From contig JANQFQ010000056.1 in the NCBI GenBank assembly GCA_028277765.1, positions 1-64,000 of the forward strand: DNA of 64,000 nt, written 5' to 3'. The position numbers and the translations under genes were made by a program. The notes under the pieces are model-generated. The model saw nothing but the letters and a program-made list of their open reading frames with translations, made no database searches and had not been told where the DNA came from. Below are positions 1-64,000 of this stretch, piece after piece (positions within the stretch are counted from its first letter, which is position 1; each line of letters begins with the position of its first letter). This stretch comes from Desulfobacterales bacterium (GTDB lineage Bacteria > Desulfobacterota > Desulfobacteria > Desulfobacterales > SURF-7).

Positions 1-946
1 GAATATTAATGGCAGTATACAGGTGGTCCAGATTGATGCCGTTTTTGTCAAAATCATTACAGATGTCAGGGAGTTTTCTTCCCCACAAGGATTTACGCGC
101 GGTCCAGGGTTCAAGGAAAGAGAAACCGAATCCTTCGGTAATGCTGGTTGTGATAAAACATTGGGCTGACTGGACGAGATCAATGAAATCACGTGTCAGT
201 GCAACCTCAAAGTCAACATTCAAACTATGATCATTGGAAAACTTTCTCCAGCCTTTGTAGCTGTTAGCATCTTCAGGACTGTTTGGCGGACGGGTAATGG
301 CTAGTTTTTCATGGTTTTTAAAAAAAATTGAGACAAGTACAGCTTCGCCGATATTCTTTCTTCTTATGGCCCGGACAGGATAAAGGATAAAACTTTCAGA
401 CTGGAAGGCATTGGCAGGTGAGGGGAGGCGATTTACCGTATTGGAAATCATGTGAAGACCTTCGGGTTTCAAGCCTGATCGGAGAAGGATCCCGTAATCA
501 CGGGAATTGATCACGCCGTAATGGCAATCCTGGGTATATTCATCATCAAAATAGTATGATGATGGGCGACCATCCTCAGCAAAATCGTGAATCTGGATAA
601 AAAGCGTGACACCTGTTTTTTGCAGTTTCTTAAGGATTTTGAGTAAGTTTTTGTTTTTTGCCAGGCAGGGATTATGTACGTGGAGTAGATCACATCCACC
701 TTTCCATCTTGAGAAGATAGCGTCGGTTGCCAGTTCAGCTGTTTCCTCAGGGTCTGATGAAATGTTACTATATTCATCGTAGCCTATCCCTGGAATGCAA
801 ACCGTTTCAGCAGGAAAATCCGGTTCAGCTGGTTCTCCTGTCAGTACTAAGATTTCACAATCGTTTTTTAGTGATTCGATCTGCTGTTTGATAACAGTTG
901 TTACGCCACCTGTTTTCAGGTGGAAATGTATAAATGCGATTTTCAT
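1..946 (-). CDS. Glycosyltransferase, GT-B fold, family 4-like (partial, 3' end off the left edge)
   Basis: About 315 residues are visible, starting MKIAFIHFHLKTGG at the ATG complementary to 944-946; the frame is open to base 1, so the C-terminus lies outside the window. The N-terminal strand followed by a Gly-Gly loop and the segment DLLHVHNP (a cleft histidine) are typical of the acceptor domain of GT4 enzymes. Further on, TEGFGFSFLEP matches the EGFG-F-x-E donor-phosphate motif of retaining GT-B transferases. Such enzymes move a sugar from a nucleotide-sugar to a lipid carrier, glycan or small acceptor at the cytoplasmic side of the membrane. The substrate cannot be told. It is transcribed away from the receiver gene at 1317, with 370 bp between the two starts. 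Family assignment is fairly sure, subfamily is not. Confidence 0.8.
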   Translation of the reverse strand, partial: MKIAFIHFHLKTGGVTTVIKQQIESLKNDCEILVLTGEPAEPDFPAETVCIPGIGYDEYSNISSDPEETAELATDAIFSRWKGGCDLLHVHNPCLAKNKNLLKILKKLQKTGVTLFIQIHDFAEDGRPSSYYFDDEYTQDCHYGVINSRDYGILLRSGLKPEGLHMISNTVNRLPSPANAFQSESFILYPVRAIRRKNIGEAVLVSIFFKNHEKLAITRPPNSPEDANSYKGWRKFSNDHSLNVDFEVALTRDFIDLVQSAQCFITTSITEGFGFSFLEPWTARKSLWGRKLPDICNDFDKNGINLDHLYTAINI

Positions 947-1316
947 TTTATTGTTAAATAAATAGTAAGGATAATATCTGACCTTTTAAACACCATAGCA
1001 GATCAGATCCCCTAAATCAAATTTGGTAATCAATTTAATTATCTTTGTCTTGATACAGGAATGATTTTCGTATATAAGTATAGAGTACAGGTGCAATTAA
1101 AAAGATTTGCTCTACCATATAAAAAGCACCTATGACCTGTATTTAAAGTTGAATTTTAATAGCCCCGTTGAAATGACCTTCAAATTTAACGGGAGTAACT
1201 TAAAATATTTCAGGCACTCCGAAATTTGTCAAACCCTTTCAGGGGTAACAAAAAGCACGGTCATCCGGGCTGGAATAAACATTAAATAAAAAAAAGATGA
1301 TCTGGGAGAAAGAGTT
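947..1316. other. Intergenic region between divergent genes, with two short inverted repeats
   Basis: AT-rich region between divergent starts, so it should hold promoters for both sides. Two small hairpins are visible: CCCGTT (1164-1169) pairs with AACGGG (1188-1193), with GAA/TTC also pairing inside; ACCC (1233-1236) pairs with GGGT (1243-1246). I see no convincing gene here. No -35/-10 pair stood out enough to call. Confidence 0.4.
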
Positions 1317-1673
1317 ATGGCACGAATACTTGTGATTGATGACGTTGATGAGATCAGAGAGGCGCTTAAAGAGATGTTTGAACTTGAAGGTTATGATGTA
1401 AGTGACGCTCCTAACGGTAAAATCGGACTGAAACTTTTTCATGAGAAAAAGATTGATGTGGTCATAACTGATGTGTTGATGCCGGAAAAAGACGGAATCG
1501 AAATGGTGATGAAGCTTAAACAGGAATATCCTAAAGTGAATATTATTGTCATGACCGGGGGGCCGGTAGGATTTCTGAAGGTTGCTGAGAAATATGATAT
1601 AAAGTATGCTTTTAAAAAGCCTATTGAGCGAAAAATAATGCTAGATGCTGTCAGAGATTTGCTGAACGAATAG
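1317..1673 (+). CDS. Single-domain response regulator (CheY-like receiver)
   Basis: The 118-residue protein is a receiver domain only, without output domain. The acidic pair Asp8/Asp9, the phosphoacceptor Asp52 (in TDVLMP), Thr80 and the Lys101-Pro102 pair are all in place, so it should accept a phosphoryl group and act through protein contacts. GGGAG at 1304-1308 precedes the ATG with good spacing. It lies 295 bp upstream of, and on the same strand as, the giant hybrid kinase, whose HPt domain is a natural phosphodonor; that pairing is an inference from position. The base after the phosphorylation loop is unusual only in the Gly-Gly after Thr80 in place of the common Ala/Ser-Ala. Confidence 0.93.
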   Translation: MARILVIDDVDEIREALKEMFELEGYDVSDAPNGKIGLKLFHEKKIDVVITDVLMPEKDGIEMVMKLKQEYPKVNIIVMTGGPVGFLKVAEKYDIKYAFKKPIERKIMLDAVRDLLNE

Positions 1674-1808
1674 TTTTTAACCTGATTTTTAAATTTATAA
1701 TCCGAGTTCAATGTCGAAGTTTTAGATCAAGTACTGCGGTGACTGTGATCCAGCACTTAAACTTTTATCCATTCATCTTCAAGCAGTTTTTAATTCATGA
1801 ATTCCATT

Positions 1809-1851
1809 GAAACAGTACAATCCGTAAAAATGTTTTTTACAGGATTGTTTC
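1809..1851 (+). other. Imperfect hairpin between receiver gene and hybrid kinase gene
   Basis: GAAA..CAATCC..GTAAAAA pairs with TTTTTTAC.GGATTG.TTTC across a very short loop, giving a long but bulged stem. It lies 136 bp past the receiver stop and 118 bp before the kinase start. No U-run follows, so a Rho-independent terminator is only one option. A leader structure of the kinase mRNA is another. Confidence 0.4.
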
Positions 1852-1968
1852 AGACATTAATGGTAGTTTGATATATGTTTCATGCAATTGTAAAAAAATC
1901 TTGTCAACCAACTGCTTTTAATGTCTTGTTAGACAAATATAAATATCATATTTTTAGAGGGCCTTTGT

Positions 1969-4900
1969 ATGAAACCGACATATGAGGAACTTGAACAGCG
2001 GGTAAAGGATCTTGAGAAAGCCATGGCCGATGCCCGCGTTACAGAGGAAAGACTTCGTGAGAGCGAAGCTAAATTCAGGCTGATTTTTGAAAATGCCAAT
2101 GATGAGATCATACTCCTGAATAATGACGGCATCATTATTGATGTGAATAGTAAAATATATGATTTCTTCGGATACAGGCCTGAAGAAGTTGTTGGGAAGC
2201 ATTTTACTGAATTTGATGTTTTGAACACGGAAGATGAACAGATGAATATCCATTATTTTGAGGATATTATATCTGATAATTCAATTGGTTATTATGAATA
2301 TGAGGCGCCGCACAAAAACGGAAAGGAGAATGTCTTTGTAGAAGTAAATCCAGCACCCATAGAGATTAACGGTGAAGCCAAAGGTGTGCTGGCAATTGTG
2401 AGAAATATTACCAAAAGGAAAAAGGTAGAATCATCAGTAAGGGAAAGCGAAGAGAAATTGAGACTGATTTATGAAAATGCCAATGACACGATTGCTTTCC
2501 TGTCTGTCGACGGTGATGTCATTGATGTAAATAATAGAGTGTATGATCTTCTTGGGTATACGTATGAAGAGTTGGTCGGCAAAAATTTTGGTGAATTTGA
2601 TCTTTTTCAGGAGGAGGAGGAATTTGATAAAGCGTTTACGTTTCTACAAGAGATTGTAGCTGGGGAACCAGCACCTATGTTGGAGTTTGATGTTTTACGA
2701 AAAGACGGTACCATGATTATTATTGAGGGGAATGCCCGTGTGATCAAAAAAAATGGTGATGTGCAGGGGGTCATCATTATTCTCAGGGATATAACTGAAC
2801 GTATACAATCAGAGCTGACAATCCGTGAGAGAGAAGAAAAATTCAGGATGATTTTTGAAAATGCCAATGATGTTATCGCATATGTGGATATGAATGGACA
2901 GATAACTGATGTAAATAGAAGGATGTTTGACGTTTTTGGGTTTACGAGTGAAGAAGTGATTGGAAAGCATTATACAGAGGCGGGATTTTTAACTTCTGAA
3001 AATATTCCAATGTCTGAGGAACTTTTTGAAGAGTTTATGACAGGAGAGGATATTCCAATCATAGATTTTAGCGGTACACGAAAGGATAACAAGGAGATTT
3101 ATATCGAAGTAAGCCCCAGGCTTATAAAGCAGGATGGAAAAATGCAGGGTATTCTTGCTGTCATCCGGGATGTCACAGAGCGTAAACTCGTGGAGGCAGA
3201 ACTCCGGGAGAGTGAAGAGAAATTCAGACTGATTTTTGAGAATGCCTATGATGAGATTATTTATGTGGCTAGAGATGGCACAGCAATTGATGTCAACAAG
3301 AAGGTTGAAGAAATTTTTGGATATAAGCGTGAGGAGATTGTCGGGAGAAACCTGAGAGAGTTTACTTTTTTTGATGCAGATGAGTTTAAACGTGCGGAAA
3401 AGTTGTTTAATGATGCACTGTCAGGCGATCCAACAGAGATAAGGGAATTCAAGGCGCGTCACAGGGATGGCACGCCCATCTATATCAGTGCGAGCTCAAC
3501 CCTTGTCAAGAGAGGGGGAGAGCCAGAGGGAGTTTTAAGCATTGTCAGAGACATCACCGAGCAAAAAAAGACAGAGAAGATCCTTAAGGAGAGTGAAGAA
3601 AAGTTTAAGCTGATCTTTGAAAAAGCCAATGACGCGATTTTCTATTTTGATAAAAACGGCGTACTTATAGACGCGAACAGTAAAACATTTGACCTGCTAG
3701 GATACAAAAAGGAAGAGACAATAGGAAAAAAAATATCAGAATTCAACCATATTAAGCCCAATGATATCGAAGATGTTGAAGCGGTTTTTAAGGCAGCGGT
3801 TAATGGTGAAACCGTGCCGATGTTTGAAATGGAGCTTTTGCACCGGGATGGAACACCGGTTTTTATTGAAGCGAACTCAAGTGTCATCGGAGAGAATGGC
3901 TGGATAGAGGGGCTTGTTGTTATTGTGCGGGATATCACGGACCGGAGAAAGGCTGAAGCAAAATTGCGTGAGAGCGAAGAGAGATTTAAAACAATTTTTA
4001 ACAGTGCCAATGATGCTATTATCAACATTGATATCAACGGGATGGTTGTAGACGCCAATGAAAAGGCCTTTGAGTTGTTTGGATATAATCCAGAAGAAGT
4101 GTTGGGAGAAAATTTTGCAAAGTTCACTTTCATGAAGCCTGAAGACATGGAGAAGGCTATCAATATATTTAATGATGTAATGAGTGGCCAGCCAGCCCAA
4201 ATGCAGGAATTGCAGATTTACAGGAGAGATGGGACGCCTGTATATGTGGAAGCGAATGCGAGACTTGTCAGGCAGGGCGGGAAGATTCGGGGTCTGCTGA
4301 ACATCCTGAGGGATATCACTGAACGGAAACGAGCGGAAAAGGCCCTGAAGGAAAGCGAGGCCATGCTTGTAAACGCCCAGAGGGTTGCCCGGTTGGGGAC
4401 CTGGCACCTGGATTTTACTACAAACAAGCTTTCCTGGTCTGATGAACTGTATAGGCTTTGTAAAAGAACGAAAGAGGAAGGCCCTATAGAATTTGATAAC
4501 TGGGTGGAGCTCATCCATCCGGATGATATGGAATCTGTATCAAAATGGTTTCAGAATGCGGTTGACATCGGAGTGGAATACAGTCTGGACAGCCGTCTTA
4601 TTTGCACGGACGGTGAAATCCGATATATTCATTCTGAGGTTGAGGTGAGGAGGGATGAAGCCGGCAATCCAATAGGTGTGCTTGGCACAGCACTTGATAT
4701 TACGAAAAGAAAGAAAGCTGAAGAGGCGCTTATAGAGAGCGAAGAAAGATTTAAGATGATCTTCGAGAATGCAAATGATGTAATCGTTTACGTGGATATT
4801 TCAGGAATTATTATTGATGCAAACGCGAAGATTGAGGCTTTTGGATATACTCGTGACGAGGTAATTGGCAGAAACTTCACAGAGTTTAAAATATTCAATC

Positions 4901-7836
4901 CTGATGAGCTTAGAAGGAGCACCCGTTGCATGGAAGATACGCTGGCTGGTGAACAAAACAATATGTTAGAATTTGAAATATATAATAAAGAAAAGAAAAT
5001 GCTTTTTGTTGAGGTGAATTCCAAGCTTATTTATGAGGATGATAAACCTAAAGGTATTATAAATATTATAAGAGATATTACCGAGCGAAGGAAGTCTGAG
5101 GCGGCTTTAAGAGAGAGCGAAGAAAAATTCAAAACAATTTTTGAAAACGCAAACGATGAAATCCTTTACGTGGATATGGAGGGTGTCGTTATTGACGTCA
5201 ATGATAGGGTAAAGGATATTTTCGGATGGGAACGTGAGGAATGCATTGGGAAGGATTTTCTTCATTTTAACGCACTTGGACCTGAGGGCCTGCAACAATG
5301 CAGTGGGCTTATAAGCAACCTTATGGAAGGCAAAACCGGACACACGCTTGACGTTGAGGCCTTTAAAAAAGACGGCTCACAGATATTTGTTGAAGTAAAC
5401 GCAAAAATTATTGAAAGGGATGATACACTAAGAGGTATCGTCATCATTATCAGGGATGTTACAGAACGGAAACAGGCTGACGAAGCTATCCGTAAGGCCC
5501 GTGATGAACTGGAATTGAGAGTTGAGGAGAGGACGGCTGAGCTGAAGATGGCCAACATGGAGCTTCAGGCAGCTAAGGAAGCGGCTGATATTTCAACTAA
5601 AGCCAAGAGCGAGTTTCTGGCGAACATGAGCCATGAGATCCGTACGCCATTAAATGCTATTATTGGAATGGCTGACCTGTTGATGGGTGCGGGTATCACA
5701 AGAAAACAGCATAAATATCTAAAAATTATCAGCTCATCTTCCCTGTCACTTCTTGAAATAATCAATGATATCCTCGATTTTTCAAAAATTGACGCCGGCC
5801 GGCTGGTCCTAGACAGCCTCCCCTTTTCACCAAGAGAACTGGTTGAAGAGGTGGCAGACATGTTCCTGGCCAAAGGACTTGAAAAGGAACTTGAGCTGAT
5901 TGTAGATGTTAAGTCTGATGTACCTGAAAGGCTCCTTTCTGATCCTTTCCGTATGAGACAGGTCCTGCTAAATCTAACATCCAATGCATTCAAGTTCACC
6001 TCAGAAGGTGAGATATGCATTTCGGTTGAGAAATTGTCAGGAGAGAATGATTTAGTGGAACTCGTTTTCACTGTTCGTGACACCGGTATAGGGCTTGATC
6101 ACAAACAAAAGGAGAGCCTTTTTGATGCATTTATTCAGGCAGATGGTTCCACCACCAGAAAATATGGCGGTACTGGACTCGGTCTTTCCATCAGCAGGAA
6201 GATCGTTAATATCATGGGCGGAGAAATATGGGTGGAAAGCGAGCAGGGCAAGGGGAGCTCATTTTCCTTTAAGGCAATGTTTAAACGGATAGCCGGCCCT
6301 TCGAGAGTAAAATACGTGGTTCCGGAGGAGCTTAAAGACATAAAAGTTCTTATTGTTGATGATAACCTGACAACACTTCTCATCATGAAGCGTTATGTGG
6401 AGTCTTTTGGCCTTAGCGCTGAAACAGCAGAATCAGCTGAAGAGGCCCTGGAAAAATATTCGCAAACAAAAGAGGGTGAGCGGTTCGGTTTGATACTGAT
6501 GGATATAAGAATGGGAGGAATAGACGGTATTACCGCTTCAGAGAAGATCATCAATGATACACGCCAGGTATCGCCTCCAATTATAGTGATAACAGCATAT
6601 GGCCACGAGCAGGAGATTTACAGGGCAAAGGAAGCCGGGGTAAAGACAATATTGGTAAAACCAGTAAGAGCATCCATGCTGTATAGTGCTATAATGGAAC
6701 AGTTCGGATACAGTACATCGATTACAAACAGGGAAAAAGATTATTTTACAGGTCCTGCGAGATTTCCGGGTGTTCGGGTGCTGCTGGTTGAAGATAACCC
6801 ATTAAATCAGATGGTTGCGAATGAAATTCTTGTTTCAGCTGATATAGAGGTCGAAAAGGCATCTAATGGTATTGAGGCTGTGAAGATGGTGGAAGTAAAC
6901 ACCTATGACGCAATCCTGATGGATGTTCAGATGCCTGAAATGGATGGCATTGAAGCGACCATGCATATCAGAAAGAAAATGGGTATGGAAGATATCCCGA
7001 TCATCGCCATGACCGCAGGAGTTATGCTTGGAGACCGGAAAGAGTGTATAGATGCAGGCATGAATGACTATGTCAGCAAGCCAATCGGCCCGGAGCAACT
7101 GTTTTTAACATTAGGTCAATGGGTCAAGACGGAAAAGGCCGACCCTGAAGCAGATGCTGTTGCAGAAACGCTAGTTACTGAAGTACATCCTGAATTTAAC
7201 CTGCCTGACAGTATCCCGGGAATAAATATTGATGACGGCTTGAATAGGATAAACCGGAACAGGAAACTGTATCTAAAATTGTTATACAGCTTTTTAAGCG
7301 ACAACATTGATTCCACTGAAAGGGTAAGGTCAGCGATTGATCAAGGGGATTTAAAAAAAGCGAGTCAGATTCTCCACATTATCAAAGGGACCGGGGGGAA
7401 TATTTCAGCCTATGGCCTGTATGAGTCCGCAAACGATTTGATTAACGGACTTGAACAGCATGATCCAGAGATAGATAGACTCCATGCGGTTTTCGAAGAG
7501 GACCTTGAAAAGGTACTTGTTGCCATCAGGGATCTGGAACGGTCTTTAAAGGGCGCATTTCCAGAACGACTGGCTGATCTGGAAGATGTATCACATATGA
7601 GTCCAGAAGAGCAGGAAGAGATGATGAACAGACTAGATGGTCTCCTTATTAAAAATGATCTTGCAGCTGATGAATGTCTTGATATATTAAAAAAACATTT
7701 AAGACCGATGCCAGACAAGGAAGTGGTGAAATTGGAACAGCATATTGACAAATTTGAATATTACAGTGCGCGCCGTATATTGAAAAGGATCGCACAAGCT
7801 ATGGGGATTAGACTGACAGGAGGTGAAGATGGTTGA
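1969..7836 (+). CDS. Giant soluble hybrid sensor histidine kinase: nine PAS, HisKA, HATPase, two receivers, HPt
   Basis: The 1955-residue protein has no membrane segment or signal peptide, so it should sense cytoplasmic signals. After a short coiled coil come nine PAS units of about 125 residues. Eight begin with a near-constant segment like KFRLIFENANDEI and end in RDITERK; unit 7 (about residues 800-925) is a diverged PAS_3-type unit. A coiled coil (about 1170-1205) leads into HisKA with His1222 in SHEIRTP, then HATPase_c with N-box LNLTSNAFKF and G-boxes DTGIG and GGTGLGLSI. Receiver 1 has Asp1512 (LMDIRM), receiver 2 Asp1652 (LMDVQMP), and the HPt has His1803 (LHIIKGTGGN), followed by a helical C-terminal extension. 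All phosphorelay residues are present, so the enzyme can run His-Asp-His by itself. The next kinase gene overlaps its end by 8 bp. A cofactor such as haem or flavin in some PAS units is possible but cannot be read here. Confidence 0.95.
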   Translation: MKPTYEELEQRVKDLEKAMADARVTEERLRESEAKFRLIFENANDEIILLNNDGIIIDVNSKIYDFFGYRPEEVVGKHFTEFDVLNTEDEQMNIHYFEDIISDNSIGYYEYEAPHKNGKENVFVEVNPAPIEINGEAKGVLAIVRNITKRKKVESSVRESEEKLRLIYENANDTIAFLSVDGDVIDVNNRVYDLLGYTYEELVGKNFGEFDLFQEEEEFDKAFTFLQEIVAGEPAPMLEFDVLRKDGTMIIIEGNARVIKKNGDVQGVIIILRDITERIQSELTIREREEKFRMIFENANDVIAYVDMNGQITDVNRRMFDVFGFTSEEVIGKHYTEAGFLTSENIPMSEELFEEFMTGEDIPIIDFSGTRKDNKEIYIEVSPRLIKQDGKMQGILAVIRDVTERKLVEAELRESEEKFRLIFENAYDEIIYVARDGTAIDVNKKVEEIFGYKREEIVGRNLREFTFFDADEFKRAEKLFNDALSGDPTEIREFKARHRDGTPIYISASSTLVKRGGEPEGVLSIVRDITEQKKTEKILKESEEKFKLIFEKANDAIFYFDKNGVLIDANSKTFDLLGYKKEETIGKKISEFNHIKPNDIEDVEAVFKAAVNGETVPMFEMELLHRDGTPVFIEANSSVIGENGWIEGLVVIVRDITDRRKAEAKLRESEERFKTIFNSANDAIINIDINGMVVDANEKAFELFGYNPEEVLGENFAKFTFMKPEDMEKAINIFNDVMSGQPAQMQELQIYRRDGTPVYVEANARLVRQGGKIRGLLNILRDITERKRAEKALKESEAMLVNAQRVARLGTWHLDFTTNKLSWSDELYRLCKRTKEEGPIEFDNWVELIHPDDMESVSKWFQNAVDIGVEYSLDSRLICTDGEIRYIHSEVEVRRDEAGNPIGVLGTALDITKRKKAEEALIESEERFKMIFENANDVIVYVDISGIIIDANAKIEAFGYTRDEVIGRNFTEFKIFNPDELRRSTRCMEDTLAGEQNNMLEFEIYNKEKKMLFVEVNSKLIYEDDKPKGIINIIRDITERRKSEAALRESEEKFKTIFENANDEILYVDMEGVVIDVNDRVKDIFGWEREECIGKDFLHFNALGPEGLQQCSGLISNLMEGKTGHTLDVEAFKKDGSQIFVEVNAKIIERDDTLRGIVIIIRDVTERKQADEAIRKARDELELRVEERTAELKMANMELQAAKEAADISTKAKSEFLANMSHEIRTPLNAIIGMADLLMGAGITRKQHKYLKIISSSSLSLLEIINDILDFSKIDAGRLVLDSLPFSPRELVEEVADMFLAKGLEKELELIVDVKSDVPERLLSDPFRMRQVLLNLTSNAFKFTSEGEICISVEKLSGENDLVELVFTVRDTGIGLDHKQKESLFDAFIQADGSTTRKYGGTGLGLSISRKIVNIMGGEIWVESEQGKGSSFSFKAMFKRIAGPSRVKYVVPEELKDIKVLIVDDNLTTLLIMKRYVESFGLSAETAESAEEALEKYSQTKEGERFGLILMDIRMGGIDGITASEKIINDTRQVSPPIIVITAYGHEQEIYRAKEAGVKTILVKPVRASMLYSAIMEQFGYSTSITNREKDYFTGPARFPGVRVLLVEDNPLNQMVANEILVSADIEVEKASNGIEAVKMVEVNTYDAILMDVQMPEMDGIEATMHIRKKMGMEDIPIIAMTAGVMLGDRKECIDAGMNDYVSKPIGPEQLFLTLGQWVKTEKADPEADAVAETLVTEVHPEFNLPDSIPGINIDDGLNRINRNRKLYLKLLYSFLSDNIDSTERVRSAIDQGDLKKASQILHIIKGTGGNISAYGLYESANDLINGLEQHDPEIDRLHAVFEEDLEKVLVAIRDLERSLKGAFPERLADLEDVSHMSPEEQEEMMNRLDGLLIKNDLAADECLDILKKHLRPMPDKEVVKLEQHIDKFEYYSARRILKRIAQAMGIRLTGGEDG

Positions 7837-8947
7837 AAAGAATACCCTGTATAAAATAATGATTGTTGATGATATTCCCACCAACATTAAGGTCCTAGGG
7901 GAAACATTAAGAGCCGACCATGAGATTACTTTTGCAAGGAGCGGTCAGAAGGCCCTTGAAATAATCGAAGAGAACCCTCCTGATTTAGTACTTCTTGATA
8001 TCATGATGCCAGGAATTGACGGGTATGAAGTGTGCAGAAGGCTGAAAAAAGACAAAAGGACCAGGGATATTCCGATCATTTTTATTACAGCCAAGGGTGA
8101 AGATGAGGATGAAGCAAAAGGGCTGGAACTCGGAGCGGTCGATTACATTGCTAAACCCTTCAATCCTGTTGTAGTTAAAGCAAGGATCAATACCCATCTT
8201 GAACTCAAACAGCACCGTGATAACCTAGAAGATCTGGTAGAGGAAAGGACTAGTCAGCTTATCCATTCAGACCGTCTGGCCACACTCGGTACAATATCTG
8301 CGGCGATTGCCCATGAAATAATGAATCCGCTTTTTTCAATAAGCCTCAATGCGGAACTTATCCAGGAGAGTTTTGCCGGAGAGAAAGAAGGGGTTGTATA
8401 CAGTAAAATTGAAAAGATTATTAAAAACACCAGAAGGATATCAGCCCTGGTGGACGGGCTCAGGGGGTATTCGAGAAAAAGCGATATAGAAAAACAGAAT
8501 TATATACTGACTGAAATTATCGGTGAAGCTTTGAATATCCTAAACTACCGTATCGCTAACGCCGGGATGACGGCGGATACGTCAGGTGTTCCCAAAGACA
8601 TGACGGTTTATTGCGATTATCAGGGATTATTTCAAGTGTTTGTAAATCTTATTACAAACGCGGCTGATGCTTCAGATACCGACGAGGGGGGGACTATCAT
8701 CGTAAGCTCCCACCGAGAGGGTAATAATGCTGTGATCTGTATCCGGGATAATGGCCCGGGGATGTCTGAACAGATGCTTAATAAAATATTTGATCCTTTT
8801 TTTACGACAAAAGGGAGGGACCAAGGAACAGGCCTAGGCCTTTATATTGTAAGCAATATTATTGAAATGCATAATGGCAGGATTTCTGCTATCAGCATAG
8901 AAGGGACGGGGACAGAATTTGAAATTGTTTTACCCATGGGAGAGTAA
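7829..8947 (+). CDS. Receiver-histidine kinase (response regulator fused to sensor kinase)
   Basis: The 372-residue protein starts with a receiver (Asp57 in LLDIMMP, Lys109 in AKPF), then a coiled-coil linker, a HisKA domain with His162 in IAHEIMNP, and an HATPase domain (NLITNAAD, DNGPGMS, GTGLGLYIV). The ATG at 7829 was chosen because AGGAGG (7818-7823) sits five bases before it; a GTG at 7823 would lie on the ribosome-binding site. The start overlaps the stop of the large hybrid kinase (ATGGTTGA), so the two are almost surely translationally coupled. Kinases with an N-terminal receiver are typically regulated by phosphorylation from another kinase, which fits the HPt-bearing neighbour as upstream donor. 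No DNA-binding output is present, so the final target lies elsewhere. Confidence 0.93.
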   Translation: MVEKNTLYKIMIVDDIPTNIKVLGETLRADHEITFARSGQKALEIIEENPPDLVLLDIMMPGIDGYEVCRRLKKDKRTRDIPIIFITAKGEDEDEAKGLELGAVDYIAKPFNPVVVKARINTHLELKQHRDNLEDLVEERTSQLIHSDRLATLGTISAAIAHEIMNPLFSISLNAELIQESFAGEKEGVVYSKIEKIIKNTRRISALVDGLRGYSRKSDIEKQNYILTEIIGEALNILNYRIANAGMTADTSGVPKDMTVYCDYQGLFQVFVNLITNAADASDTDEGGTIIVSSHREGNNAVICIRDNGPGMSEQMLNKIFDPFFTTKGRDQGTGLGLYIVSNIIEMHNGRISAISIEGTGTEFEIVLPMGE

Positions 8948-9193
8948 GGGAATATGGAATTAAGGGATTTAGAGATTAAGGAATTTATGGATTTAGCGAT
9001 TAATGGCTGACACTGCCGTTTACAGTGGAGATAACCTTTTTACAATCTCATGACAGCATTGACACGTTGTACGGGAGACCCCGCAACTGTATCTTATATC
9101 ATATATCCTTACACAGATACTCTACACTCCGACACATAACCGGCCCAATCCAAAAATTCTTAAATCCTTTTACCCTATACCTTTTACTTTATA
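8948..9193. other. Intergenic gap with short degenerate tandem motifs
   Basis: The first 60 bases repeat the pattern GGAATTAAGGGATTTAG in degenerate form (8948-9006). Nothing else is recognisable, and the next gene has no clear ribosome-binding site. Confidence 0.3.
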
Positions 9194-10318
9194 ATGCCAG
9201 AAAATAAGAAAGAAAAAATCAGTATCCAGGAAGAGATAGAACGGAGAATCCTTCACGGTCTGGCCTGTGAATGGGAAAATTCCCTTTGGGTATTAGATCC
9301 AATATATCAACGGAAAATGAAAAAACCGATGTTTAGCTTGAGAAACATGACGAGCAGGTACGGGTTTTGGGATGGACAAAGACGCGAAATCTGTATAAGT
9401 CGGGGCTTAGCCCTTGATTACACGTGGAATGACGTGCGTGATGTCCTCCTCCATGAAACTGCTCACCAACTGGCTGAAGAGGTCCTGAACGCTGGACAAG
9501 AGACCTCTCACGGTAATGTTTTCCGCCGGGCGTGCCGCATGCTCAGAGCAAATCCTGAAGCATCGGGCAGATACAAGCCCCTAACTGAGCGGGTATGTGA
9601 ACAAACAGCTGGGGAAGAAGATAAAATTATGCTGAGGGTGAAAAAACTGCTTGCCCTTTCTGAAAGTGGAAATCATTATGAGGCGGAGGCTGCCATGGCC
9701 AAAGCGTACCATTATATAAAAAAATACAATATCGACCTCCTTTCATTTAATGAAAAAAGGGATTTTATCAGTATTTTTGCTGGCAAACCTGCGCTTCGAC
9801 ATTTTAGGGAAGTATATCATTTGGGGAATTTGCTGAATGATTATTACTTTGTTACCGTTATCTGGGTGTCCGCTTATGTGGTTGAGAAAGAGAAAATGGG
9901 GAGCGTAATGGAGTTGAGTGGCACGAAAAAGAATGTTGAGATAGCATCCTATGTTTATGAATTTGTTAACCATTACATTGATTCAAAGTGGGCGGAGTTT
10001 AATCGTGATGGCAAACTGAACCGTTATCGGAAAACCGATTTTGCCACAGGTATTATCGAGGGTTTCAGGACAAAATTTAAAAAACGGGAAATAGAAGAGA
10101 AGGAAACCTCCAATGGCAGAGAGGTTTTAAAGATAGAAGATCCCATGCTTGTTCAATATATTGATTCCAGGTATCCCCATGTAGCCAGTATGAGCAGGGC
10201 TGTTCCAGATCAGGACGAAAAAGTACTGAAGGAAGGGAGGAAATTCGGCAGGGAAATGGTTATTTCCAAAGGGATCACACAAACAGGGAAACAAACAGGC
10301 CTTATGATTGAGGAGTAA
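9194..10318 (+). CDS. SprT-like metallopeptidase-fold protein with DUF2786 domain
   Basis: Residues about 15-130 form a SprT-like zinc domain with His87-Glu-x-x-His91 (HETAHQ) and a later His in SHGNVFR as the likely third ligand. Residues about 142-182 match the DUF2786 helical module (MLRVKKLLALSES..EAEAAMAKA..YNID), the usual partner of SprT-like domains in bacterial and phage proteins. The remaining 190 residues resemble the region commonly found after DUF2786, rich in charged helices. SprT-type enzymes cleave DNA-protein crosslinks in other organisms; whether this one does is unknown. The ATG at 9194 lacks a good ribosome-binding site, but no better in-frame start is visible. It stands alone, 264 bp before the phosphate-transport operon. 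Confidence 0.82.
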   Translation: MPENKKEKISIQEEIERRILHGLACEWENSLWVLDPIYQRKMKKPMFSLRNMTSRYGFWDGQRREICISRGLALDYTWNDVRDVLLHETAHQLAEEVLNAGQETSHGNVFRRACRMLRANPEASGRYKPLTERVCEQTAGEEDKIMLRVKKLLALSESGNHYEAEAAMAKAYHYIKKYNIDLLSFNEKRDFISIFAGKPALRHFREVYHLGNLLNDYYFVTVIWVSAYVVEKEKMGSVMELSGTKKNVEIASYVYEFVNHYIDSKWAEFNRDGKLNRYRKTDFATGIIEGFRTKFKKREIEEKETSNGREVLKIEDPMLVQYIDSRYPHVASMSRAVPDQDEKVLKEGRKFGREMVISKGITQTGKQTGLMIEE

Positions 10319-10334
10319 CTGTAAAAGTCTAAAC

Positions 10335-10363
10335 TTGACATTACATACAGTGTCAGATTTTAT
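10335..10363 (+). promoter_or_regulatory. Candidate promoter with palindromic spacer upstream of the Na/Pi operon
   Basis: A perfect TTGACA (10335-10340) is followed after 17 bases by TTTTAT (10358-10363), four of six matches to the -10 consensus. The spacer and -35 hold the inverted pair TGACA (10336-10340) and TGTCA (10351-10355), which could be an operator. Transcription from here would include the structured leader at 10479-10547. Confidence 0.35.
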
Positions 10364-10478
10364 TAAAAACTAAGTTTCTAAATAAAGTTTTAAATGAGAT
10401 GTCTGGGTAAAGCTTGTTGCCATAATAACAAAATATGTTTATAATGAATTTAAAAGATTAATATGTTAATTGAAATTC

Positions 10479-10547
10479 AGGAGTAGATATGATGATGTAA
10501 ATTGCGTGCGCCTGTTTTGCCTCACGCATGGTTAATAGCATCATCAT
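10479..10547 (+). promoter_or_regulatory. Structured leader with a minimal ORF (AGGAG, ATG ATG ATG TAA) upstream of the Na/Pi operon
   Basis: ATGATGATG (10489-10497) can pair over nine bases with CATCATCAT (10539-10547); inside lies a second hairpin, TGCGTG (10503-10508) with CACGCA (10523-10528). The 5' arm of the outer stem is itself an open frame: three Met codons and TAA (10489-10500), with AGGAG at 10479-10483 five bases before it. Ribosomes on this start would melt the outer stem. It ends 35 bases before the start at 10583. No known riboswitch family was recognised. The function is inferred: a leader-peptide or translational-coupling switch for the phosphate transporter genes. Confidence 0.4.
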
Positions 10548-10582
10548 TCTATATCCTTTTATAGTAAAAAAATGAGAGCGAA

Positions 10583-10879
10583 ATGGGTGAACGCTTAAAA
10601 ATTAAAACAACACATATCCCTGATGAAAACGGGTTTGATCCAGATAACGTCCTTAAAGAAGCCATGGAGGAACGTGAACGGCTTCTTGAAAAATCTCCAG
10701 ATTTAAGGGGTTTTCAGGAAGAAATTGACAGAAGACTAAGAAATTCAGGCAGCGTTGAAAACCGTATGGCTGTTCTTGGAATAATGAATGAAGCAAGGGT
10801 AGAAAAGGGCCTGAACAAGCTGACATCTTTATTAGGATTGTTGAAAAAAATGAGAGATTTTTTTTCACAGGGAAAGTAA
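10583..10879 (+). CDS. Small helical protein of unknown function, first gene of the Na/Pi cotransporter operon
   Basis: The 98-residue protein is soluble and strongly helical, with charged heptad-like stretches (KEAMEERERLLEKSPDLRGF; later IDRRLRNSG..ENRMAVLGIMNEAR). No catalytic motif, signal or membrane segment is visible and I do not recognise the family with confidence. It ends six bases before the start of the Na/Pi cotransporter gene, so the two are presumably cotranscribed and may be translationally coupled. Its start lies just after the hairpin leader. A role as a small cytoplasmic partner of the PhoU-like domain of the transporter is only a guess from position. Confidence 0.7.
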   Translation: MGERLKIKTTHIPDENGFDPDNVLKEAMEERERLLEKSPDLRGFQEEIDRRLRNSGSVENRMAVLGIMNEARVEKGLNKLTSLLGLLKKMRDFFSQGK

Positions 10880-10885
10880 CTATTT

Positions 10886-12721
10886 ATGCTTTCTTTCTGT
10901 TCTAATAAATATAAGATACTGTTAATCCTTTCATTTATTGCCATTCTGTTTCCCAACCAGCTTTTGGCTGGTTCTGGGAATCCTGATGATATTTCCTGGT
11001 TATTTCTAATTATCGGTCTGCTGGGTGGTTTGGCCCTGTTTCTTTACGGGATCGAAAAGATGAGTGAAGGGATGAAGAAGTCTGCTGGGAACCATATGCG
11101 GTCTCTCCTTGCTGCCCTTACTAAAAACAGGCTGATAGCACTTTTTGCAGGTGCTTTTGTTACGATGGTTATTCAGTCGAGTAGTGCCACAACAGTAATG
11201 CTTGTGAGCTTTGTTCAGGCAGGATTGATGAGTTTTGTTCAGACCCTTGGTGTGATACTTGGCGCGGATATTGGTACAACTGTCACAGCGCAGCTTATTG
11301 CGTTTAAACTGACGGATTACGCTCTGTTGATGGTTGCTATTGGTTTTGCCATGAGGATGTTCGGGCAGAGTACAGATACGCGTAATGCAGGAGAGATCAT
11401 CCTGGGTTTCGGGATTCTGTTTTACGGCATGAAACTGATGAGTGATTCAATGCGGCCCTTAAGGGATTTCCAGGCTGTTATTGATTTAATGAAGGGCTTG
11501 GAACACCCCCTGCCCGGTATCCTGGCCGGGATGCTTTTTACCGCTATTATTCAGAGCAGCAGCGCTTTTACAGGTGTTGTCATTGTTATGGCGCAGCAGG
11601 GACTTATTACACTTGATGCAGGTATACCCCTTATTTTTGGCGGTAATATCGGGACCTGTGTAACAGCCGGTCTGGCCAGTATCGGGACGTCCAGGGAGGC
11701 AAAACGTGTGGCATGTGCTCATGTTATTTTCAAAGTAGCAGGTGTTTTACTGTTCATATTTTGGATTCCCGAGTTTGCTGATCTAATCCGGAATCTTGCC
11801 GTACGGTTTGAATCAGGGATCGCCCGTCAGATAGCAAACGCGCATACTATATTCAATGTGGGGATTGGCCTGGTGTTCCTCCCTTTTACAGGTTTTTTCG
11901 CAACATTAATACTGAAGATAATTCCTGTAAAAGAAGAAAGAAGAGACCAGTTTAAGATGGTTACATTACACCTTGATGAATCATGCCTGTCAACGCCAGC
12001 GCTGGCCATTGACTTGGCGCGTGCTGAAATATCAAGAATGGCGAAGTTGATTCACAGGATGATGCGGGCGATTATTATTCCTTTCATGTCAGATGAGCAA
12101 TGGATAGACAAGGAAAAGGTCGGTCCTGTGGAGGCCGAACTTCTTGTACAGGAGATTCCGAGGAAGGATGAGTTTTTTCCCAAGCTCAGCCTGATGGAAG
12201 GTATTGATATGCGTGAGGAGAAGATCGATTTCCTTGAAGAAAAGATAAAGGACTATCTTATCCGTGTATCAAGGAGGGAACTGTCAGATGATCAGACGGT
12301 GGAAATATACGGCATGATGTCGATTATTGCAGACCTGGAAAGTGTTTCAGATATTATTCACAGAAACATGGTGCCACTTGTGGCAAAAAAGGAGGCGCTG
12401 GATAAAGACTTTTCGCTTGAGGGGAAGGAAGAACTGATGATTTACCATGAAAAGGTATGCTCCCAGATACGTCTGCTGGAGCAGGCGTTTGCTGAAATGG
12501 ACCTCATAAAAGCGAAACAGATAATGGAAACAGAACGGATATATCTGGACCTTGAACTCCAGTATAGAGTAAAACACCTTGAGCGGATCCTCCATGAGCA
12601 TGAAGAAGCTATTAAAACCCATGAAGTGCACGTGGAATTGATGGATCTTATGAAGCAGATTGTTGTTTATTCATCTAATATCGCTAAAATATTCCATGAC
12701 GCCTGCGTACCAGGAAAATAG
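10886..12721 (+). CDS. Na+/phosphate cotransporter with C-terminal PhoU-like domain
   Basis: The 611-residue protein begins with a signal-like hydrophobic segment, then about eight to ten membrane helices up to residue 350. It carries the two inverted hallmark motifs of the PNaS family: QSSSATT at Gln97 and QSSSAFT at Gln223, each followed by a Gly-rich GADIGTT or GGNIGTC motif that shapes the sodium and phosphate site. The last 230 residues are a helical PhoU-like region (EISRMAKLIHRMMR..; DLESVSDIIHRNM..), usual in bacterial NptA-type proteins and thought to regulate transport. It should import inorganic phosphate across the inner membrane driven by sodium. It is the second gene of a two-gene unit and no pst or pho genes are near. 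Confidence 0.93.
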   Translation: MLSFCSNKYKILLILSFIAILFPNQLLAGSGNPDDISWLFLIIGLLGGLALFLYGIEKMSEGMKKSAGNHMRSLLAALTKNRLIALFAGAFVTMVIQSSSATTVMLVSFVQAGLMSFVQTLGVILGADIGTTVTAQLIAFKLTDYALLMVAIGFAMRMFGQSTDTRNAGEIILGFGILFYGMKLMSDSMRPLRDFQAVIDLMKGLEHPLPGILAGMLFTAIIQSSSAFTGVVIVMAQQGLITLDAGIPLIFGGNIGTCVTAGLASIGTSREAKRVACAHVIFKVAGVLLFIFWIPEFADLIRNLAVRFESGIARQIANAHTIFNVGIGLVFLPFTGFFATLILKIIPVKEERRDQFKMVTLHLDESCLSTPALAIDLARAEISRMAKLIHRMMRAIIIPFMSDEQWIDKEKVGPVEAELLVQEIPRKDEFFPKLSLMEGIDMREEKIDFLEEKIKDYLIRVSRRELSDDQTVEIYGMMSIIADLESVSDIIHRNMVPLVAKKEALDKDFSLEGKEELMIYHEKVCSQIRLLEQAFAEMDLIKAKQIMETERIYLDLELQYRVKHLERILHEHEEAIKTHEVHVELMDLMKQIVVYSSNIAKIFHDACVPGK

Positions 12722-12814
12722 TTTGGTTACGGTTTTTTATAAGTACTGTTGACGGATGCTGATTTGTATTTTATATTCGCTTCAACATGGATAAAACATC
12801 AGGAAAAGGGAAAG

Positions 12815-13405
12815 ATGAATTCAAACACCAAGGATGATCCGGGTGATGTTTTTTCACTTACAGCTGAGATGTCCGACAACTTCACCTTAACCCTTGAGAA
12901 TGCTTGTAAAATTTCTGAATTGATACCGGAAAATACCAAGGGAGATGCTGCCGCCAGATTTTCACCCTGGCTGGACTGGGATCTCCCTTTTGCAGAGGTG
13001 GAACCAGAAAATTCACTGGAGGCATCAATAGGAATAGATACGATCGCTGAACTGAATGCAGCGTATCAGATTTTAAACACACATAAGAATGCCGCCGAAC
13101 CCAGATATGACAGGGTAATCGTTGCTGATCTGGAGCCAAACCCATACTGGAACATGACTTCTGACAAGCTGCTTATGTCTAGGGTAAAGTTTTGGGCAGT
13201 TGTCATCAATGAGGCTGGAGCAGACCGTTTTCCGGATTGTACGATGACGGTCAGGCTATACAGCGGCAAATACCAGGTGATAAATCATCACTACCAGTTG
13301 GCGGCTTTGCGATTGCTTCAGATCAAAGCAGTGACCGTCTCAATTATTTATTTGACAGACTTACAAATGGAAAGAAGCCTAAGGCTTGAGAGGACTATCA
13401 ATTAA
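12815..13405 (+). CDS. Unknown protein with a ParB/sulfiredoxin-fold-like C-terminal half
   Basis: The ATG at 12815 is preferred because AGGAAAAGGG stands just upstream; the frame is open further 5' but without a ribosome-binding site. The 196-residue protein has a disordered N-terminal third. From about residue 103 it follows the ParB-type pattern: VIVADLEPNPYW (strand, then Leu-x-Pro-Asn-Pro), a helix, a short strand with sugar-like RLYSGKYQVI, then NHHYQLAALRLLQIKAVTVSII, which parallels the GHHRLAALRxxG..VPV segment. The Gly and Arg of the GHHR phosphate-binding motif are replaced (Asn and Tyr), so CTP or nucleic acid handling is doubtful. It sits between two ion transporters and is not linked to parA. 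Fold assignment is by eye. Confidence 0.6.
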   Translation: MNSNTKDDPGDVFSLTAEMSDNFTLTLENACKISELIPENTKGDAAARFSPWLDWDLPFAEVEPENSLEASIGIDTIAELNAAYQILNTHKNAAEPRYDRVIVADLEPNPYWNMTSDKLLMSRVKFWAVVINEAGADRFPDCTMTVRLYSGKYQVINHHYQLAALRLLQIKAVTVSIIYLTDLQMERSLRLERTIN

Positions 13406-13580
13406 GAGTATGTATTTACTCCGTTTAAGCCTGGCCAGCGGCAAATTATGCAGCAGAAGCCGGTACTGATGAAAGACGTTCACCTTATGCCATCATCATC
13501 AGGTTAAGGGCTGAGTGTACCCGTCAATTATCTGTTTTTGTAATAATCAATAAAATCTGTAAACGGTTTTTTATAATAAC

Positions 13581-14654
13581 ATGGTATCACTTTATTTTAT
13601 ACTCATCATTGTTTCATGTCTCTGGATCATGAAAGCATGTGCTCCGTTTGAAGAAAGCGCTAACTTTCTGGGAAGGAACATGACAGCTGGCATAAAGGGC
13701 GCGACTGTAAATGCAGTCGCCAGTTCAACACCGGAACTGATTACGACCCTGTTTTTTCTTTTTATGTTTCAAGACAGTGCAGGCCTGTCATCCGGCATAG
13801 CGACAATAGCCGGTTCAGCGATTTTCAACGCCATGGTCATCCTGTCTGGTTTTATATTTGCCGCACTACTTTTAAGAAAAAAGAAACATGTGGTGCTGAC
13901 AAAACAGGCTGTTATCAGGGATGGTCTCTTCTTTGTTCTTTCAGAACTTATACTTATTTACATACTCTCTTTAACACAACTCACCTTCTGGCATGGTGTG
14001 TTTCTTGTAGCGATTTATTTTGTATATGTTATTTATATGTATTGGCAGAACAGGACAATACCTCATGAGGCTAAGAAAAATGATATTTCAAATGTTGCGG
14101 AGAATAAACAGTCCTGGCTGATCAATTTTTTTAACTTTGATTACAGGAACATGCTGCACAGGAATCGCGAGTTTACAACCAAAACAGCTTCAGCAGCACT
14201 GCTGCTGTCTGTTGTGCATATTACGATTGCGTGTTTTCTCCTGGCTGAATCAGTCATCAAGATTGCTGACTATTTTGAGGTAAACACGTTTTTTGTTGCG
14301 ATCATCATGGCCGCGGTGGGCACATCCATACCTGACATGGTCATATCTATTAAAGACGCGATGAATGATAATTACGATGATGCGGCTTCAAACGCCATTG
14401 GTTCGAATATCTTTGATGTATGCATTTGCATAGGCTTTCCGGTTCTTTTGTACAGCAGTATGTATGGGCCAATAGAGATAATGGGCGGTATCAACATGCC
14501 TGAGCTTCCGTATATTGTTCTGGCAGTTACCCTGCTTGTGACTGTATTACTGATTTTTCCGGAAAAAAAAGGATATTTTACAGCATGGGTGCTTATCCTG
14601 GGATATATTATCACAGCTTCATATGTTTGGTGCAGAGGGATGGGGATGGGGTAG
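13581..14654 (+). CDS. Sodium/calcium exchanger family (CaCA) membrane protein
   Basis: The 357-residue protein is hydrophobic throughout with about ten membrane helices. It has both alpha-repeats of the CaCA family: KGATVNAVASSTPELITT with Glu52 and AAVGTSIPDMVISIKDAM with Asp252, the acidic residues that bind the cation, and the second repeat ends with the expected SNAIGSNIFD motif. Length fits the bacterial YrbG group. It should exchange calcium or another cation for sodium or protons at the inner membrane. The second acidic residue is Asp rather than Glu, which occurs in some subgroups and may alter cation preference. A 175 bp gap separates it from the ParB-like gene, and its stop lies five bases from the end of the convergent PilZ gene. 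Confidence 0.92.
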   Translation: MVSLYFILIIVSCLWIMKACAPFEESANFLGRNMTAGIKGATVNAVASSTPELITTLFFLFMFQDSAGLSSGIATIAGSAIFNAMVILSGFIFAALLLRKKKHVVLTKQAVIRDGLFFVLSELILIYILSLTQLTFWHGVFLVAIYFVYVIYMYWQNRTIPHEAKKNDISNVAENKQSWLINFFNFDYRNMLHRNREFTTKTASAALLLSVVHITIACFLLAESVIKIADYFEVNTFFVAIIMAAVGTSIPDMVISIKDAMNDNYDDAASNAIGSNIFDVCICIGFPVLLYSSMYGPIEIMGGINMPELPYIVLAVTLLVTVLLIFPEKKGYFTAWVLILGYIITASYVWCRGMGMG

Positions 14655-14659
14655 ATTAA

Positions 14660-15067
14660 CTATCCGGTCTGTTTCAGACTTTTTTCAAACTCAACCCCAA
14701 TTCCGGAAGAGGTTATTCTAACGACTTTTCCCTGAACCTTGATATACCGTTCTTCATTTGTAAAAGGTATCGCCATGCTGAGTTTTTGACCGATTTCAAA
14801 GGTTTCGGTGGTTTCAATGAATACCCCGCCGATGCTGATGTCCCGCACGTATTCTTCACCAAAACTATCCCCTGATGTGTACATCGCAGTAATTTTGCAG
14901 GGTCTTCTTTCATGTTTACGCAGTTCAATCCCTTTTTGCTCTTCTTCATCTTCCAGTTCCTTTAAAAGGGCCTTTTTTCTCTCTTCGGAAAGATTGCGTA
15001 TGATATCAATAAGGCGTTGTGTAATATCTTTTTTATTTTCTTTTGTTGGCCTGTTTGAATGATCCAT
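14660..15067 (-). CDS. PilZ-domain protein
   Basis: The 135-residue protein has a charged helical N-terminus (residues 10-48) and a C-terminal PilZ barrel. Both cyclic-di-GMP motifs are intact: RKHERR at 50-55 (RxxxR) and DISIGG at 76-81 (D/NxSxxG). It therefore probably binds cyclic-di-GMP and relays the signal by protein contact. No GGDEF or EAL gene is present in the window. AGGAAG precedes the start. It faces the cation exchanger tail to tail and is separated by about 180 bp from the next minus-strand gene, so it is likely monocistronic. Confidence 0.92.
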   Translation of the reverse strand: MDHSNRPTKENKKDITQRLIDIIRNLSEERKKALLKELEDEEEQKGIELRKHERRPCKITAMYTSGDSFGEEYVRDISIGGVFIETTETFEIGQKLSMAIPFTNEERYIKVQGKVVRITSSGIGVEFEKSLKQTG

Positions 15068-15248
15068 GATAAAACCGCTTCCTGCAGTTGTATAAATAAG
15101 AATTGGTTATAATAGACTAATCAATTTTATTAATTTGTCAAGAAGATAACGTTTTTATTAAATATGGAGTTTATTCAGCTTGTAAAAGACCTTGCAGAGG
15201 AAACAATATCTGTTTTGTTTCAGGTTTTGATATGAGGATGTTTCAAGA

Positions 15249-15692
15249 CTATGGAATCAGCAGTTTGAAGCCAGTACGGGAATCAAAAACCCTTTTTCCT
15301 GTACTGCCGATAAGTTCAAACATAATAATTTCAAGTATTTGCCATGTTTTAACCCCGCTCCTGACACATCCCGTTACAGTCTTCGCTTTTCTGCCACATG
15401 CCGCGTGCATGTGAAGGACAGGCATGCCATTGTCGTCAGGAAAGATGGTTCCTGTTCCAGCGACTTCATATACATCATCTAACATATGTTCCATGGGTGT
15501 AACCGGTTCTTCTCGCCCTTGCTCCGGCCCGACTACAAGTCTACTTCCTTTATCAGCTCCCCCGATAATGATCAAGGCAGCCGCAGTTATCGATTTTTCT
15601 CTTGCAAACCGTTCAATCTCTTCATGAATGATATCGCCGTCTTCAAGACGTATAACAAACGTTCGCCCCTGGCGGGCTTCAGAGTATTTCAT
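15249..15692 (-). CDS. DUF296/PPC-domain protein
   Basis: The 147-residue protein matches the PPC (DUF296) fold over its whole length: RTFVIRLEDGDIIHEEIERFA at the start, then ITAAALIIIGGAD, a central GTGTIF strand, HMHAACG and the Thr/Gly-rich C-terminal strand. The pair of histidines in HMHAACG corresponds to the metal-site histidines of bacterial and archaeal members. Bacterial single-domain PPC proteins form trimers and their function is not established; the plant relatives bind AT-rich DNA. Its start overlaps the stop of the radical SAM gene by 14 bp and has AGGAG upstream, so the two are one operon. Confidence 0.9.
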   Translation of the reverse strand: MKYSEARQGRTFVIRLEDGDIIHEEIERFAREKSITAAALIIIGGADKGSRLVVGPEQGREEPVTPMEHMLDDVYEVAGTGTIFPDDNGMPVLHMHAACGRKAKTVTGCVRSGVKTWQILEIIMFELIGSTGKRVFDSRTGFKLLIP

Positions 15693-16821
15693 TTTCCTGC
15701 TCCTTATTTAATAGTTTTACCGCAGTATCCTTGAGCATTTGTGAGAAAGACATCTTATATTGTTTATGAAATTCTTCAAGTTTTTTAATTGAGGCTGCTT
15801 TTTTTTCAGGGGAGGCGTTCATCGCCTTGAATACAGGGCACTCAGTACAGGGAATATCTTCCCGAGGTTTTTCCCTGCCGAGGAGCATCTGTTTCGCGTA
15901 TTGATATTTTTCTCCAAACAAGCATTTTTCAAGTCCCAGCTCAAAGACGTTGCCATAATCACTGAATTTATTCATGCAGCATCCGAGGAGTTTGCCGTCC
16001 CAGTTGATCTGGGGGACTGCCCAAAGCTGTCCGCATGAAGTAAGGTTATATGCCTCTTCATGGATCTCCTCGAAATTACTTAACGATGATGCCTTGACTT
16101 CAGCTTTATTTCTTACAGGTTCACTGCTTTTTATTGGTGCGTATTCTGGATTCAGGTTTAGTCTTACCACAAAGTCCATTTTCAGGGAGGCAGCCATCTT
16201 TTTTGCCTTATCAATCTCATGTTCGTTATGACTGAAAGGGATCATCTGCCACACCAGTATCGGCAGGTGTGAATGGTAATTCTCCTTGAATTCATTGATT
16301 TTTTTTATGTTTTCGATGGCCTGGTTAAAGCTGCCGCCCTGCCTGTATATGCTGTATGTGTTACTGCTGGCGCCGTCTATTGATACGCTGAGGACTCTAA
16401 ACCGGTATTTAACAAGGTTTTCAAGGGTGCTTTCCTTTACCGTATTCAAGTTAACGCCGTTAAAGGCTTCAAGGGTGATATTTTTTTTAAAAGCATATTC
16501 AATGATTCTGTCAATGTCAGGATTCAAGAATATTTCACCGTTGTTTGATATTTCAATATTGCTGAAGTTCGGGTATGTATCGACAAATTCCTTAAAATTA
16601 TCAAATGTCAGATACCCCTTCCCAAAAATACCCAGATCTCCTGATGCTTGTATACAGCAGGGACAATTGAGCTGGCAGAGAGTAGACGTCTCTATCCTGA
16701 TCCAGTCACCAACAATACCCTTACGGAAATATACCAAGAGATTATTTTTCAGGATATGGTATGTGTTGGAAAAACCTTGTCTTTTTATTCCAATAAGCAG
16801 ATTTTTTATGGTAGGGATCAT
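15679..16821 (-). CDS. Radical SAM protein with SPASM-type C-terminal cysteines
   Basis: The 380-residue protein has the radical SAM cluster motif Cys49-x3-Cys53-x2-Cys56 (CQLNCPCC), followed by the partial TIM barrel with EISNNGE and SVSIDGAS strands. The C-terminal part has LTSCGQL, GCCMN, KCLFGE and CTECP, the cysteine pattern of a SPASM or twitch auxiliary cluster domain. Such enzymes often modify peptides or serve cofactor pathways, and similar proteins act on sugars or lipids. No precursor peptide gene was seen nearby, so the substrate is open. It is followed by the overlapping DUF296 gene. The start region lies against a dispersed repeat and has no clear ribosome-binding site. Confidence 0.9.
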   Translation of the reverse strand: MIPTIKNLLIGIKRQGFSNTYHILKNNLLVYFRKGIVGDWIRIETSTLCQLNCPCCIQASGDLGIFGKGYLTFDNFKEFVDTYPNFSNIEISNNGEIFLNPDIDRIIEYAFKKNITLEAFNGVNLNTVKESTLENLVKYRFRVLSVSIDGASSNTYSIYRQGGSFNQAIENIKKINEFKENYHSHLPILVWQMIPFSHNEHEIDKAKKMAASLKMDFVVRLNLNPEYAPIKSSEPVRNKAEVKASSLSNFEEIHEEAYNLTSCGQLWAVPQINWDGKLLGCCMNKFSDYGNVFELGLEKCLFGEKYQYAKQMLLGREKPREDIPCTECPVFKAMNASPEKKAASIKKLEEFHKQYKMSFSQMLKDTAVKLLNKEQENEIL

Positions 16822-16824
16822 GAT

Positions 16825-17160
16825 AAGTGCCTAAAGTGAGCTAAAGTGTCTAAAGTTAATGTGTCGCTCCGCTCTGCCAGTTTTCAGGTTTTCATCTAGT
16901 ATCCCCGCTAAAAAGAAGCGGGATCTACGCTTCGCTACGACCAGCCATCTAGTATCTAGAAATAAGTGCCTTAAGTTGTGGTATCGCTCCGCTTTGCCAG
17001 TTTTTTTAAAAATCGTGGTCGTGATCGTGGTCAGCGACCAGAGGGAGCGGTGGTCGTGGTCGAAAATGGTGGGCACAGCCCACCCTACAATGTACTAAAG
17101 TTACAAGTGCTTAAAATTGATGTATCGCTTCGCTCTGCTGTTTTTAAATATTTTAAACAG
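16825..17160. repeat. Dispersed intergenic repeat cluster 1
   Basis: Fills the 426 bp gap between the radical SAM start and the acyl-CoA dehydrogenase stop. Three plus-orientation copies of module A (AAGTGCCTAAAGT.., then ATCGCTTCGCTCTGCCAG, then a T-run) begin near 16825, 16963 and 17104. Between them lie the CCCGCT/AGCGGG hairpin module (16900-16925), the GTGGTCGTGGTC module with GCGACCAGAGGGAGCGG (17020-17060), and the palindrome GGTGGGCACAGCCCACC (17069-17085). No gene is seen. Confidence 0.85.
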
Positions 17161-17247
17161 GAATAACTGGATTTCAGCTCAGCTCCAGCATAGCTGGAGG
17201 GTTGCGTTTTTTTATCCTGTTCATCCTTTTATCCTGTCAATAATTTT

Positions 17248-19053
17248 TTAATCTGGGAACAGCCTGTCTTGGTTTTCGATTGTTAAACCGCTATTTTTAT
17301 TTAATACAGCTACCAGCCCCAATGTCTTGGGGAGTTCATATTCAAAGAAATAGCGCATGGTAAGAAGTTTTGACTGGTAAAAAGCAGAACCGGCATCAGT
17401 GTCACTATCTCGCAGTTTTATTCCAGCGATAGTTCCCTGTAACAGCCATTGCCATGCGATGGTTGTTATTCCGAACAATTCAAGATATATCGTTGCATCG
17501 GCCATGGCGTGTTCCTGGCTATTTGATTCAGCCAGGCTGAGAAGATGGTCGGTAACCGCCTGGAGGTTGTCCAGGGCTTCCCTGAGCTGGGCTGCAAAAG
17601 GCTTGATCTGTTCAACGCGTTCTGCCTGTTCTACGGTTTTATTGACTTCAGACATAAAAAGCCTGAAAGCCCGGCCGTCCTGCATAACCACTTTTCTGCC
17701 AAGGAGATCGAGACCGTGTATACCGGTTGTCCCTTCATGGATGGGATGGATCCGTATGTCACGGTAATACTGCTCTACTGGAAAGTCATCACAATAGCCG
17801 TAGCCGCCGAAACACTGCAGGGACTGACTCACGGAAAGGATACCCATCTCTGATGGGTAACTCTTTGCGACTGGTGTTAAAAGATCCAGAAGAAGGGTAT
17901 ATGTCTCTTTTTTTTCATCAGGCAGAACTTTTACAAGGTCAGCATACAGGGAACACTGGGTGAGCAGGCAAATGGCGCCCTCGACAATCCCCTTCTGAAA
18001 CAGGAGCATCCGTTTAACATCCATGTGTTCAATGATCGGTATCTGGGGCAGGTTAGGATCCTTTTCAGAGAGTTTTCTCCCTTGGCACCGCTCGCGGGTA
18101 TAGTCAAGGGCTGCGTAATAGGCAGCTGACGCAATAGCAGCGGCCCAGGAACCAACCCCAAGCCGTGTTTCATTCATCATCTGGAACATATAGCGGAGCC
18201 CGCTGTGAGGTTCGCCAACCAGAAAGCCGTGGCAATCATTATTTTCACCAATACCAAGACCAGTGCTCGGAGCGCCGCGATAGCCGAGTTTATGATATAT
18301 CTCGGATGTGGTAATATCGTTTGATATAAGGTTTCCGTCCTTGTTAAAACGTTTTTGGGGCACGATAAAAAGGGAGATGCCCTTAACACCCATGGGTGCC
18401 CCTTTGATCTTTGCCAGCATCAAGTGCACGACATTCTCCACAGCATCATGGTCCCCTGCGGAGATAAACAGTTTTCTTCCTTTAATCCGGTAAAAACCGC
18501 CTGGATCCAGTTCGGCAGTCGTCCTAATGTCAGCCAGGGAACTTCCTGCGTTGGGTTCTGTCATGGCCATGGTGCCCTGCCATTCACCACTCAGGAGTTT
18601 AGGAACGTATGTTTGAATCTGGTCCTGGTTTCCAAAGGATATGATTAACCCGGCCGCCCCTTTGTTCAGTGCTGCATAAACGCTTGCGGGGTAATTTGCG
18701 GCGCCAAAGATGAAACCGCATATATTGTCAATCATGACAGGAAACTGACTTCCGCCCAGGTCAGCCGGAAACACGGAACCGATCCAGCCGCCTCGTCCAA
18801 GCACTTTTAATATCATCCGTATAGAAGGGTGGACGTTAATGCTGCCGTCTATCAGTTCAGGGGGAGACTTGTCCATCTCTTTCAGGACAGGGAGGAACAT
18901 GTCCCGGGCCATATCCATGGCTGTGTTTAAAATTATATCAAAAGTTTCCCGGTCATGGTCCTCATAATATCCATATTCGGTTAGTGCCGTTACATCAAAC
19001 ACTTCGTAAAGCAGGAACTCCAGATTTTTTTTACTGACAAATTTTGTTGGCAC
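17248..19053 (-). CDS. Acyl-CoA dehydrogenase, long form (~600 residues)
   Basis: The start is GTG at 19053, with AGGAG five bases upstream. The 601-residue protein has the three ACAD domains: N-terminal helical domain, central barrel with TMAMTEPNAGSS (flavin and substrate binding), and C-terminal helical domain with QCFGGYGY and IHEGTTGIHG. Glu440 in HEGT is the expected catalytic base that removes the alpha proton of the acyl-CoA. The additional 170-residue C-terminal helical extension is typical of the FadE/AcdA-like long group. It should oxidise acyl-CoA to 2-enoyl-CoA and pass electrons to ETF, but no etf genes are in the window. It is 78 bp downstream of the YiiX-like gene on the same strand; common transcription is possible. 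Confidence 0.95.
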   Translation of the reverse strand: MPTKFVSKKNLEFLLYEVFDVTALTEYGYYEDHDRETFDIILNTAMDMARDMFLPVLKEMDKSPPELIDGSINVHPSIRMILKVLGRGGWIGSVFPADLGGSQFPVMIDNICGFIFGAANYPASVYAALNKGAAGLIISFGNQDQIQTYVPKLLSGEWQGTMAMTEPNAGSSLADIRTTAELDPGGFYRIKGRKLFISAGDHDAVENVVHLMLAKIKGAPMGVKGISLFIVPQKRFNKDGNLISNDITTSEIYHKLGYRGAPSTGLGIGENNDCHGFLVGEPHSGLRYMFQMMNETRLGVGSWAAAIASAAYYAALDYTRERCQGRKLSEKDPNLPQIPIIEHMDVKRMLLFQKGIVEGAICLLTQCSLYADLVKVLPDEKKETYTLLLDLLTPVAKSYPSEMGILSVSQSLQCFGGYGYCDDFPVEQYYRDIRIHPIHEGTTGIHGLDLLGRKVVMQDGRAFRLFMSEVNKTVEQAERVEQIKPFAAQLREALDNLQAVTDHLLSLAESNSQEHAMADATIYLELFGITTIAWQWLLQGTIAGIKLRDSDTDAGSAFYQSKLLTMRYFFEYELPKTLGLVAVLNKNSGLTIENQDRLFPD

Positions 19054-19131
19054 TCGTTCTCCTGTCGATTATCCGCAGTATAAATATGAAAATATTTTTT
19101 GTCCTTGTCCTGGGGTGTTGAGACAAAAGGA

Positions 19132-20628
19132 TTAATTCAGTTTCGCGAATATTTTGTTTTTCTTTTTGTTTACAGGTTTTCCTTCTAAATAGAGAGATAC
19201 AACATCAAACCTGCCATCCACGTATGTTTTTTCAGCAATATGAGTGGGACTGACCGTATGCCGGCCCAGGGTGCTTTGTGTGGGCCAATCGAAATCTGTA
19301 AAGGTGACGTAAATCAGCTCAGAGCATACAATCCGGTCATTTGTTTCCACATCAAAATTAAAGTCATAAGGTTTACCGATTTGGCGCAATGTCCGGATGA
19401 TAATGTCTGCCTTTTTTTTGTTAGTGAGTTTTTTACAGCGCAGCACAGCAAGGTCGTCAATATTCAGAAAGTGGGGCACACTGCTTAAGGTTACGCCGGG
19501 CCTTAGTGCTTCGGCAATGCTTTTCTGCTCACGAATGCTGTTGTGATATTTTTTTACAACCGGATGATCCCATATCCCCAGGTCTTTAATTTCCTTTTCC
19601 GTTCCGATCCAGATCGCCACATGGCCCCAGTAGCCGGGGATAAATTTGTCGGTCAGTCTGAAAGGCGTTTTTTCCAGCAGAATATCACAGGCCTTCAGTG
19701 TATCTGACACCTCCGTCTGTACATCTGTTTTGTCATACAGTAATCCTTTCCGGGTCTGTATGAGGCCCACGGAGTTTCCGAAAATCAGGCTGAAAAGATT
19801 AATCCCGTCATCTTTAATTTTTTTCATTGTGTCTGAGGTTATACCGGACATGAATTTCCCGTACCGGTTTATGACAAACAGAGGTGATTTTTTTAGGGTA
19901 CTGTTATAAGAAGGGCTTTGCTTTATCAGAAGATACAGATAGCTGTTCTCATCTGTATGTTTGAAAGACTTAAGCTGTTTTCCCCAGTTTGAATCAAAAT
20001 ACTTAATACCCCGGCGTATCCTGTGGCGTTTATTTATAGAGTTGTACTGTTTTGTAACGTCAGTAAGCCGGGAATGTGTTATTTTGTACCCTTTATTACG
20101 TTTATTGATATAGCGCCGAAGTTTTTTATCATCTTCAAAAACAGATATGGCGAGCAGATAGTTGTCATACAGCATAAGGGCGGCCGCTAGAGAGAGCATG
20201 ATACCCTGTAGCCTTAGCTGTTCGTCTTTGACGGGACATTTTTTGTCGAGCCAGCACTCATAGGCATACGCGGTTTCATATAGCTGTTGCCGAAGTTTGA
20301 GGTGTGCCAGAATCCCTGTGTTTAAAATCTCCATGTCTGCACCTGAAAGCGGTATATCCTGCTGGAACTCTTTTTTAAGCTTCTTATAGACTTTCAATGT
20401 CTCTGCACGGTAAGTAAACGCCTTTTCCACCAGCATCTGGAAACGGGCGATGTCACTTGCCATGGTCCGATATATATCCTCATGTTCAGGCATCAGAAAG
20501 CCGTGGCAGTCATCCTGTATGGGACAGCGTTTAATTGTTTCAGCTTCATTACATGTCGCTGTCAAGATAACGGCTGCTAGGATTAAAATGATTTGAGATG
20601 TTTTAATGAGAATTCTATTTTCAGTCAT
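19132..20628 (-). CDS. YiiX/YebB-type NlpC/P60-superfamily (permuted papain-like) exported protein
   Basis: AGGTGG stands four bases before the ATG. The 498-residue protein has a hydrophobic signal segment (residues about 10-26) ending in TATC, not a canonical lipobox. About 300 helical residues follow. The C-terminal domain has GYWGHVAIWIG with His336 and NDRIVCSELIYVTF with Cys435. The His-before-Cys order is that of permuted papain-like amidases and peptidases such as YiiX, where the pair forms the catalytic dyad. The likely place is the periplasm or outer face of the membrane, with peptidoglycan or lipid amide bonds as substrates of the family. It is the fourth gene of a minus-strand envelope run, 110 bp after the lipoprotein gene. 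Confidence 0.8.
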   Translation of the reverse strand: MTENRILIKTSQIILILAAVILTATCNEAETIKRCPIQDDCHGFLMPEHEDIYRTMASDIARFQMLVEKAFTYRAETLKVYKKLKKEFQQDIPLSGADMEILNTGILAHLKLRQQLYETAYAYECWLDKKCPVKDEQLRLQGIMLSLAAALMLYDNYLLAISVFEDDKKLRRYINKRNKGYKITHSRLTDVTKQYNSINKRHRIRRGIKYFDSNWGKQLKSFKHTDENSYLYLLIKQSPSYNSTLKKSPLFVINRYGKFMSGITSDTMKKIKDDGINLFSLIFGNSVGLIQTRKGLLYDKTDVQTEVSDTLKACDILLEKTPFRLTDKFIPGYWGHVAIWIGTEKEIKDLGIWDHPVVKKYHNSIREQKSIAEALRPGVTLSSVPHFLNIDDLAVLRCKKLTNKKKADIIIRTLRQIGKPYDFNFDVETNDRIVCSELIYVTFTDFDWPTQSTLGRHTVSPTHIAEKTYVDGRFDVVSLYLEGKPVNKKKNKIFAKLN

Positions 20629-20738
20629 TTGCCACCTCGATTGATTTTCCTGATCATCATCAGGGCAGATTAATAAAAGGACAAGAGGTTGAAAAATAAA
20701 TATATATTAAAGAATACGAAGGAGGAAGCTGTCAAGGG

Positions 20739-21416
20739 TTAATTGTTTACAGGCGGCGGGCGATATTCTAGTATGTTGTCGTCTTTTACTATGATTACCC
20801 GGTCAGGATGCTGTTTATAAAACTGTTTTGCCAGATTGTGCGGGAAAAAGGTTTTATCAACATTAACGATATCTTTTGTGAATTGGTAGAGGAAGATGGA
20901 AATAAGGTATCCGCAAAACAGGCCGTCCGCGTCTGTGCTGAAGCTGTTTGGTGTGAACGGCTTTCCTGAAGCAGTTAAAAGGATATCATAGAGTTCGGCT
21001 CCCTTTTTTAATGACAGTTTCCACTCAAAAATTTCGGTTGCAGATGTGGGGATTTCTTTGCGAAAAGCAAGATAGTCATTAAGTGACGGTGTTTTATCAA
21101 AAACCAGGTCACGCTGGCGCCTTGCAGACACACTCCCCGCAGACCCGTAACCACCACCAGGATCCCAGAACAGGGCGCCTTTGTCAGGAGAATAAATCCT
21201 CAGAGCTGAATGGGCGCATGAGTGCCCGGAATACATGATCAGTATTTGAAGGCAGGCCTTGTCCGGAGTGTCCGTGAGATTCTGGAGCGGCAACCTGCGG
21301 TGCTGCCAGTTTTTTTCAAGATAAGGTAAGGGTGAATGGACGCAACCGGTTGCAAGAGATATCAACGCAAGGAGGATGATTGCTTTCAATTTCTTTTGTA
21401 TAAAAAACCTGATCAT
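20739..21416 (-). CDS. Lipoprotein, possible permuted papain-fold hydrolase
   Basis: The 225-residue protein has a clean lipoprotein signal (LATGC, Cys25). The mature part contains SGHSCAHSALRIYS followed by WDPGGGYG, and later GLFCGYLIS. A His on a strand (HSALRIY) followed about 90 residues later by a Cys at a helix start is the arrangement of permuted NlpC/P60 and YiiX-like enzymes, as in its neighbour. That reading is an inference from motif order; a non-enzymatic lipoprotein remains possible. It begins 23 bp after the TPR gene and ends 110 bp before the YiiX-like gene, so all are likely one transcript. Confidence 0.7.
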   Translation of the reverse strand: MIRFFIQKKLKAIILLALISLATGCVHSPLPYLEKNWQHRRLPLQNLTDTPDKACLQILIMYSGHSCAHSALRIYSPDKGALFWDPGGGYGSAGSVSARRQRDLVFDKTPSLNDYLAFRKEIPTSATEIFEWKLSLKKGAELYDILLTASGKPFTPNSFSTDADGLFCGYLISIFLYQFTKDIVNVDKTFFPHNLAKQFYKQHPDRVIIVKDDNILEYRPPPVNN

Positions 21417-21439
21417 TTCTTCTGCAAGAATAATACGTA

Positions 21440-24364
21440 CTATAGCGATACCGGAATAATCAGGTTATCTTGTCTGGCCTGTTTGATTATCCGGGCAGCT
21501 TCATCAAGATGTTCTTCAATCAGGCAGGAAATATATTGGTTTAGTACGATCATCTCTTTGTTTGCTATAAGTTTTTCATATATTTTTTCCTTGTATTTAC
21601 ATATTTCTGTTGTTTTTAAACTTGTTAATAGTGACTTTTCTGAAGACGAATCCATTTGCCGGAGCATAAACCAGCCAGAAGAAGAGGGATTGCCAGGAAA
21701 TTTTGAATGGCTTGCCATGATCAAATTTTCTAACGTCTTTTTTTCAGGGCTTGCTGAAAACCGTTTTTTAAAAGGCGCGATCTCTCCCAAAGCTAAGCAG
21801 AGTAGCATCTTGTCTTCATATATCTTGTGATATTTCTCGTAAAACACTTTATAGTCGACAGTGTATTGCTGCTCACTCACCAGTATTTTTTTAATCAGAG
21901 CATTTTTATATCCCCTACGTGTGCTTACTGAAGGGAGCCTTTTAAAATTTGCCAGGGCGCTCTTGAGCACTTTGTCAACATCAACACTCTTATCATACTC
22001 AATGAGCCCGATCTTGTATGAGATAATATATGATTCTAAAATCGCACGTTCAGTTGGATATTTCGTCTTGTTCAGCTTTTTTAATTTTTCTTTCAGCAGG
22101 TTAATATTTTTTTTGTACAACTCAATAGTTTCGCTGTGATCGGTTTTCGATCTGTGTTCAGTAATCTCCAGTGCGTTCGCCTGATTATCAACCTCAATGT
22201 TATCAAGACGGTTTGCCAACTGTTTTATTTCGTCATCCATCCTTAAAAAACTGTATAAACCGAACGCGGTGCCAGCCAGATTCGTGTTTTTAGGTGCCAG
22301 GAGAAGGCTTTTATTCATATAGTTGAGCGCTTTTTTCATGGACGAGTGCGCTTTCATCTGATCAATTATTCTCTGCTTTTTATTTTCATCATCATAAAGG
22401 TAGGAAAAGAGGTTGAGGGACGGACTGAAATCGAGAACGTCCAGGTTGATATGTTTTGCAAGCAGATCCCGATAGACTTTTTTACAGTGATAATCGGATG
22501 AATTAGATAAAACAATGCTGCTGTCCGGAGATAAGGCGACAGCCTTATCCATGTTTTTCAATGCCTGGTTGTAGTCGGATTCATTTTTACCCACACGGTA
22601 TTTAGCCATATAGACAAGGGCGATATTATTCAGCATGGAGGATTTAACAGGAAGTGTTTTGTAAACAGCGATCGCTTTTTGAAAATAATTCAAGGCCTCT
22701 TTTTTCTTATCATCTATTTCAGCCTTATATCCTTTTGTTGTGTACAAATCAGCCTTTGTGTATGGATTGCTTGTATCGGCTTTCTCAAGCCATTTAATTT
22801 TTTCTTCTTGATCTTCAGCGAGCAGTGACAGATGATAAGCGTAATTATAAAGGTCTTCTTTCTTCTTTGCTTTTTCATAAGCTTCAACAGCGTACTCCTT
22901 TGACTGGGTTTCAGCGCCTAAGTCTCTTAGGATTGAAGAGATTGAGTAGAGGACACTATGGGATCGGTTGTATTTATCCAGGAGCGCGTTGAATAATGCC
23001 TGGCCTTCGGTTTCCTTGCCCAGCCAGTAGTAAACTTGGCCCAGGTAATACTGGTAATCATCGGTATCTCCTGCGTAGCCTTGAACAGCGAGAAACGTCG
23101 TTTCTGCATCTTTTAGCCCTTTTTCCCTTTGAACAGTATCCTGCATGACCATGGCCCTGTTCAGCATGACAATACCAAGATCAAGGGCTACGGGAACCAC
23201 ATGGGTTGCTTCCTGGTATTGGTTCAGCAGGCGGCTCAATCTCTTAGATTGGTTTCTTTTTTTGATGAAATACTCGTTAACCATATTATCCTGTTCCTGT
23301 TCTGAGGCAGCATTATATTTTGTATAAAAGGATTGAGGGGCTTTGCCGTCGTTCAACTCTTTAATAGTATTGTCCCAGATTTTATCCAGCATGTCGGTAT
23401 ATGCTTTTTCAGCTTTGCGGTATGCCTGCAGATGTTTATTCGTATACGGTTTCAATAAATTATAGGCTTCATCGGTTTTATTGATGCTGACATAATGTTG
23501 ACCGAGAATTCGTGCGCCTTCAGATATGCCGAGTTTTTCAATGTGCCGGGCAAGTATCTCTTCACACCGTTCGCAGTTATTTAAATATTCTTCCAACATG
23601 GCCAGATCTATTGCCAGATTCATATCTTCAGGTGAAACCGCGACAAGGTCGGTCAACAGGTGGTATTGTTTCTTTTTGTAGCTTGTAATTACATTTTCGT
23701 CAGTGGATAATGATACAATCATGTCAGCCAGCTGGTTTGCCTGTAATTTATTCGATGCTTCATATTTTGCAAACAACTTTTCAACCCTGGTGATGATGCC
23801 CGGAAATAGCTTTTTGAGGCGAACCGCATATCTCATAACAGCTACCGCGTTTTCCGGAGATAGGCTGGAGAGATTTTCATCTGAAGCAATACGTACAAAC
23901 TCTTCCCCAGCCGCCTTGGAATATTCCGTTCGGCTGTCATATGCCATTTTCAGGTTTTCAAGGCCGATGAAGTAATCATTATTTGCAAGTGCTTTTACGG
24001 CAGCGTTATAGTTTTTTTTAGCCATATATTCCGGAGATGACATATAGCTTTTAAGACCGGCGTATAGAAGCAGTGCAACAATACAGAGGAAAACGCATAG
24101 ATTGCCGCCCCTGGCCATTCCTGAAAGATTCCCCTTGGCAATCACATATTCTTCACTGTTTACGCCCTGGATCAGGTATTTCTTGATGGGGAGGGTAGGT
24201 AAGAATAAAACAGTAAAATAAAGCGTTTTTTCATATAAGTTCTGGTCCTCATCAATCATTTTCTTTCCATACAGCCTTGTGCCGAAACCGTAGATGGTGA
24301 ATTGGGCCGGCGCTTTATCAACCGGTGTGTAGCCTAGATCTTCTATTGATATTTCCTGGTTCAT
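21440..24364 (-). CDS. Large TPR-repeat membrane protein
   Basis: AAGGAA precedes the ATG. Of 974 residues, the first 85 form a cytoplasmic domain (FTIYGFGTRLYGKK..FFLP-like strand pattern), followed by one membrane helix at about 88-105. The rest is a helical solenoid of TPR-like units, clearest in YNYAYHLSLLAED, EALNYFQKAIAVYK, NALVYMAK-like helices and YNQALKNMDKAVALSPDS. The signal-anchor topology puts the repeats on the periplasmic side. TPR solenoids mostly serve as scaffolds. Flanked on the same strand by three exported proteins, it may organise them, but this is context only. No catalytic motif was seen. Confidence 0.8.
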   Translation of the reverse strand: MNQEISIEDLGYTPVDKAPAQFTIYGFGTRLYGKKMIDEDQNLYEKTLYFTVLFLPTLPIKKYLIQGVNSEEYVIAKGNLSGMARGGNLCVFLCIVALLLYAGLKSYMSSPEYMAKKNYNAAVKALANNDYFIGLENLKMAYDSRTEYSKAAGEEFVRIASDENLSSLSPENAVAVMRYAVRLKKLFPGIITRVEKLFAKYEASNKLQANQLADMIVSLSTDENVITSYKKKQYHLLTDLVAVSPEDMNLAIDLAMLEEYLNNCERCEEILARHIEKLGISEGARILGQHYVSINKTDEAYNLLKPYTNKHLQAYRKAEKAYTDMLDKIWDNTIKELNDGKAPQSFYTKYNAASEQEQDNMVNEYFIKKRNQSKRLSRLLNQYQEATHVVPVALDLGIVMLNRAMVMQDTVQREKGLKDAETTFLAVQGYAGDTDDYQYYLGQVYYWLGKETEGQALFNALLDKYNRSHSVLYSISSILRDLGAETQSKEYAVEAYEKAKKKEDLYNYAYHLSLLAEDQEEKIKWLEKADTSNPYTKADLYTTKGYKAEIDDKKKEALNYFQKAIAVYKTLPVKSSMLNNIALVYMAKYRVGKNESDYNQALKNMDKAVALSPDSSIVLSNSSDYHCKKVYRDLLAKHINLDVLDFSPSLNLFSYLYDDENKKQRIIDQMKAHSSMKKALNYMNKSLLLAPKNTNLAGTAFGLYSFLRMDDEIKQLANRLDNIEVDNQANALEITEHRSKTDHSETIELYKKNINLLKEKLKKLNKTKYPTERAILESYIISYKIGLIEYDKSVDVDKVLKSALANFKRLPSVSTRRGYKNALIKKILVSEQQYTVDYKVFYEKYHKIYEDKMLLCLALGEIAPFKKRFSASPEKKTLENLIMASHSKFPGNPSSSGWFMLRQMDSSSEKSLLTSLKTTEICKYKEKIYEKLIANKEMIVLNQYISCLIEEHLDEAARIIKQARQDNLIIPVSL

Positions 24365-24435
24365 TGTTATTTCCTTTTATTCACTTTGGGTTTTATATGA
24401 TTGTTTCCAGAATAGCTTAAAGAATAGATAAATCA

Positions 24436-24789
24436 TTATCGGTTTTGTATGGGTCTTTGCAGTTCAACACCATCCACTACCATTTTCCATACACCAGCTT
24501 CCTGGTATGGTGGTTTTGATACTTCAAAAGTAGTTTTGATAAAACCAACTCCGACGATGAAATTGTCTCCCTGGAATTCTTTTATCGGCCCTGATATTTC
24601 TGTTGTAGCGCCGCCTTTCAATCTTTTGTATTGTACGCTGCCGTCTTCCAATATCAGAAGATACATGGCCTTGCTTTTCCACTCGCCAACATAATCGATT
24701 TTATCCGCAGGCACTGGTATGCCGCACGAGGAAATGAAAGGAACCATACATAATAAACAAAAAATATGGCTGATTCGTTTAAGCGTCAT
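24436..24789 (-). CDS. Small lipoprotein, first gene of the envelope gene run
   Basis: The 117-residue protein has a type II signal peptide (CMVPFISSC, lipidated Cys22) and a mature part of about 95 residues made of beta strands (YVGEWKSKAMYLLI, SVQYKRL, NFIVGVGF, FEVSKPP..GVWKMVVDG). This looks like a small lipocalin-like or beta-sandwich domain, but the family is not recognised. A good AGGAG lies before the start. The TPR gene follows after 71 bp. An outer- or inner-membrane anchored position is expected; no sorting signal can be judged (Gly after the Cys favours the outer membrane in proteobacteria). Confidence 0.75.
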   Translation of the reverse strand: MTLKRISHIFCLLCMVPFISSCGIPVPADKIDYVGEWKSKAMYLLILEDGSVQYKRLKGGATTEISGPIKEFQGDNFIVGVGFIKTTFEVSKPPYQEAGVWKMVVDGVELQRPIQNR

Positions 24790-24926
24790 GTTTTTCTCCT
24801 TAATTGTCAGGTAAGTTATTTATTTGGTTATATAAATCATTGTATGCCGATTGTCAATTGATGGTTTGGGATAGGCAAAAGAAATGATCACGCAAAGTCG
24901 CTAAGGCGCAAAGAGATAAAAAACGG

Positions 24927-25063
24927 GGGACAGACAAAAATACGGTTGGTAGGAGCGATCCTTGTGATCGTCTTTGTTGCTTCAATGAATAATATTGTTT
25001 TGTCTGCGAGAGAAAGGCGAATACAAGATTCGTCCCTATAGAAATTAAAATTTTGTCTGTCCC
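24927..25063. mobile_element. Short element with 13-bp inverted ends, carrying a REP-like palindrome pair
   Basis: The perfect inverted pair GGGACAGACAAAA (24927-24939) and TTTTGTCTGTCCC (25051-25063) bounds 137 bp. Inside are two palindromes in head-to-head order, GCGATCCTTGTGATCGTC and GGCGAATACAAGATTCGTCC. It has no coding capacity, so it would be a MITE- or REP-like non-autonomous element. The size of the target duplication could not be read. Confidence 0.5.
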
Positions 25064-25389
25064 TCTTATTTCTACAGGATTTGTTGTATACATAGAAATC
25101 GGAAAAAAAGAATAAAAAGTATTCAATAAAATTAACTATACAGCATGAAAAAACAATAAAATGAATAAGATAAACCAATTAAAACAAGTTTAAGTGTATT
25201 CTGAAGAATACGGAAATATTGTAATTTTATGCAAAAAGACTTGACCGGATTTCATATCGTGGATATTCAGCCAAGAGAGGATCTGAGAATGTAAACAGAA
25301 GTTTTTACCTGGAGATTCAGAAAAAAACAAAAAAAGAAAAGGGGACAAGAAAAAGGGGACGGATGAAAAAAGGGGACGGATGAAAAAAG
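25064..25389. other. Gap between two short elements, with A-rich GGGGAC tandem motifs
   Basis: No gene is seen. The first part is AT-rich. Around 25335-25395 the unit AAAAAAGGGGACGGATG is repeated at least twice exactly, with further partial units on either side, running directly into the second short element. Confidence 0.5.
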
Positions 25390-25478
25390 GGGACAGACAG
25401 ATTCTGCATTCTTTCATCAAACAGGTAAAAAGTCCAGATCTTTGATCCTTTCCAGAAAATGCGTTATTTGTCTGTCCC
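25390..25478. mobile_element. Second short element bounded by inverted GGGACAGACA ends
   Basis: GGGACAGACA (25390-25399) pairs with TGTCTGTCCC (25469-25478). The 89 bp element shares its ends, but not its inside, with the element at 24927-25063. It is preceded by GGGGACGGATG tandem units. Repeats with such GGGACAG ends are often linked to REP-associated Y1 transposases, but no such gene lies in this window. Confidence 0.45.
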
Positions 25479-25553
25479 TCCACTCATTCACCACAGTCAC
25501 AGAGAGCACAGAGGACATTTTACTTGGAAAATTTATTCACAAAAGGAGAAAAA

Positions 25554-28500
25554 ATGAGGAGAAATAGAAAAATGAAAAAAGTCGCAGCAGTAACTGTCGT
25601 GATGGTGATGATCCTGACCTTTGTTTTTGCTGAAATCAGCAGGGCGGCTATCACCAGTGAAACAGACCCAACTACTAAAGTGAAAGTGCAGCAGATTAAA
25701 AACTATAAACATTCTCAAAAACATGACTCTCCGGAATATATTCCCGGTGAGGTCATTGTTAAACTAAAAAATAGCGATGATATTTTAGAAAATAAAAAAA
25801 TGGTTAAAGGGGAAACATTATCGGTTTTTTCATCCAAAAAACAATCTTTGAAAAAATTGATGGATAAACATCAAGTTACAGATGTGAAAAAATTTATAAG
25901 GAGAAACCTTAAGCAGCGGAATCGCAACGCGAAATTAAATGAATTGGCAAATGGGCTGGATAGAATAAAAAAGTTCAAAATCAAGACAAAGGATATGAAG
26001 GAAGTTATAAAAGATTTTAATGCAGATCCAAACGTGGAATATGCTCAGCCGAATTTTATTTATACGGCACAGTATATACCGGATGATCCCTATTATTCGT
26101 CTTCTGGAAGCTGGGGCCAGTCGTTTGATGATTTATGGGGAATCAAAAGGGTTCAAGCGAATGACGCGTGGGATATTAATGACGGCGCAGGCGTGGTTGT
26201 AGCGGTTATCGATACCGGCGTTGATTACAATCACGCGGATCTGTCCGGTAATATTTGGAACAATACCGATGAAATTGCTGGCAATGGAATTGATGATGAC
26301 GGTAATGGATATATAGATGATGTTTTAGGGTGGGATTATGTGAATGATGATAATGATCCTGCTGATGATCAAGGACATGGCACCCATTGTTCCGGTACAA
26401 TCGCGGCAAGGACCAATAACTCCATCGGCGTATCCTCTGTGGCGCCTGAAGTAGAAATCATGGCGCTTAAGTTCTTGAACGCTAGCGGTAGGGGTTTTAC
26501 GGATGATGCTTGCCTGGCGATTACGTACGCTGCAGATAATGGAGCAGATGTATTAAGCAACAGTTGGGGGAGTGCGGGCAGCGACCCGGCTTTACAGGAC
26601 GCGATTAATTACGCGTACGCAAAGGATTGTGTGATCGTATGCGCGGCAGGCAACAGCAATATGAATGTGAGCGGTTATTCGCCGGCAGGGTGTGATAATG
26701 TTATCGCGGTTTCAGCTACCGACTTTCAGGATGAAAAAGCGAGTTTTTCAAACTATGGTTTTGGCGTAGCCATTGCCGCTCCGGGTGTTGATATCCTTTC
26801 TCTGCGGGGAGCTGGAACAGATCTTTATGGAAACGGTTCCCATAAGATCGGATTTAATTACTTATACGCATCCGGAACATCCATGGCCTGTCCTCATGTG
26901 GCCGGAGCAGCAGCACTGGTAAAAGCCGAGAAGCCGGCATTTACAAACTGGGATATCAGGAATGCTTTACTGGTTTCCGCGGATGATGTGGGAAGTTCCG
27001 GGAAAGATTTTTATTTTGGGAGCGGAATCGTTGACGCGTCTCAGGCGCTTATCACGGATCCGCAGATCCTTCTCTATATGGACGCCTATGAATTGCAGGA
27101 TATTAATGGAAACAATAACGGTAAACTGGACCGTGAAGATGGGATATGCAATCTTGCTGTGGATATCCAAAATGACTGGCTGATTGCGGATAATGTGGAA
27201 ATAGCGCTTTCACTGGCTGCGGACGATCCGTATATAACCATTATTGACAGTGATAACGCAGTCGGGAACATGACTGCACCGTCATCTTCCACACAGACAT
27301 TCTCATTTTCAATAGACAGTGGCGTGCCTCTGCCCCATACGGTTGATTTTCTGGTGACCATAAACGCCGACGGGTATTCATACGTGAACGAAATCAATAT
27401 GCCGGTTGAAATGTTCACGTCAAATAACGGCTGGCCGGTTTACAATGAGTTTGTCTGTTACACTGCACCGCCTAAGGTAGATATTGGAAATGCAGTGGTA
27501 TCTGATATTGACGGAGATGGATATAAGGAAGTGATAGTGATGACAGAACAGTATAATGAAAGCGATGAACATTCTGTTTACGTTCATGTCTACAATAAAG
27601 ATGGTGTTCTTTATTCCCAGAATTTTCCCGTTGTCATCCCTGGTGTAAAAATTCTAAAGCATATAGCCGGATCTGGTGTTATGGCAGGGGATATTGACAG
27701 CAGCGATGATGAACTCGAACTTGTGGCTGTATTATATGATCATGATGATGTCATGAATCAAATTACATACAAGACATATGTTATCAATCATGATGGATCG
27801 CATTTCTGGACCGATCCTTTTGAAAGGGTATACGCGAATACAGACGGTAGACCAAAATCTACTTCCAATGTGATTGGTGATCTTGATGCTGACGGAGAAA
27901 AGGAAATTGTCATAACCCTCAATAACAATGTCGTGGCTGTTTCTCCGGACCAGACGGTTTTATGGGAAAAGAATTTGAGCGGTTCTTTCGGTATTGAATC
28001 AGCGCCGGCTGTTGCCGACCTGAATCAAGACGGGGATCTGGAAGTCATCCTGCTGGCAGACAATTTTTATGTATGGAATCCAGATGGATCGGATTTTCCC
28101 GGGTGGCCCTATATTGTAACAGATATGAGACCCCCCAACGGTCACCCGGCTCCCGTGGTTGGAGATATCGATAATGACGGTGACTATGAAATTGTTTTCA
28201 CCGGCGTTCAGATAGGAGATGGTCCGCAGTTTCATGCTTATATCAGCGCGTTCCATCATGATGGAACAGTTGTGAGCGGATGGCCGAAGTATATGGGGAT
28301 ATTCAATTTACTTTATACCCCTGCTTTGTCAGATATAGATGATGACGGTAATCTGGAAATTATCGTCAGCGGATATGCTGGGGCAGGAGATGGATGGATC
28401 AGTGTCTACCGCCACAATGGAGATACAGAAGCCGGCTGGCCTGTTGAGACCGAAATGACCGGCCTGGGTTCTTTATATTATTTCCCAAATTCACTTGCCA

Positions 28501-29852
28501 ATCCTGCTGCGGATGTGGATGGTGATGGGGAGATTGAAATACTGGCTGTTGGATATAACGGCGACAATCCGGTTATATACTGTTTTAACGATGACGGATC
28601 ACCTTTGGAAGGATTTCCCATGGCAGTCCCATGCAGCAATATGAATTCAGTCCCAACCATCACGGATGTGGATAATGACGGGCTTTTTGAAATGGTTTTC
28701 AGCCATTTCACGATGCCTTTGTTTTCGTGTCAATGGGAAATAGAGGTACTTCGATTTGCCGACTGGCAGCCGTCCACCATCAGCATGATGGACTGGCCCA
28801 TGTTTCAGCAGAACACAGAACACACAGGCGTCTTCAATCCCGATAAAAATATTAGTGTGATGGCGATGGATTTTGGCTCCAATGGTCTTTATCTCAAGCC
28901 TGAAGGCCGTGGATTCATGAATTATATTCCCCATAAAGGGTGGGATCCTGAAGAGGTTGTGTCCTGGAACAACATGCTGGCCATTGATTATGGATTAGGA
29001 GGATTGTGGCTATATGACGGCACCCGGTTTATTGAGCCGCTACATGATTCCTGGGATCCGGAAAAACTAGTGGACTGGGGTGACAAGTTGGCCATCGATT
29101 TTGAAGATAAAGAAGAATATGGAGATGATGTAGATGTCTACTGGTATGATACAGATAACGGTTTTGTTAATACCTATTCTTTCAGCGAATGCGGGGATCC
29201 TGAAGATGTTATTGCATGGGGAAATAAGCTGGCCATGGATTGTGGCGATAATGGCGTTTATTTGTATGATACAGATAACGGACTAACACCGGCGCCAGCC
29301 TGCACGGATTGCTTGAATCCTGAAGGCATCACTGCATGGGACGATAAACTGGCCTTAGATTGTGGCGATGAAGGTGTCTACATATATGATGGAACGAATT
29401 ATTACCCTGCATCAACAACATGTCAGCCAAATTGCTGGGATGCGGACAGTATCACACTCTGGGGAGACAATCTTGTGATGGATTTTGGTGCCAATAGCGT
29501 TTACATATATAATGGGACTGATTATTCGCCTACATCATCCTGTAGACCTCCAAAATGCTGGGACGCGGAAAGTATCTCTGTCTGGGATGATGATGATCTT
29601 GTTGTCGATTTTGGAGATAAAGGGCTCTATGTATATGACACGGTAAACGGTTATTCCCCGCTGCTTGATTGTACCAATTGCTGGAATCCTGAAAATATTA
29701 CACCTTGGTATGATTTCCTGATGATTGATTATGGTATAGACGAAGGGGATGGTTCAAGCGGCTGTTATGTATATGATGGTGTATATGATTCCATTACAAA
29801 AGTTTCAGATATGGATCCGCAAACCATGATGGGAGTAGACCTTGCGGATTAA
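25554..29852 (+). CDS. Secreted subtilisin-family (S8) protease with FG-GAP-like calcium repeats and C-terminal repeat array
   Basis: ATG 25554 was chosen because AAGGAG (25543-25548) lies five bases before it; 1432 residues result. A signal peptide (to about residue 35) and a propeptide with YIPGEVIVKLK precede the S8 domain (about 190-500). The triad is Asp220 (VIDTGVDYNH), His275 (GHGTHCSGT) and Ser443 (GTSMACPHVAG); AAGN is also present. After a beta domain, eight segments of the form DIDGDGYKEVIV occur between about residues 640 and 1045, calcium-binding loops of an FG-GAP or VCBS-like propeller. The last 330 residues are eight or so different units of about 45 residues, with pattern W-D-x-L-A-x-D-x-G-D-x-G-V-Y-x-Y-D. 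The enzyme should be secreted and calcium-stabilised and degrade extracellular protein; the repeats may bind substrate or surface. No secretion system gene is adjacent. Confidence 0.93.
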   Translation: MRRNRKMKKVAAVTVVMVMILTFVFAEISRAAITSETDPTTKVKVQQIKNYKHSQKHDSPEYIPGEVIVKLKNSDDILENKKMVKGETLSVFSSKKQSLKKLMDKHQVTDVKKFIRRNLKQRNRNAKLNELANGLDRIKKFKIKTKDMKEVIKDFNADPNVEYAQPNFIYTAQYIPDDPYYSSSGSWGQSFDDLWGIKRVQANDAWDINDGAGVVVAVIDTGVDYNHADLSGNIWNNTDEIAGNGIDDDGNGYIDDVLGWDYVNDDNDPADDQGHGTHCSGTIAARTNNSIGVSSVAPEVEIMALKFLNASGRGFTDDACLAITYAADNGADVLSNSWGSAGSDPALQDAINYAYAKDCVIVCAAGNSNMNVSGYSPAGCDNVIAVSATDFQDEKASFSNYGFGVAIAAPGVDILSLRGAGTDLYGNGSHKIGFNYLYASGTSMACPHVAGAAALVKAEKPAFTNWDIRNALLVSADDVGSSGKDFYFGSGIVDASQALITDPQILLYMDAYELQDINGNNNGKLDREDGICNLAVDIQNDWLIADNVEIALSLAADDPYITIIDSDNAVGNMTAPSSSTQTFSFSIDSGVPLPHTVDFLVTINADGYSYVNEINMPVEMFTSNNGWPVYNEFVCYTAPPKVDIGNAVVSDIDGDGYKEVIVMTEQYNESDEHSVYVHVYNKDGVLYSQNFPVVIPGVKILKHIAGSGVMAGDIDSSDDELELVAVLYDHDDVMNQITYKTYVINHDGSHFWTDPFERVYANTDGRPKSTSNVIGDLDADGEKEIVITLNNNVVAVSPDQTVLWEKNLSGSFGIESAPAVADLNQDGDLEVILLADNFYVWNPDGSDFPGWPYIVTDMRPPNGHPAPVVGDIDNDGDYEIVFTGVQIGDGPQFHAYISAFHHDGTVVSGWPKYMGIFNLLYTPALSDIDDDGNLEIIVSGYAGAGDGWISVYRHNGDTEAGWPVETEMTGLGSLYYFPNSLANPAADVDGDGEIEILAVGYNGDNPVIYCFNDDGSPLEGFPMAVPCSNMNSVPTITDVDNDGLFEMVFSHFTMPLFSCQWEIEVLRFADWQPSTISMMDWPMFQQNTEHTGVFNPDKNISVMAMDFGSNGLYLKPEGRGFMNYIPHKGWDPEEVVSWNNMLAIDYGLGGLWLYDGTRFIEPLHDSWDPEKLVDWGDKLAIDFEDKEEYGDDVDVYWYDTDNGFVNTYSFSECGDPEDVIAWGNKLAMDCGDNGVYLYDTDNGLTPAPACTDCLNPEGITAWDDKLALDCGDEGVYIYDGTNYYPASTTCQPNCWDADSITLWGDNLVMDFGANSVYIYNGTDYSPTSSCRPPKCWDAESISVWDDDDLVVDFGDKGLYVYDTVNGYSPLLDCTNCWNPENITPWYDFLMIDYGIDEGDGSSGCYVYDGVYDSITKVSDMDPQTMMGVDLAD

Positions 29853-29872
29853 AAAGTAGGGCGTAGGTTTTC

Positions 29873-29913
29873 TTTTAACCAATCCCGCTACACTTCAGCG
29901 GGATTGGTTAAAA
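29873..29913 (+). terminator. Strong hairpin after the subtilisin gene
   Basis: A perfect 17-bp stem (TTTTAACCAATCCCGCT against its complement, 29873-29889 and 29897-29913) with a 7-base loop stands 20 bp after the stop. No U-run follows, so termination may rely on other signals. Its CCCGCT/AGCGGG core resembles the hairpin module in the dispersed repeats. Confidence 0.6.
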
Positions 29914-30083
29914 ACATCCAGTCTATGGCATTTTAGGCACTTCGTAACAAGTATGACAATATTATTCCGCTTCAGCTTTTATTCTTCTTCTTGAATTCTA
30001 TTTTGAATTAGATAAAAATATTATTTAAATTAAGCAGCTCAATATAATACAGGGAAACATAGGGAAACAGGTAAACTAGTATT

Positions 30084-31457
30084 ATGAAACCAAATGATGT
30101 TGTTGCAAAAGAGACGCTGCTTGACAGTGCGATCTATTGCTGGATGCACGATCAGCAGGAAGCCTGCCTGTGGGGAATTATTACCCTGGATGCACCTCTA
30201 TCGGATGATATCATAGAAAAAGTGCTGGCAATATCGATTGAGTGCGTACCCATTATCAGCTCAAGGTTAAAACGGGGTTTGTGGGGCGGGAAATGGCTCT
30301 TTGTGGATCCAGGGGATTTGCGGCGGCTAATTGCCAGGCATACAGCATCGAACAAGAAAGAGGCTGAGCAGTTATTAAAGGAAGTCATCAGAAACCAGAT
30401 CGATACTGACGATCCGCCCCTGGTCAGAGTAACGTCCATTGATACATCTGATGAACATTATTTAGTACTGCAGGTCCACCATATCGTGATGGATGGCGAA
30501 GGTTCAAAAAAGTATTTTGAATTGTTCGCGAAAATTTACAGGGAGCTTGAAAAAGATCCAGAGTGGCGGCCAGCTTATATCTCTGCTATGAACAGGAGCT
30601 GGTTTCAGCTGACTAAATTTTTAAAATGGCGTTATTACCCGCTTATCCCTGTGGCTGCTTTTAAAGATTTTCTCATGGTTTTGAAACTGTTATTCAGGTT
30701 GAAAAACACCGCCTCAATTATTATGGGCGACAGACCTGGTCATACAGACAGTATCTATCCTGAAAACCCGCTGTTTGAAACCATTGGGATCAAAGGAGAC
30801 GAGCTTGATAAGATCAAGAAGAACAACAAAGGGATAAACGCCACGATAAACGACTTTATCATGGCTGCTCTCATGACAACGGTAAATGACTGGAACGCTG
30901 CTCAAGGGCAGTCGTTTTCATATGTAGCCACTGGATATACTGCGAACCTTCGCAGATGGTGGGGATGGCCTAAAGGGATATTCGCGAATATGAGCGTCAT
31001 ATGCATGGTCATGGCTGGTAAAGAGGAGCTTGTTGATGCGCATAGGGCGTTAAGAACCCTTAAGCCGAAATTTGACAATGCCAAAAAGGAGTTTGGATTA
31101 AAAGAACTGTTTGACCATGTAATATTATTTATCCAGCCTGAAATTGCCGGAAGGCTGGTCGCTTATGCCATTGTCAGGCTGGTGAAATATACTCATGCCC
31201 TTACCAACATAGGCATAATACCTGATCATGCAGGGGATTTCGGGACAAGTAAGGCAACATCTTACTCGCTATTGGCACCGCCCATGCCAAGCCCGAATAT
31301 TATTTTTACAGCATCAGGCTTTAAAAACAGCGTGACCATTCACATGAACTATAACCCCGGGCATATGAACCCTGAGACAGCTGGAGCGTTCTTGCGTCAA
31401 TTCAAGAAAAACCTTTTAAGCCTATCAAAAGGACAAATTAAGGCTGCCACCGGATAA
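30084..31457 (+). CDS. Condensation-domain/BAHD-fold acyltransferase
   Basis: The 457-residue protein has HHIVMDGEG at residues 132-140, the HHxxxDG catalytic motif of condensation domains, WS/DGAT enzymes and related CoA- or carrier-dependent acyltransferases. The second half (TINDFIMAALMTTVNDW, then GYTANLRR and NIGIIPD..G) fits the other half of the pseudo-dimeric fold. There is no adenylation or carrier domain and no NRPS gene close by, so a stand-alone acyltransferase is most likely, as in lipid or polyketide end-capping (PapA5-like). The N-terminus is cytoplasmic and there is no membrane helix. A run of AGGGAAACA duplications lies just upstream of the start. Its 3' end overlaps the convergent gene by 20 bp. 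Confidence 0.85.
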   Translation: MKPNDVVAKETLLDSAIYCWMHDQQEACLWGIITLDAPLSDDIIEKVLAISIECVPIISSRLKRGLWGGKWLFVDPGDLRRLIARHTASNKKEAEQLLKEVIRNQIDTDDPPLVRVTSIDTSDEHYLVLQVHHIVMDGEGSKKYFELFAKIYRELEKDPEWRPAYISAMNRSWFQLTKFLKWRYYPLIPVAAFKDFLMVLKLLFRLKNTASIIMGDRPGHTDSIYPENPLFETIGIKGDELDKIKKNNKGINATINDFIMAALMTTVNDWNAAQGQSFSYVATGYTANLRRWWGWPKGIFANMSVICMVMAGKEELVDAHRALRTLKPKFDNAKKEFGLKELFDHVILFIQPEIAGRLVAYAIVRLVKYTHALTNIGIIPDHAGDFGTSKATSYSLLAPPMPSPNIIFTASGFKNSVTIHMNYNPGHMNPETAGAFLRQFKKNLLSLSKGQIKAATG

Positions 31458-31812
31458 CCCCGTTTTGATAATCAATCGTATATCTGACATGCCGCAGAAA
31501 ATCCATCCCGAGCAGACCGTCGTAATTCAGCTTTTTTCCTTTATGCTCAATAATCGTTATATGTGGTCTTTTAATATTGTATGGGCCGATTGTCATGGAC
31601 ATCAATTCAGCTTTTTCCTCTTCAGAAAGACCATCATAACGTTCCTTGAAAACTTCCAGCTTATCAGTATGCTCAACCGGAATTTTAGATTTGTCATCTA
31701 CAAAGTGTACCTGACCGTTTTCATCAGTATATTTATAAAATTCAGCAGCAGGTTGGGATGGGAACCATAACAATGAAATAAGTAAAAACGTGATGGTGAA
31801 TTCTGTTTTCAT
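31438..31812 (-). CDS. DUF4124 protein with the C-terminal half of a retropepsin domain (active-site half missing)
   Basis: The 124-residue protein has a signal peptide (to about residue 22), then a DUF4124 module (FYKYTDENGQVHFVDDKSKIP). It ends in MTIGPYNIKRPHITII..LNYDGLLGMDFLRHVRYTID, which is the final part of a clan AA (retropepsin-like) aspartic protease domain; GLLGMDFL is very typical. Full-length relatives carry DTGAS between these two parts. Here the join is direct and in frame, so the catalytic Asp is absent and protease activity is unlikely. Either an internal deletion occurred, or a shortened non-catalytic form is kept. It is convergent with the acyltransferase, sharing 20 bp. 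A periplasmic location is expected. Confidence 0.75.
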   Translation of the reverse strand: MKTEFTITFLLISLLWFPSQPAAEFYKYTDENGQVHFVDDKSKIPVEHTDKLEVFKERYDGLSEEEKAELMSMTIGPYNIKRPHITIIEHKGKKLNYDGLLGMDFLRHVRYTIDYQNGVIRWQP

Positions 31813-31847
31813 GGAAGAAATAGTGATAAGTTATCGGTATACGGTTT

Positions 31848-32597
31848 TTATAATCGGTTAATCGTAGATGCCATATAGCCGGCTCCGAAACCATTATCAA
31901 TATTTACGACAGCGACATTTGAACTACAGCTGTTCAACATGGCAAACAGGGCGGTAAGGCCGCCAAGAGAGGCGCCGTATCCAATGCTTGTGGGTACGGC
32001 GATTACAGGGCAGCTGACCATCCCTGCCACGACACTTGGCAGGGCGCCCTCCATACCCGCAGCGACAATAATCACTGAAGCGGATTCAATGATCTCCCTG
32101 TGGTTGAAAAGCCTGTGAATGCCGGCTACACCAACATCAAAAATTGTCTCAACATGGTTTCCCATGGCCCAGGCAGTAAGGAAGGCCTCTTTTGCCACGT
32201 GCATATCTGATGTGCCGGCTGATATGACAAGGATGGTTCCTTTACCTTGATCAGAAATCTCTTTTGTCGCACATATAATCATTCCTGCATCTTCATGATA
32301 GTCAGCATCGGGAATTTTAGAAATGACTTTTTCCGCGTTTTCTTTGTTTACCCTCGTGACCAGGATAACATCTTCCTGGATCATCATTCTCTCCATGATA
32401 CCGATAATCTGGTCGCTTGATTTGCCCTGACCGAAAATAACTTCAGGGAAACCTTTTCGCAGGGAGCGGTGATGATCAATGTGTGCGTAATCTATGTCTT
32501 CGATACTAAGATTCTTAAGAGAAGCTATTGCGTCGTCAACAGGTGTTTTCCCGGAAGCGACCGCGTTCAGTATCTGTTTTAACATGTCGATGTTCAT
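31848..32597 (-). CDS. larB: LarB, pyridinium-3,5-biscarboxylic acid mononucleotide synthase
   Basis: The 249-residue protein has an N-terminal helical part with RKGFPEVIFGQGK and a C-terminal PurE-like domain with ISAGTSDMHVAKEA, DVGVAGIHRL and AGMEGALPSVVAG, diagnostic of LarB. The enzyme carboxylates and hydrolyses nicotinic acid adenine dinucleotide to the mononucleotide used to build the nickel-pincer cofactor of lactate racemase-type enzymes. larC and larE are not in the window, so they must be elsewhere if the pathway is complete. The gene follows the coiled-coil protein gene after 17 bp, on the guaA strand. Confidence 0.93.
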   Translation of the reverse strand: MNIDMLKQILNAVASGKTPVDDAIASLKNLSIEDIDYAHIDHHRSLRKGFPEVIFGQGKSSDQIIGIMERMMIQEDVILVTRVNKENAEKVISKIPDADYHEDAGMIICATKEISDQGKGTILVISAGTSDMHVAKEAFLTAWAMGNHVETIFDVGVAGIHRLFNHREIIESASVIIVAAGMEGALPSVVAGMVSCPVIAVPTSIGYGASLGGLTALFAMLNSCSSNVAVVNIDNGFGAGYMASTINRL

Positions 32598-32614
32598 GTC
32601 GGCAAATAACCTGT

Positions 32615-33415
32615 TTAGTCAATATCCTGTTCAATAATTTCCGATGGGCCTGATGAAGATGGTGCTGTGTTATCCTGATTTACGGAAGAGGTCTTTATGG
32701 GATTCGATGGGGGTATTGTTTGAACACTCCCTCCTGAACCTGAAAGGTTGATTTGTTTTTCAAGTTTCTGGAGTTGAGACTGAACAGATAGCAGTTTTTT
32801 CTCAAGATTATTTTTAAGACGGGTCAGCTCTTTTATCTCTTTCATGAGCGAAGCGTTAATTGTCTTGTTTTCCGAAGTGGTTTTAGAGAAATCTGACTTG
32901 AGTTTGCGCATATCACTGTTTATTTTTACGACTGAACTGACCATATCTTTAATCTGTGAATTGATGTATTCCAGGTCTTTGTTAACAGGGGCAAGTTTTT
33001 TATTAATTTCAGATACAGCGGTATCAATTTCTTTTTTCTCGGCTTTTTCTGATAACAATTTATCCGATTTTTTCCGCTTAACACTTAACCAGCTAATATC
33101 TTTTTTCATGGTTTTTGTTGAGGCTTCGATTTTTGAATATTTATCGGTCAGTGAAGCGATTTTTTTCTCCAAGTCCTTGGAAACACTATGAACTTTTTCG
33201 CTTCCAGATATATTAACATTTTTCAGCTTATTGTTGATGTTGAACCAGGAGAAGACCAATAAAGCGCAAAATAGACATGTAATAATAATTCCTGTCAGAA
33301 TCACCTTTGTGCTGAATTTTTCAAGACGTGATTCACTTGCTTCCTGCCGTAAATGAGCAGTACTGGTTTCATCATCAAGGTTGATTTTAAACCCGCCGGT
33401 TTCGTTTTCTTTCAT
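32615..33415 (-). CDS. Membrane-anchored coiled-coil protein of unknown function
   Basis: The 266-residue protein has a short cytoplasmic N-terminus, one membrane helix at about 38-58 and a long periplasmic coiled coil (about 70-230), ending in a Ser/Pro/Gly-rich tail. Heptad-like patterns KKIASLTDKYSKIEAS and EKKLLSVQSQLQKLEKQI are clear. No enzymatic motif is visible. It starts only 4 bp after the guaA stop and is followed after 17 bp by larB; all three are one operon by spacing. A structural or septal role is a guess from architecture alone. Confidence 0.8.
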   Translation of the reverse strand: MKENETGGFKINLDDETSTAHLRQEASESRLEKFSTKVILTGIIITCLFCALLVFSWFNINNKLKNVNISGSEKVHSVSKDLEKKIASLTDKYSKIEASTKTMKKDISWLSVKRKKSDKLLSEKAEKKEIDTAVSEINKKLAPVNKDLEYINSQIKDMVSSVVKINSDMRKLKSDFSKTTSENKTINASLMKEIKELTRLKNNLEKKLLSVQSQLQKLEKQINLSGSGGSVQTIPPSNPIKTSSVNQDNTAPSSSGPSEIIEQDID

Positions 33416-33419
33416 AATC

Positions 33420-34949
33420 TTATTCCCATTCTATTGTACTTGGTGGTTTTGAGCTGATATCATAGACGACCCTATTAATGCCTTTGACTTCATTGATAAT
33501 CCTATTGGCAATGGTCCTGAGCAGCGCATGCGGCAATTGCGCCCAGTCCGCTGTCATCGCGTCTTTACTGGTGACCGCTCTTACTGCAAGGATATTCTCA
33601 TAGGTTCTTTTATCTCCCATAATACCGACACTTTTCAGGGGGAGAAGAACACCAAAAGACTGCCACAATTTTCTATAATATCCGCTTTTTTTAATCTCTT
33701 CCATGAGGACGGCATCTGCATCCTGCAGAATAGCTATCCGTTTTTTTGTGATATCACCGATTATTCTGACCGCTAACCCCGGGCCGGGGAATGGCTGGCG
33801 CCAGATCAGGTCCTCATCAAGGCCGAGTTCCTTTCCGAGCAGCCGCACTTCATCCTTGAAAAGGTATTTCAAGGGTTCTATCAGTTTTAATTTCATGTTT
33901 TCAGGCAGACCGCCTACATTATGATGCGACTTGATAACCGCTGTGGGGCCGCCGAATGCTGACTGTGATTCAATAATGTCAGGATAAAGGGTTCCCTGGG
34001 CCAGGAATTCCGCTTTTTTAATCTTTTTCGCTTCAGTTTCAAATACCTTTATAAAGATCCCGCCGATGATTTTCCGTTTTTTTTCCGGGTCAGTAACATT
34101 TGAAAGGGCAGTTAAGAATTGTTTCCCGGCATTGATATAGCGGATATTGATATCAAGATTCTGCTTAAAGGTTTTTTTCAGTTTTTCACCTTCATTTTTC
34201 CTCAGCAGCCCGTTGTCCACAAAAATACAGGTCAGTTTTTTTCCGATAGCCCTGTGAAGCAGAAGGGCGGTGACCGATGAATCCACACCGCCGCTAAGGC
34301 CGAGTATAACCTTCCGGTCTTTAACGGTGCTTCTAATGTTATCGATTGATTCCCGGGCAAAGGATTTCATGGTCCATGACCGCTTACAGCCGCAGATATC
34401 AAAAAGGAACGTGCGGAGCATGTTTTTTCCTTTTTTGGTATGCTCAACTTCTGGATGAAACTGAAGGCCGTAAAGACGTTTGGAGGTGTTCACTGCTGCT
34501 GCAATTTTTGTGTTTTCAGTTGACGCTGTTATTTTAAATCCTCTGGGAAGCTTCATGATTGAATCCCCGTGACTCATCCAGCAAACGGTTTTATCAGGGA
34601 TTTTTTTAAAGAGGTCTTCTTGTTTTTTGATACGGAGTTCCGAGAAACCGTATTCCCGTTTTTTTGAGCTTTTTACTTTACCGCCGAATGCATTGACCAT
34701 AAACTGCATGCCGTAGCAAATGCCAAGCACAGGGATTCCAAGATCAAAGATCGCTTTGTCAATTTTCGGACTGTTTTTTTCATAAATACTTGCCGGTCCG
34801 CCGGAAAGGATGATCCCTTCAGGTTTCAGGGCTTTTATATCGTCAATGCCAATATCAGGAGGGTCTATCTGGCAGTAAACACGGCACTCCCTGACACGCC
34901 GGGCGATGAGCTGATTAAACTGTGATCCAAAATCGATAATAAGTATCAT
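33420..34949 (-). CDS. guaA: GMP synthase (glutamine-hydrolysing)
   Basis: The full-length 509-residue enzyme converts XMP, ATP and glutamine to GMP. The class I amidotransferase domain has Cys78 (GICYGMQ) and FHPEVEH; the ATP pyrophosphatase domain has the SGGVDSS P-loop; the C-terminal dimerisation domain ends in the usual KPPSTIEWE. It is the first gene of an operon with the coiled-coil protein and larB. Its partner guaB is in the window at 56636 but in another transcription unit. No frame or motif defect is visible. Confidence 0.98.
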   Translation of the reverse strand: MILIIDFGSQFNQLIARRVRECRVYCQIDPPDIGIDDIKALKPEGIILSGGPASIYEKNSPKIDKAIFDLGIPVLGICYGMQFMVNAFGGKVKSSKKREYGFSELRIKKQEDLFKKIPDKTVCWMSHGDSIMKLPRGFKITASTENTKIAAAVNTSKRLYGLQFHPEVEHTKKGKNMLRTFLFDICGCKRSWTMKSFARESIDNIRSTVKDRKVILGLSGGVDSSVTALLLHRAIGKKLTCIFVDNGLLRKNEGEKLKKTFKQNLDINIRYINAGKQFLTALSNVTDPEKKRKIIGGIFIKVFETEAKKIKKAEFLAQGTLYPDIIESQSAFGGPTAVIKSHHNVGGLPENMKLKLIEPLKYLFKDEVRLLGKELGLDEDLIWRQPFPGPGLAVRIIGDITKKRIAILQDADAVLMEEIKKSGYYRKLWQSFGVLLPLKSVGIMGDKRTYENILAVRAVTSKDAMTADWAQLPHALLRTIANRIINEVKGINRVVYDISSKPPSTIEWE

Positions 34950-34993
34950 AATTTATATGTTTTTTAGGGATGATTGTTTTATAACATTAAGGA

Positions 34994-35470
34994 TCACCGG
35001 CACGAAGAATGAGCGCCAGGTGTATCCGTTTGTTGGGATTTGATTTCATCGGGATCGAAATCGCTATCGAGATCGAAATCGAATTGCGCGGTTCCATAGG
35101 AAGCGCATTCTTCCTTTACGCAATAGCCCCGACCGCCCAATCGGCTGAGCATTGCGGCAATACGATCCAATTCAATCTTTCGTTCCAGGCTTTCTTCGCG
35201 GTCGAGAGCCTTGCCAACTACCAGAACATCCTGAATCGCCGCGCATTCCAATGCCGAACTGCGTGCGATTTCGAAATACCGTCTTCGATCCGCCTTTGTT
35301 GCCTTGCCGTTACTTTCGGCAATATTTAACGGAATAGATTGACTGGCACGAAGCCACTGCTCCCGTGCTGACCGATGAATTCCTGTCAGAAATTCCGCCT
35401 TTTCATAGACCCATGCCACGTAATTTATCGCCAAGCGGCAAACATCCAGTTTTTCGTGTCCTAGCCCCAT
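34994..35470 (-). CDS. Four-helix-bundle protein, 23S rRNA intervening-sequence (IVS/S23) type
   Basis: ATG 35470 (MGLGHEKLDVC) was chosen since family members begin with H/E-x-L-D-V near the start; the frame is open 36 codons further but those are Asn/Arg-rich repeat translation. The 158-residue protein has the family motifs YVAWVYEKAE, LRASQSIPLNIAESNGK and RRRYFEIARSSALECAA. Members form a four-helix bundle. Their role is not established; relatives include the diversity-generating retroelement accessory factor Avd. The tail is Asp-rich (DFDLDSDFDPDE), coded by GATCGAAATCG-type repeats, and similar tracts in inverted order flank the start (35470-35515). A shortened relative with the same start and end sequences is found at 37660-37760, so the unit may be mobile. 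Confidence 0.82.
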   Translation of the reverse strand: MGLGHEKLDVCRLAINYVAWVYEKAEFLTGIHRSAREQWLRASQSIPLNIAESNGKATKADRRRYFEIARSSALECAAIQDVLVVGKALDREESLERKIELDRIAAMLSRLGGRGYCVKEECASYGTAQFDFDLDSDFDPDEIKSQQTDTPGAHSSCR

Positions 35471-35640
35471 GTCTTTTCGATTTCGATAGCGACCCCGATT
35501 TCGATTCTCCCAACCTTTAGAATTAATGGTTATCGTAGTTTTAGAGGAAAACCTGCTTTGCTGAACTATATAACTCATAATAATATTTATGTTAATTTAT
35601 TGATAAAAAGTCAACTTTATTTTATGCAAATTTTCAGAGT
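35471..35640. other. Region upstream of the IVS-type gene with GAAATCG tracts
   Basis: Bases 35474-35510 repeat CGATTTCGAT and CCGATTTCGATTC, the complement of the tract at 35050-35085 on the other side of the gene. The rest is AT-rich. No gene is recognised. Confidence 0.5.
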
Positions 35641-35644
35641 GAAA

Positions 35645-36140
35645 AAGAAAGTGCTTAAAGTATAAGTGCCTAAAGTGCGCTAAAGTGCCTTAAGTTGTGG
35701 TATTGCTTCGCTCTATCATTTTTAAAAATTCGTGGTCAGCAATAAGGGCAGTGATCAGTAATCAGTTTCCAGTATCTGGTTTATAGTATCCCCGCTAAAG
35801 AGAAGCGGGATCTTTGACAAGTATCTAGAGTGGTCGAGGTCGGGTTTGAATAAGTGATCAGTTTTACCACGACAATCTCCCCCAGCCCCTCTTTGCTAAA
35901 GAGGGGAGCAAAAATCTTCCCCTTTTTCAAAGGGGGATCGAGAGGCAAGATGGTTTTTATCATTATAAAGGTTCCCCCTTTTTCAAAGGGGGGTTAGGGG
36001 GGATTATAAGACAAGCATACATTCATAATAAATGATCAGCTTTCAAAAAAACCGTGGTCGTGGTCAGCAAAGCGGTGGTCGTGATCGGGTTTAAAAAAGT
36101 GCGCTAAAGCGCCTTGTATTGCTTCCCCTCTATCATAAAA
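35645..36140. repeat. Dispersed intergenic repeat cluster 2 (includes long direct-repeat copy 1)
   Basis: Begins with module A (35648-35730: AAGTGCCTAAAGTGCGC.., ATTGCTTCGCTCT). At 35763-36060 lies the long copy 1: CCCGCT/AGCGGG hairpin, TCTTTGACAAGTATC, the CCCCTCTTTGCTAAAGAGGGG hairpin, the CCCCCTTTTTCAAAGGGGG palindrome pair and GACAAGCATACATTCAT. It closes with GTGGTCGTGGTC units and a degenerate module A (36097-36140). Near-identical copy 2 lies at 47789-48080. No coding frame is conserved between the copies. Confidence 0.88.
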
Positions 36141-36173
36141 TAAAAACGCGTTTATTAGACATGGATTGAAAAT

Positions 36174-36965
36174 ATGGAACATATTAAAATACAGGTTTAT
36201 GAAATACAGGAGCCGGATGAGGCGGAAATGCTGATTAATATCGGCGTTGACCATATCGGCAGTGTTATTCTTGAGGAAAAAGAATGGAAACAGCCTTTAA
36301 TCAGGGAGACGGTGAACATGGTGAACCAGGCGAATGCGGTTAGTAGCCTTATTCCGCTTTTCAACAACTTGGAAACAGTTTTCAGGGTTATCGATTATTA
36401 TCGGCCTTTTATGGTTCATTTTTGTGAAATGCTGATCAATTCCAAGGGTATAATGGATGGAATGGAAAAGCTGGTCAATCTTCAGGAGGAGATCAGAAAA
36501 AGGTATCCAGACGTGATGATCATGCGATCTGTCCCCATACCGTTGAGGGGCATCTCTGGGTTTGATTTTATCAAAGAGATTGCCGGGATTTTTGAACCAG
36601 TAAGCGACTTTTTTTTAACAGATACGCTTCTGGTTGAGGAAAACAGAGTGGATACGGAAAAACAGCCGGTAAACGGGTTTGTCGGGATCACCGGGAAGAC
36701 ATGTGATTGGGAAATCGCGTCAAAACTTGTTGATATATGTCATATCCCTGTGATACTTGCGGGGGGGATTACACCGGACAATGTTCTTAAAGGTATTATG
36801 AAAGTTTGTCCTGAAGGTGTTGACAGCTGCACAGGAACAAATGTACTTGATAATAACGGCAAACCAGTAAGGTTTCAAAAAGATATGCAGAAAGTTAAGC
36901 AGCTTGTAAAAAATGTCCGCAGGGCGGAAACAATAATGATGGAGGAAAAACAGAAAAATGTATGA
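36174..36965 (+). CDS. TrpF-like TIM-barrel protein lacking the catalytic cysteine
   Basis: The 263-residue protein follows the phosphoribosylanthranilate isomerase fold: IKIQVYEIQEPDEAEML at strand 1, DHIGSVI, FLTDTLLVE, GITGKTCDWEIA and VILAGGITPDNVLKGI, the last being the phosphate-binding part. The Asp in LTDT matches the catalytic acid of TrpF. The KICG motif at strand 1, which holds the catalytic Cys, is replaced by KIQVYE, so isomerisation of phosphoribosylanthranilate by the usual mechanism is unlikely. The protein is also about 60 residues longer than TrpF. It ends 8 bp inside the efp gene, suggesting coupled expression with elongation factor P. No other trp genes are nearby. Its substrate is unknown. 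Confidence 0.8.
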   Translation: MEHIKIQVYEIQEPDEAEMLINIGVDHIGSVILEEKEWKQPLIRETVNMVNQANAVSSLIPLFNNLETVFRVIDYYRPFMVHFCEMLINSKGIMDGMEKLVNLQEEIRKRYPDVMIMRSVPIPLRGISGFDFIKEIAGIFEPVSDFFLTDTLLVEENRVDTEKQPVNGFVGITGKTCDWEIASKLVDICHIPVILAGGITPDNVLKGIMKVCPEGVDSCTGTNVLDNNGKPVRFQKDMQKVKQLVKNVRRAETIMMEEKQKNV

Positions 36966-37521
36966 ATGCGGTGATTTAAGAAAAGGCTTGAAGATTGCAA
37001 TTGACGGAGCACCCTATGTAATCGTGCAGTTTGAATTTTCCAAGCCAGGGAAAGGCCAGGCTTTATATAAGTGTAAACTTAAAAATATGCTAAACGGCAG
37101 TCAGTTTGATAGAACGTTCAGATCCGGTGATAAATTTAATGAAGCTAATCTTGAAGAACAGGAGATGGAATATCTTTACGCTGACGGCGATGGTTTCTGT
37201 TTTATGAACAATTCAACTTATGAACAGGAATTTTTAACCAAGGAGCAGATAGGGGATTCCGTGGAACTTTTAAAGGAAAACACGGTATGCACGGTTCTCT
37301 GCTTTGAAGGAAATCCGATTGGTGTTACCCTGCCAAATTTTATTGAGCTCAAAGTTGCGGAGACAGAACCGTGGGTCAAGGGTGATACTGCGTCCGGAAG
37401 CACAAAACCGGCAACACTTGAAACCGGTTATTCTCTCCAGGTTCCCCCGTTTATTGAAAAAGGGGAGGTTCTTAAGATAGATACTCGGACAGGGGAGTAT
37501 GTGGAAAGAGTGAAGGGGTAG
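36958..37521 (+). CDS. efp: Elongation factor P
   Basis: The 187-residue protein covers all three EF-P domains. Lys32 in SKPGKGQ is the position modified in other bacteria (Lys34 in E. coli). The C-terminal domain ends with LQVPPFIEKGEVLKIDTRTGEYVERVKG-like sequence, typical of EF-P. It binds between the P and E sites of the ribosome and relieves stalling at proline runs. A Lys at the tip would fit EpmA-type lysylation, but no epm genes are present here. The start lies inside the end of the TrpF-like gene (ATGTATGA overlap), with GGAGG upstream, and dispersed repeats follow directly after the stop. Confidence 0.97.
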   Translation: MYECGDLRKGLKIAIDGAPYVIVQFEFSKPGKGQALYKCKLKNMLNGSQFDRTFRSGDKFNEANLEEQEMEYLYADGDGFCFMNNSTYEQEFLTKEQIGDSVELLKENTVCTVLCFEGNPIGVTLPNFIELKVAETEPWVKGDTASGSTKPATLETGYSLQVPPFIEKGEVLKIDTRTGEYVERVKG

Positions 37522-37528
37522 GGTATTT

Positions 37529-37630
37529 AAGTGCCTAAAGTGTTTAAAGTGCGCTAAAGTGCCTAAAGTTGATGTATCGCTTCTCTCTGACTGGATCTCA
37601 GTAGGGTGGGCTTTGCCCACCAATTGTCCA
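37529..37630. repeat. Dispersed intergenic repeat cluster 3
   Basis: Module A in plus orientation starts at about 37529 (AAGTGCCTAAAGTG.., GTATCGCTTCTCTCTGACTGG to 37590). It is followed by the palindrome GTAGGGTGGGCTTTGCCCACC (37602-37622), the same family as at 17069 and 48094. Confidence 0.82.
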
Positions 37631-37775
37631 AATCGAAATCGTGACCAAAGGAAATCCCGTGGGGGAAAGACATGGGGTTTGGACACGAAAAATTGATGGA
37701 ACCGAGCCATTCGATCCCGATCCCGATGAAACAACGTCCCAATAAACGGATACACCGGACAAAAATACCTTAACT
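37631..37775 (+). pseudogene. Miniature, internally deleted relative of the IVS-type four-helix-bundle gene
   Basis: Read on the plus strand, 37665-37692 (AAAGACATGGGGTTTGGACA, then CGAAAAA) matches the start of the gene at 35470 (AAAGACATGGGGCTAGGACA). Directly after it, 37695-37760 (ATGGAACCGAGCCATTCGAT, then ..CCCGATGAAACA.. and AAACGGATACACC) matches the last ~70 bases of the same gene. All that lies between, about 130 codons, is gone. GAAATCG tracts also flank the start. The joined frame could make a 33-residue peptide (MGFGHEKLMEPS..), out of frame with the old tail. This is the pattern of a non-autonomous deletion derivative. Confidence 0.72.
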
Positions 37776-37830
37776 TCGATATTCGGATTTGAACTGACGT
37801 GCGGGGTTTCCCCGCTCAAGCCACTCAGTC

Positions 37831-38286
37831 CTAAAAGTAAAGACATACCACAGTCAGATATGCCACCAGCCAGATAAAACCGTATAATTTCAGAAACTTC
37901 TTATAGACTCTGATAATTGTCATAGAAAATCCAGCGCCGAATCCGATGGCCAGGATCGGGATCAATTCCATCGAAAAAGCGTACAACACATCACCACCGC
38001 AGATATTTTGTGACTGGATTGAACACATCATAAGGTATCCCGCAAAAGGGAGTATCAGCGGAATGGAAAGGTGGAGTATTTTCCGGGCTTTTTTAGGGAA
38101 AGGGCTTTTGGAAGAGACAAGAAAGAGAAGAAAGCAGAATGTCAATACCAGAAGGATAGCAGACCATATTTCGTTTCTGACAAATAAAAATTTATACCCG
38201 GTACTTATATACGATATCCACCAGGATAGGACGAATAGCGCATAAATGGCAGATACGGTTATGATTAATTTATTTATAAGAAACAT
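37831..38286 (-). CDS. Hypothetical integral membrane protein
   Basis: The 151-residue protein has four or five membrane helices (about 5-27, 40-57, 71-90, 104-125, 131-150). A loop with KSPFPKKARK carries the positive charge between the second and third helix, so it should be cytoplasmic. Two Cys occur in MCSIQSQNICGG. No family is recognised and no catalytic motif is seen. It lies alone on the minus strand between a repeat cluster and the molybdopterin enzyme gene. The frame is well kept and hydrophobic patterning is regular, which supports a real gene. Confidence 0.6.
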   Translation of the reverse strand: MFLINKLIITVSAIYALFVLSWWISYISTGYKFLFVRNEIWSAILLVLTFCFLLFLVSSKSPFPKKARKILHLSIPLILPFAGYLMMCSIQSQNICGGDVLYAFSMELIPILAIGFGAGFSMTIIRVYKKFLKLYGFIWLVAYLTVVCLYF

Positions 38287-38398
38287 ATATAAGATCTAGG
38301 TCCAGATGGTTTTAAGCTGAGAACATAGGAATAAAAGGATAAACAGTATCATTGGTTTAAGTTGGTCGAATTAGTTAGATTTGTTAATATTAATATTA

Positions 38399-38451
38399 GA
38401 ACCAAAAAACCAATAAACCAATAAAACCAATAAAACCAATGAAACCAAAAT
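38399..38451. repeat. Short tandem repeat AAACCAAT
   Basis: About six imperfect units of AATAAAACC (CCAATAAAACCAATAAAACC and variants) lie just past the stop of the molybdopterin enzyme gene. Copy number could vary by slippage. Confidence 0.7.
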
Positions 38452-38454
38452 TTC

Positions 38455-40692
38455 TTAATTCTCTACTCTATATATTTTACACATCAGACTTTTATATGGC
38501 GCGCAGAGGCCTGATGGTCCGTTATGTCCTGCTGGCATCAACTGGTTAATGTTAACGTCCCACATACCAAAAAGTGAAAACTCGGGGTCTTGTTTTTCAG
38601 GAAACCACCATCCGTGTTTTGCGTTGACCACCCTGGGATCTATAATGGGCGTTAACGCGGCTTTCTGTCTGCATCGACCCCGCTGATTTTCAATCCAGAC
38701 CCAGTCACCATTTTTAATATTAAAAGAAGCTGCTGTGTCAGGATGGATCTCAATCGTCGGATCAGGTTCGATTTCTCTTAACTGTGGGACCTGCCGGTGC
38801 TCTGAATGGAAGTAACTCCAAGATCTTGCGCCGGTAGTTAATACCAGGGGATACTCTTTAGCAAGATCAGGCCTGCTTAAAGGGCTTTCAGGGGGCTCTT
38901 CATAATACGGAAAAGGGTCGAGACCAATCTTTTTAAAAACCGGATTATACAGGTTAAACTTACCGTTATGGCTGTTAAACCCAGGAAGACCATCTGGTCT
39001 GAGCATCCCTTTTTCATGTTTTTTGTAATGAAACGGTGCATATAAGGGTTTTTTTTCGCCTTCCCTCAACTCCTTGAAGGTCACCCCGGTATCTTTCAGT
39101 AGCCAGTCAAGCATCTGTTCTACGTTTTCCCATGGGAAGCTGTCTGGGTTGAGCCTTCGTCCCACATCCAAGAGGATCTCTTCATCGGATTTGCATTCTC
39201 CCACCTGGATAACTTTGTTTACAGCCCGCACCGGTCCCCACCAGCCGCCGACAAATTCAGAGCGGATGCTGTTCCGTTCAAGGGCTGATGCTACCGGCAA
39301 TACAAGGTCAGCAAGGGCCATGGCTGTGGGAGTCATAAACAGGTCAGCTAACACGATAAAATCGAGCCGCTGCATGGCTTTTAATATTTTTTTAGGGTCT
39401 GATCCCATATTCGCCAGGGGGTTTGTTGCCTGGAGCCATGCCATCTTAATCGGATATGGTTTGTCCGTGAGCATGGTTTCAAGCATAATATCCGGGTGCG
39501 CATATCGGCAGAAAGGGTATTCTTTTGGGCCAAGGGTTTTTTCAAGTACATCCGGCGATACATCCTCAATGCCCCAACCGAGCGGAGGAACATAATATTT
39601 GATATCAGGACGATTAACGATATTGCCGCCCGGCACATCAACATTTCCTGTGAGCGCCCAGAGGTCCTGTATGGCGGTCAACGTGGACATACCCATCTGG
39701 TGCTGTTCAACAGAGACTCCCCACTGGATGGCGGCTGGCTTGCTTTCAGCATACAGCCTGGCAGCACGGACAAGTTTATCTTTTGGTACCCAGCTGATCT
39801 CTTCCACTTTTTCAGGGGTATATTCAGAGGCCCGTTCTTTTAGTTCATCAAAGCCGTCGGTCCAGTTATCAATAAAATCAAGGTCAACCCACCCTTCATT
39901 GATAATGATATTGATCAGACCAAGGGCAACTGCCGGATCTGTACCCGGCCTGACTTGGAGCCAGACATCAGCCCTGGAAGCCATCCAGGTGAGCCTTGGA
40001 TCGATGACGATCAGCCGAGTTCCCCTTTTCATGCATTCTATAATCCAGTACCCCATAAACGAATCAGGATTTGAAACCACAGGATCATTTCCCCAGATGA
40101 TCATGCATTTTGGGGGCACCCATTCTGGATTGTCATACCGGTCAGGGAACATTTGGGAACAATCAGCCACAATAAAACCGCCAAAGGTTGTTCTCATGGA
40201 ACTTATTTTAGGCACATAACAGGCAAGACCGCTCAGGAACGCGGCGCCGGTATTGGCACTTTGGAAAGCGGAACAGCTTAATTTATGAACAATGTGGGTG
40301 ATATTCCGACCTGTCCCGGTGAGTGTGGCGATCGCTTCAGGTCCGAATTCTTTTTGAATCTTCCTGACGTTTTTTTCAATAAGATCATACGCGTCATCCC
40401 AGGTAATCCTGTCCCATTTATCCTGACCCCGCTTACCGGCTCTTTTTAGTGGGTAGGTTAGCCGGTCAGGGTGATGAACAACTTTTGGCAGGGAAAGGCA
40501 CCTGATACACAGACGGCCTTCGCTAAAGGGGATTTCCGGGTCGCCTTCAATTTTCACGACCTGGTTGTCTTTACTGTACACAAGAATACCGCACTGATTA
40601 TGACATCCAGGGCCAGACCAGGCCATGGTCCTTGTTACAGTGTATTCACCTTCCTGCCATTGCCAGGGGCTTATGCGCGGCTGTGAGAGCAT
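38455..40692 (-). CDS. Stand-alone molybdopterin (Mo/W-bisPGD) enzyme of the DMSO reductase superfamily
   Basis: ATG 40692 (MLSQPRIS) is preferred, with AAGGA upstream; 745 residues. The cluster region has Cys30-x3-Cys34-x27-Cys62 (GCHNQCG, GRLC), while the first Cys of the usual Cx2Cx3C motif is Gly27; Cys65 is a spare. Cofactor-binding segments follow: KCMIIWGNDPVVS, RLIVIDPRLTWMASRADVWL, GTDPAVALGL, and near the end RSWSYFHSEHRQ, IEIHPDTA and IKNGDWVWIENQRG. The Cys in GLACYVPK is a candidate metal ligand. No twin-arginine signal, iron-sulfur or membrane subunit gene is adjacent, so it may be a soluble single-subunit enzyme, as acetylene hydratase is. Its reaction cannot be assigned. Confidence 0.88.
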   Translation of the reverse strand: MLSQPRISPWQWQEGEYTVTRTMAWSGPGCHNQCGILVYSKDNQVVKIEGDPEIPFSEGRLCIRCLSLPKVVHHPDRLTYPLKRAGKRGQDKWDRITWDDAYDLIEKNVRKIQKEFGPEAIATLTGTGRNITHIVHKLSCSAFQSANTGAAFLSGLACYVPKISSMRTTFGGFIVADCSQMFPDRYDNPEWVPPKCMIIWGNDPVVSNPDSFMGYWIIECMKRGTRLIVIDPRLTWMASRADVWLQVRPGTDPAVALGLINIIINEGWVDLDFIDNWTDGFDELKERASEYTPEKVEEISWVPKDKLVRAARLYAESKPAAIQWGVSVEQHQMGMSTLTAIQDLWALTGNVDVPGGNIVNRPDIKYYVPPLGWGIEDVSPDVLEKTLGPKEYPFCRYAHPDIMLETMLTDKPYPIKMAWLQATNPLANMGSDPKKILKAMQRLDFIVLADLFMTPTAMALADLVLPVASALERNSIRSEFVGGWWGPVRAVNKVIQVGECKSDEEILLDVGRRLNPDSFPWENVEQMLDWLLKDTGVTFKELREGEKKPLYAPFHYKKHEKGMLRPDGLPGFNSHNGKFNLYNPVFKKIGLDPFPYYEEPPESPLSRPDLAKEYPLVLTTGARSWSYFHSEHRQVPQLREIEPDPTIEIHPDTAASFNIKNGDWVWIENQRGRCRQKAALTPIIDPRVVNAKHGWWFPEKQDPEFSLFGMWDVNINQLMPAGHNGPSGLCAPYKSLMCKIYRVEN

Positions 40693-40762
40693 GGTGGAGT
40701 CCTTATGCAAGTAATGAAGTTAATCAAATTAATAATGGTCATATCATATTATGTGTTAATTG

Positions 40763-41146
40763 TTAAGTGCCTAAGTTACAAGTGCCTAAAGTTATAAGTG
40801 CCTTAAGTTAATGTATGGCTTCGCTCTGCCAGTTTTTAAAAGGAATCGTGGCCGTGGTAGTGATCGAAGGAAGATTTTGCTTGTTTCTATTCTATTTTAC
40901 AATTTGGTAGAGGCGATCCTTGTGATCGCCTTTTGTCGATTTAATAATTAAAATTATTCGTGCGCAAAAATGGGCGAATACAAGATTCGCCCATTCTTCG
41001 GTAAATGCATTTTCGCATGCCTCTGTCGATCACGACCACCGCTCCCTCTGGTCGCTGACAACGACCACGGTTACTTTAAAATTGGCAGAGCGAAGCGATA
41101 CATTAACTTAAGGCACTTATAACTTGTAACTTAAGGCACTTATAAT
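40763..41146. repeat. Dispersed repeat cluster 4 with long inverted ends
   Basis: The left end carries module A in plus orientation (40764-40840: AAGTGCCTTAAGTTAATGTA, TTCGCTCTGCCAG) and the right end carries it in minus orientation (41080-41146: GCAGAGCGAAGCGATACATT, AACTTAAGGCACTT). The GTGGTCGTGATCG module follows on both sides, so about 100 bases of the ends are inverted copies. The middle has the palindromes GGCGATCCTTGTGATCGCC (40912-40930) and GGGCGAATACAAGATTCGCCC (40974-40994). It abuts the stop codon of the FGGY kinase gene. No gene is seen in the 454 bp gap. Confidence 0.85.
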
Positions 41147-42583
41147 TTAAATCACGCTATTCAGAAACATATCACACCGGTCCGCTAAGGATGGATTCGG
41201 TTGTGGGTGAAACGTCTTTTCCGGCCCTGGTTTCTTCCAGTCTTCAGGACAGCCGGAAGCTAGCCAGGCAATTCCTCTTGCCGTGGCTTCTGTTTCTGCA
41301 GGCCGGATCACAGGCAATTGGGTTAAGTCTGCAAGACGGCAGCACAGTTGATCATTTCGAGAGAGCCCACCCGTGACAAAGATGTCTTTTACGGGAAGGC
41401 CGGTATCGGTTATTCTCTGAAGGTTAGCATAAATCATAAAAAGGATACTTTCCGCAACCGCCACAATCCGCTGCTCCATATTTCCGTCTCCGATAATGGT
41501 CGCTTTTGGCCCGGGTTTCCACCAAGGTGAGCCAAGACCGCCGATGGTATTGATAAATACCGGTACATCTTTGTGTGTCCGCATCCAGTCCGGTAGCCGG
41601 TCCTTTATATTTTTTACAGACCAGTTTTCAGCAGCCCATTCCAGGGCAGCGCCAGCACCATTCACCGTGCCTTCAATGGCGTATTCATTCTTTTTGAGGC
41701 CGCTGCTGGTCAGGCCGCTTAGCAGGACTGAATCAGGCACTCGCTTATTGCCGGTAGGGAGAAGGATAAACGCGCCTGTCCCGATATTGATGATGGCCCT
41801 GTTATGTTTTGGCCTTCCCATACTATATACAGCGGCATTCTGATCACCATTAACAGCCGTAACAGGGATGTCCGCCGCATTCAGCCGACCAAAAGAATGA
41901 ACAACCGGCTTACAGTCAGGGAGAGTATGTAACGGGATATTGAAAAGGTTCAGGAGTAGTGGATCCCATTTGAGAGAATCAATATTAAGAAGTTGAGTAC
42001 GGAGGGCGTTGGCGTGATCAGTCTGAAAAGGCTTTCCCTTAAGAATGTGAAAGAGAATAAAACTGACCAAAGGTCCCATGGCAAGGCGTTTCTCTTTTTC
42101 AGCCTTTTGCACGTCAGGCACATTATCAAGATACCATCTGAACTTGGTAGCGCCATAATGTGGAGACAGCATAAGACCGGTGGTTCGCTTAATATTGATG
42201 GACTTATCCTTAAGCTGGTTTACCATGTCTGCATTGCGGAAGTCTTGCCAGCTGATGACCGGTGCAAGCGGTTTCCCAGTCTCAATATCCCAGGCAGCCA
42301 CACTCGACCGCTGGGTAGCGATACCAGCACAAGATATGCCTATACGCTGTATGGTTTTATCTGAAAGGATTTCATCAACAGCAGTATGAACAGAATTAAT
42401 GATTTCATCAGGATCCTGTTCGATGATGCCATGACCGATGGATTTAAGCGATATGCTGGAAAACGCTGAGTGTTTTATAATGCCTGTACGATCCACAGCA
42501 ACGGCCCGAGTGGCATGAGTCCCCTGGTCGATGACTAGAGTCAAGGGGGAGGTAGGGGATTTACTGGTGTGATTTGTATTCAT
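41147..42583 (-). CDS. FGGY-family carbohydrate kinase, glycerol kinase-like
   Basis: The 478-residue protein has both FGGY domains: DQGTHATRAV at residues 19-28 (phosphate 1), NGDQNAAVYSMG, INIGTGAF (phosphate 2) and IFVTGGLSRNDQ (adenosine region). It resembles glycerol kinase overall, and the glp genes next door suggest glycerol or a related polyol. But two of the glycerol contacts differ: the QRET motif is QRSS (Arg92 kept, Glu replaced by Ser93), and DPYF is SPHY (Tyr replaced by His142). Trp112 and the Asp of GDQ are kept. So the substrate may not be glycerol itself. It lies 38 bp downstream of the GDPD gene on the same strand, with a fragment of module A in between. Confidence 0.85.
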   Translation of the reverse strand: MNTNHTSKSPTSPLTLVIDQGTHATRAVAVDRTGIIKHSAFSSISLKSIGHGIIEQDPDEIINSVHTAVDEILSDKTIQRIGISCAGIATQRSSVAAWDIETGKPLAPVISWQDFRNADMVNQLKDKSINIKRTTGLMLSPHYGATKFRWYLDNVPDVQKAEKEKRLAMGPLVSFILFHILKGKPFQTDHANALRTQLLNIDSLKWDPLLLNLFNIPLHTLPDCKPVVHSFGRLNAADIPVTAVNGDQNAAVYSMGRPKHNRAIINIGTGAFILLPTGNKRVPDSVLLSGLTSSGLKKNEYAIEGTVNGAGAALEWAAENWSVKNIKDRLPDWMRTHKDVPVFINTIGGLGSPWWKPGPKATIIGDGNMEQRIVAVAESILFMIYANLQRITDTGLPVKDIFVTGGLSRNDQLCCRLADLTQLPVIRPAETEATARGIAWLASGCPEDWKKPGPEKTFHPQPNPSLADRCDMFLNSVI

Positions 42584-42621
42584 CTGTTGTTCCTAACATA
42601 GGCACTTTTAGGCACTTAAGA

Positions 42622-43308
42622 TCACCTCATCAACTCGGGAAAGTTCGTAAAAACGCCATCCACACCAAGTTCTTTCATCTGATAGATATCCTCTTTTGTA
42701 TTCACAGTATAAATAAAAATTTTCAATCCGTTTTTGTGAATGTCGTCAACAATCTGTTTGTTAACGATTTTATGTTTCACGTGTATAGAAGCTGCGTTCA
42801 ACTGGCGGGCTACATCTTTATAATCAGATGGTAATTCACGAAAAACAGGGGAAATGTTAATGTCAGGGTTTAGTTTTCTAACAGTCATGAGTTCGTCAAT
42901 GTCAAAGGAAGAGCATAGAAACCGGTCATAAGTGAAATTGTTTACGTCCACATATCTGGTGATAAGGGAGACGGTTGGTGCGGCAGTGTGGGGTCCTTTT
43001 AATTCAATGATGATTCTTGTATCAGGTTCTAGGACATCGAGTATTTCAGACAGAAACGGTATCTTTTCACCTTTGCCAGCGTCAAGTGTGCGGAGGTATT
43101 CAATTGTCTGAACCGAAATCGGGCCCTTACCACTGGTGGTACGATCCAGTGTTTTATCATGGATCACCATCAGCTGGTCTTCAACCAGAAACACATCGAC
43201 TTCGATCCATGTTGCGCCCATTTGAATGGCTTTTGCCACAGATCTCAGTGTGTTTTCTGGCTCATGGCCGCTGGCGCCGCGGTGGGCGATGTAAACAATA
43301 TTTTTCAT
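42622..43308 (-). CDS. Glycerophosphodiester phosphodiesterase
   Basis: The start is taken at 43308 (MKNIVYIAHRGASG) because family members begin just before the HRG motif; an earlier in-frame ATG at 43362 adds 18 residues of no family character. The 228-residue protein has the GDPD motifs: HRGASGHEPENT, WIEVDVFLVEDQLMVIHD (Glu-x-Asp and His), IIIELKGPH and the C-terminal YTVNTKEDIYQMKELGVDGVFTNFP. It cleaves glycerophosphodiesters to glycerol 3-phosphate and an alcohol in the cytoplasm (no signal peptide). Transcribed away from glpABC, whose product oxidises the glycerol 3-phosphate made here. Confidence 0.94.
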   Translation of the reverse strand: MKNIVYIAHRGASGHEPENTLRSVAKAIQMGATWIEVDVFLVEDQLMVIHDKTLDRTTSGKGPISVQTIEYLRTLDAGKGEKIPFLSEILDVLEPDTRIIIELKGPHTAAPTVSLITRYVDVNNFTYDRFLCSSFDIDELMTVRKLNPDINISPVFRELPSDYKDVARQLNAASIHVKHKIVNKQIVDDIHKNGLKIFIYTVNTKEDIYQMKELGVDGVFTNFPELMR

Positions 43309-43358
43309 CAGGAGATGGCCGTGTAATAACTTGCTATTATTTAAGTTAAATATTATGT

Positions 43359-43370
43359 ACATTATAATGT
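43359..43370. promoter_or_regulatory. Palindromic candidate operator and -10 box between the GDPD gene and glpA
   Basis: ACATTATAATGT is a perfect 12-bp palindrome in the 79 bp between the two divergent starts. It contains TATAAT (43363-43368), a perfect -10 for glpA, though the -35 position holds only TTTAAG. A regulator binding here could act on both directions. It does not resemble the E. coli GlpR site closely enough to name it. Confidence 0.35.
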
Positions 43371-43387
43371 CGGTATTAATTTAATCA

Positions 43388-45055
43388 ATGAAAAATCGTA
43401 TGAAAAAGTTTGAAACCAGAGTAATTGTGATCGGAGGCGGGGCAACTGGGACCGGTATCCTGCGTGACCTGTCATTACGCGGAATCAGGTGTGTGCTGGT
43501 GGAAAAGGATGACCTGGCATCTGGAACCACTGGAAGAAATCACGGCCTTCTTCATTCTGGTGCCCGTTATGCGGTAAAAGACATTATATCAGCAAAGGAA
43601 TGTATTGCTGAAAACATGATCCTGAAGAAGATCGCGCGTCACTGTGTGGAGAATACCGGCGGTTTGTTTGTAGAGCTTCCCAATGATGATAATACGTATT
43701 TTGAAAAGCTTGTTACAGGATGCCGGGATGCCGGAATAGACTGCAACGAGATTCCCCTGAACCGTGCGATGGAAATAGAACCGAATCTTAATGCTGAAGT
43801 GAAGAGGGTATTAAAGGTGCCTGATGCTACGATTGATCCTTTCCGGCTTGCTTCTGCCAACACACTTGATTCTATGGAACATGGAGCGGTAGTACTAACG
43901 CACACAGAAGTTGTCTCCATGATCATGGATCAGGGAATAGTAAAAGGGATTCGCTGTTTTGACAGGCTTGGCCAGGAAGATATTGAGATCTATGGCGAGT
44001 TTGTTGTAAACGCGGCAGGTATCTGGGGACAGCGGATATGCAATAAAGCGGGGATACAGTTCCCCATGCATCCCTCCAAGGGTTCAATGGTTATCATTGA
44101 CTACCGGGTAAATAATGTTGTTGTGAACAGGTGCCGGGTTCCTGCTGACGGGGACATCATCGTTCCCGGAGATACTGTATCCCTAATCGGTACAACATCA
44201 AAAATGATACCTTTAGAAAAGATAGATGAGGTAACCACAGATGATGATGACATTGATGTTCTGCTTAATGGCGGGGAGGCCTTGATACCGAATATTTCAA
44301 AAACCCGTGTGCTTCGTGTTTTTGGCGGTGTTCGTCCGCTTGTGGCAGATACGGGTGATACGCGGGGCAGGGATATTTCCCGGGGAATAGTTCTAACAGA
44401 CCATGAAGAACGTGATGGATTAAAAGGCTTTGCTACTATAACGGGTGGGAAATTGATGACATACCGGCTTATGGCTGAAAAGACAACGGATCTTGTATGT
44501 GAGAAACTGGGAATAAACCGCAAGTGTGAAACCCATATCATTCCGCTTCCTGGTTCTGAAAGAGAGACGTTGTCAGATAAACAGACATATAAAAGCATTC
44601 CGGAAACAGTGGTCGGTTCAACCCGATTCCGTCATGGTGAACGGGCGTATCGTATATTAAAAGGGGATAGAAAAAACTACTCCCTTTCCTGTGAATGTGA
44701 AATGGTTACATCCGGTGAAATAGAATACGCCATTGAAAATTTACAGGTAAAGGACTTGGTTGATCTCCGCCGGAGGACCAGACTAGGCATGGGGCCCTGC
44801 CAGGGTACCCTGTGTGCTTACAGGGCTGCCGGTATTTTTTTTGAGACAGGTGCTGCGGATTATGAAAACGCGGCTAAAATGCTGATTGATTTTATGGAGG
44901 AGCGGTGGAAGGGTATACGACCTGTGCTATGGGGGGATACCCTGCGTGAAGCAGAATTTTCATACTGGATATACCAGGGACTGTTCGGGCTGGGCAATCT
45001 CGTGAAAGAGACAAAAGGGAGAGGAGAAGGGGTTGTGGTAGAAGAGGAGTATTGA
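43388..45055 (+). CDS. glpA: Anaerobic glycerol-3-phosphate dehydrogenase subunit A
   Basis: The 555-residue flavoprotein oxidises glycerol 3-phosphate to dihydroxyacetone phosphate. VIVIGGGATGTGI near the start is the FAD dinucleotide-binding motif, followed by LVEKDDLASGTTGRNHGLLH, the DAAx-family signature. The C-terminal BFD-like [2Fe-2S] domain has four cysteines at 435, 437, 471 and 476 (CECE and CQGTLC). Length fits GlpA of other bacteria. ATG 43388 and 43400 are both possible starts; neither has a strong ribosome-binding site. glpB follows without a gap (TGAATG), so GlpA, GlpB and GlpC should be made in step as a complex. Confidence 0.96.
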   Translation: MKNRMKKFETRVIVIGGGATGTGILRDLSLRGIRCVLVEKDDLASGTTGRNHGLLHSGARYAVKDIISAKECIAENMILKKIARHCVENTGGLFVELPNDDNTYFEKLVTGCRDAGIDCNEIPLNRAMEIEPNLNAEVKRVLKVPDATIDPFRLASANTLDSMEHGAVVLTHTEVVSMIMDQGIVKGIRCFDRLGQEDIEIYGEFVVNAAGIWGQRICNKAGIQFPMHPSKGSMVIIDYRVNNVVVNRCRVPADGDIIVPGDTVSLIGTTSKMIPLEKIDEVTTDDDDIDVLLNGGEALIPNISKTRVLRVFGGVRPLVADTGDTRGRDISRGIVLTDHEERDGLKGFATITGGKLMTYRLMAEKTTDLVCEKLGINRKCETHIIPLPGSERETLSDKQTYKSIPETVVGSTRFRHGERAYRILKGDRKNYSLSCECEMVTSGEIEYAIENLQVKDLVDLRRRTRLGMGPCQGTLCAYRAAGIFFETGAADYENAAKMLIDFMEERWKGIRPVLWGDTLREAEFSYWIYQGLFGLGNLVKETKGRGEGVVVEEEY

Positions 45056-46366
45056 ATGAAATATGACTGTATCATTATAGGAGGCGGCATATCCGGCCTG
45101 ACGTGCGGGATAAAATGCGCTAAAGAAGGTATGAGCTGCGCGGTTATTACCGCTGGTATGAGCGCTCTCCATTTTTCATCAGGTTCAATTGATCTTCTGG
45201 GTTATTATCCTGACAATACAATTGTTCATACGCCAGCAGATGTACTTAACTCCTTTGCCGTCAACAAGCCGGATCATCCCTATGCTAAATGCGGTCCCGA
45301 CATTGTCATGGAGGCGTTAAACTTTTTAAGAGAAGAACTGTCGGAGCAGGAGCTTGAACTCTGCTCCAATGGAAACAATAACCATTTTCACGTAACACCG
45401 GTGGGAACGCTGAAGCCGACCTTTTTATCCCAGAAGAGTGTTTTTAATGAGAATATTAATCAGGCGTTTAAGAAAAACACAACCATTTCTATTATCAACT
45501 TTAAAGGTTATAGGGATTTTAATTCAGATATCGCGGCAGTTAATTTAAAAAAACACCGACTTTTTACCGACTGTACGATTACCTCGAATTCAATCGATCT
45601 GCAGGACCTCCAAGGAGCAGTAAAGGAAGCGATTGAGTTGAGATCAATAGATATCTCCAGGATATTCGATAAAGATGAGAACCTCCATGAAATAGCTGAA
45701 AGACTAAAAAGAGCTGCTGGAGATTCTGAATTTATAGGTGTTCCAGCAGTCGCAGGCCTTGAAAATCATAAAACAGTATATGAACAACTGGTAGACCTGA
45801 CAGAGAAGATCGTTTATGAAATACCAACACTCCCTCCTTCTATACCCGGTATGAGGATTGACCGGGCGCTTAAATCAAGGTTTTCAGGGCTTGGCGGTGT
45901 GCTTATAACCGGTGACAGGATCATTGGCGGAACCATCGTAAATGATCAAGTAACGCGTGTCTACACGAAACACCACCAACAGGAAGGGATGACAGCACGA
46001 AATGTTGTGCTCGCAAGCGGCAGTTTTTTTTCAGGTGGTATGGTGGCTGAAATAGGTAACATCAAGGAGCCTATATTCGGGTTGCTGGTAGACTATCCTA
46101 AACAAAGGGAAGAATGGCGCTCTCAGCTGTTTTTCCAGAAACCAGCCCATCCCTTTTTAAGCTTTGGTGTGCGGACCGATGAGAACCTAAATCCGAATGT
46201 ACAGAACGGCCCTTTAGTAAAAAATCTTTTTTGCGCAGGAGCCGTACTCGCCGGTTATAACCCGATTTCAGAAGGGAGCGGAGGAGGTGTTGCCGCCGGC
46301 ACAGGATACTATGCGGCCCTGCAGGCAAAGAAAAGATGTGATGACATTCGGAAAGGGAACGAATGA
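45056..46366 (+). CDS. glpB: Anaerobic glycerol-3-phosphate dehydrogenase subunit B
   Basis: The 436-residue protein has an FAD-binding motif at its start (CIIIGGGISGLTCGIKCA) and the GlpB-specific features SALHFSSGSIDLLG, PTFLSQKS and, at the end, FCAGAVLAGYNP..GSGGGVAAGTGYYAA. GlpB assists electron transfer from GlpA in the complex. It starts right after the glpA stop and overlaps glpC by four bases (ATGA). The length is close to that of the E. coli protein. There is no sign of damage. Confidence 0.95.
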   Translation: MKYDCIIIGGGISGLTCGIKCAKEGMSCAVITAGMSALHFSSGSIDLLGYYPDNTIVHTPADVLNSFAVNKPDHPYAKCGPDIVMEALNFLREELSEQELELCSNGNNNHFHVTPVGTLKPTFLSQKSVFNENINQAFKKNTTISIINFKGYRDFNSDIAAVNLKKHRLFTDCTITSNSIDLQDLQGAVKEAIELRSIDISRIFDKDENLHEIAERLKRAAGDSEFIGVPAVAGLENHKTVYEQLVDLTEKIVYEIPTLPPSIPGMRIDRALKSRFSGLGGVLITGDRIIGGTIVNDQVTRVYTKHHQQEGMTARNVVLASGSFFSGGMVAEIGNIKEPIFGLLVDYPKQREEWRSQLFFQKPAHPFLSFGVRTDENLNPNVQNGPLVKNLFCAGAVLAGYNPISEGSGGGVAAGTGYYAALQAKKRCDDIRKGNE

Positions 46367-47565
46367 TTAATCTTGAGAATATCAGCTTTGACCACTGCAT
46401 TAAATGCACCGTATGTACGGCATACTGCCCTGTGTCACGCGTAACTGGCCGTTTTCCTGGCCCGAAACTGGCAGGGCCAGATACTGAAAGACTTAGAAAA
46501 AAGAATCCAGAACTTCTGGATAAATCCCTTATCTATTGCAGTAACTGTAAGCGGTGCGAAGTCGCGTGTCCGTCTGATGTTAACATCGCGGATATCATTC
46601 AGGCAGCACGATGCAGTTATCTGGAAAATAGTTTCAGGATAAGGGATTTTGTGATGAGCCGGACCGATATGGTCGGTGGAATGACCACCTGTTTCAGCTC
46701 TCTGACAAACTGTTTATTAAAAAACAGGCTGATAAAAAAAGTTCTGGAATTGTTTATTGGTCTTACAGCGAAGCGAGAACTTCCTGATTACAATAAGCGT
46801 TCATTCAGGCAATGGTATGGCACGGTCAAAGCCCGTCAGCACCGCTTTAAGGAAAAAGCGGTCTATTTTCACGGTTGCTATGTTAACTACAACGACCAAG
46901 CTCTTGGAAGGGACGTAATTAAACTCCTTAATGCCATGAACAGAGGTGTTATCATTACAGATGAAAAGTGCTGCGGAGTGCCGCTTATCGCGAACGGATA
47001 TCTTGAAAAAGCGAAAGTTAACGCAAAGTTTAATATTGATTCATTGAAAAGTGCCGCAGATAATAACGGCATGAGAATTCTCTCTACATCTTCCACATGC
47101 ATGTTTGCCTTAAAACATGAATACCCTGGCGTTCTCGGGATTGACAATACATCAATTTCAGGCCGGCTTGATTATATTATGAGTTATATCAACAGACTTT
47201 TTGAGCAGGATGATATACCGGTTTTGGAGGCGATGAATATTACCGCAGTTTATCATTCACCGTGCCATCTGGAACGTCTTGGCGGTGTTATCGATACAAT
47301 CGAAGCGCTGAGGAGAATTCCAGGTTTGAACCTGAAGAACCTTCACTCTGAATGCTGTGGTATTTCCGGAACCTATGGATTTAAGAAAGAGTATTACCAG
47401 ATATCCCAGGAGATCGGACGAGAACTGTTTCTGGCCATCAACAAAATCAAGCCTGACATCGTTATTACAGACTGCGAAACATGCAGATGGCAGATAGAGA
47501 TGAATACGCCCTTTGAAACCGTCCACCCGGTGACGCTTTTGGCAAGGGCTTTAAAAAAAGTGTAG
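46363..47565 (+). CDS. glpC: Anaerobic glycerol-3-phosphate dehydrogenase subunit C (iron-sulfur)
   Basis: The 400-residue protein has two [4Fe-4S] ferredoxin motifs: Cys12, 15, 18 and 22 (CIKCTVCTAYCP), and Cys59, 62, 65 and 69 (CSNCKRCEVACP). Two CCG-type domains follow (HGCYVNY..CCGVPL and SPCHLE..ECCGISGTYG), as in heterodisulfide reductase subunit B-like proteins. GlpC tethers the complex to the membrane and passes electrons to the quinone pool. The four-base overlap with glpB indicates coupling. Repeats begin within 20 bp of the stop and no terminator hairpin was seen. Confidence 0.95.
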   Translation: MINLENISFDHCIKCTVCTAYCPVSRVTGRFPGPKLAGPDTERLRKKNPELLDKSLIYCSNCKRCEVACPSDVNIADIIQAARCSYLENSFRIRDFVMSRTDMVGGMTTCFSSLTNCLLKNRLIKKVLELFIGLTAKRELPDYNKRSFRQWYGTVKARQHRFKEKAVYFHGCYVNYNDQALGRDVIKLLNAMNRGVIITDEKCCGVPLIANGYLEKAKVNAKFNIDSLKSAADNNGMRILSTSSTCMFALKHEYPGVLGIDNTSISGRLDYIMSYINRLFEQDDIPVLEAMNITAVYHSPCHLERLGGVIDTIEALRRIPGLNLKNLHSECCGISGTYGFKKEYYQISQEIGRELFLAINKIKPDIVITDCETCRWQIEMNTPFETVHPVTLLARALKKV

Positions 47566-47579
47566 CAATATTAGAAGTA

Positions 47580-48150
47580 ATAAGTTATAAGTGCCTTGTA
47601 TAAAAAAGTGCCTAAAGTGCGCTAAAGTGCCTAAAGTTGTGGTATCGCTTCGCTTTGTCAGTTTTAAAAACCGTGGTCGTGGTCAGCGCTAAAGGTAGTG
47701 ATCAGTATTCAGTAATCAGCTTCCAGTATCTGGTCTCCAGTTTCTAGTTTCTAGAACTTGGTCAGCGCTAAAGGCAGTGATCAGTATTCAGTTTCCAGTA
47801 TCTAGTTTCTAGTATCCCCGCTAAAGAGAAGCGGGATCTTTGACAAGTATCTAGAATGGTCGTGGTTGGGTTTGAATAAGTGATCAGTTATCCAATCTCC
47901 CCCAGCCCCTCTTTGCTAAAGAGGGGAGCAAAAATCTTCCCCCTTTTTCAAAGGGGGATCGAGGGGCAAGATGGATTTTATCATTGTAAAGGTCCCCCCT
48001 TTTTCAAAGGGGGGTTAGGGGGGATTATAAGACAAGCATACATTCATAATAAGTGATCAGCTTTCAAAAAAATCGTGATCGTGATCGAAAATGGTGGGCA
48101 CAGCCCACCCTACAATGTACTTTAGGCACTCATAGTATTAGACACTTATC
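47580..48150. repeat. Dispersed intergenic repeat cluster 5 (includes long direct-repeat copy 2)
   Basis: Fills the 619 bp gap between glpC and galE. Module A plus orientation at 47588-47668, then a duplicated GGTCAGCGCTAAAGGCAGTG segment (47688 and 47760), then the long copy 2 at 47789-48080, which matches 35763-36060 almost base for base with a few substitutions and one indel. Next comes GGTGGGCACAGCCCACC (48094-48110) and a minus-orientation fragment of module A (ACTTTAGGCACT). No gene is seen. Confidence 0.9.
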
Positions 48151-48184
48151 ATGTCAGACACTAAACAAAAAAGGTGAAGAATAG

Positions 48185-49183
48185 ATGAAAATTCTTGTTG
48201 TCGGCGGGGCTGGATATATCGGTAGTTTTATGACCCGTGTTCTTCAGGAGCAGGGGTATGAACCGGTTGTCCTTGACAACCTTTCAACTGGTCACAGGGC
48301 GTCTGTTGATAAGGTCGTCACATTTATTAACGGCAATATATCTGATCCGAATCTGCTTAAAGACCTGTTTAAAACACACGCAATTGAAGTGGTTATGCAT
48401 TTTTCAGCGTTTTCCCTGGTTGGAGAATCAATTCAGGCACCGTTACTCTATTACAGGAATAATGTAGCAAATACCCTTCATCTCCTATCAGCAATGGCGG
48501 ATGCTGGTGTTGAAAAATTTATTTTTTCGTCAACTGCCGCTATTTTCGGTAATCCCGTGGAGGTCCCGATAACGGAATCCCATCCTAAAAATCCGATCAA
48601 TCCCTATGGCCATTCTAAAAACATGATTGAGCGGATTCTTGAAGATCTGTCAGCTGCATCAGGATTGCGTTATGTGTCTTTGCGGTATTTTAATGCAGCA
48701 GGCGGACATCCAGCCGGCACAATGGGTGAGGACCATAGAAATGAAACACATTTAATCCCACTGATTCTCAAGTCACTTCTTGATACTGGTAAAGAGAAAA
48801 AATCTTTGACTGTATTTGGCACAGATTATAATACAACGGACGGCACCTGTGTGAGGGATTATATCCATATCCTTGACCTTGCTCAAGCGCATATGCTTGC
48901 CTTAAAATACCTGATCAGCGGCGGGGTGAGTGATTGTTTTAACCTTGGAAACGGTAAAGGTTTTTCGGTCCTTGAAGTGATCAAGGCTGCAGAAAATGTG
49001 ACAGGCAGAAAGGTCCCGGTAACTTACGGGGAGAGGCGGTCCGGGGATCCAGCCGTCCTGGTGGCTGGTTCTGGAAAAATAATTGATGCTTTTAACTGGA
49101 AACCGGAATTTGATTCGCTTGAGGAGATTATCGGCACAGCGTGGAAATGGCACTCATCTTTTCCGGAAGGGTATAATGACTAG
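48185..49183 (+). CDS. galE: UDP-glucose 4-epimerase
   Basis: The 332-residue SDR enzyme has VVGGAGYIGS at the start (NAD-binding GxxGxxG), VVLDNLSTGH, FSSTAAIFG, the catalytic YGHSK (Tyr-x3-Lys) and LRYFNAAGG, all typical of GalE. It interconverts UDP-glucose and UDP-galactose, or their N-acetyl forms, feeding surface polysaccharide synthesis. AGGTGAAG precedes the ATG. The next gene, an RmlD-type reductase, follows after 36 bp, suggesting a small nucleotide-sugar operon. Substrate range (Glc versus GlcNAc) cannot be judged with confidence. Confidence 0.95.
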   Translation: MKILVVGGAGYIGSFMTRVLQEQGYEPVVLDNLSTGHRASVDKVVTFINGNISDPNLLKDLFKTHAIEVVMHFSAFSLVGESIQAPLLYYRNNVANTLHLLSAMADAGVEKFIFSSTAAIFGNPVEVPITESHPKNPINPYGHSKNMIERILEDLSAASGLRYVSLRYFNAAGGHPAGTMGEDHRNETHLIPLILKSLLDTGKEKKSLTVFGTDYNTTDGTCVRDYIHILDLAQAHMLALKYLISGGVSDCFNLGNGKGFSVLEVIKAAENVTGRKVPVTYGERRSGDPAVLVAGSGKIIDAFNWKPEFDSLEEIIGTAWKWHSSFPEGYND

Positions 49184-49219
49184 ATTTAATGTACACTTTT
49201 TTCGGGAACAGAAAACAAA

Positions 49220-50098
49220 ATGAGAATACTTGTTTGTGGATGTAACGGCCAGCTAGGGAGTGATTGTGTCAGTGTATTAAAAGCTGAAAATGAGGTCATG
49301 GGTGTTGATCTGCCTGAATTTGACATTACTGATGCTGACCAGGCAGCTGATACGATTAGCAGTTTCAAACCTGACATTATTTTAAACTGCGCCGCATTTA
49401 CCGCTGTTGACGCCTGTGAGACAGAACAGGAGCTGGCATGGAAAGTCAATGCTGACGGACCTGGCAATCTTGCTTTTCATGTTGAAAAAAACGGGGGTGT
49501 ACTGATTCATATCTCTACTGATTATGTTTTTGATGGTGAAAAAAACGTACCAGAACCGTACCTTGAAAGCGATAAAGTGAATCCGCTTTCATATTACGGC
49601 AGAACAAAACTTGAAGGTGAACAAAGTATTATCAGCAAAACAGACCGGTATATTATTCTACGGACAGCGTGGTTATATGGCTTTAATGGGGCAAATTTTT
49701 TAAAAACCATATTGAAACTCGCTTTAAAGGATTCCGGGAAAGAGATCAAGGTTGTCAATGATCAGTTCGGATCCCCAACATGGTCCCGCAGCCTAGCCCT
49801 GCAGGTTGAAAAATTGGTTCAACACGGGGGAAAAGGGATTTATCACGCCACAGATGAGGGATACTGCTCATGGTATGAATTTGCCACATATTTTCTAAGG
49901 AAAATGAAAATTGAGCATCCTGTTGTACCGTGTACTACTGAAGAATACCCGACAAGAGCTGTGCGGCCAAGAAATTCAATACTTGAAAATCAGAGGCTTA
50001 AAAAGAAAGGAATAAACTGTATGCCTGACTGGCGGAAGGATATTGATTTTTTTGTAACAAAATTCAGTGAGAGTCTGATGATGCAGGCAGATACGTAA
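49220..50098 (+). CDS. rfbD: dTDP-4-dehydrorhamnose reductase
   Basis: The 292-residue protein matches RmlD/RfbD: ILVCGCNGQLGSD (NADPH motif), LNCAAFTAVDACE, STDYVFDG, YGRTKLEGE with the catalytic Tyr and Lys, RTAWLYG and NDQFGSPTWS. It makes the last step to dTDP-L-rhamnose in the cytoplasm. The other rml genes (rmlA, rmlB, rmlC) are not in the window, so the pathway is split or the enzyme serves a related dTDP-sugar. It lies 36 bp behind galE and 45 bp before the DUF4301 gene. Confidence 0.93.
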   Translation: MRILVCGCNGQLGSDCVSVLKAENEVMGVDLPEFDITDADQAADTISSFKPDIILNCAAFTAVDACETEQELAWKVNADGPGNLAFHVEKNGGVLIHISTDYVFDGEKNVPEPYLESDKVNPLSYYGRTKLEGEQSIISKTDRYIILRTAWLYGFNGANFLKTILKLALKDSGKEIKVVNDQFGSPTWSRSLALQVEKLVQHGGKGIYHATDEGYCSWYEFATYFLRKMKIEHPVVPCTTEEYPTRAVRPRNSILENQRLKKKGINCMPDWRKDIDFFVTKFSESLMMQADT

Positions 50099-50143
50099 AC
50101 ATATGTCACGGTGCCGTAATATTCACGTACGGAGATATTAAAT

Positions 50144-51718
50144 ATGGAAAAAGTACTTGAAAAGGCGGGAATTAAAAAAGATGAAATCGTCGACAGGGGT
50201 ATGCTGGTTGAAGATATTGTTTCACAGTTGGAGATTTTTGAAAGAGGAGTCACGTTTATAAATCTGGACCGTCCTTGTACTGCTGGGGACGGTATAGAAG
50301 TTATTAGCGATGAAGAGACGACCAGGCTTATAGAGATATACACCGATGCGATCCAGTCAGGCAGGGGCTTAAAATTTGTTCCCGCGTCAGGGGCAGCCAC
50401 GAGAATGTTTAAATCATTACTCTCCCTGAGCAGCGATTATGATCAGATTGATACTGACTTACTTATGGGCGAACAGGCTGCAAGTGAACCTGTTCTTGAA
50501 TTTGGGAATACATTTATCAGCTCAATAGAAAAATATGCCTTTTATAATGAACTTAGAAACATCATTTCAGCAAATGGCCTAGATATTAAAACCTTAATAA
50601 AAAACGGTCAGTTCAGGGATATTATCGATTATACGCTGTTCGATAATGGCCTGAATTATGCTGCACTTCCCAAAGGATTGATAAATTTTCATCAGTATCA
50701 GTCGGGTGCGCGGACTCCGATTGAAGAACATATTGTTGAAGCGATTAATTATGTCCAGGACAGAGATAAAAAAGTAAGACTTCATTTTACTGTATCACCA
50801 GAACACCTGGAGGCTATCAAGACTCATGTTGAGAGTGCGTGTGACATCTATAGAAAAGAAGGTATTGATATTAAGGTCGGTTTTTCTATTCAAGATAAAA
50901 CAACTGACACCATTGCCGTTGATCTTGAGAACAGGGTGTTTCGTACTGAGAATAACGATATTCTTTTCAGGCCCGGCGGGCATGGCGCTCTTATTGAGAA
51001 TTTGAACAATATTAATGGAGATATCGTTTTTATAAAGAACATAGACAATGTTGTTCCAGACAGGCTCAAAGGGGAGACATACAGGTATAAGGCTATCATC
51101 GGCGGTCTTCTTGTTGATCTTCAGCATAAGGTTTTTGAGTACATCAGGGACCTTTCGACAGGCAAAGTTGATGAAAAACGTGTGCGGCAGATGGCGGTAT
51201 TTGCGGATAAAAGGCTGTTTATTGATCTGCCCAAGAATTTTCACAAAATGTCGTTAAAAGAGAAAGTGAATTTTCTGTTTGTCAAATTCAACAGGCCCAT
51301 TCGTGTTTGTGGTATGGTGAGAAACGAAGGTGAAACCGGTGGCGGACCATTCTGGGTAAAAAATCCTGGAGGCACCCTTTCACCACAGATCGTTGAAACA
51401 TCCCAGATTAATATGGAATCACCCGACCAGAAACGATGTGTTGAAAGCGCCACTCATTTTAACCCGGTTGATATTGTATGCGGTCTGTGTGATTATAATG
51501 GAGAACAGTTTGATCTTACAGGTTTTGTCGATCATAATACCTGTTTTATCGCCAAAAAATCACAAGCAGGCAGGGATTTGAAAGCACTGGAACTTCCGGG
51601 TTTGTGGAACGGTGCTATGGCATTTTGGAATACGGTTTTTGTTGATGTACCCTTGATTACTTTTAACCCTGTTAAAACAGTTAACGATCTTCTGAGAGAA
51701 GAACATCAAGAGGGATAA
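50144..51718 (+). CDS. DUF4301 family protein
   Basis: The 524-residue protein matches the family called DUF4301 in its characteristic start (DIVSQLEIFERGV..NLDRPCTAGDGI) and the segment KFVPASGAATRMFK. The last resembles the Gly-rich, Thr-Arg-Met loop of sugar nucleotidyltransferases, so a nucleotide-sugar role has been thought possible; this is inference. Other conserved-looking parts are HQYQSGARTPIEEH, FRPGGHGALIENLNN and RVCGMVRNEGETGGGPFWV. No signal or membrane helix. It stands between the dTDP-sugar reductase and cmk, which starts 8 bp after its stop, so these genes are probably expressed together. Confidence 0.88.
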   Translation: MEKVLEKAGIKKDEIVDRGMLVEDIVSQLEIFERGVTFINLDRPCTAGDGIEVISDEETTRLIEIYTDAIQSGRGLKFVPASGAATRMFKSLLSLSSDYDQIDTDLLMGEQAASEPVLEFGNTFISSIEKYAFYNELRNIISANGLDIKTLIKNGQFRDIIDYTLFDNGLNYAALPKGLINFHQYQSGARTPIEEHIVEAINYVQDRDKKVRLHFTVSPEHLEAIKTHVESACDIYRKEGIDIKVGFSIQDKTTDTIAVDLENRVFRTENNDILFRPGGHGALIENLNNINGDIVFIKNIDNVVPDRLKGETYRYKAIIGGLLVDLQHKVFEYIRDLSTGKVDEKRVRQMAVFADKRLFIDLPKNFHKMSLKEKVNFLFVKFNRPIRVCGMVRNEGETGGGPFWVKNPGGTLSPQIVETSQINMESPDQKRCVESATHFNPVDIVCGLCDYNGEQFDLTGFVDHNTCFIAKKSQAGRDLKALELPGLWNGAMAFWNTVFVDVPLITFNPVKTVNDLLREEHQEG

Positions 51719-51726
51719 AATTACTA

Positions 51727-52401
51727 ATGAAAAAAATAGTTATTACAATAGATGGACCGGCTGGAGCAGGAAAAACAACTATCAGTAAGCTACTGGCAGA
51801 CCGCATAGGATACCGATATGTGGATACCGGCGCTTTGTACCGGGGTATTGCTTTTGAAGCTTTAAAAAAGGGAGTTGCCGATAATGATGACGTAGGCCTT
51901 GAAAAACTTTGTAATGAAATCGACATTAAGCTTGTTTTAAAAGAAAGCAGCTTGAGGCTGCTGTCAGGCGATAATGATATAACCGATATTATACGGACAC
52001 CTGAAATAACCATGATGGCCTCTGCTGTCTCCGCGCGGCCTGCTGTACGGAAGTATCTTCTGGATGTCCAAAGAAACATGGGACAACAAAAAGGGGTTGT
52101 TTTTGAAGGGAGGGACATGGGCACGGTTGTGTTTCCTGAAGCGGAAATGAAGTTCTTTCTGGATGCGTCACTAAAAACAAGGGCTTTAAGGCGGTTTGTG
52201 GAGCTGGGAAACGGCTCTGTTCAGTCACTTGACGAAGTTAAAGAAGAGATGAAAAGGCGTGATGAAAATGACAGATCCCGGAATATTGCACCGCTTAAGC
52301 CTGCGCCGAATGCAGTTGTTGTCGATACAACGGATCTTACTATTGAGGGAGTAGTTGACCATCTATTTGATTATATTGTTAAAAAGCTAAAAGCGTCCTA
52401 A
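51727..52401 (+). CDS. cmk: Cytidylate kinase
   Basis: The 224-residue protein phosphorylates CMP and dCMP. The P-loop GPAGAGKTT is at residues 10-18, followed by YRYVDTGALYRG (NMP-binding) and, later, FEGRDMGTVVFPEAEMKFFL and the LID region RDENDRSRNIAPLKPA. The order cmk-rpsA-sppA is common in deltaproteobacteria and their relatives. The ribosome-binding site (GAGGGA) lies in the last codons of the DUF4301 gene. A probable terminator stands at 52457-52491, before rpsA. Confidence 0.97.
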   Translation: MKKIVITIDGPAGAGKTTISKLLADRIGYRYVDTGALYRGIAFEALKKGVADNDDVGLEKLCNEIDIKLVLKESSLRLLSGDNDITDIIRTPEITMMASAVSARPAVRKYLLDVQRNMGQQKGVVFEGRDMGTVVFPEAEMKFFLDASLKTRALRRFVELGNGSVQSLDEVKEEMKRRDENDRSRNIAPLKPAPNAVVVDTTDLTIEGVVDHLFDYIVKKLKAS

Positions 52402-52456
52402 ATCTAGCATCTAGTACCATATCCCCTTCCAGAAATACATAAAGCCTTTCGGCCGG

Positions 52457-52491
52457 TTCAGGATAATCAGGCCTTATGAACCTGAATTTTT
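52457..52491 (+). terminator. Probable Rho-independent terminator between cmk and rpsA
   Basis: TTCAGG (52457-52462) pairs with CCTGAA (52481-52486), with ATAA/TTAT pairing further in, and TTTTT follows at once (52487-52491). It may end the cmk transcript. As it precedes rpsA, a regulatory leader structure is an alternative. Confidence 0.6.
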
Positions 52492-52603
52492 ACTTTTTAT
52501 ATAAATTGTTGTTGATTTTTCCTTTAACAGCATGATATCAAATTTTGTTTGTACTTATTCTAAATTAGTACAAAAAAAAACAGGAAAAGGGGAATTAGTA
52601 TTA

Positions 52604-54661
52604 ATGGACAATATGGTAAACAGTGATTCAGAAAAACAGTTTAAAGACGATGATGTAAAGGAGATGGCAAATTCTCTACCCGATGATGATTCTTCCAGTG
52701 AGCTTGAAAACAAAAGCATGGATGAATTAATGGAGATGTATGGGGGATTTGACAAATTCACCGAAGGTCAAGTTGTTTCCGGCAGTGTGATTTCTGTTGA
52801 CAAAGAGTATGTTCTTGTTGATGTGGGGTATAAATCCGAAGGAAGGATTTCTATTCGCGAATTCAAGGATGAAGAAGGGAATGTTACTGTCAGTACCGGT
52901 GACAAAGTTGAAGTAATGGTGGAATCCTGGGATGAGGAAGAGGAAAGCCTTGGACTTTCCAGGGAAAAGGCTGAAAAAGTCAAAGTATGGGAAGATATTA
53001 AGTCGGCTTATGAAGCAGATAAAACCATTGAAGGCGTTATCACCAGCCGTGTAAAGGGCGGATTTTCGGTTGATATCGGCCTGCAGGGGTTTCTGCCAGG
53101 GTCACAAGCTGATCTTCGTCCCATTCGCAACCTTGATGAAATGGTTGGGCAGACCTTTACTTTCAAAATCCTTAAATATAATAGAAAAAGAAGCAATATT
53201 GTTCTATCAAGGCGGGTGATCCTGGAACAGGAAGCCGTGGCCCAAAGATCCGCGACACTTTCTGATATTGAAGAAGGTAAAGTCATGAAGGGAATTGTTA
53301 AAAATATCACTGAGTATGGTGTATTTATAGATCTTGGTGGGGTTGATGGTCTCCTTCATATTACAGATATTTCGTGGGGAAGAGTAAAACATCCTTCTGA
53401 ATTTTTTACTATCGGTGATGAAACAGAGATTAAGATTCTCTCGTTTGATCCTGAAAAAGAGAGGGTATCTCTCGGCAAAAAGCAGCTGACACCGGATCCG
53501 TGGTCTATTGCTACTGAAAAATACGCCATCAATACAAAGGTGTCTGGCACGGTCGTCAGCCTGACTGATTACGGTGCTTTTGTTGAATTGGAACAGGGAG
53601 TTGAGGGTCTGATTCATGTTTCAGAAATGTCATGGACGCGTAAAATCCGGCATCCGTCCAAGGTTGTTTCCGTTGGTGAAACAATAGAAGCAGTTGTTCT
53701 TGATATCAAACCGGAGAACAGGCGTATTTCCCTAGGGATGAAGCAGGTCGTGCCAAACCCATGGGCTGTCATAGGTGAGAAGTATCCAGTAGGGACAACG
53801 ATTGAGGGTACGATAAAAAATATAACCGATTTCGGGCTTTTTATCGGGATTGATGATGACATAGACGGCCTTGTACATATTTCAGACATCTCCTGGATCA
53901 AGCGGATAAAACATCCGTCAGAAATTTATAAAAAAGGCAATGTCATTCAGGCCATTGTTCTTGATATCAACAAGGAGAATAAAAGATTTTCCCTTGGCAT
54001 TAAGCAACTGGAACCGGATCCGTGGGAAACAGTAGCCCAGCGTTATGAGGTCGGTAAAGAGATTTCTGGCGTCATTACAAATGTGACTGACTTTGGCATA
54101 TTTGTAGAGCTTGAAGAAGGGATTGAAGGTCTTGTCCATGTGTCTGAAATAAGCAAAGAGAAGATTAAGACACCAGTTGGCCAGTATACTGTGGGCGATG
54201 AACTTACTGCTAAGGTGATGAATATTAATACAGATGACCGGAGAATCGGTCTTTCAGTCAAACGTCTTGAAATTGATGATGATAAAGACCTTCTTAATGG
54301 TTACGTAAATAATACGACAGTGCCCCCGACACAGATGGCAGAGCAGTTACTCGATTTTAAAGAGAGAATAGGCGCGGCAGATGCAGGCAATGCAGCTGAG
54401 GAAAAAGCAGCAGCTGAAGAAAAAGCAGCAGCTGAGGAAAAAGCAGCAGATGAGGAAAAAGGAGAGGTCGAGGAAACAAAAGAAGCAATATCAACGCCAG
54501 AAGAAGGCACCGATGTTTCAGATGATGAGGGTATAGATGAAATAAAAACCGAGGCTACGACCGAGGAAACATCTTCATTGGATTCTCCGGAAGACCCGGA
54601 AAGCAGTGATGATACACCGCCAGATACCCAAGGGACAGATCTGGAAGAGAAAGAAGAATAA
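52604..54661 (+). CDS. rpsA: 30S ribosomal protein S1
   Basis: ATG 52604 (MDNMVNSDSEK) is taken as start, after AAAAGGGGAA; the frame is open 24 codons further but without ribosome-binding site. The 685-residue protein has six S1 (OB) domains: two degenerate N-terminal ones for ribosome docking (VVSGSVISVDKEYVLVDVG; IEGVITSRVKGGFSVDIG), then four canonical RNA-binding ones, each with a DFGxFV or EYGVFIDL strand and GLxHxS/D-S-W. It recruits mRNA to the 30S subunit. Unlike the 557-residue E. coli protein, it has an acidic tail of over 100 residues after domain 6, with tandem AAAEEK units (about 598-622) and a Glu/Thr/Ser-rich end. Confidence 0.97.
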   Translation: MDNMVNSDSEKQFKDDDVKEMANSLPDDDSSSELENKSMDELMEMYGGFDKFTEGQVVSGSVISVDKEYVLVDVGYKSEGRISIREFKDEEGNVTVSTGDKVEVMVESWDEEEESLGLSREKAEKVKVWEDIKSAYEADKTIEGVITSRVKGGFSVDIGLQGFLPGSQADLRPIRNLDEMVGQTFTFKILKYNRKRSNIVLSRRVILEQEAVAQRSATLSDIEEGKVMKGIVKNITEYGVFIDLGGVDGLLHITDISWGRVKHPSEFFTIGDETEIKILSFDPEKERVSLGKKQLTPDPWSIATEKYAINTKVSGTVVSLTDYGAFVELEQGVEGLIHVSEMSWTRKIRHPSKVVSVGETIEAVVLDIKPENRRISLGMKQVVPNPWAVIGEKYPVGTTIEGTIKNITDFGLFIGIDDDIDGLVHISDISWIKRIKHPSEIYKKGNVIQAIVLDINKENKRFSLGIKQLEPDPWETVAQRYEVGKEISGVITNVTDFGIFVELEEGIEGLVHVSEISKEKIKTPVGQYTVGDELTAKVMNINTDDRRIGLSVKRLEIDDDKDLLNGYVNNTTVPPTQMAEQLLDFKERIGAADAGNAAEEKAAAEEKAAAEEKAADEEKGEVEETKEAISTPEEGTDVSDDEGIDEIKTEATTEETSSLDSPEDPESSDDTPPDTQGTDLEEKEE

Positions 54662-54777
54662 GCCCAAATTTTTATGCAACGTTAGGGTATACTTTAGAAA
54701 AACTTTAAGGGATTTGAAAAAATCTATATTATATCGCGGACAAAATCAAAGCTGACCGCAGCATAGGCGATTATAAA

Positions 54778-55677
54778 ATGTTTTCCCGAAGACATCCTTA
54801 TCTGTTTTTCATGCTGTTTTTTTCAACCATCATTACGTGCGGGGTTGTATGCCTTGCGATAATTATATCTTTGAGTACAAGTACTTCTGAATTTGAATTC
54901 GGTGACAAGGTCGGTGTTGTTGAGATAACAGGAGTCATGGATGAATCAAAGACGGTTCTGAGTGCTCTAAAAAACTTCCGTAAGGATGAATCCATCAAAG
55001 CGATCGTCCTGAGAATTGATACTCCCGGCGGTGGCGTCGGACCTGCCCAGGAAATTTTCCGTGAAATAAGAAAAACAGCTGAAAAAAAGAAAATAATTTC
55101 ATCTCTGGGGTCTGTTGCAGCTTCTGGGGGATATTATGTAGCGGCAGGTACTGACGGCATTATCGCCAACCCGGGAACAATCACCGGAAGCATCGGGGTG
55201 ATAATGGGTTATACTGATTTTCAGAAGGTTTTTGAAAAAATCGGATTAACATCGGTCGTTATTAAAAGTGCTGAATATAAAGACATTGGATCCCCGGTAC
55301 GGGATATGAGTGAAAAAGAAAAAAAGATACTTCAGAATTTTGTTAAGAATATTCACAACCAGTTTGTAAGAGATGTGGCTGAAGGGCGGAAAATGGATAT
55401 TGAAGAAGTGGGAAAAATCGCTGACGGCCGTATCTTTACAGGTGAAGAAGCAAAATCTCTTGGCTTGGTTGACCGCTTGGGAAATTTTGAGGATGCGGTT
55501 GAATGGGCAGGCCGTCTGGGAGGTATCAAGGGTGAAGTAAAAACTGTTTATCCCAAGGTTCCTGAGACTTCCCTTTTCAGATATATAACCGGCTCTTCTT
55601 TAACTGAATTGCTTCAAGATATCTTACATCCCATGGTTTCTGCCGGTTATCTATACCGACCTTCTGACCAGAACTAA
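54778..55677 (+). CDS. sppA: Signal peptide peptidase SppA, short form
   Basis: The 299-residue protein has one N-terminal membrane helix (about 8-32) and a single ClpP-fold domain, so it is the short form and works as a homo-oligomer. Ser116 in SVAASGGYY is the nucleophile and Lys168 in SAEYKDIGSP the general base; the 52-residue spacing equals that known for the B. subtilis short form. RIDTPGGGVGP is the oxyanion-strand motif. It degrades cleaved signal peptides in the membrane. It follows rpsA after 116 bp. The start has a weak ribosome-binding site. Confidence 0.94.
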   Translation: MFSRRHPYLFFMLFFSTIITCGVVCLAIIISLSTSTSEFEFGDKVGVVEITGVMDESKTVLSALKNFRKDESIKAIVLRIDTPGGGVGPAQEIFREIRKTAEKKKIISSLGSVAASGGYYVAAGTDGIIANPGTITGSIGVIMGYTDFQKVFEKIGLTSVVIKSAEYKDIGSPVRDMSEKEKKILQNFVKNIHNQFVRDVAEGRKMDIEEVGKIADGRIFTGEEAKSLGLVDRLGNFEDAVEWAGRLGGIKGEVKTVYPKVPETSLFRYITGSSLTELLQDILHPMVSAGYLYRPSDQN

Positions 55678-55692
55678 CCAGAGAAATGTTGG

Positions 55693-56301
55693 TTAGCGGA
55701 AGATGCTGACGTCCCCGATCCCTTCCCGTATTATTATAGGCGTATCGTCTATCATGTTTATTACGCTTGACGGTTTCCCGGTTACAGGTCCCCCATCAAT
55801 GACGATATCGATTCTCTTGCCGAAATAATCGTGTATCAAAGAAGGATCATAAAAAACAGTTCCATCAGGAGCAGCAGCGCTTGTGGAAATGATAGGATTT
55901 CCCAGAGATTCAACGATGTTATGGCAAATTTTGTTGTCAGGAACGCGTATGCCGGCGGTTTTACGCTTTGTCAGCATAATTTTTGGTACCAGTTTGGTGC
56001 CGGCCAGGATAAAGGTGTAAGGGCCCGGCAGCATCCGTTTCATTGTTTTATAAGCATAGTTTGAAACAATGGCATAATGACTGATATTTTTAAGATCAGA
56101 ACAGATAAAACTAAAAGGTTTTTTTTTGTCGCGATTCTTTAATAGATATACTTTTTCAATCGCTTTTTTATTTAATATGTCGCAGCCTATTCCGTAGAAT
56201 GTGTCGGTGGGGTATGCGATAATTTTTCCGGATCGGAGCGCTTCTGATACCTTAACAATGAGACGCTTCTGCGGATTAAACGGATTTATCTTTAAAAGCA
56301 T
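55693..56301 (-). CDS. Threonylcarbamoyl-AMP synthase family protein (Sua5/YciO/YrdC)
   Basis: The 202-residue protein has the YrdC-domain motifs IIAYPTDTFYGIGCD, KPFSFICSDL, LPGPYTFIL and IISTSAAAPDGT. It lacks the C-terminal Sua5 domain, so it is of the TsaC/YciO type. TsaC makes threonylcarbamoyl-AMP for the t6A37 modification of ANN-decoding tRNAs; YciO homologues have weaker or different activity. The KRxR-type motif that tells them apart was not judged. It is convergent with sppA, 15 bp from its stop, and transcribed away from guaB. Confidence 0.9.
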   Translation of the reverse strand: MLLKINPFNPQKRLIVKVSEALRSGKIIAYPTDTFYGIGCDILNKKAIEKVYLLKNRDKKKPFSFICSDLKNISHYAIVSNYAYKTMKRMLPGPYTFILAGTKLVPKIMLTKRKTAGIRVPDNKICHNIVESLGNPIISTSAAAPDGTVFYDPSLIHDYFGKRIDIVIDGGPVTGKPSSVINMIDDTPIIIREGIGDVSIFR

Positions 56302-56635
56302 GGTTCAAATATCTTCACTTATTATTAATGCCGATTACCTGTATGGTCGATTTGATAACCATGCCAGTGGTGAAAACAATATCAAAAGAAATGTCATTAT
56401 GACACTTTTTCTAAAGAATCAACAGGAAATGAGGCTAATTAAATAAATTAAAATCGACCTTGTAAGTATTACGCTTTTTCAAACGGCTGAAATGACAATC
56501 TATTATAATAAGTTAACGATATTTTTCTTTTAGATTGAAATAAATGATTGATAACAATGAATCCATTTGCTACAAAAAAATTTATTAAATTTATTGTTTT
56601 TTATCCTGAGCTGTTATTTTTCGCGGAGAGACTTA
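56302..56635. other. Divergent intergenic region upstream of guaB
   Basis: The 334 bp between the YrdC-type gene and guaB are AT-rich and hold no gene. A perfect TATAAT lies at 56504-56509, but the -35 position (AAACGG) is poor, so the guaB promoter remains open. No purine riboswitch or PurR-like box was recognised. Confidence 0.35.
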
Positions 56636-58099
56636 ATGAAAAAAAATACGCCTGAAGAAGCATTTTCATTTGATGATATTTTACTTCTTCCCAACTTTTC
56701 TGAAGTACTGCCTAAAGATGTTGATGTAAGTACCCGGCTAACACGGAATCTTACATTGAACATTCCTATTGTAAGCGCTGCCATGGATACGGTTACTGAG
56801 GCACGGACAGCCATAAGCATGGCAAGGGCCGGGGGAATAGGCTTTATTCATAGGAACACAAGCATCGAGAAACAGGCTATGGAAGTGACAAAGGTAAAAA
56901 AGTCTGAAAGCGGCATGATCATCGACCCGGTTACAGTCGGCCCTGACTTGCCGATAGGTGAGGTGCTTAAACTGATGGAGGAGTACCGGATTTCCGGTGT
57001 GCCGGTGACAAAGGGCGACCAGCTTGTGGGGATTGTAACAAACAGGGACTTGCGGTTTGAAACAGATCTTGAGAAAAAAGTTTCTGAAGTCATGACAACT
57101 GAAAATCTTGTAACAGTACCTGAAGGGATATCACTTGATGAATCTAAGGTGCTGCTGCATGAACACCGGATAGAAAAGCTCCTTGTTGTGGATAAAAAGG
57201 GACTTCTGGTCGGCATGATCACTATCAAGGATATTGAAAAGCTTAAGAAATATCCAAATGCCTGTAAAGATCAGATGGGGCGACTTCGTGTGGGAGCTGC
57301 CGTGGGTGTCGGAAACGACATGGCAGAACGCTCGGATGCGCTACTAAAAGCTGGGGCTGATGTTATCGTGATTGATACATCCCACGGGCATTCGAAAAAT
57401 GTGGTTGATTCTGTTAAAAGATTGAAAAGCGCTTTTAGCGAGATTGAACTTATCGCTGGTAATGTAGCCACTGAAGAAGGTGCGTCAGAACTTATCATGG
57501 CAGGGGTCGATGGTGTTAAAATCGGTATTGGTCCCGGCTCCATATGCACTACCAGGATCGTCGCAGGTGTGGGGGTTCCCCAGGCCACAGCCATTATGAA
57601 CTGCAAATCGATTTCAGATAAAAAGGGTGTGCCGCTTATCGCGGACGGCGGCATTAAGTTTTCAGGGGATATCACAAAAGCCATCGGCGCAGGCGCCCAT
57701 GCTGTGATGATCGGCGGGCTCTTTGCAGGAACCGAAGAAAGCCCGGGTGAGACCATACTCTTCCAGGGGCGCAGTTATAAAGTCTATCGCGGCATGGGAT
57801 CAGTAGAAGCGATGAAGGCCGGGAGCATGGACAGATACTACCTTGGTGAAGAAGAAGATGACAAGAAGCTCGTTCCAGAAGGGATTGTGGGACGTGTTCC
57901 ATACAGGGGACATATAGCTGATAATGTTTTTCAGCTGGTTGGCGGATTAAAAGCCGGTATGGGATACGTGGGTAGTCGTACAATTGAGGAGTTCAGAGAA
58001 AAAGCCAGGTTTGTCAAGGTAAGCGCGGCAGGTATGCGAGAGAGCCATGTCCATGATGTTATTATAACGAAGGAGGCGCCGAATTATCGGTTGGATTAG
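56636..58099 (+). CDS. guaB: IMP dehydrogenase
   Basis: ATG 56636 was chosen because GGAGAG (56625-56630) lies five bases upstream and the 487 residues then match the family (E. coli 488). It oxidises IMP to XMP with [13 protein letters not shown] starts the barrel; two CBS domains (about residues 93-205) are inserted; the active-site loop GPGSICTTR holds Cys304; the flap has the VPYRGH motif (Arg). [11 protein letters not shown] closes the barrel. GuaA at 33420 takes the next step. It is transcribed alone, and a repeat cluster follows the stop. Confidence 0.98.
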
Positions 58100-58106
58100 C
58101 TCTGAA

Positions 58107-58445
58107 ATAAAGTGCCTAAAGTGCCTAAAATGCGCTAAAGTGCCTAAAGTTGTGGTATCGCTTCGCTCTGACAGTTTTTATAAAAAGTAGTAGGTTGGGT
58201 AGAGCCGGTATGTATTTGTTGGGTTGAAAAACGTAACCCAACCTACGATTTTGAGGTCTTTTAAATATTAATGTTGAAGAGGCGAAACCCAACATTACTT
58301 TAGGGTAAAGCAGTATGTATTTGTTGGGTTGAAAAACGCAACCTACGATTTTCTTACAATTAGTATGTATCGTTTCGCTCTGCGTTTTTTAATAAAAATG
58401 ACAGAATTCCACAACTTTAGGCACTTGTAACTTTAGGCACTTATT
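58107..58445. repeat. Dispersed intergenic repeat cluster 6
   Basis: Module A in plus orientation (58111-58180) starts 10 bp after guaB, and a minus-orientation end (CAACTTTAGGCACTTGTAAC) closes the block near 58445, so the ends are again inverted. Inside is a duplicated segment GTATGTATTTGTTGGGTTG, then AAAAACG, then CAACCTACGATTTT (58209-58255 and 58314-58352). GTAGGTTGGGT (58190) and ACCCAACCTAC (58237) form an 11-bp inverted pair. The rest of the 429 bp gap is plain. Confidence 0.85.
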
Positions 58446-58528
58446 ATAGTAAGAAGTTTCATTTCATCGGGACCTTCTCCCAAACAGGGGATTTTTAAAT
58501 TGTTTTCCTACCCCTAGCAGGTGGTTAG

Positions 58529-61500
58529 ATGTCAGATATAGTTTCAGAATTCACTCATCTTCACATTCATTCTCAATACAGCCTTCTGGACGGCGCTATC
58601 AGGCTCGATGACCTGTTTGCCCGTGTTAAAGAATTCAATATGAAAGCTGTGGCCATAACCGATCATGGTACCATGTACGGTACACTTGAGTTTTATGAAA
58701 AGGCTGTAAAAGCAGGGATTAAACCGATTATCGGATGTGAATGTTATGTGGCGCCCAGAACGATAAATGATAAAACACAAGCTGACAGCAGACGGCTGTC
58801 GCATCTTGTCCTTCTGGCTGTAAATATGGAAGGATATCAGAATCTGTGCAAGCTTGCGTCAATTGCTCAATTGGAAGGTTTTTATTACAAACCCCGGATA
58901 GACAAGGAGGTGCTCAGGCAGAACAGCAAAGGACTTATCGGCCTATCCGCGTGTCTCCATGGGGAGATACCGATGCTGATACGGGAAAACCTTCAGGAAA
59001 AAGCTGATGAAACAGCCCGATTTTACCAGGATATCTTTGGAGAGAACAATTTTTTTCTTGAAGTCCAGAACAACGGGCTCCAGGAGCAGGATGATGTGAA
59101 CAGGAGGCTGCTGGAGATGAGCGGCCGGCTTTCAATACCGATGGTGGCCACCAATGACTGCCATTACCTCAATAAGGGTGACGCCCACGCGCATGAGCTT
59201 CTTTTATGCGTCCAGACAGCAACAAATGTTAATGATCCCAAGCGGTTTAAGTTCAGGACCGAAGAACTCTATTTTAAATCCAAAGAGGAGATGAGCAGGG
59301 CTTTTTCTGATTTTCCAGGTGCACTTGAAAATACAGCTGAAATTGGGAAGAGGTGTGATGTGGAATTTGAATTCGGCAAATTTCATTTCCCGAAATATGA
59401 AACTCCCACTAACCAGAGTGTTGATGATCTTTTTGAGATGGAAGTGCGTGACGGATACCAGGAACGCTTAAAGATATTAAAGGAGAAAAATTCTGATATT
59501 GAAATAGCCATATATGATGAACGGCTCAATTATGAAATTGACCAAATTAAAAATATGGGCTTTCCAGGTTATTTTCTCATTGTTGCTGATTTTATCAGGT
59601 ACGCAAAAGAGAACGGGATACCGGTTGGACCGGGACGAGGATCAGCAGCAGGCAGCATTGTTGCTTATTCCATGGGAATTACCGACCTCGATCCGATTGA
59701 GCATGGGCTAATCTTTGAAAGGTTTTTAAATCCCGGCCGGATGAGTATGCCTGATATTGATGTTGATTTCTGTATTAACGGTAGGGAGAAGGTATTTAAA
59801 TATGTGGTCGATAAATACGGCGGCAGTGATTATGTGGCGCAGATCATTACGTTTGGTAAGCTCAAAACCAGGGCTGTCATCCGTGATGTGGGCCGGGCGC
59901 TTGATATTCCTCTGCAGGAAGTGGATACCATCGCAAAGATGGTCCCTGATGTGCTTAATATTTCCCTTGATGATGCGCTCTCTCAGGAACCCCGTTTAAA
60001 GGAACTTGCTGAAAACAATCCACAAGTAGCTGACCTATTTGACGTCTGTCGCACACTTGAGGGGCTTCCTCGGCACGCATCAACCCACGCGGCCGGTGTC
60101 GTTATCGGTGACAAAGAGCTTGTTGACTATATGGCCCTTACAAAAGGGAAAAAGGGAGAAGTCGTCACACAGCTCGACATGAAGTATGTAGAACAAATCG
60201 GGCTAATTAAGTTTGATTTTCTGGGTCTCCGTAACCTTACCGTTATTGACAATACGATCGCCCTCATAAAAAGACAGGCAAAGGAACCCCCTGACCTGGT
60301 CAATATCGATTTTGATGACAAAAAAACATATGAACTTCTCGCAGAAGGAGATACCACCGGTGTTTTTCAGCTTGAAAGTTCAGGGATGAAAGACCTGCTT
60401 GTGAGGATGAAACCAGAAAGTTTCGCTGATGTGACAGCCCTTGTCGCGCTTTACCGTCCAGGTCCGCTTGACAGTGGTATGGTTGATGATTTTGTGGAAA
60501 GGAAGCACGGAAGAAAAAAAGTTGAATACCTGGTGCCCCAGCTTGAGACGATTTTAAGAGAGACATACGGTGTTATTGTTTATCAGGAACAGGTAATGAA
60601 GATCGCCAGTGTTCTTGCAGGATACTCCATGTCAGACGCTGATGGTCTGCGGAAGGCAATGGGGAAGAAGATCCAGGAAATGATGGTCAAGCACCGGGAT
60701 CTGTTTATGAAGGGTGCCGATCGGAATGGTATACCGGCTGATAAGGCAAAGCAGATATTTGACCTGATGGAGAAATTCGGCGGGTATGGATTTAATAAAT
60801 CTCACAGCGCGGCCTATGCTCTTATCGCGTACCAGACCGCTTACTTGAAAGCCCACTTCCTGATAGAATTTATGGCAGCCCTGCTCACCAGTGAAATGCG
60901 ATCAATTGACGGTGTTGTAAAATATATTTCAGAATGCCGCAGTCATGACATCAATGTCCTGCAGCCTGATATTAATGAAGGTGATAAGGAATTTACTGTA
61001 TCTGGGACAAATATCGTTTTTGGTTTGGTCGCAGTCAAGAATGTTGGCGAAGGGGCTATCGAGGCGATTGTTGAAGAGCGGAATGAAAACGGGAAATATA
61101 AATCGTTGTTTGAATTCTGCGAGCGTGTAAATCTCCAGAAGATTAATAAGAGGGTTGTTGAAAGTCTTATCAAATGCGGGGCCTTTGACTCAACAGGGGA
61201 TAAACGGTCAGCCATGATGGCATCACTTGAAGAGGCGCTTGATTACGGCCAGAGGACACAACGGGAAAAGAATGATCCACAGATGGGACTTTTTGATAAT
61301 GAAGAGAGTGGGGCCGTCATAAATGCACCTTCGATCATTCAACTTGAAGAATGGGATGAAAAATATCTTCTTGCCATGGAGAAAGAGGCGCTCGGTTTTT
61401 ATATCTCCGGCCATCCATTGGAACAATACACCGATGTTATCAATAAATTCACAAACGCGGATGCTGTTTCCCTGCACGAATTTAAAGACGGCACTATGGT

Positions 61501-62050
61501 CCGTATAGGCGGAATGGTCAGAACGGTAAAGGTTATCAGGACAAAGAGGGACGAATTAATGGCCTTTGCCGAAATAGAAGATTTGAACGGAACCGTTGAA
61601 GCTGTAATTTTTCCTTCTATTTACACATCGGTCAGTAATCTACTGACGGATGATGTGCCTGTTTTTATCCAGGGTAAACTACAGCAGGAAGAAAAGTCTC
61701 TGAAGATACTGGCAGATACAGTGATACCTATGGACCAGGCAGATGAGATATGGACTGCTGAAATACATTTTAATCTGGCTGCTGAAAAAACAGACAGGGA
61801 AACACTTGAAAAACTGCATAATATCCTAAAACGTCACAATGGATCTTGTAGGGCTTATATCCATATCCGGGTATCTGATAAATCTGAAACCGTTATTGAA
61901 GTGCCGGAAACCGTGACACTCAAAGCTGGTCCGCAACTGAAAAAAGAGGTGGAGAGATTGCTGGGACATAACGTGATGGAAACTTCCTGCATCAGGGCTG
62001 TATCAGCCGGTGATGACCGTCAAAGAAGAAGATCTGGAAATAAATATTAA
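58529..62050 (+). CDS. dnaE: DNA polymerase III subunit alpha
   Basis: The 1173-residue replicative polymerase starts with a PHP domain (THLHIHSQYSLLDG, with His10, 12 and 14). The palm has PDIDVDF at 408-414 with catalytic Asp409 and Asp411, and the third Asp in KFDFLGLRN. The fingers follow (GVFQLESSGMKDLL, RPGPLDSGM, YQEQVM, GYGFNKSHSAAYA), then the helix-hairpin-helix and an OB domain (VRIGGMVRTVKVIRTKRDEL). It lacks a proofreading exonuclease, as DnaE1 proteins do. AGGTGG stands four bases before the ATG. Length and motifs are complete. Confidence 0.98.
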   Translation: MSDIVSEFTHLHIHSQYSLLDGAIRLDDLFARVKEFNMKAVAITDHGTMYGTLEFYEKAVKAGIKPIIGCECYVAPRTINDKTQADSRRLSHLVLLAVNMEGYQNLCKLASIAQLEGFYYKPRIDKEVLRQNSKGLIGLSACLHGEIPMLIRENLQEKADETARFYQDIFGENNFFLEVQNNGLQEQDDVNRRLLEMSGRLSIPMVATNDCHYLNKGDAHAHELLLCVQTATNVNDPKRFKFRTEELYFKSKEEMSRAFSDFPGALENTAEIGKRCDVEFEFGKFHFPKYETPTNQSVDDLFEMEVRDGYQERLKILKEKNSDIEIAIYDERLNYEIDQIKNMGFPGYFLIVADFIRYAKENGIPVGPGRGSAAGSIVAYSMGITDLDPIEHGLIFERFLNPGRMSMPDIDVDFCINGREKVFKYVVDKYGGSDYVAQIITFGKLKTRAVIRDVGRALDIPLQEVDTIAKMVPDVLNISLDDALSQEPRLKELAENNPQVADLFDVCRTLEGLPRHASTHAAGVVIGDKELVDYMALTKGKKGEVVTQLDMKYVEQIGLIKFDFLGLRNLTVIDNTIALIKRQAKEPPDLVNIDFDDKKTYELLAEGDTTGVFQLESSGMKDLLVRMKPESFADVTALVALYRPGPLDSGMVDDFVERKHGRKKVEYLVPQLETILRETYGVIVYQEQVMKIASVLAGYSMSDADGLRKAMGKKIQEMMVKHRDLFMKGADRNGIPADKAKQIFDLMEKFGGYGFNKSHSAAYALIAYQTAYLKAHFLIEFMAALLTSEMRSIDGVVKYISECRSHDINVLQPDINEGDKEFTVSGTNIVFGLVAVKNVGEGAIEAIVEERNENGKYKSLFEFCERVNLQKINKRVVESLIKCGAFDSTGDKRSAMMASLEEALDYGQRTQREKNDPQMGLFDNEESGAVINAPSIIQLEEWDEKYLLAMEKEALGFYISGHPLEQYTDVINKFTNADAVSLHEFKDGTMVRIGGMVRTVKVIRTKRDELMAFAEIEDLNGTVEAVIFPSIYTSVSNLLTDDVPVFIQGKLQQEEKSLKILADTVIPMDQADEIWTAEIHFNLAAEKTDRETLEKLHNILKRHNGSCRAYIHIRVSDKSETVIEVPETVTLKAGPQLKKEVERLLGHNVMETSCIRAVSAGDDRQRRRSGNKY

Positions 62051-62294
62051 AAAGTCAATCTCAACAATTTTTTTGTCTAATCCCCTTGTAGGGTGTATTT
62101 ATTCATCTGAGCGGAGATACAACAACGGTGAGGGTTACGACAAAATTTGTAGATGATTTTTCATCCGTTTTCGGTCTATAGGGCATGACGGTCAAGAGAA
62201 AATTTAAGAGGTTTTAATTTTTTGCAAAAAAATGACAGTTCGGGCGCATTTGCCCGTGTGAAAAATAGCTCCTTGAAAATAAGGTTAGATGTGA
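62051..62294. other. Gap between dnaE and transposase remnant
   Basis: No gene. A small hairpin, CGGGC (62241-62245) with GCCCG (62252-62256), lies 40 bp past the transposase stop and could be part of the insertion sequence end. The outer inverted repeat was not found. Confidence 0.35.
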
Positions 62295-62975
62295 TCAGGC
62301 AGCTTTTTTGCCAATGTAGTAATGATTGAGCAGACCTCCGAGAGATGATTTGCAACAGACCTTTTCAGGACTTGCCGGTTCAGTTGGATAATCAAAATCG
62401 ACCGGGACCAGATTGTCAATTCCCTGATGAGGTCTTTCTTTGTTATGATGGTTTTCGATATTTTTCAGCATAAGACGGAGATGGTGACCACCAAGCGGGA
62501 TGATATTGTTCAGCGTTTCCCTTGCTTCTCTCACAAACCTTTCCGCAAAAGCATTGCACATAGGTGCTTGAGGCGGTGTTTTTACGATTTTTATATCTTC
62601 ACATTTTATGATGAAATCAAAAGGGATATAACTTTTGTGCCGGTCATGGATGATATATCGGCATTTTTCAGGAATATCATCAATCATCATTGAAAAGTTT
62701 CTTGCCATCTGTTTTGTCCATGTTGAATTTGGATTAGGCGTGCACCCCGCGATATGAACTTTTCGTGTTTCAAGATGAATGAAGAACAGGACATAATAAG
62801 TAACAAGCCCTCTCATGGTCCAGACCTCTTCGGTAAAAAAGTCTGATGCCCATAGCACATCCATATGGGATTGAATAAACTTTTTCCAGGACAATCTTTT
62901 GCGAAAAGGCGAAGGCGGTATGTGTGATTTGCTTAAATACTATCATAATCTTTCCCAATTTATTGATCATATGAT
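62295..62975 (-). pseudogene. DDE (rve) integrase-type transposase, C-terminal two thirds
   Basis: An ATG at 62894 (MSWKKFIQ) gives 199 residues, but the family sequence continues upstream of it (HIPPSPFRKRLSWKKF) to a TAG near 62950, so the ATG is probably internal. The catalytic triad is intact: Asp in DVLWASDFFTEE, Asp in IIHDRHKSY and Glu in AFAERFVREAR. LVTYYVLFFIHLETRKVHIAG and the end ENHHNKERPHQG are typical of this retroviral-integrase-like group. Further upstream the similarity jumps frame (LGKDYDSI, then a stop), and the N-terminal part lies detached at 63400-63573. A functional transposase is unlikely. Confidence 0.8.
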
Positions 62976-63394
62976 CAACGTCAATTATTTTTGAGGTCTA
63001 ACGACAATTATTTTTGAGGTTTTATCCCTCGATATTATCTCTTAATTCCTTTGCCTTGTTCTTTTTGTAATCAATATCCGCCCTGGTCGTTCCATAAATC
63101 AATACGGGGTACGTGTGATTTACTTTTTTTCTATCATAATTTTTCCCAAATTAACTATCGAACGATTCTGGCCGTTTTTTGCTGTTTTTTTAAATTAACA
63201 TAGTCTTTTGGAGAAGCATTATGACAGCTTGGCTATTTTTTCACCTTGTTTAATTATTTATCATTTTCCCAAATTCTTTTTCAGATATGGTTTTCTAAAT
63301 TATCGAATTAACGGCGTACTAAAAAACTATGGTCTCTTTTTTAATCCTGTAGAAAAAAACTGAATGTGGGATGTGAGTGGGGTAAATAACACTT
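62976..63394. other. Scrambled interior of the transposase locus
   Basis: CAATTATTTTTGAGGT occurs twice in tandem (62981-63000 and 63005-63021). The segment GTGTGATTT..CTATCATAATCTTTCCCAA of the transposase (62932-62968) has a second, diverged copy at 63114-63152. Between them the minus strand can code VNHTYPVLIYGTTRADIDYK.. up to a stop near 63025, a short unrelated fragment that I cannot identify. The remainder is AT-rich with nothing recognisable. Confidence 0.5.
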
Positions 63395-63573
63395 CAGCGC
63401 AACCCAAAACGAACGATCCAAACCAATCAGTTTTGGTCTTTTTTTTTAACTTTATAGGTGGCAAGTTGCTGACGAAGTGCAAGGTTCTCAAGAATCAAAT
63501 CACCCTTTGATCGAAAGACGGCTTTGATAGTTTTGAAAAAAACAATGAATAATCCAATTACCAGTCGATACAT
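63395..63573 (-). pseudogene. Detached N-terminal fragment of the same transposase, with a frameshift in an A9 run
   Basis: From ATG 63573, after GGGGGAAAGGGAC, a 48-residue frame reads MYRLVIGLFIVFFKTIKAVF, then RSKGDLILENLALRQQLATY and KVKKKDQN, and stops at 63427. SKGDLILENLALRQQLA is the hallmark start of this transposase group. After the run of nine A, the expected continuation KRPKLIGLDRSFWVALK is found in the +1-base-shifted frame, down to about 63395; ten A would restore it. Beyond that the similarity ends. The reading is either a decay mutation or slippage. Confidence 0.75.
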
Positions 63574-63723
63574 TTGTCCCTTTCCCCCGCAATTTATCGT
63601 AAATGGAACATCTTTACTGCTTTATTTCAAAACTCCAAACTAAATTAGCAAACATATTGTTGACTGAAAATATTTCAGGTATGATGATTTTATCAGCTAC
63701 AGTTTTTAAGATATTTCAAAGCG
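63574..63723. other. Upstream region of the transposase remnant
   Basis: AT-rich, 150 bp, lying between the transposase start and the stop of the last partial gene. It should hold the end of the insertion sequence, but no inverted repeat matching the 62241-62256 hairpin is visible. Confidence 0.3.
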
Positions 63724-64000
63724 TTATAAATTTAGAAGTTTATTTACTAGGATATCAACGTCTGTATATGGATTGAATTCATAAATTTTTTTTCCGCTAT
63801 CAATTTCGTGTTGATAGTTTTTGCGAATTCTTACGGCATGGGTTATTGCTGTTTCAGTTTTTTCCTTTAACCGTAAATAATTATCATCGCTTTTTTGGTA
63901 GCCTGTCATATAATTGCTTTTTAAGTGCCGAATTAATTGATCAGCTTTATGAAAAGGTTTGCTTGTTTCAGAAAAATGCAATAAAAACCAATATTCGAAA
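63724..64000 (-). CDS. Unidentified protein, C-terminal part (5' end off the right edge)
   Basis: The frame is open through base 64000, so at least 91 C-terminal residues are seen (..WFLLHFSETSKPFHKADQL.. to ..DVDILVNKLLNL). A TTG at 63981 could be read as start, but it lacks a ribosome-binding site, and the coding pattern continues upstream. The visible part is soluble, helical and rich in Lys, His and Tyr, and has no motif I recognise. It lies next to insertion-sequence debris, so it may belong to an accessory region. Confidence 0.5.
   Translation of the reverse strand, partial: FEYWFLLHFSETSKPFHKADQLIRHLKSNYMTGYQKSDDNYLRLKEKTETAITHAVRIRKNYQHEIDSGKKIYEFNPYTDVDILVNKLLNL

Follow-up and report, generated by a model that had tools for sequence, protein, structure and literature searches.

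The window analysed here, a 64,000-nucleotide stretch from a Desulfobacterales bacterium (contig JANQFQ010000056.1), raises the question of why a short segment at 37631-37775 carries remnants of a four-helix-bundle (4HB) gene lying 2 kb away, and how it came to be there. A preliminary description held that the segment joins both ends of the gene at 34994-35470, in opposite orientation, and a repeat search of the window confirmed this. Positions 37666-37695 pair with the gene start (35447-35476, 90%), 37696-37727 with 35066-35097 (84%), and 37712-37756 with the gene end (35019-35063, 84%), all of them inverted. We also found two features missing from that description, namely an extra stretch of about 35 bp (GTGACC..GGGGGAA) that is absent from the window's full-length gene, and a left end that is a different palindrome (37601-37621).

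The full-length gene (34994-35470, minus strand) encodes a 23S_rRNA_IVP protein (PF05635, 63.9 bits; TIGR02436, 57.5 bits) running from MGLGHEKLD.. to an Asp-rich tail, and its open frame extends to 35578. Among solved structures, the sole credible relative of this protein is 2gsc (XCC0516). Relatives 70-80% identical were found in Desulfobacterota, Verrucomicrobia, Lentisphaerae, Planctomycetota, Acidobacteriota, Gammaproteobacteria and others, and this wide distribution speaks for horizontal spread of the gene; a plasmid search returned no match. The gene lies between two hexamer arms on the minus strand. The upstream arm, (NNATCG)n, is located at 35474-35507 and is 83% complementary to 35054-35083, and the downstream arm, (CGATNN)n, is located at 35048-35083 and codes the Asp-rich tail.

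We searched the window's genome (G000; 4.89 Mb, 156 contigs, 92% complete) with the miniature. The 181-bp segment matches at least 25 other places at E<=6e-9, and this count is a lower bound, since first-look candidates were only partly scored. Thus about 25 copies stand against four PF05635 genes, the only ones detected by the profile search, and the other three lack hexamer tracts. Across the genome we counted 110 occurrences of the tract pattern ATCGNNATCGNNATCG and 0 of its reversed control. The match is not due solely to the GAAATCG tracts, because most copies match across a non-repetitive centre (GTGACCAAAGGAAATCCCGTGGGGAAAAGACATGGG..GGACACGAAAAA) that includes a remnant of the gene start. 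The miniatures therefore form a multi-copy family. The copies in the window sit between protein genes. Where the ends are intact, the first bases are TTGGGAG or TTGGGAA, and the copy closes with ..CCTTAACG about 60 bp past the right tract. Of 11 left ends, 9 have a G immediately before them, and 8 of 11 right ends run on into TT.

Integron attC sites are defined by two pairs of boxes, R''/R' and L''/L', together with a bulged base. The right end of the miniatures reads TCCCAAC AAAC GGATgCACCGG ..loop.. GCCGGTGATCC TTAACG TT, and these elements are present in ten miniatures and in the full-length copy, which identifies the right end of intact copies, at the level of sequence, as an integron attC site. 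The same right end is present at 4HB loci from other phyla. In an alignment of 14 right ends, 77% of the cells are paired, compared with 34-41% for slid partners, and compensatory changes exceed those in shuffles only moderately. When folded, the bottom strands adopt the attC structure and do so better than shuffles. For detection we used a covariance model built from these right ends, after a home-made detector had been dropped because of many false pairs. The model identified 13 genome sites at E<3e-4, eleven of them on the miniature and cassette family (ten miniatures and the full-length copy) and one on a diverged right end at C26. Seven of the 11 family sites belong to the training set or are close copies thereof, and four (C3, C38, C69, C80) are independent. 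The remaining site, at C150:1746-1802 (L228), is a canonical-looking attC of an unrelated cassette and the only other attC found in the genome.

The flanks of the copies are dispersed palindromic repeats that are also present without the cassette elsewhere in the genome. A search of 40 relatives' genomes for strain-level empty sites gave tract matches only, so the empty-site comparison used paralogous repeats inside the genome. The flanks of three copies were joined by script and aligned to cassette-free repeats, and they align through the junction at 78-82% identity (C156 and C69 with repeat X, C3 with repeat Y). The inserts are 186, 240 and 180 bp at C156, C69 and C3, respectively. The junctions at C156 and C3 are exactly G/TT (the slash marks the crossover), and at C69, which carries an extra palindrome, TC replaces TT in a decayed form. 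No target duplication beyond the GTT core was found at any of the three sites. At C65 and C72, the left flank alone matches repeat X. One copy of repeat X without a cassette lies within the window at 40906-40991 (plus strand), where G/TT reads A/TT. Integron integrases cross over at G/TT, and simple GTT points elsewhere serve them as well (PMC10127599).

The preliminary description had viewed the segment as a non-autonomous element with transposon-like ends. Its view of a non-autonomous deletion derivative is borne out, and the derivative proved to be multi-copy, with precise insertion points and empty sites elsewhere in the genome. The transposon-like ends are not supported, as intact copies show neither terminal inverted repeats nor a duplication beyond the GTT core and end in the attC hairpin. 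We propose that the family of 37631-37775 very probably consists of ORF-less integron cassettes derived from a four-helix-bundle gene cassette. The parent cassette would begin with TTGGGAG, carry the PF05635 gene between complementary hexamer arms and end with attC. An internal deletion would have removed the gene and kept the arms and attC, and an integron integrase in trans would then have distributed the resulting unit of about 180 bp over the chromosome by joining the attC of excised cassettes to G/TT points. The full-length cassette of the window occupies 34985-35513 (minus strand), from G/TTGGGAG to TTAATG/TT, and its borders match those of other copies. Its attC (34980-35038, minus strand) scores 75.8 bits with the covariance model, whose training set includes it, and folds as attC. 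The predicted recombining end of intact copies is this attC hairpin downstream of the stop codon.

We found the counterpart of this cassette in Rhodopirellula solitaria and Neorhodopirellula, where near-identical copies occupy different sites with sharp borders (G/TTCTGGC..GGCAACCG/TT). The model, trained with all Rhodopirellula and Neorhodopirellula sites excluded, finds several attC per locus in both. Across 80 4HB loci, 31 of the 33 attC hits lie on the strand of the 4HB gene, in agreement with an attC downstream of the gene and in its orientation. One array (L135) contains two 4HB cassettes, and at another locus (L128) an integron integrase (482-1864, 413 bits) lies near the 4HB gene (3037-3555), within the same genome. 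Because of these multi-attC arrays and the L128 integrase, the PF05635-type gene is a cassette in real integrons of Rhodopirellula.

No integron integrase above the TIGR02249 cut-off was found in the window's genome, which is 92% complete. Integrase-free attC sites are known, so the missing integrase does not exclude cassettes. The movement would have been driven by an IntI that has since been lost from the genome or is missing in the assembly. Loss is plausible, because 54 of 96 genomes sampled from the window's order have IntI. This equally high background led us to reject co-occurrence of IntI with the 4HB gene (22 of 38 4HB-bearing genomes) as evidence.

The two arms around the gene follow a rule of their own. 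The tract before the start and the tract coding the Asp-rich tail are reverse complements (NNATCG and CGATNN), and both arms co-vary in other lineages (GTGCTC/GAGCAC, GTACTC/GAGTAC, GTAATC/GATTAC, GTGATC/GATCAC, GTATTC/GAATAC). Mean complementarity was 19.8 for the lineages' own pairs, compared with 12.3 for mismatched and 7.5 for shuffled pairs. The full-length transcript has a computed fold z of -4.05, and the arm stem pairs in this fold. In 29 PF05635 loci of the phylum, chosen solely on profile score, own pairs scored 18.1 and mismatched pairs 8.5. After the addition of 17 further loci, a flank score of at least 14 was reached by 33 of 46 PF05635 loci (L031-L034, L297-L344), compared with 6 of 1121 control windows (0.5%) from the same loci (p = 3e-28, nominal, since neighbouring control windows overlap). 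Each gene has its own word, e.g. AAAATCCGAAATCC, AACCAATC, AGTGAAT or TAGCAGT. Complementary tandem-word arms are thus general among PF05635 genes. Most likely they pair into an IVS-like RNA stem that encloses the gene, comparable to the Coxiella 23S rRNA intervening sequence (IVS), in which an S23p gene lies in the loop of a 28-bp stem (PMC4990558). The arms are not the recombination sites. It had been suggested earlier that the Asp-rich tail is a mobile part; this is not supported, as the tail codes one arm of a stem, and this stem is also found in copies without attC.

Hexamer hairpins also travel in other elements. In the relative G035 they are part of elements that have GGCATCCTTCAT (GGCATCC..GGATGCC) as terminal repeats and are flanked by 8-bp target duplications; we identified five distinct copies with at most one mismatch each (L187 1201-1344; L189 1436-1582; L205 1446-1579; L206 1435-1578; L050 1405-1560). 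The window's genome contains CTAG-bounded elements with a central hexamer hairpin and without attC (C96, C120, C48, C53, C82; L174-L179), and minimal forms of these retain one or two hexamers in two copies (L276, L277). Hexamer tract matches number 465 in G118 and 1024 in G035 (overlapping), compared with two and three PF05635 genes, and G118, a single contig of 3.9 Mb, gave no integrase match. The tracts of G118 at first seemed biased to one strand, but this proved to be an artefact of match order, with plus-strand places alone displayed, and was discarded. Since hexamer hairpins also ride the terminal-repeat elements of G035 and the CTAG-bounded elements, integron cassettes are one of at least two vehicles.

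An alternative explanation is that the 4HB stem-loop is itself a self-mobile, IVS-like element entering hairpin-forming DNA or RNA, with integron cassettes as only one host. The generality of the complementary arms, the hairpins inside several kinds of palindromic repeats and the 23S rRNA intervening sequences of the same plan (PMC4990558) would fit such an element. However, it is at TTGGGAG and attC, beyond the arms, that copies in the window's genome have their precise borders, and a bare stem-loop insertion with an empty site was not found; we consider this explanation unlikely. Still less likely is that the miniatures are ordinary MITEs, in which the hexamer arms would be the ends and a DDE transposase would act on terminal inverted repeats. 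The G035 hairpins, with their terminal repeats and target duplications, do have the properties of MITEs, and the palindrome GTAGGGTGGGC flanks both sides in some copies of the window's genome, but the attC-bearing copies have unlike ends without terminal repeats and, at the three empty-site comparisons, no duplication beyond GTT, which refutes this origin for them. Chance rearrangement or decay of a single copy without any family would suit the window copy, which has lost part of each end and lies next to other repeats, but is extremely improbable given about 25 dispersed copies with a common non-repetitive centre and precise insertions at three sites.

Within the cassette family, the window copy itself (37627-37758, plus strand) is a degraded member. 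Sequence, genome search and repeat search delimit it as remnant tracts, the gene-start remnant, the right arm and a truncated attC. In the broken attC (37737-37758, plus strand), R'' (TCCCAAT) and L'' (GGATACACCGG) are present, and the loop and L' are lost; the copy is absent among the covariance model's 14 attC matches in the genome. The palindrome GTAGGGTGGGCTTTGCCCACC (37601-37621) takes the place of the cassette's left end. Because its attC is broken and its left end replaced, the window copy is a dead relic, unable to move by the attC route. About a dozen copies share the palindrome in place of the usual left end, and attC is missing from several; the family may therefore also have spread by a second route. 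We observed GTAGGGTGGGC..GCCCACC at the very left end of numerous miniatures, where it stands in for TTGGGAG, including at 37601-37621.

Several known systems resemble this family in part. Cassette insertion at genomic attG sites is reportedly the subject of Loot et al. 2024 (as cited in PMC11023631). Cassettes at such secondary sites share attC structure, gene and attC orientation, crossover at G/TT and single-point insertion without duplication, whereas the miniatures are gene-less, are amplified to about 25 dispersed copies and have no integrase left in the assembly. Clusters of attC sites lacking integrase (CALIN) likewise hold attC without IntI in the genome, but the attC sites of the miniatures are scattered single sites in dispersed repeats. 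MITEs are also short, non-autonomous, multi-copy deletion derivatives, unlike which the attC-bearing copies show neither terminal inverted repeats nor target duplication. The 23S rRNA intervening sequences with S23p (PF05635/TIGR02436) likewise have a four-helix-bundle gene as the loop between complementary, stem-forming ends; the gene here is intergenic rather than within a 23S rRNA gene, its arms are tandem repeat words, and integron recombination sites lie at its borders. Gene-less cassettes at G/TT over the chromosome would be the natural counterpart of experimental secondary-site insertions, and such a family would make the integron the engine of a MITE-like family. In the open-access literature, covered incompletely, we found no paper on dispersed gene-less G/TT cassettes or PF05635 word arms, and nothing relevant on 4HB or S23 genes as cassettes.

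PF05635 proteins have no known function, and the arm rule offers a handle on them. It also ties the free-standing members of the family to 23S rRNA intervening sequences, and it may account for a class of dispersed repeats. The existence of at least two vehicles leaves room for a broader reading, possible though somewhat doubtful, in which PF05635 genes as a rule occupy the loop of a hairpin of gene-specific tandem words, and their ORF-less arms, carried on several vehicles (integron cassettes, terminal-repeat elements), seed dispersed word repeats in many environmental bacterial genomes. If so, 23S rRNA intervening sequences and free-standing copies would together belong to a single class of mobile stem-loop elements.

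Other dispersed words in the window were also observed. The AAGTGCC words (35648-35714, 36096-36115, 37528-37588) resemble the arms of the PF05635 gene L032, the AACCAAT words (38398-38447) those of L301 and L302, and the TTCGATATTCGGATTT words (37783-37800) those of L034.
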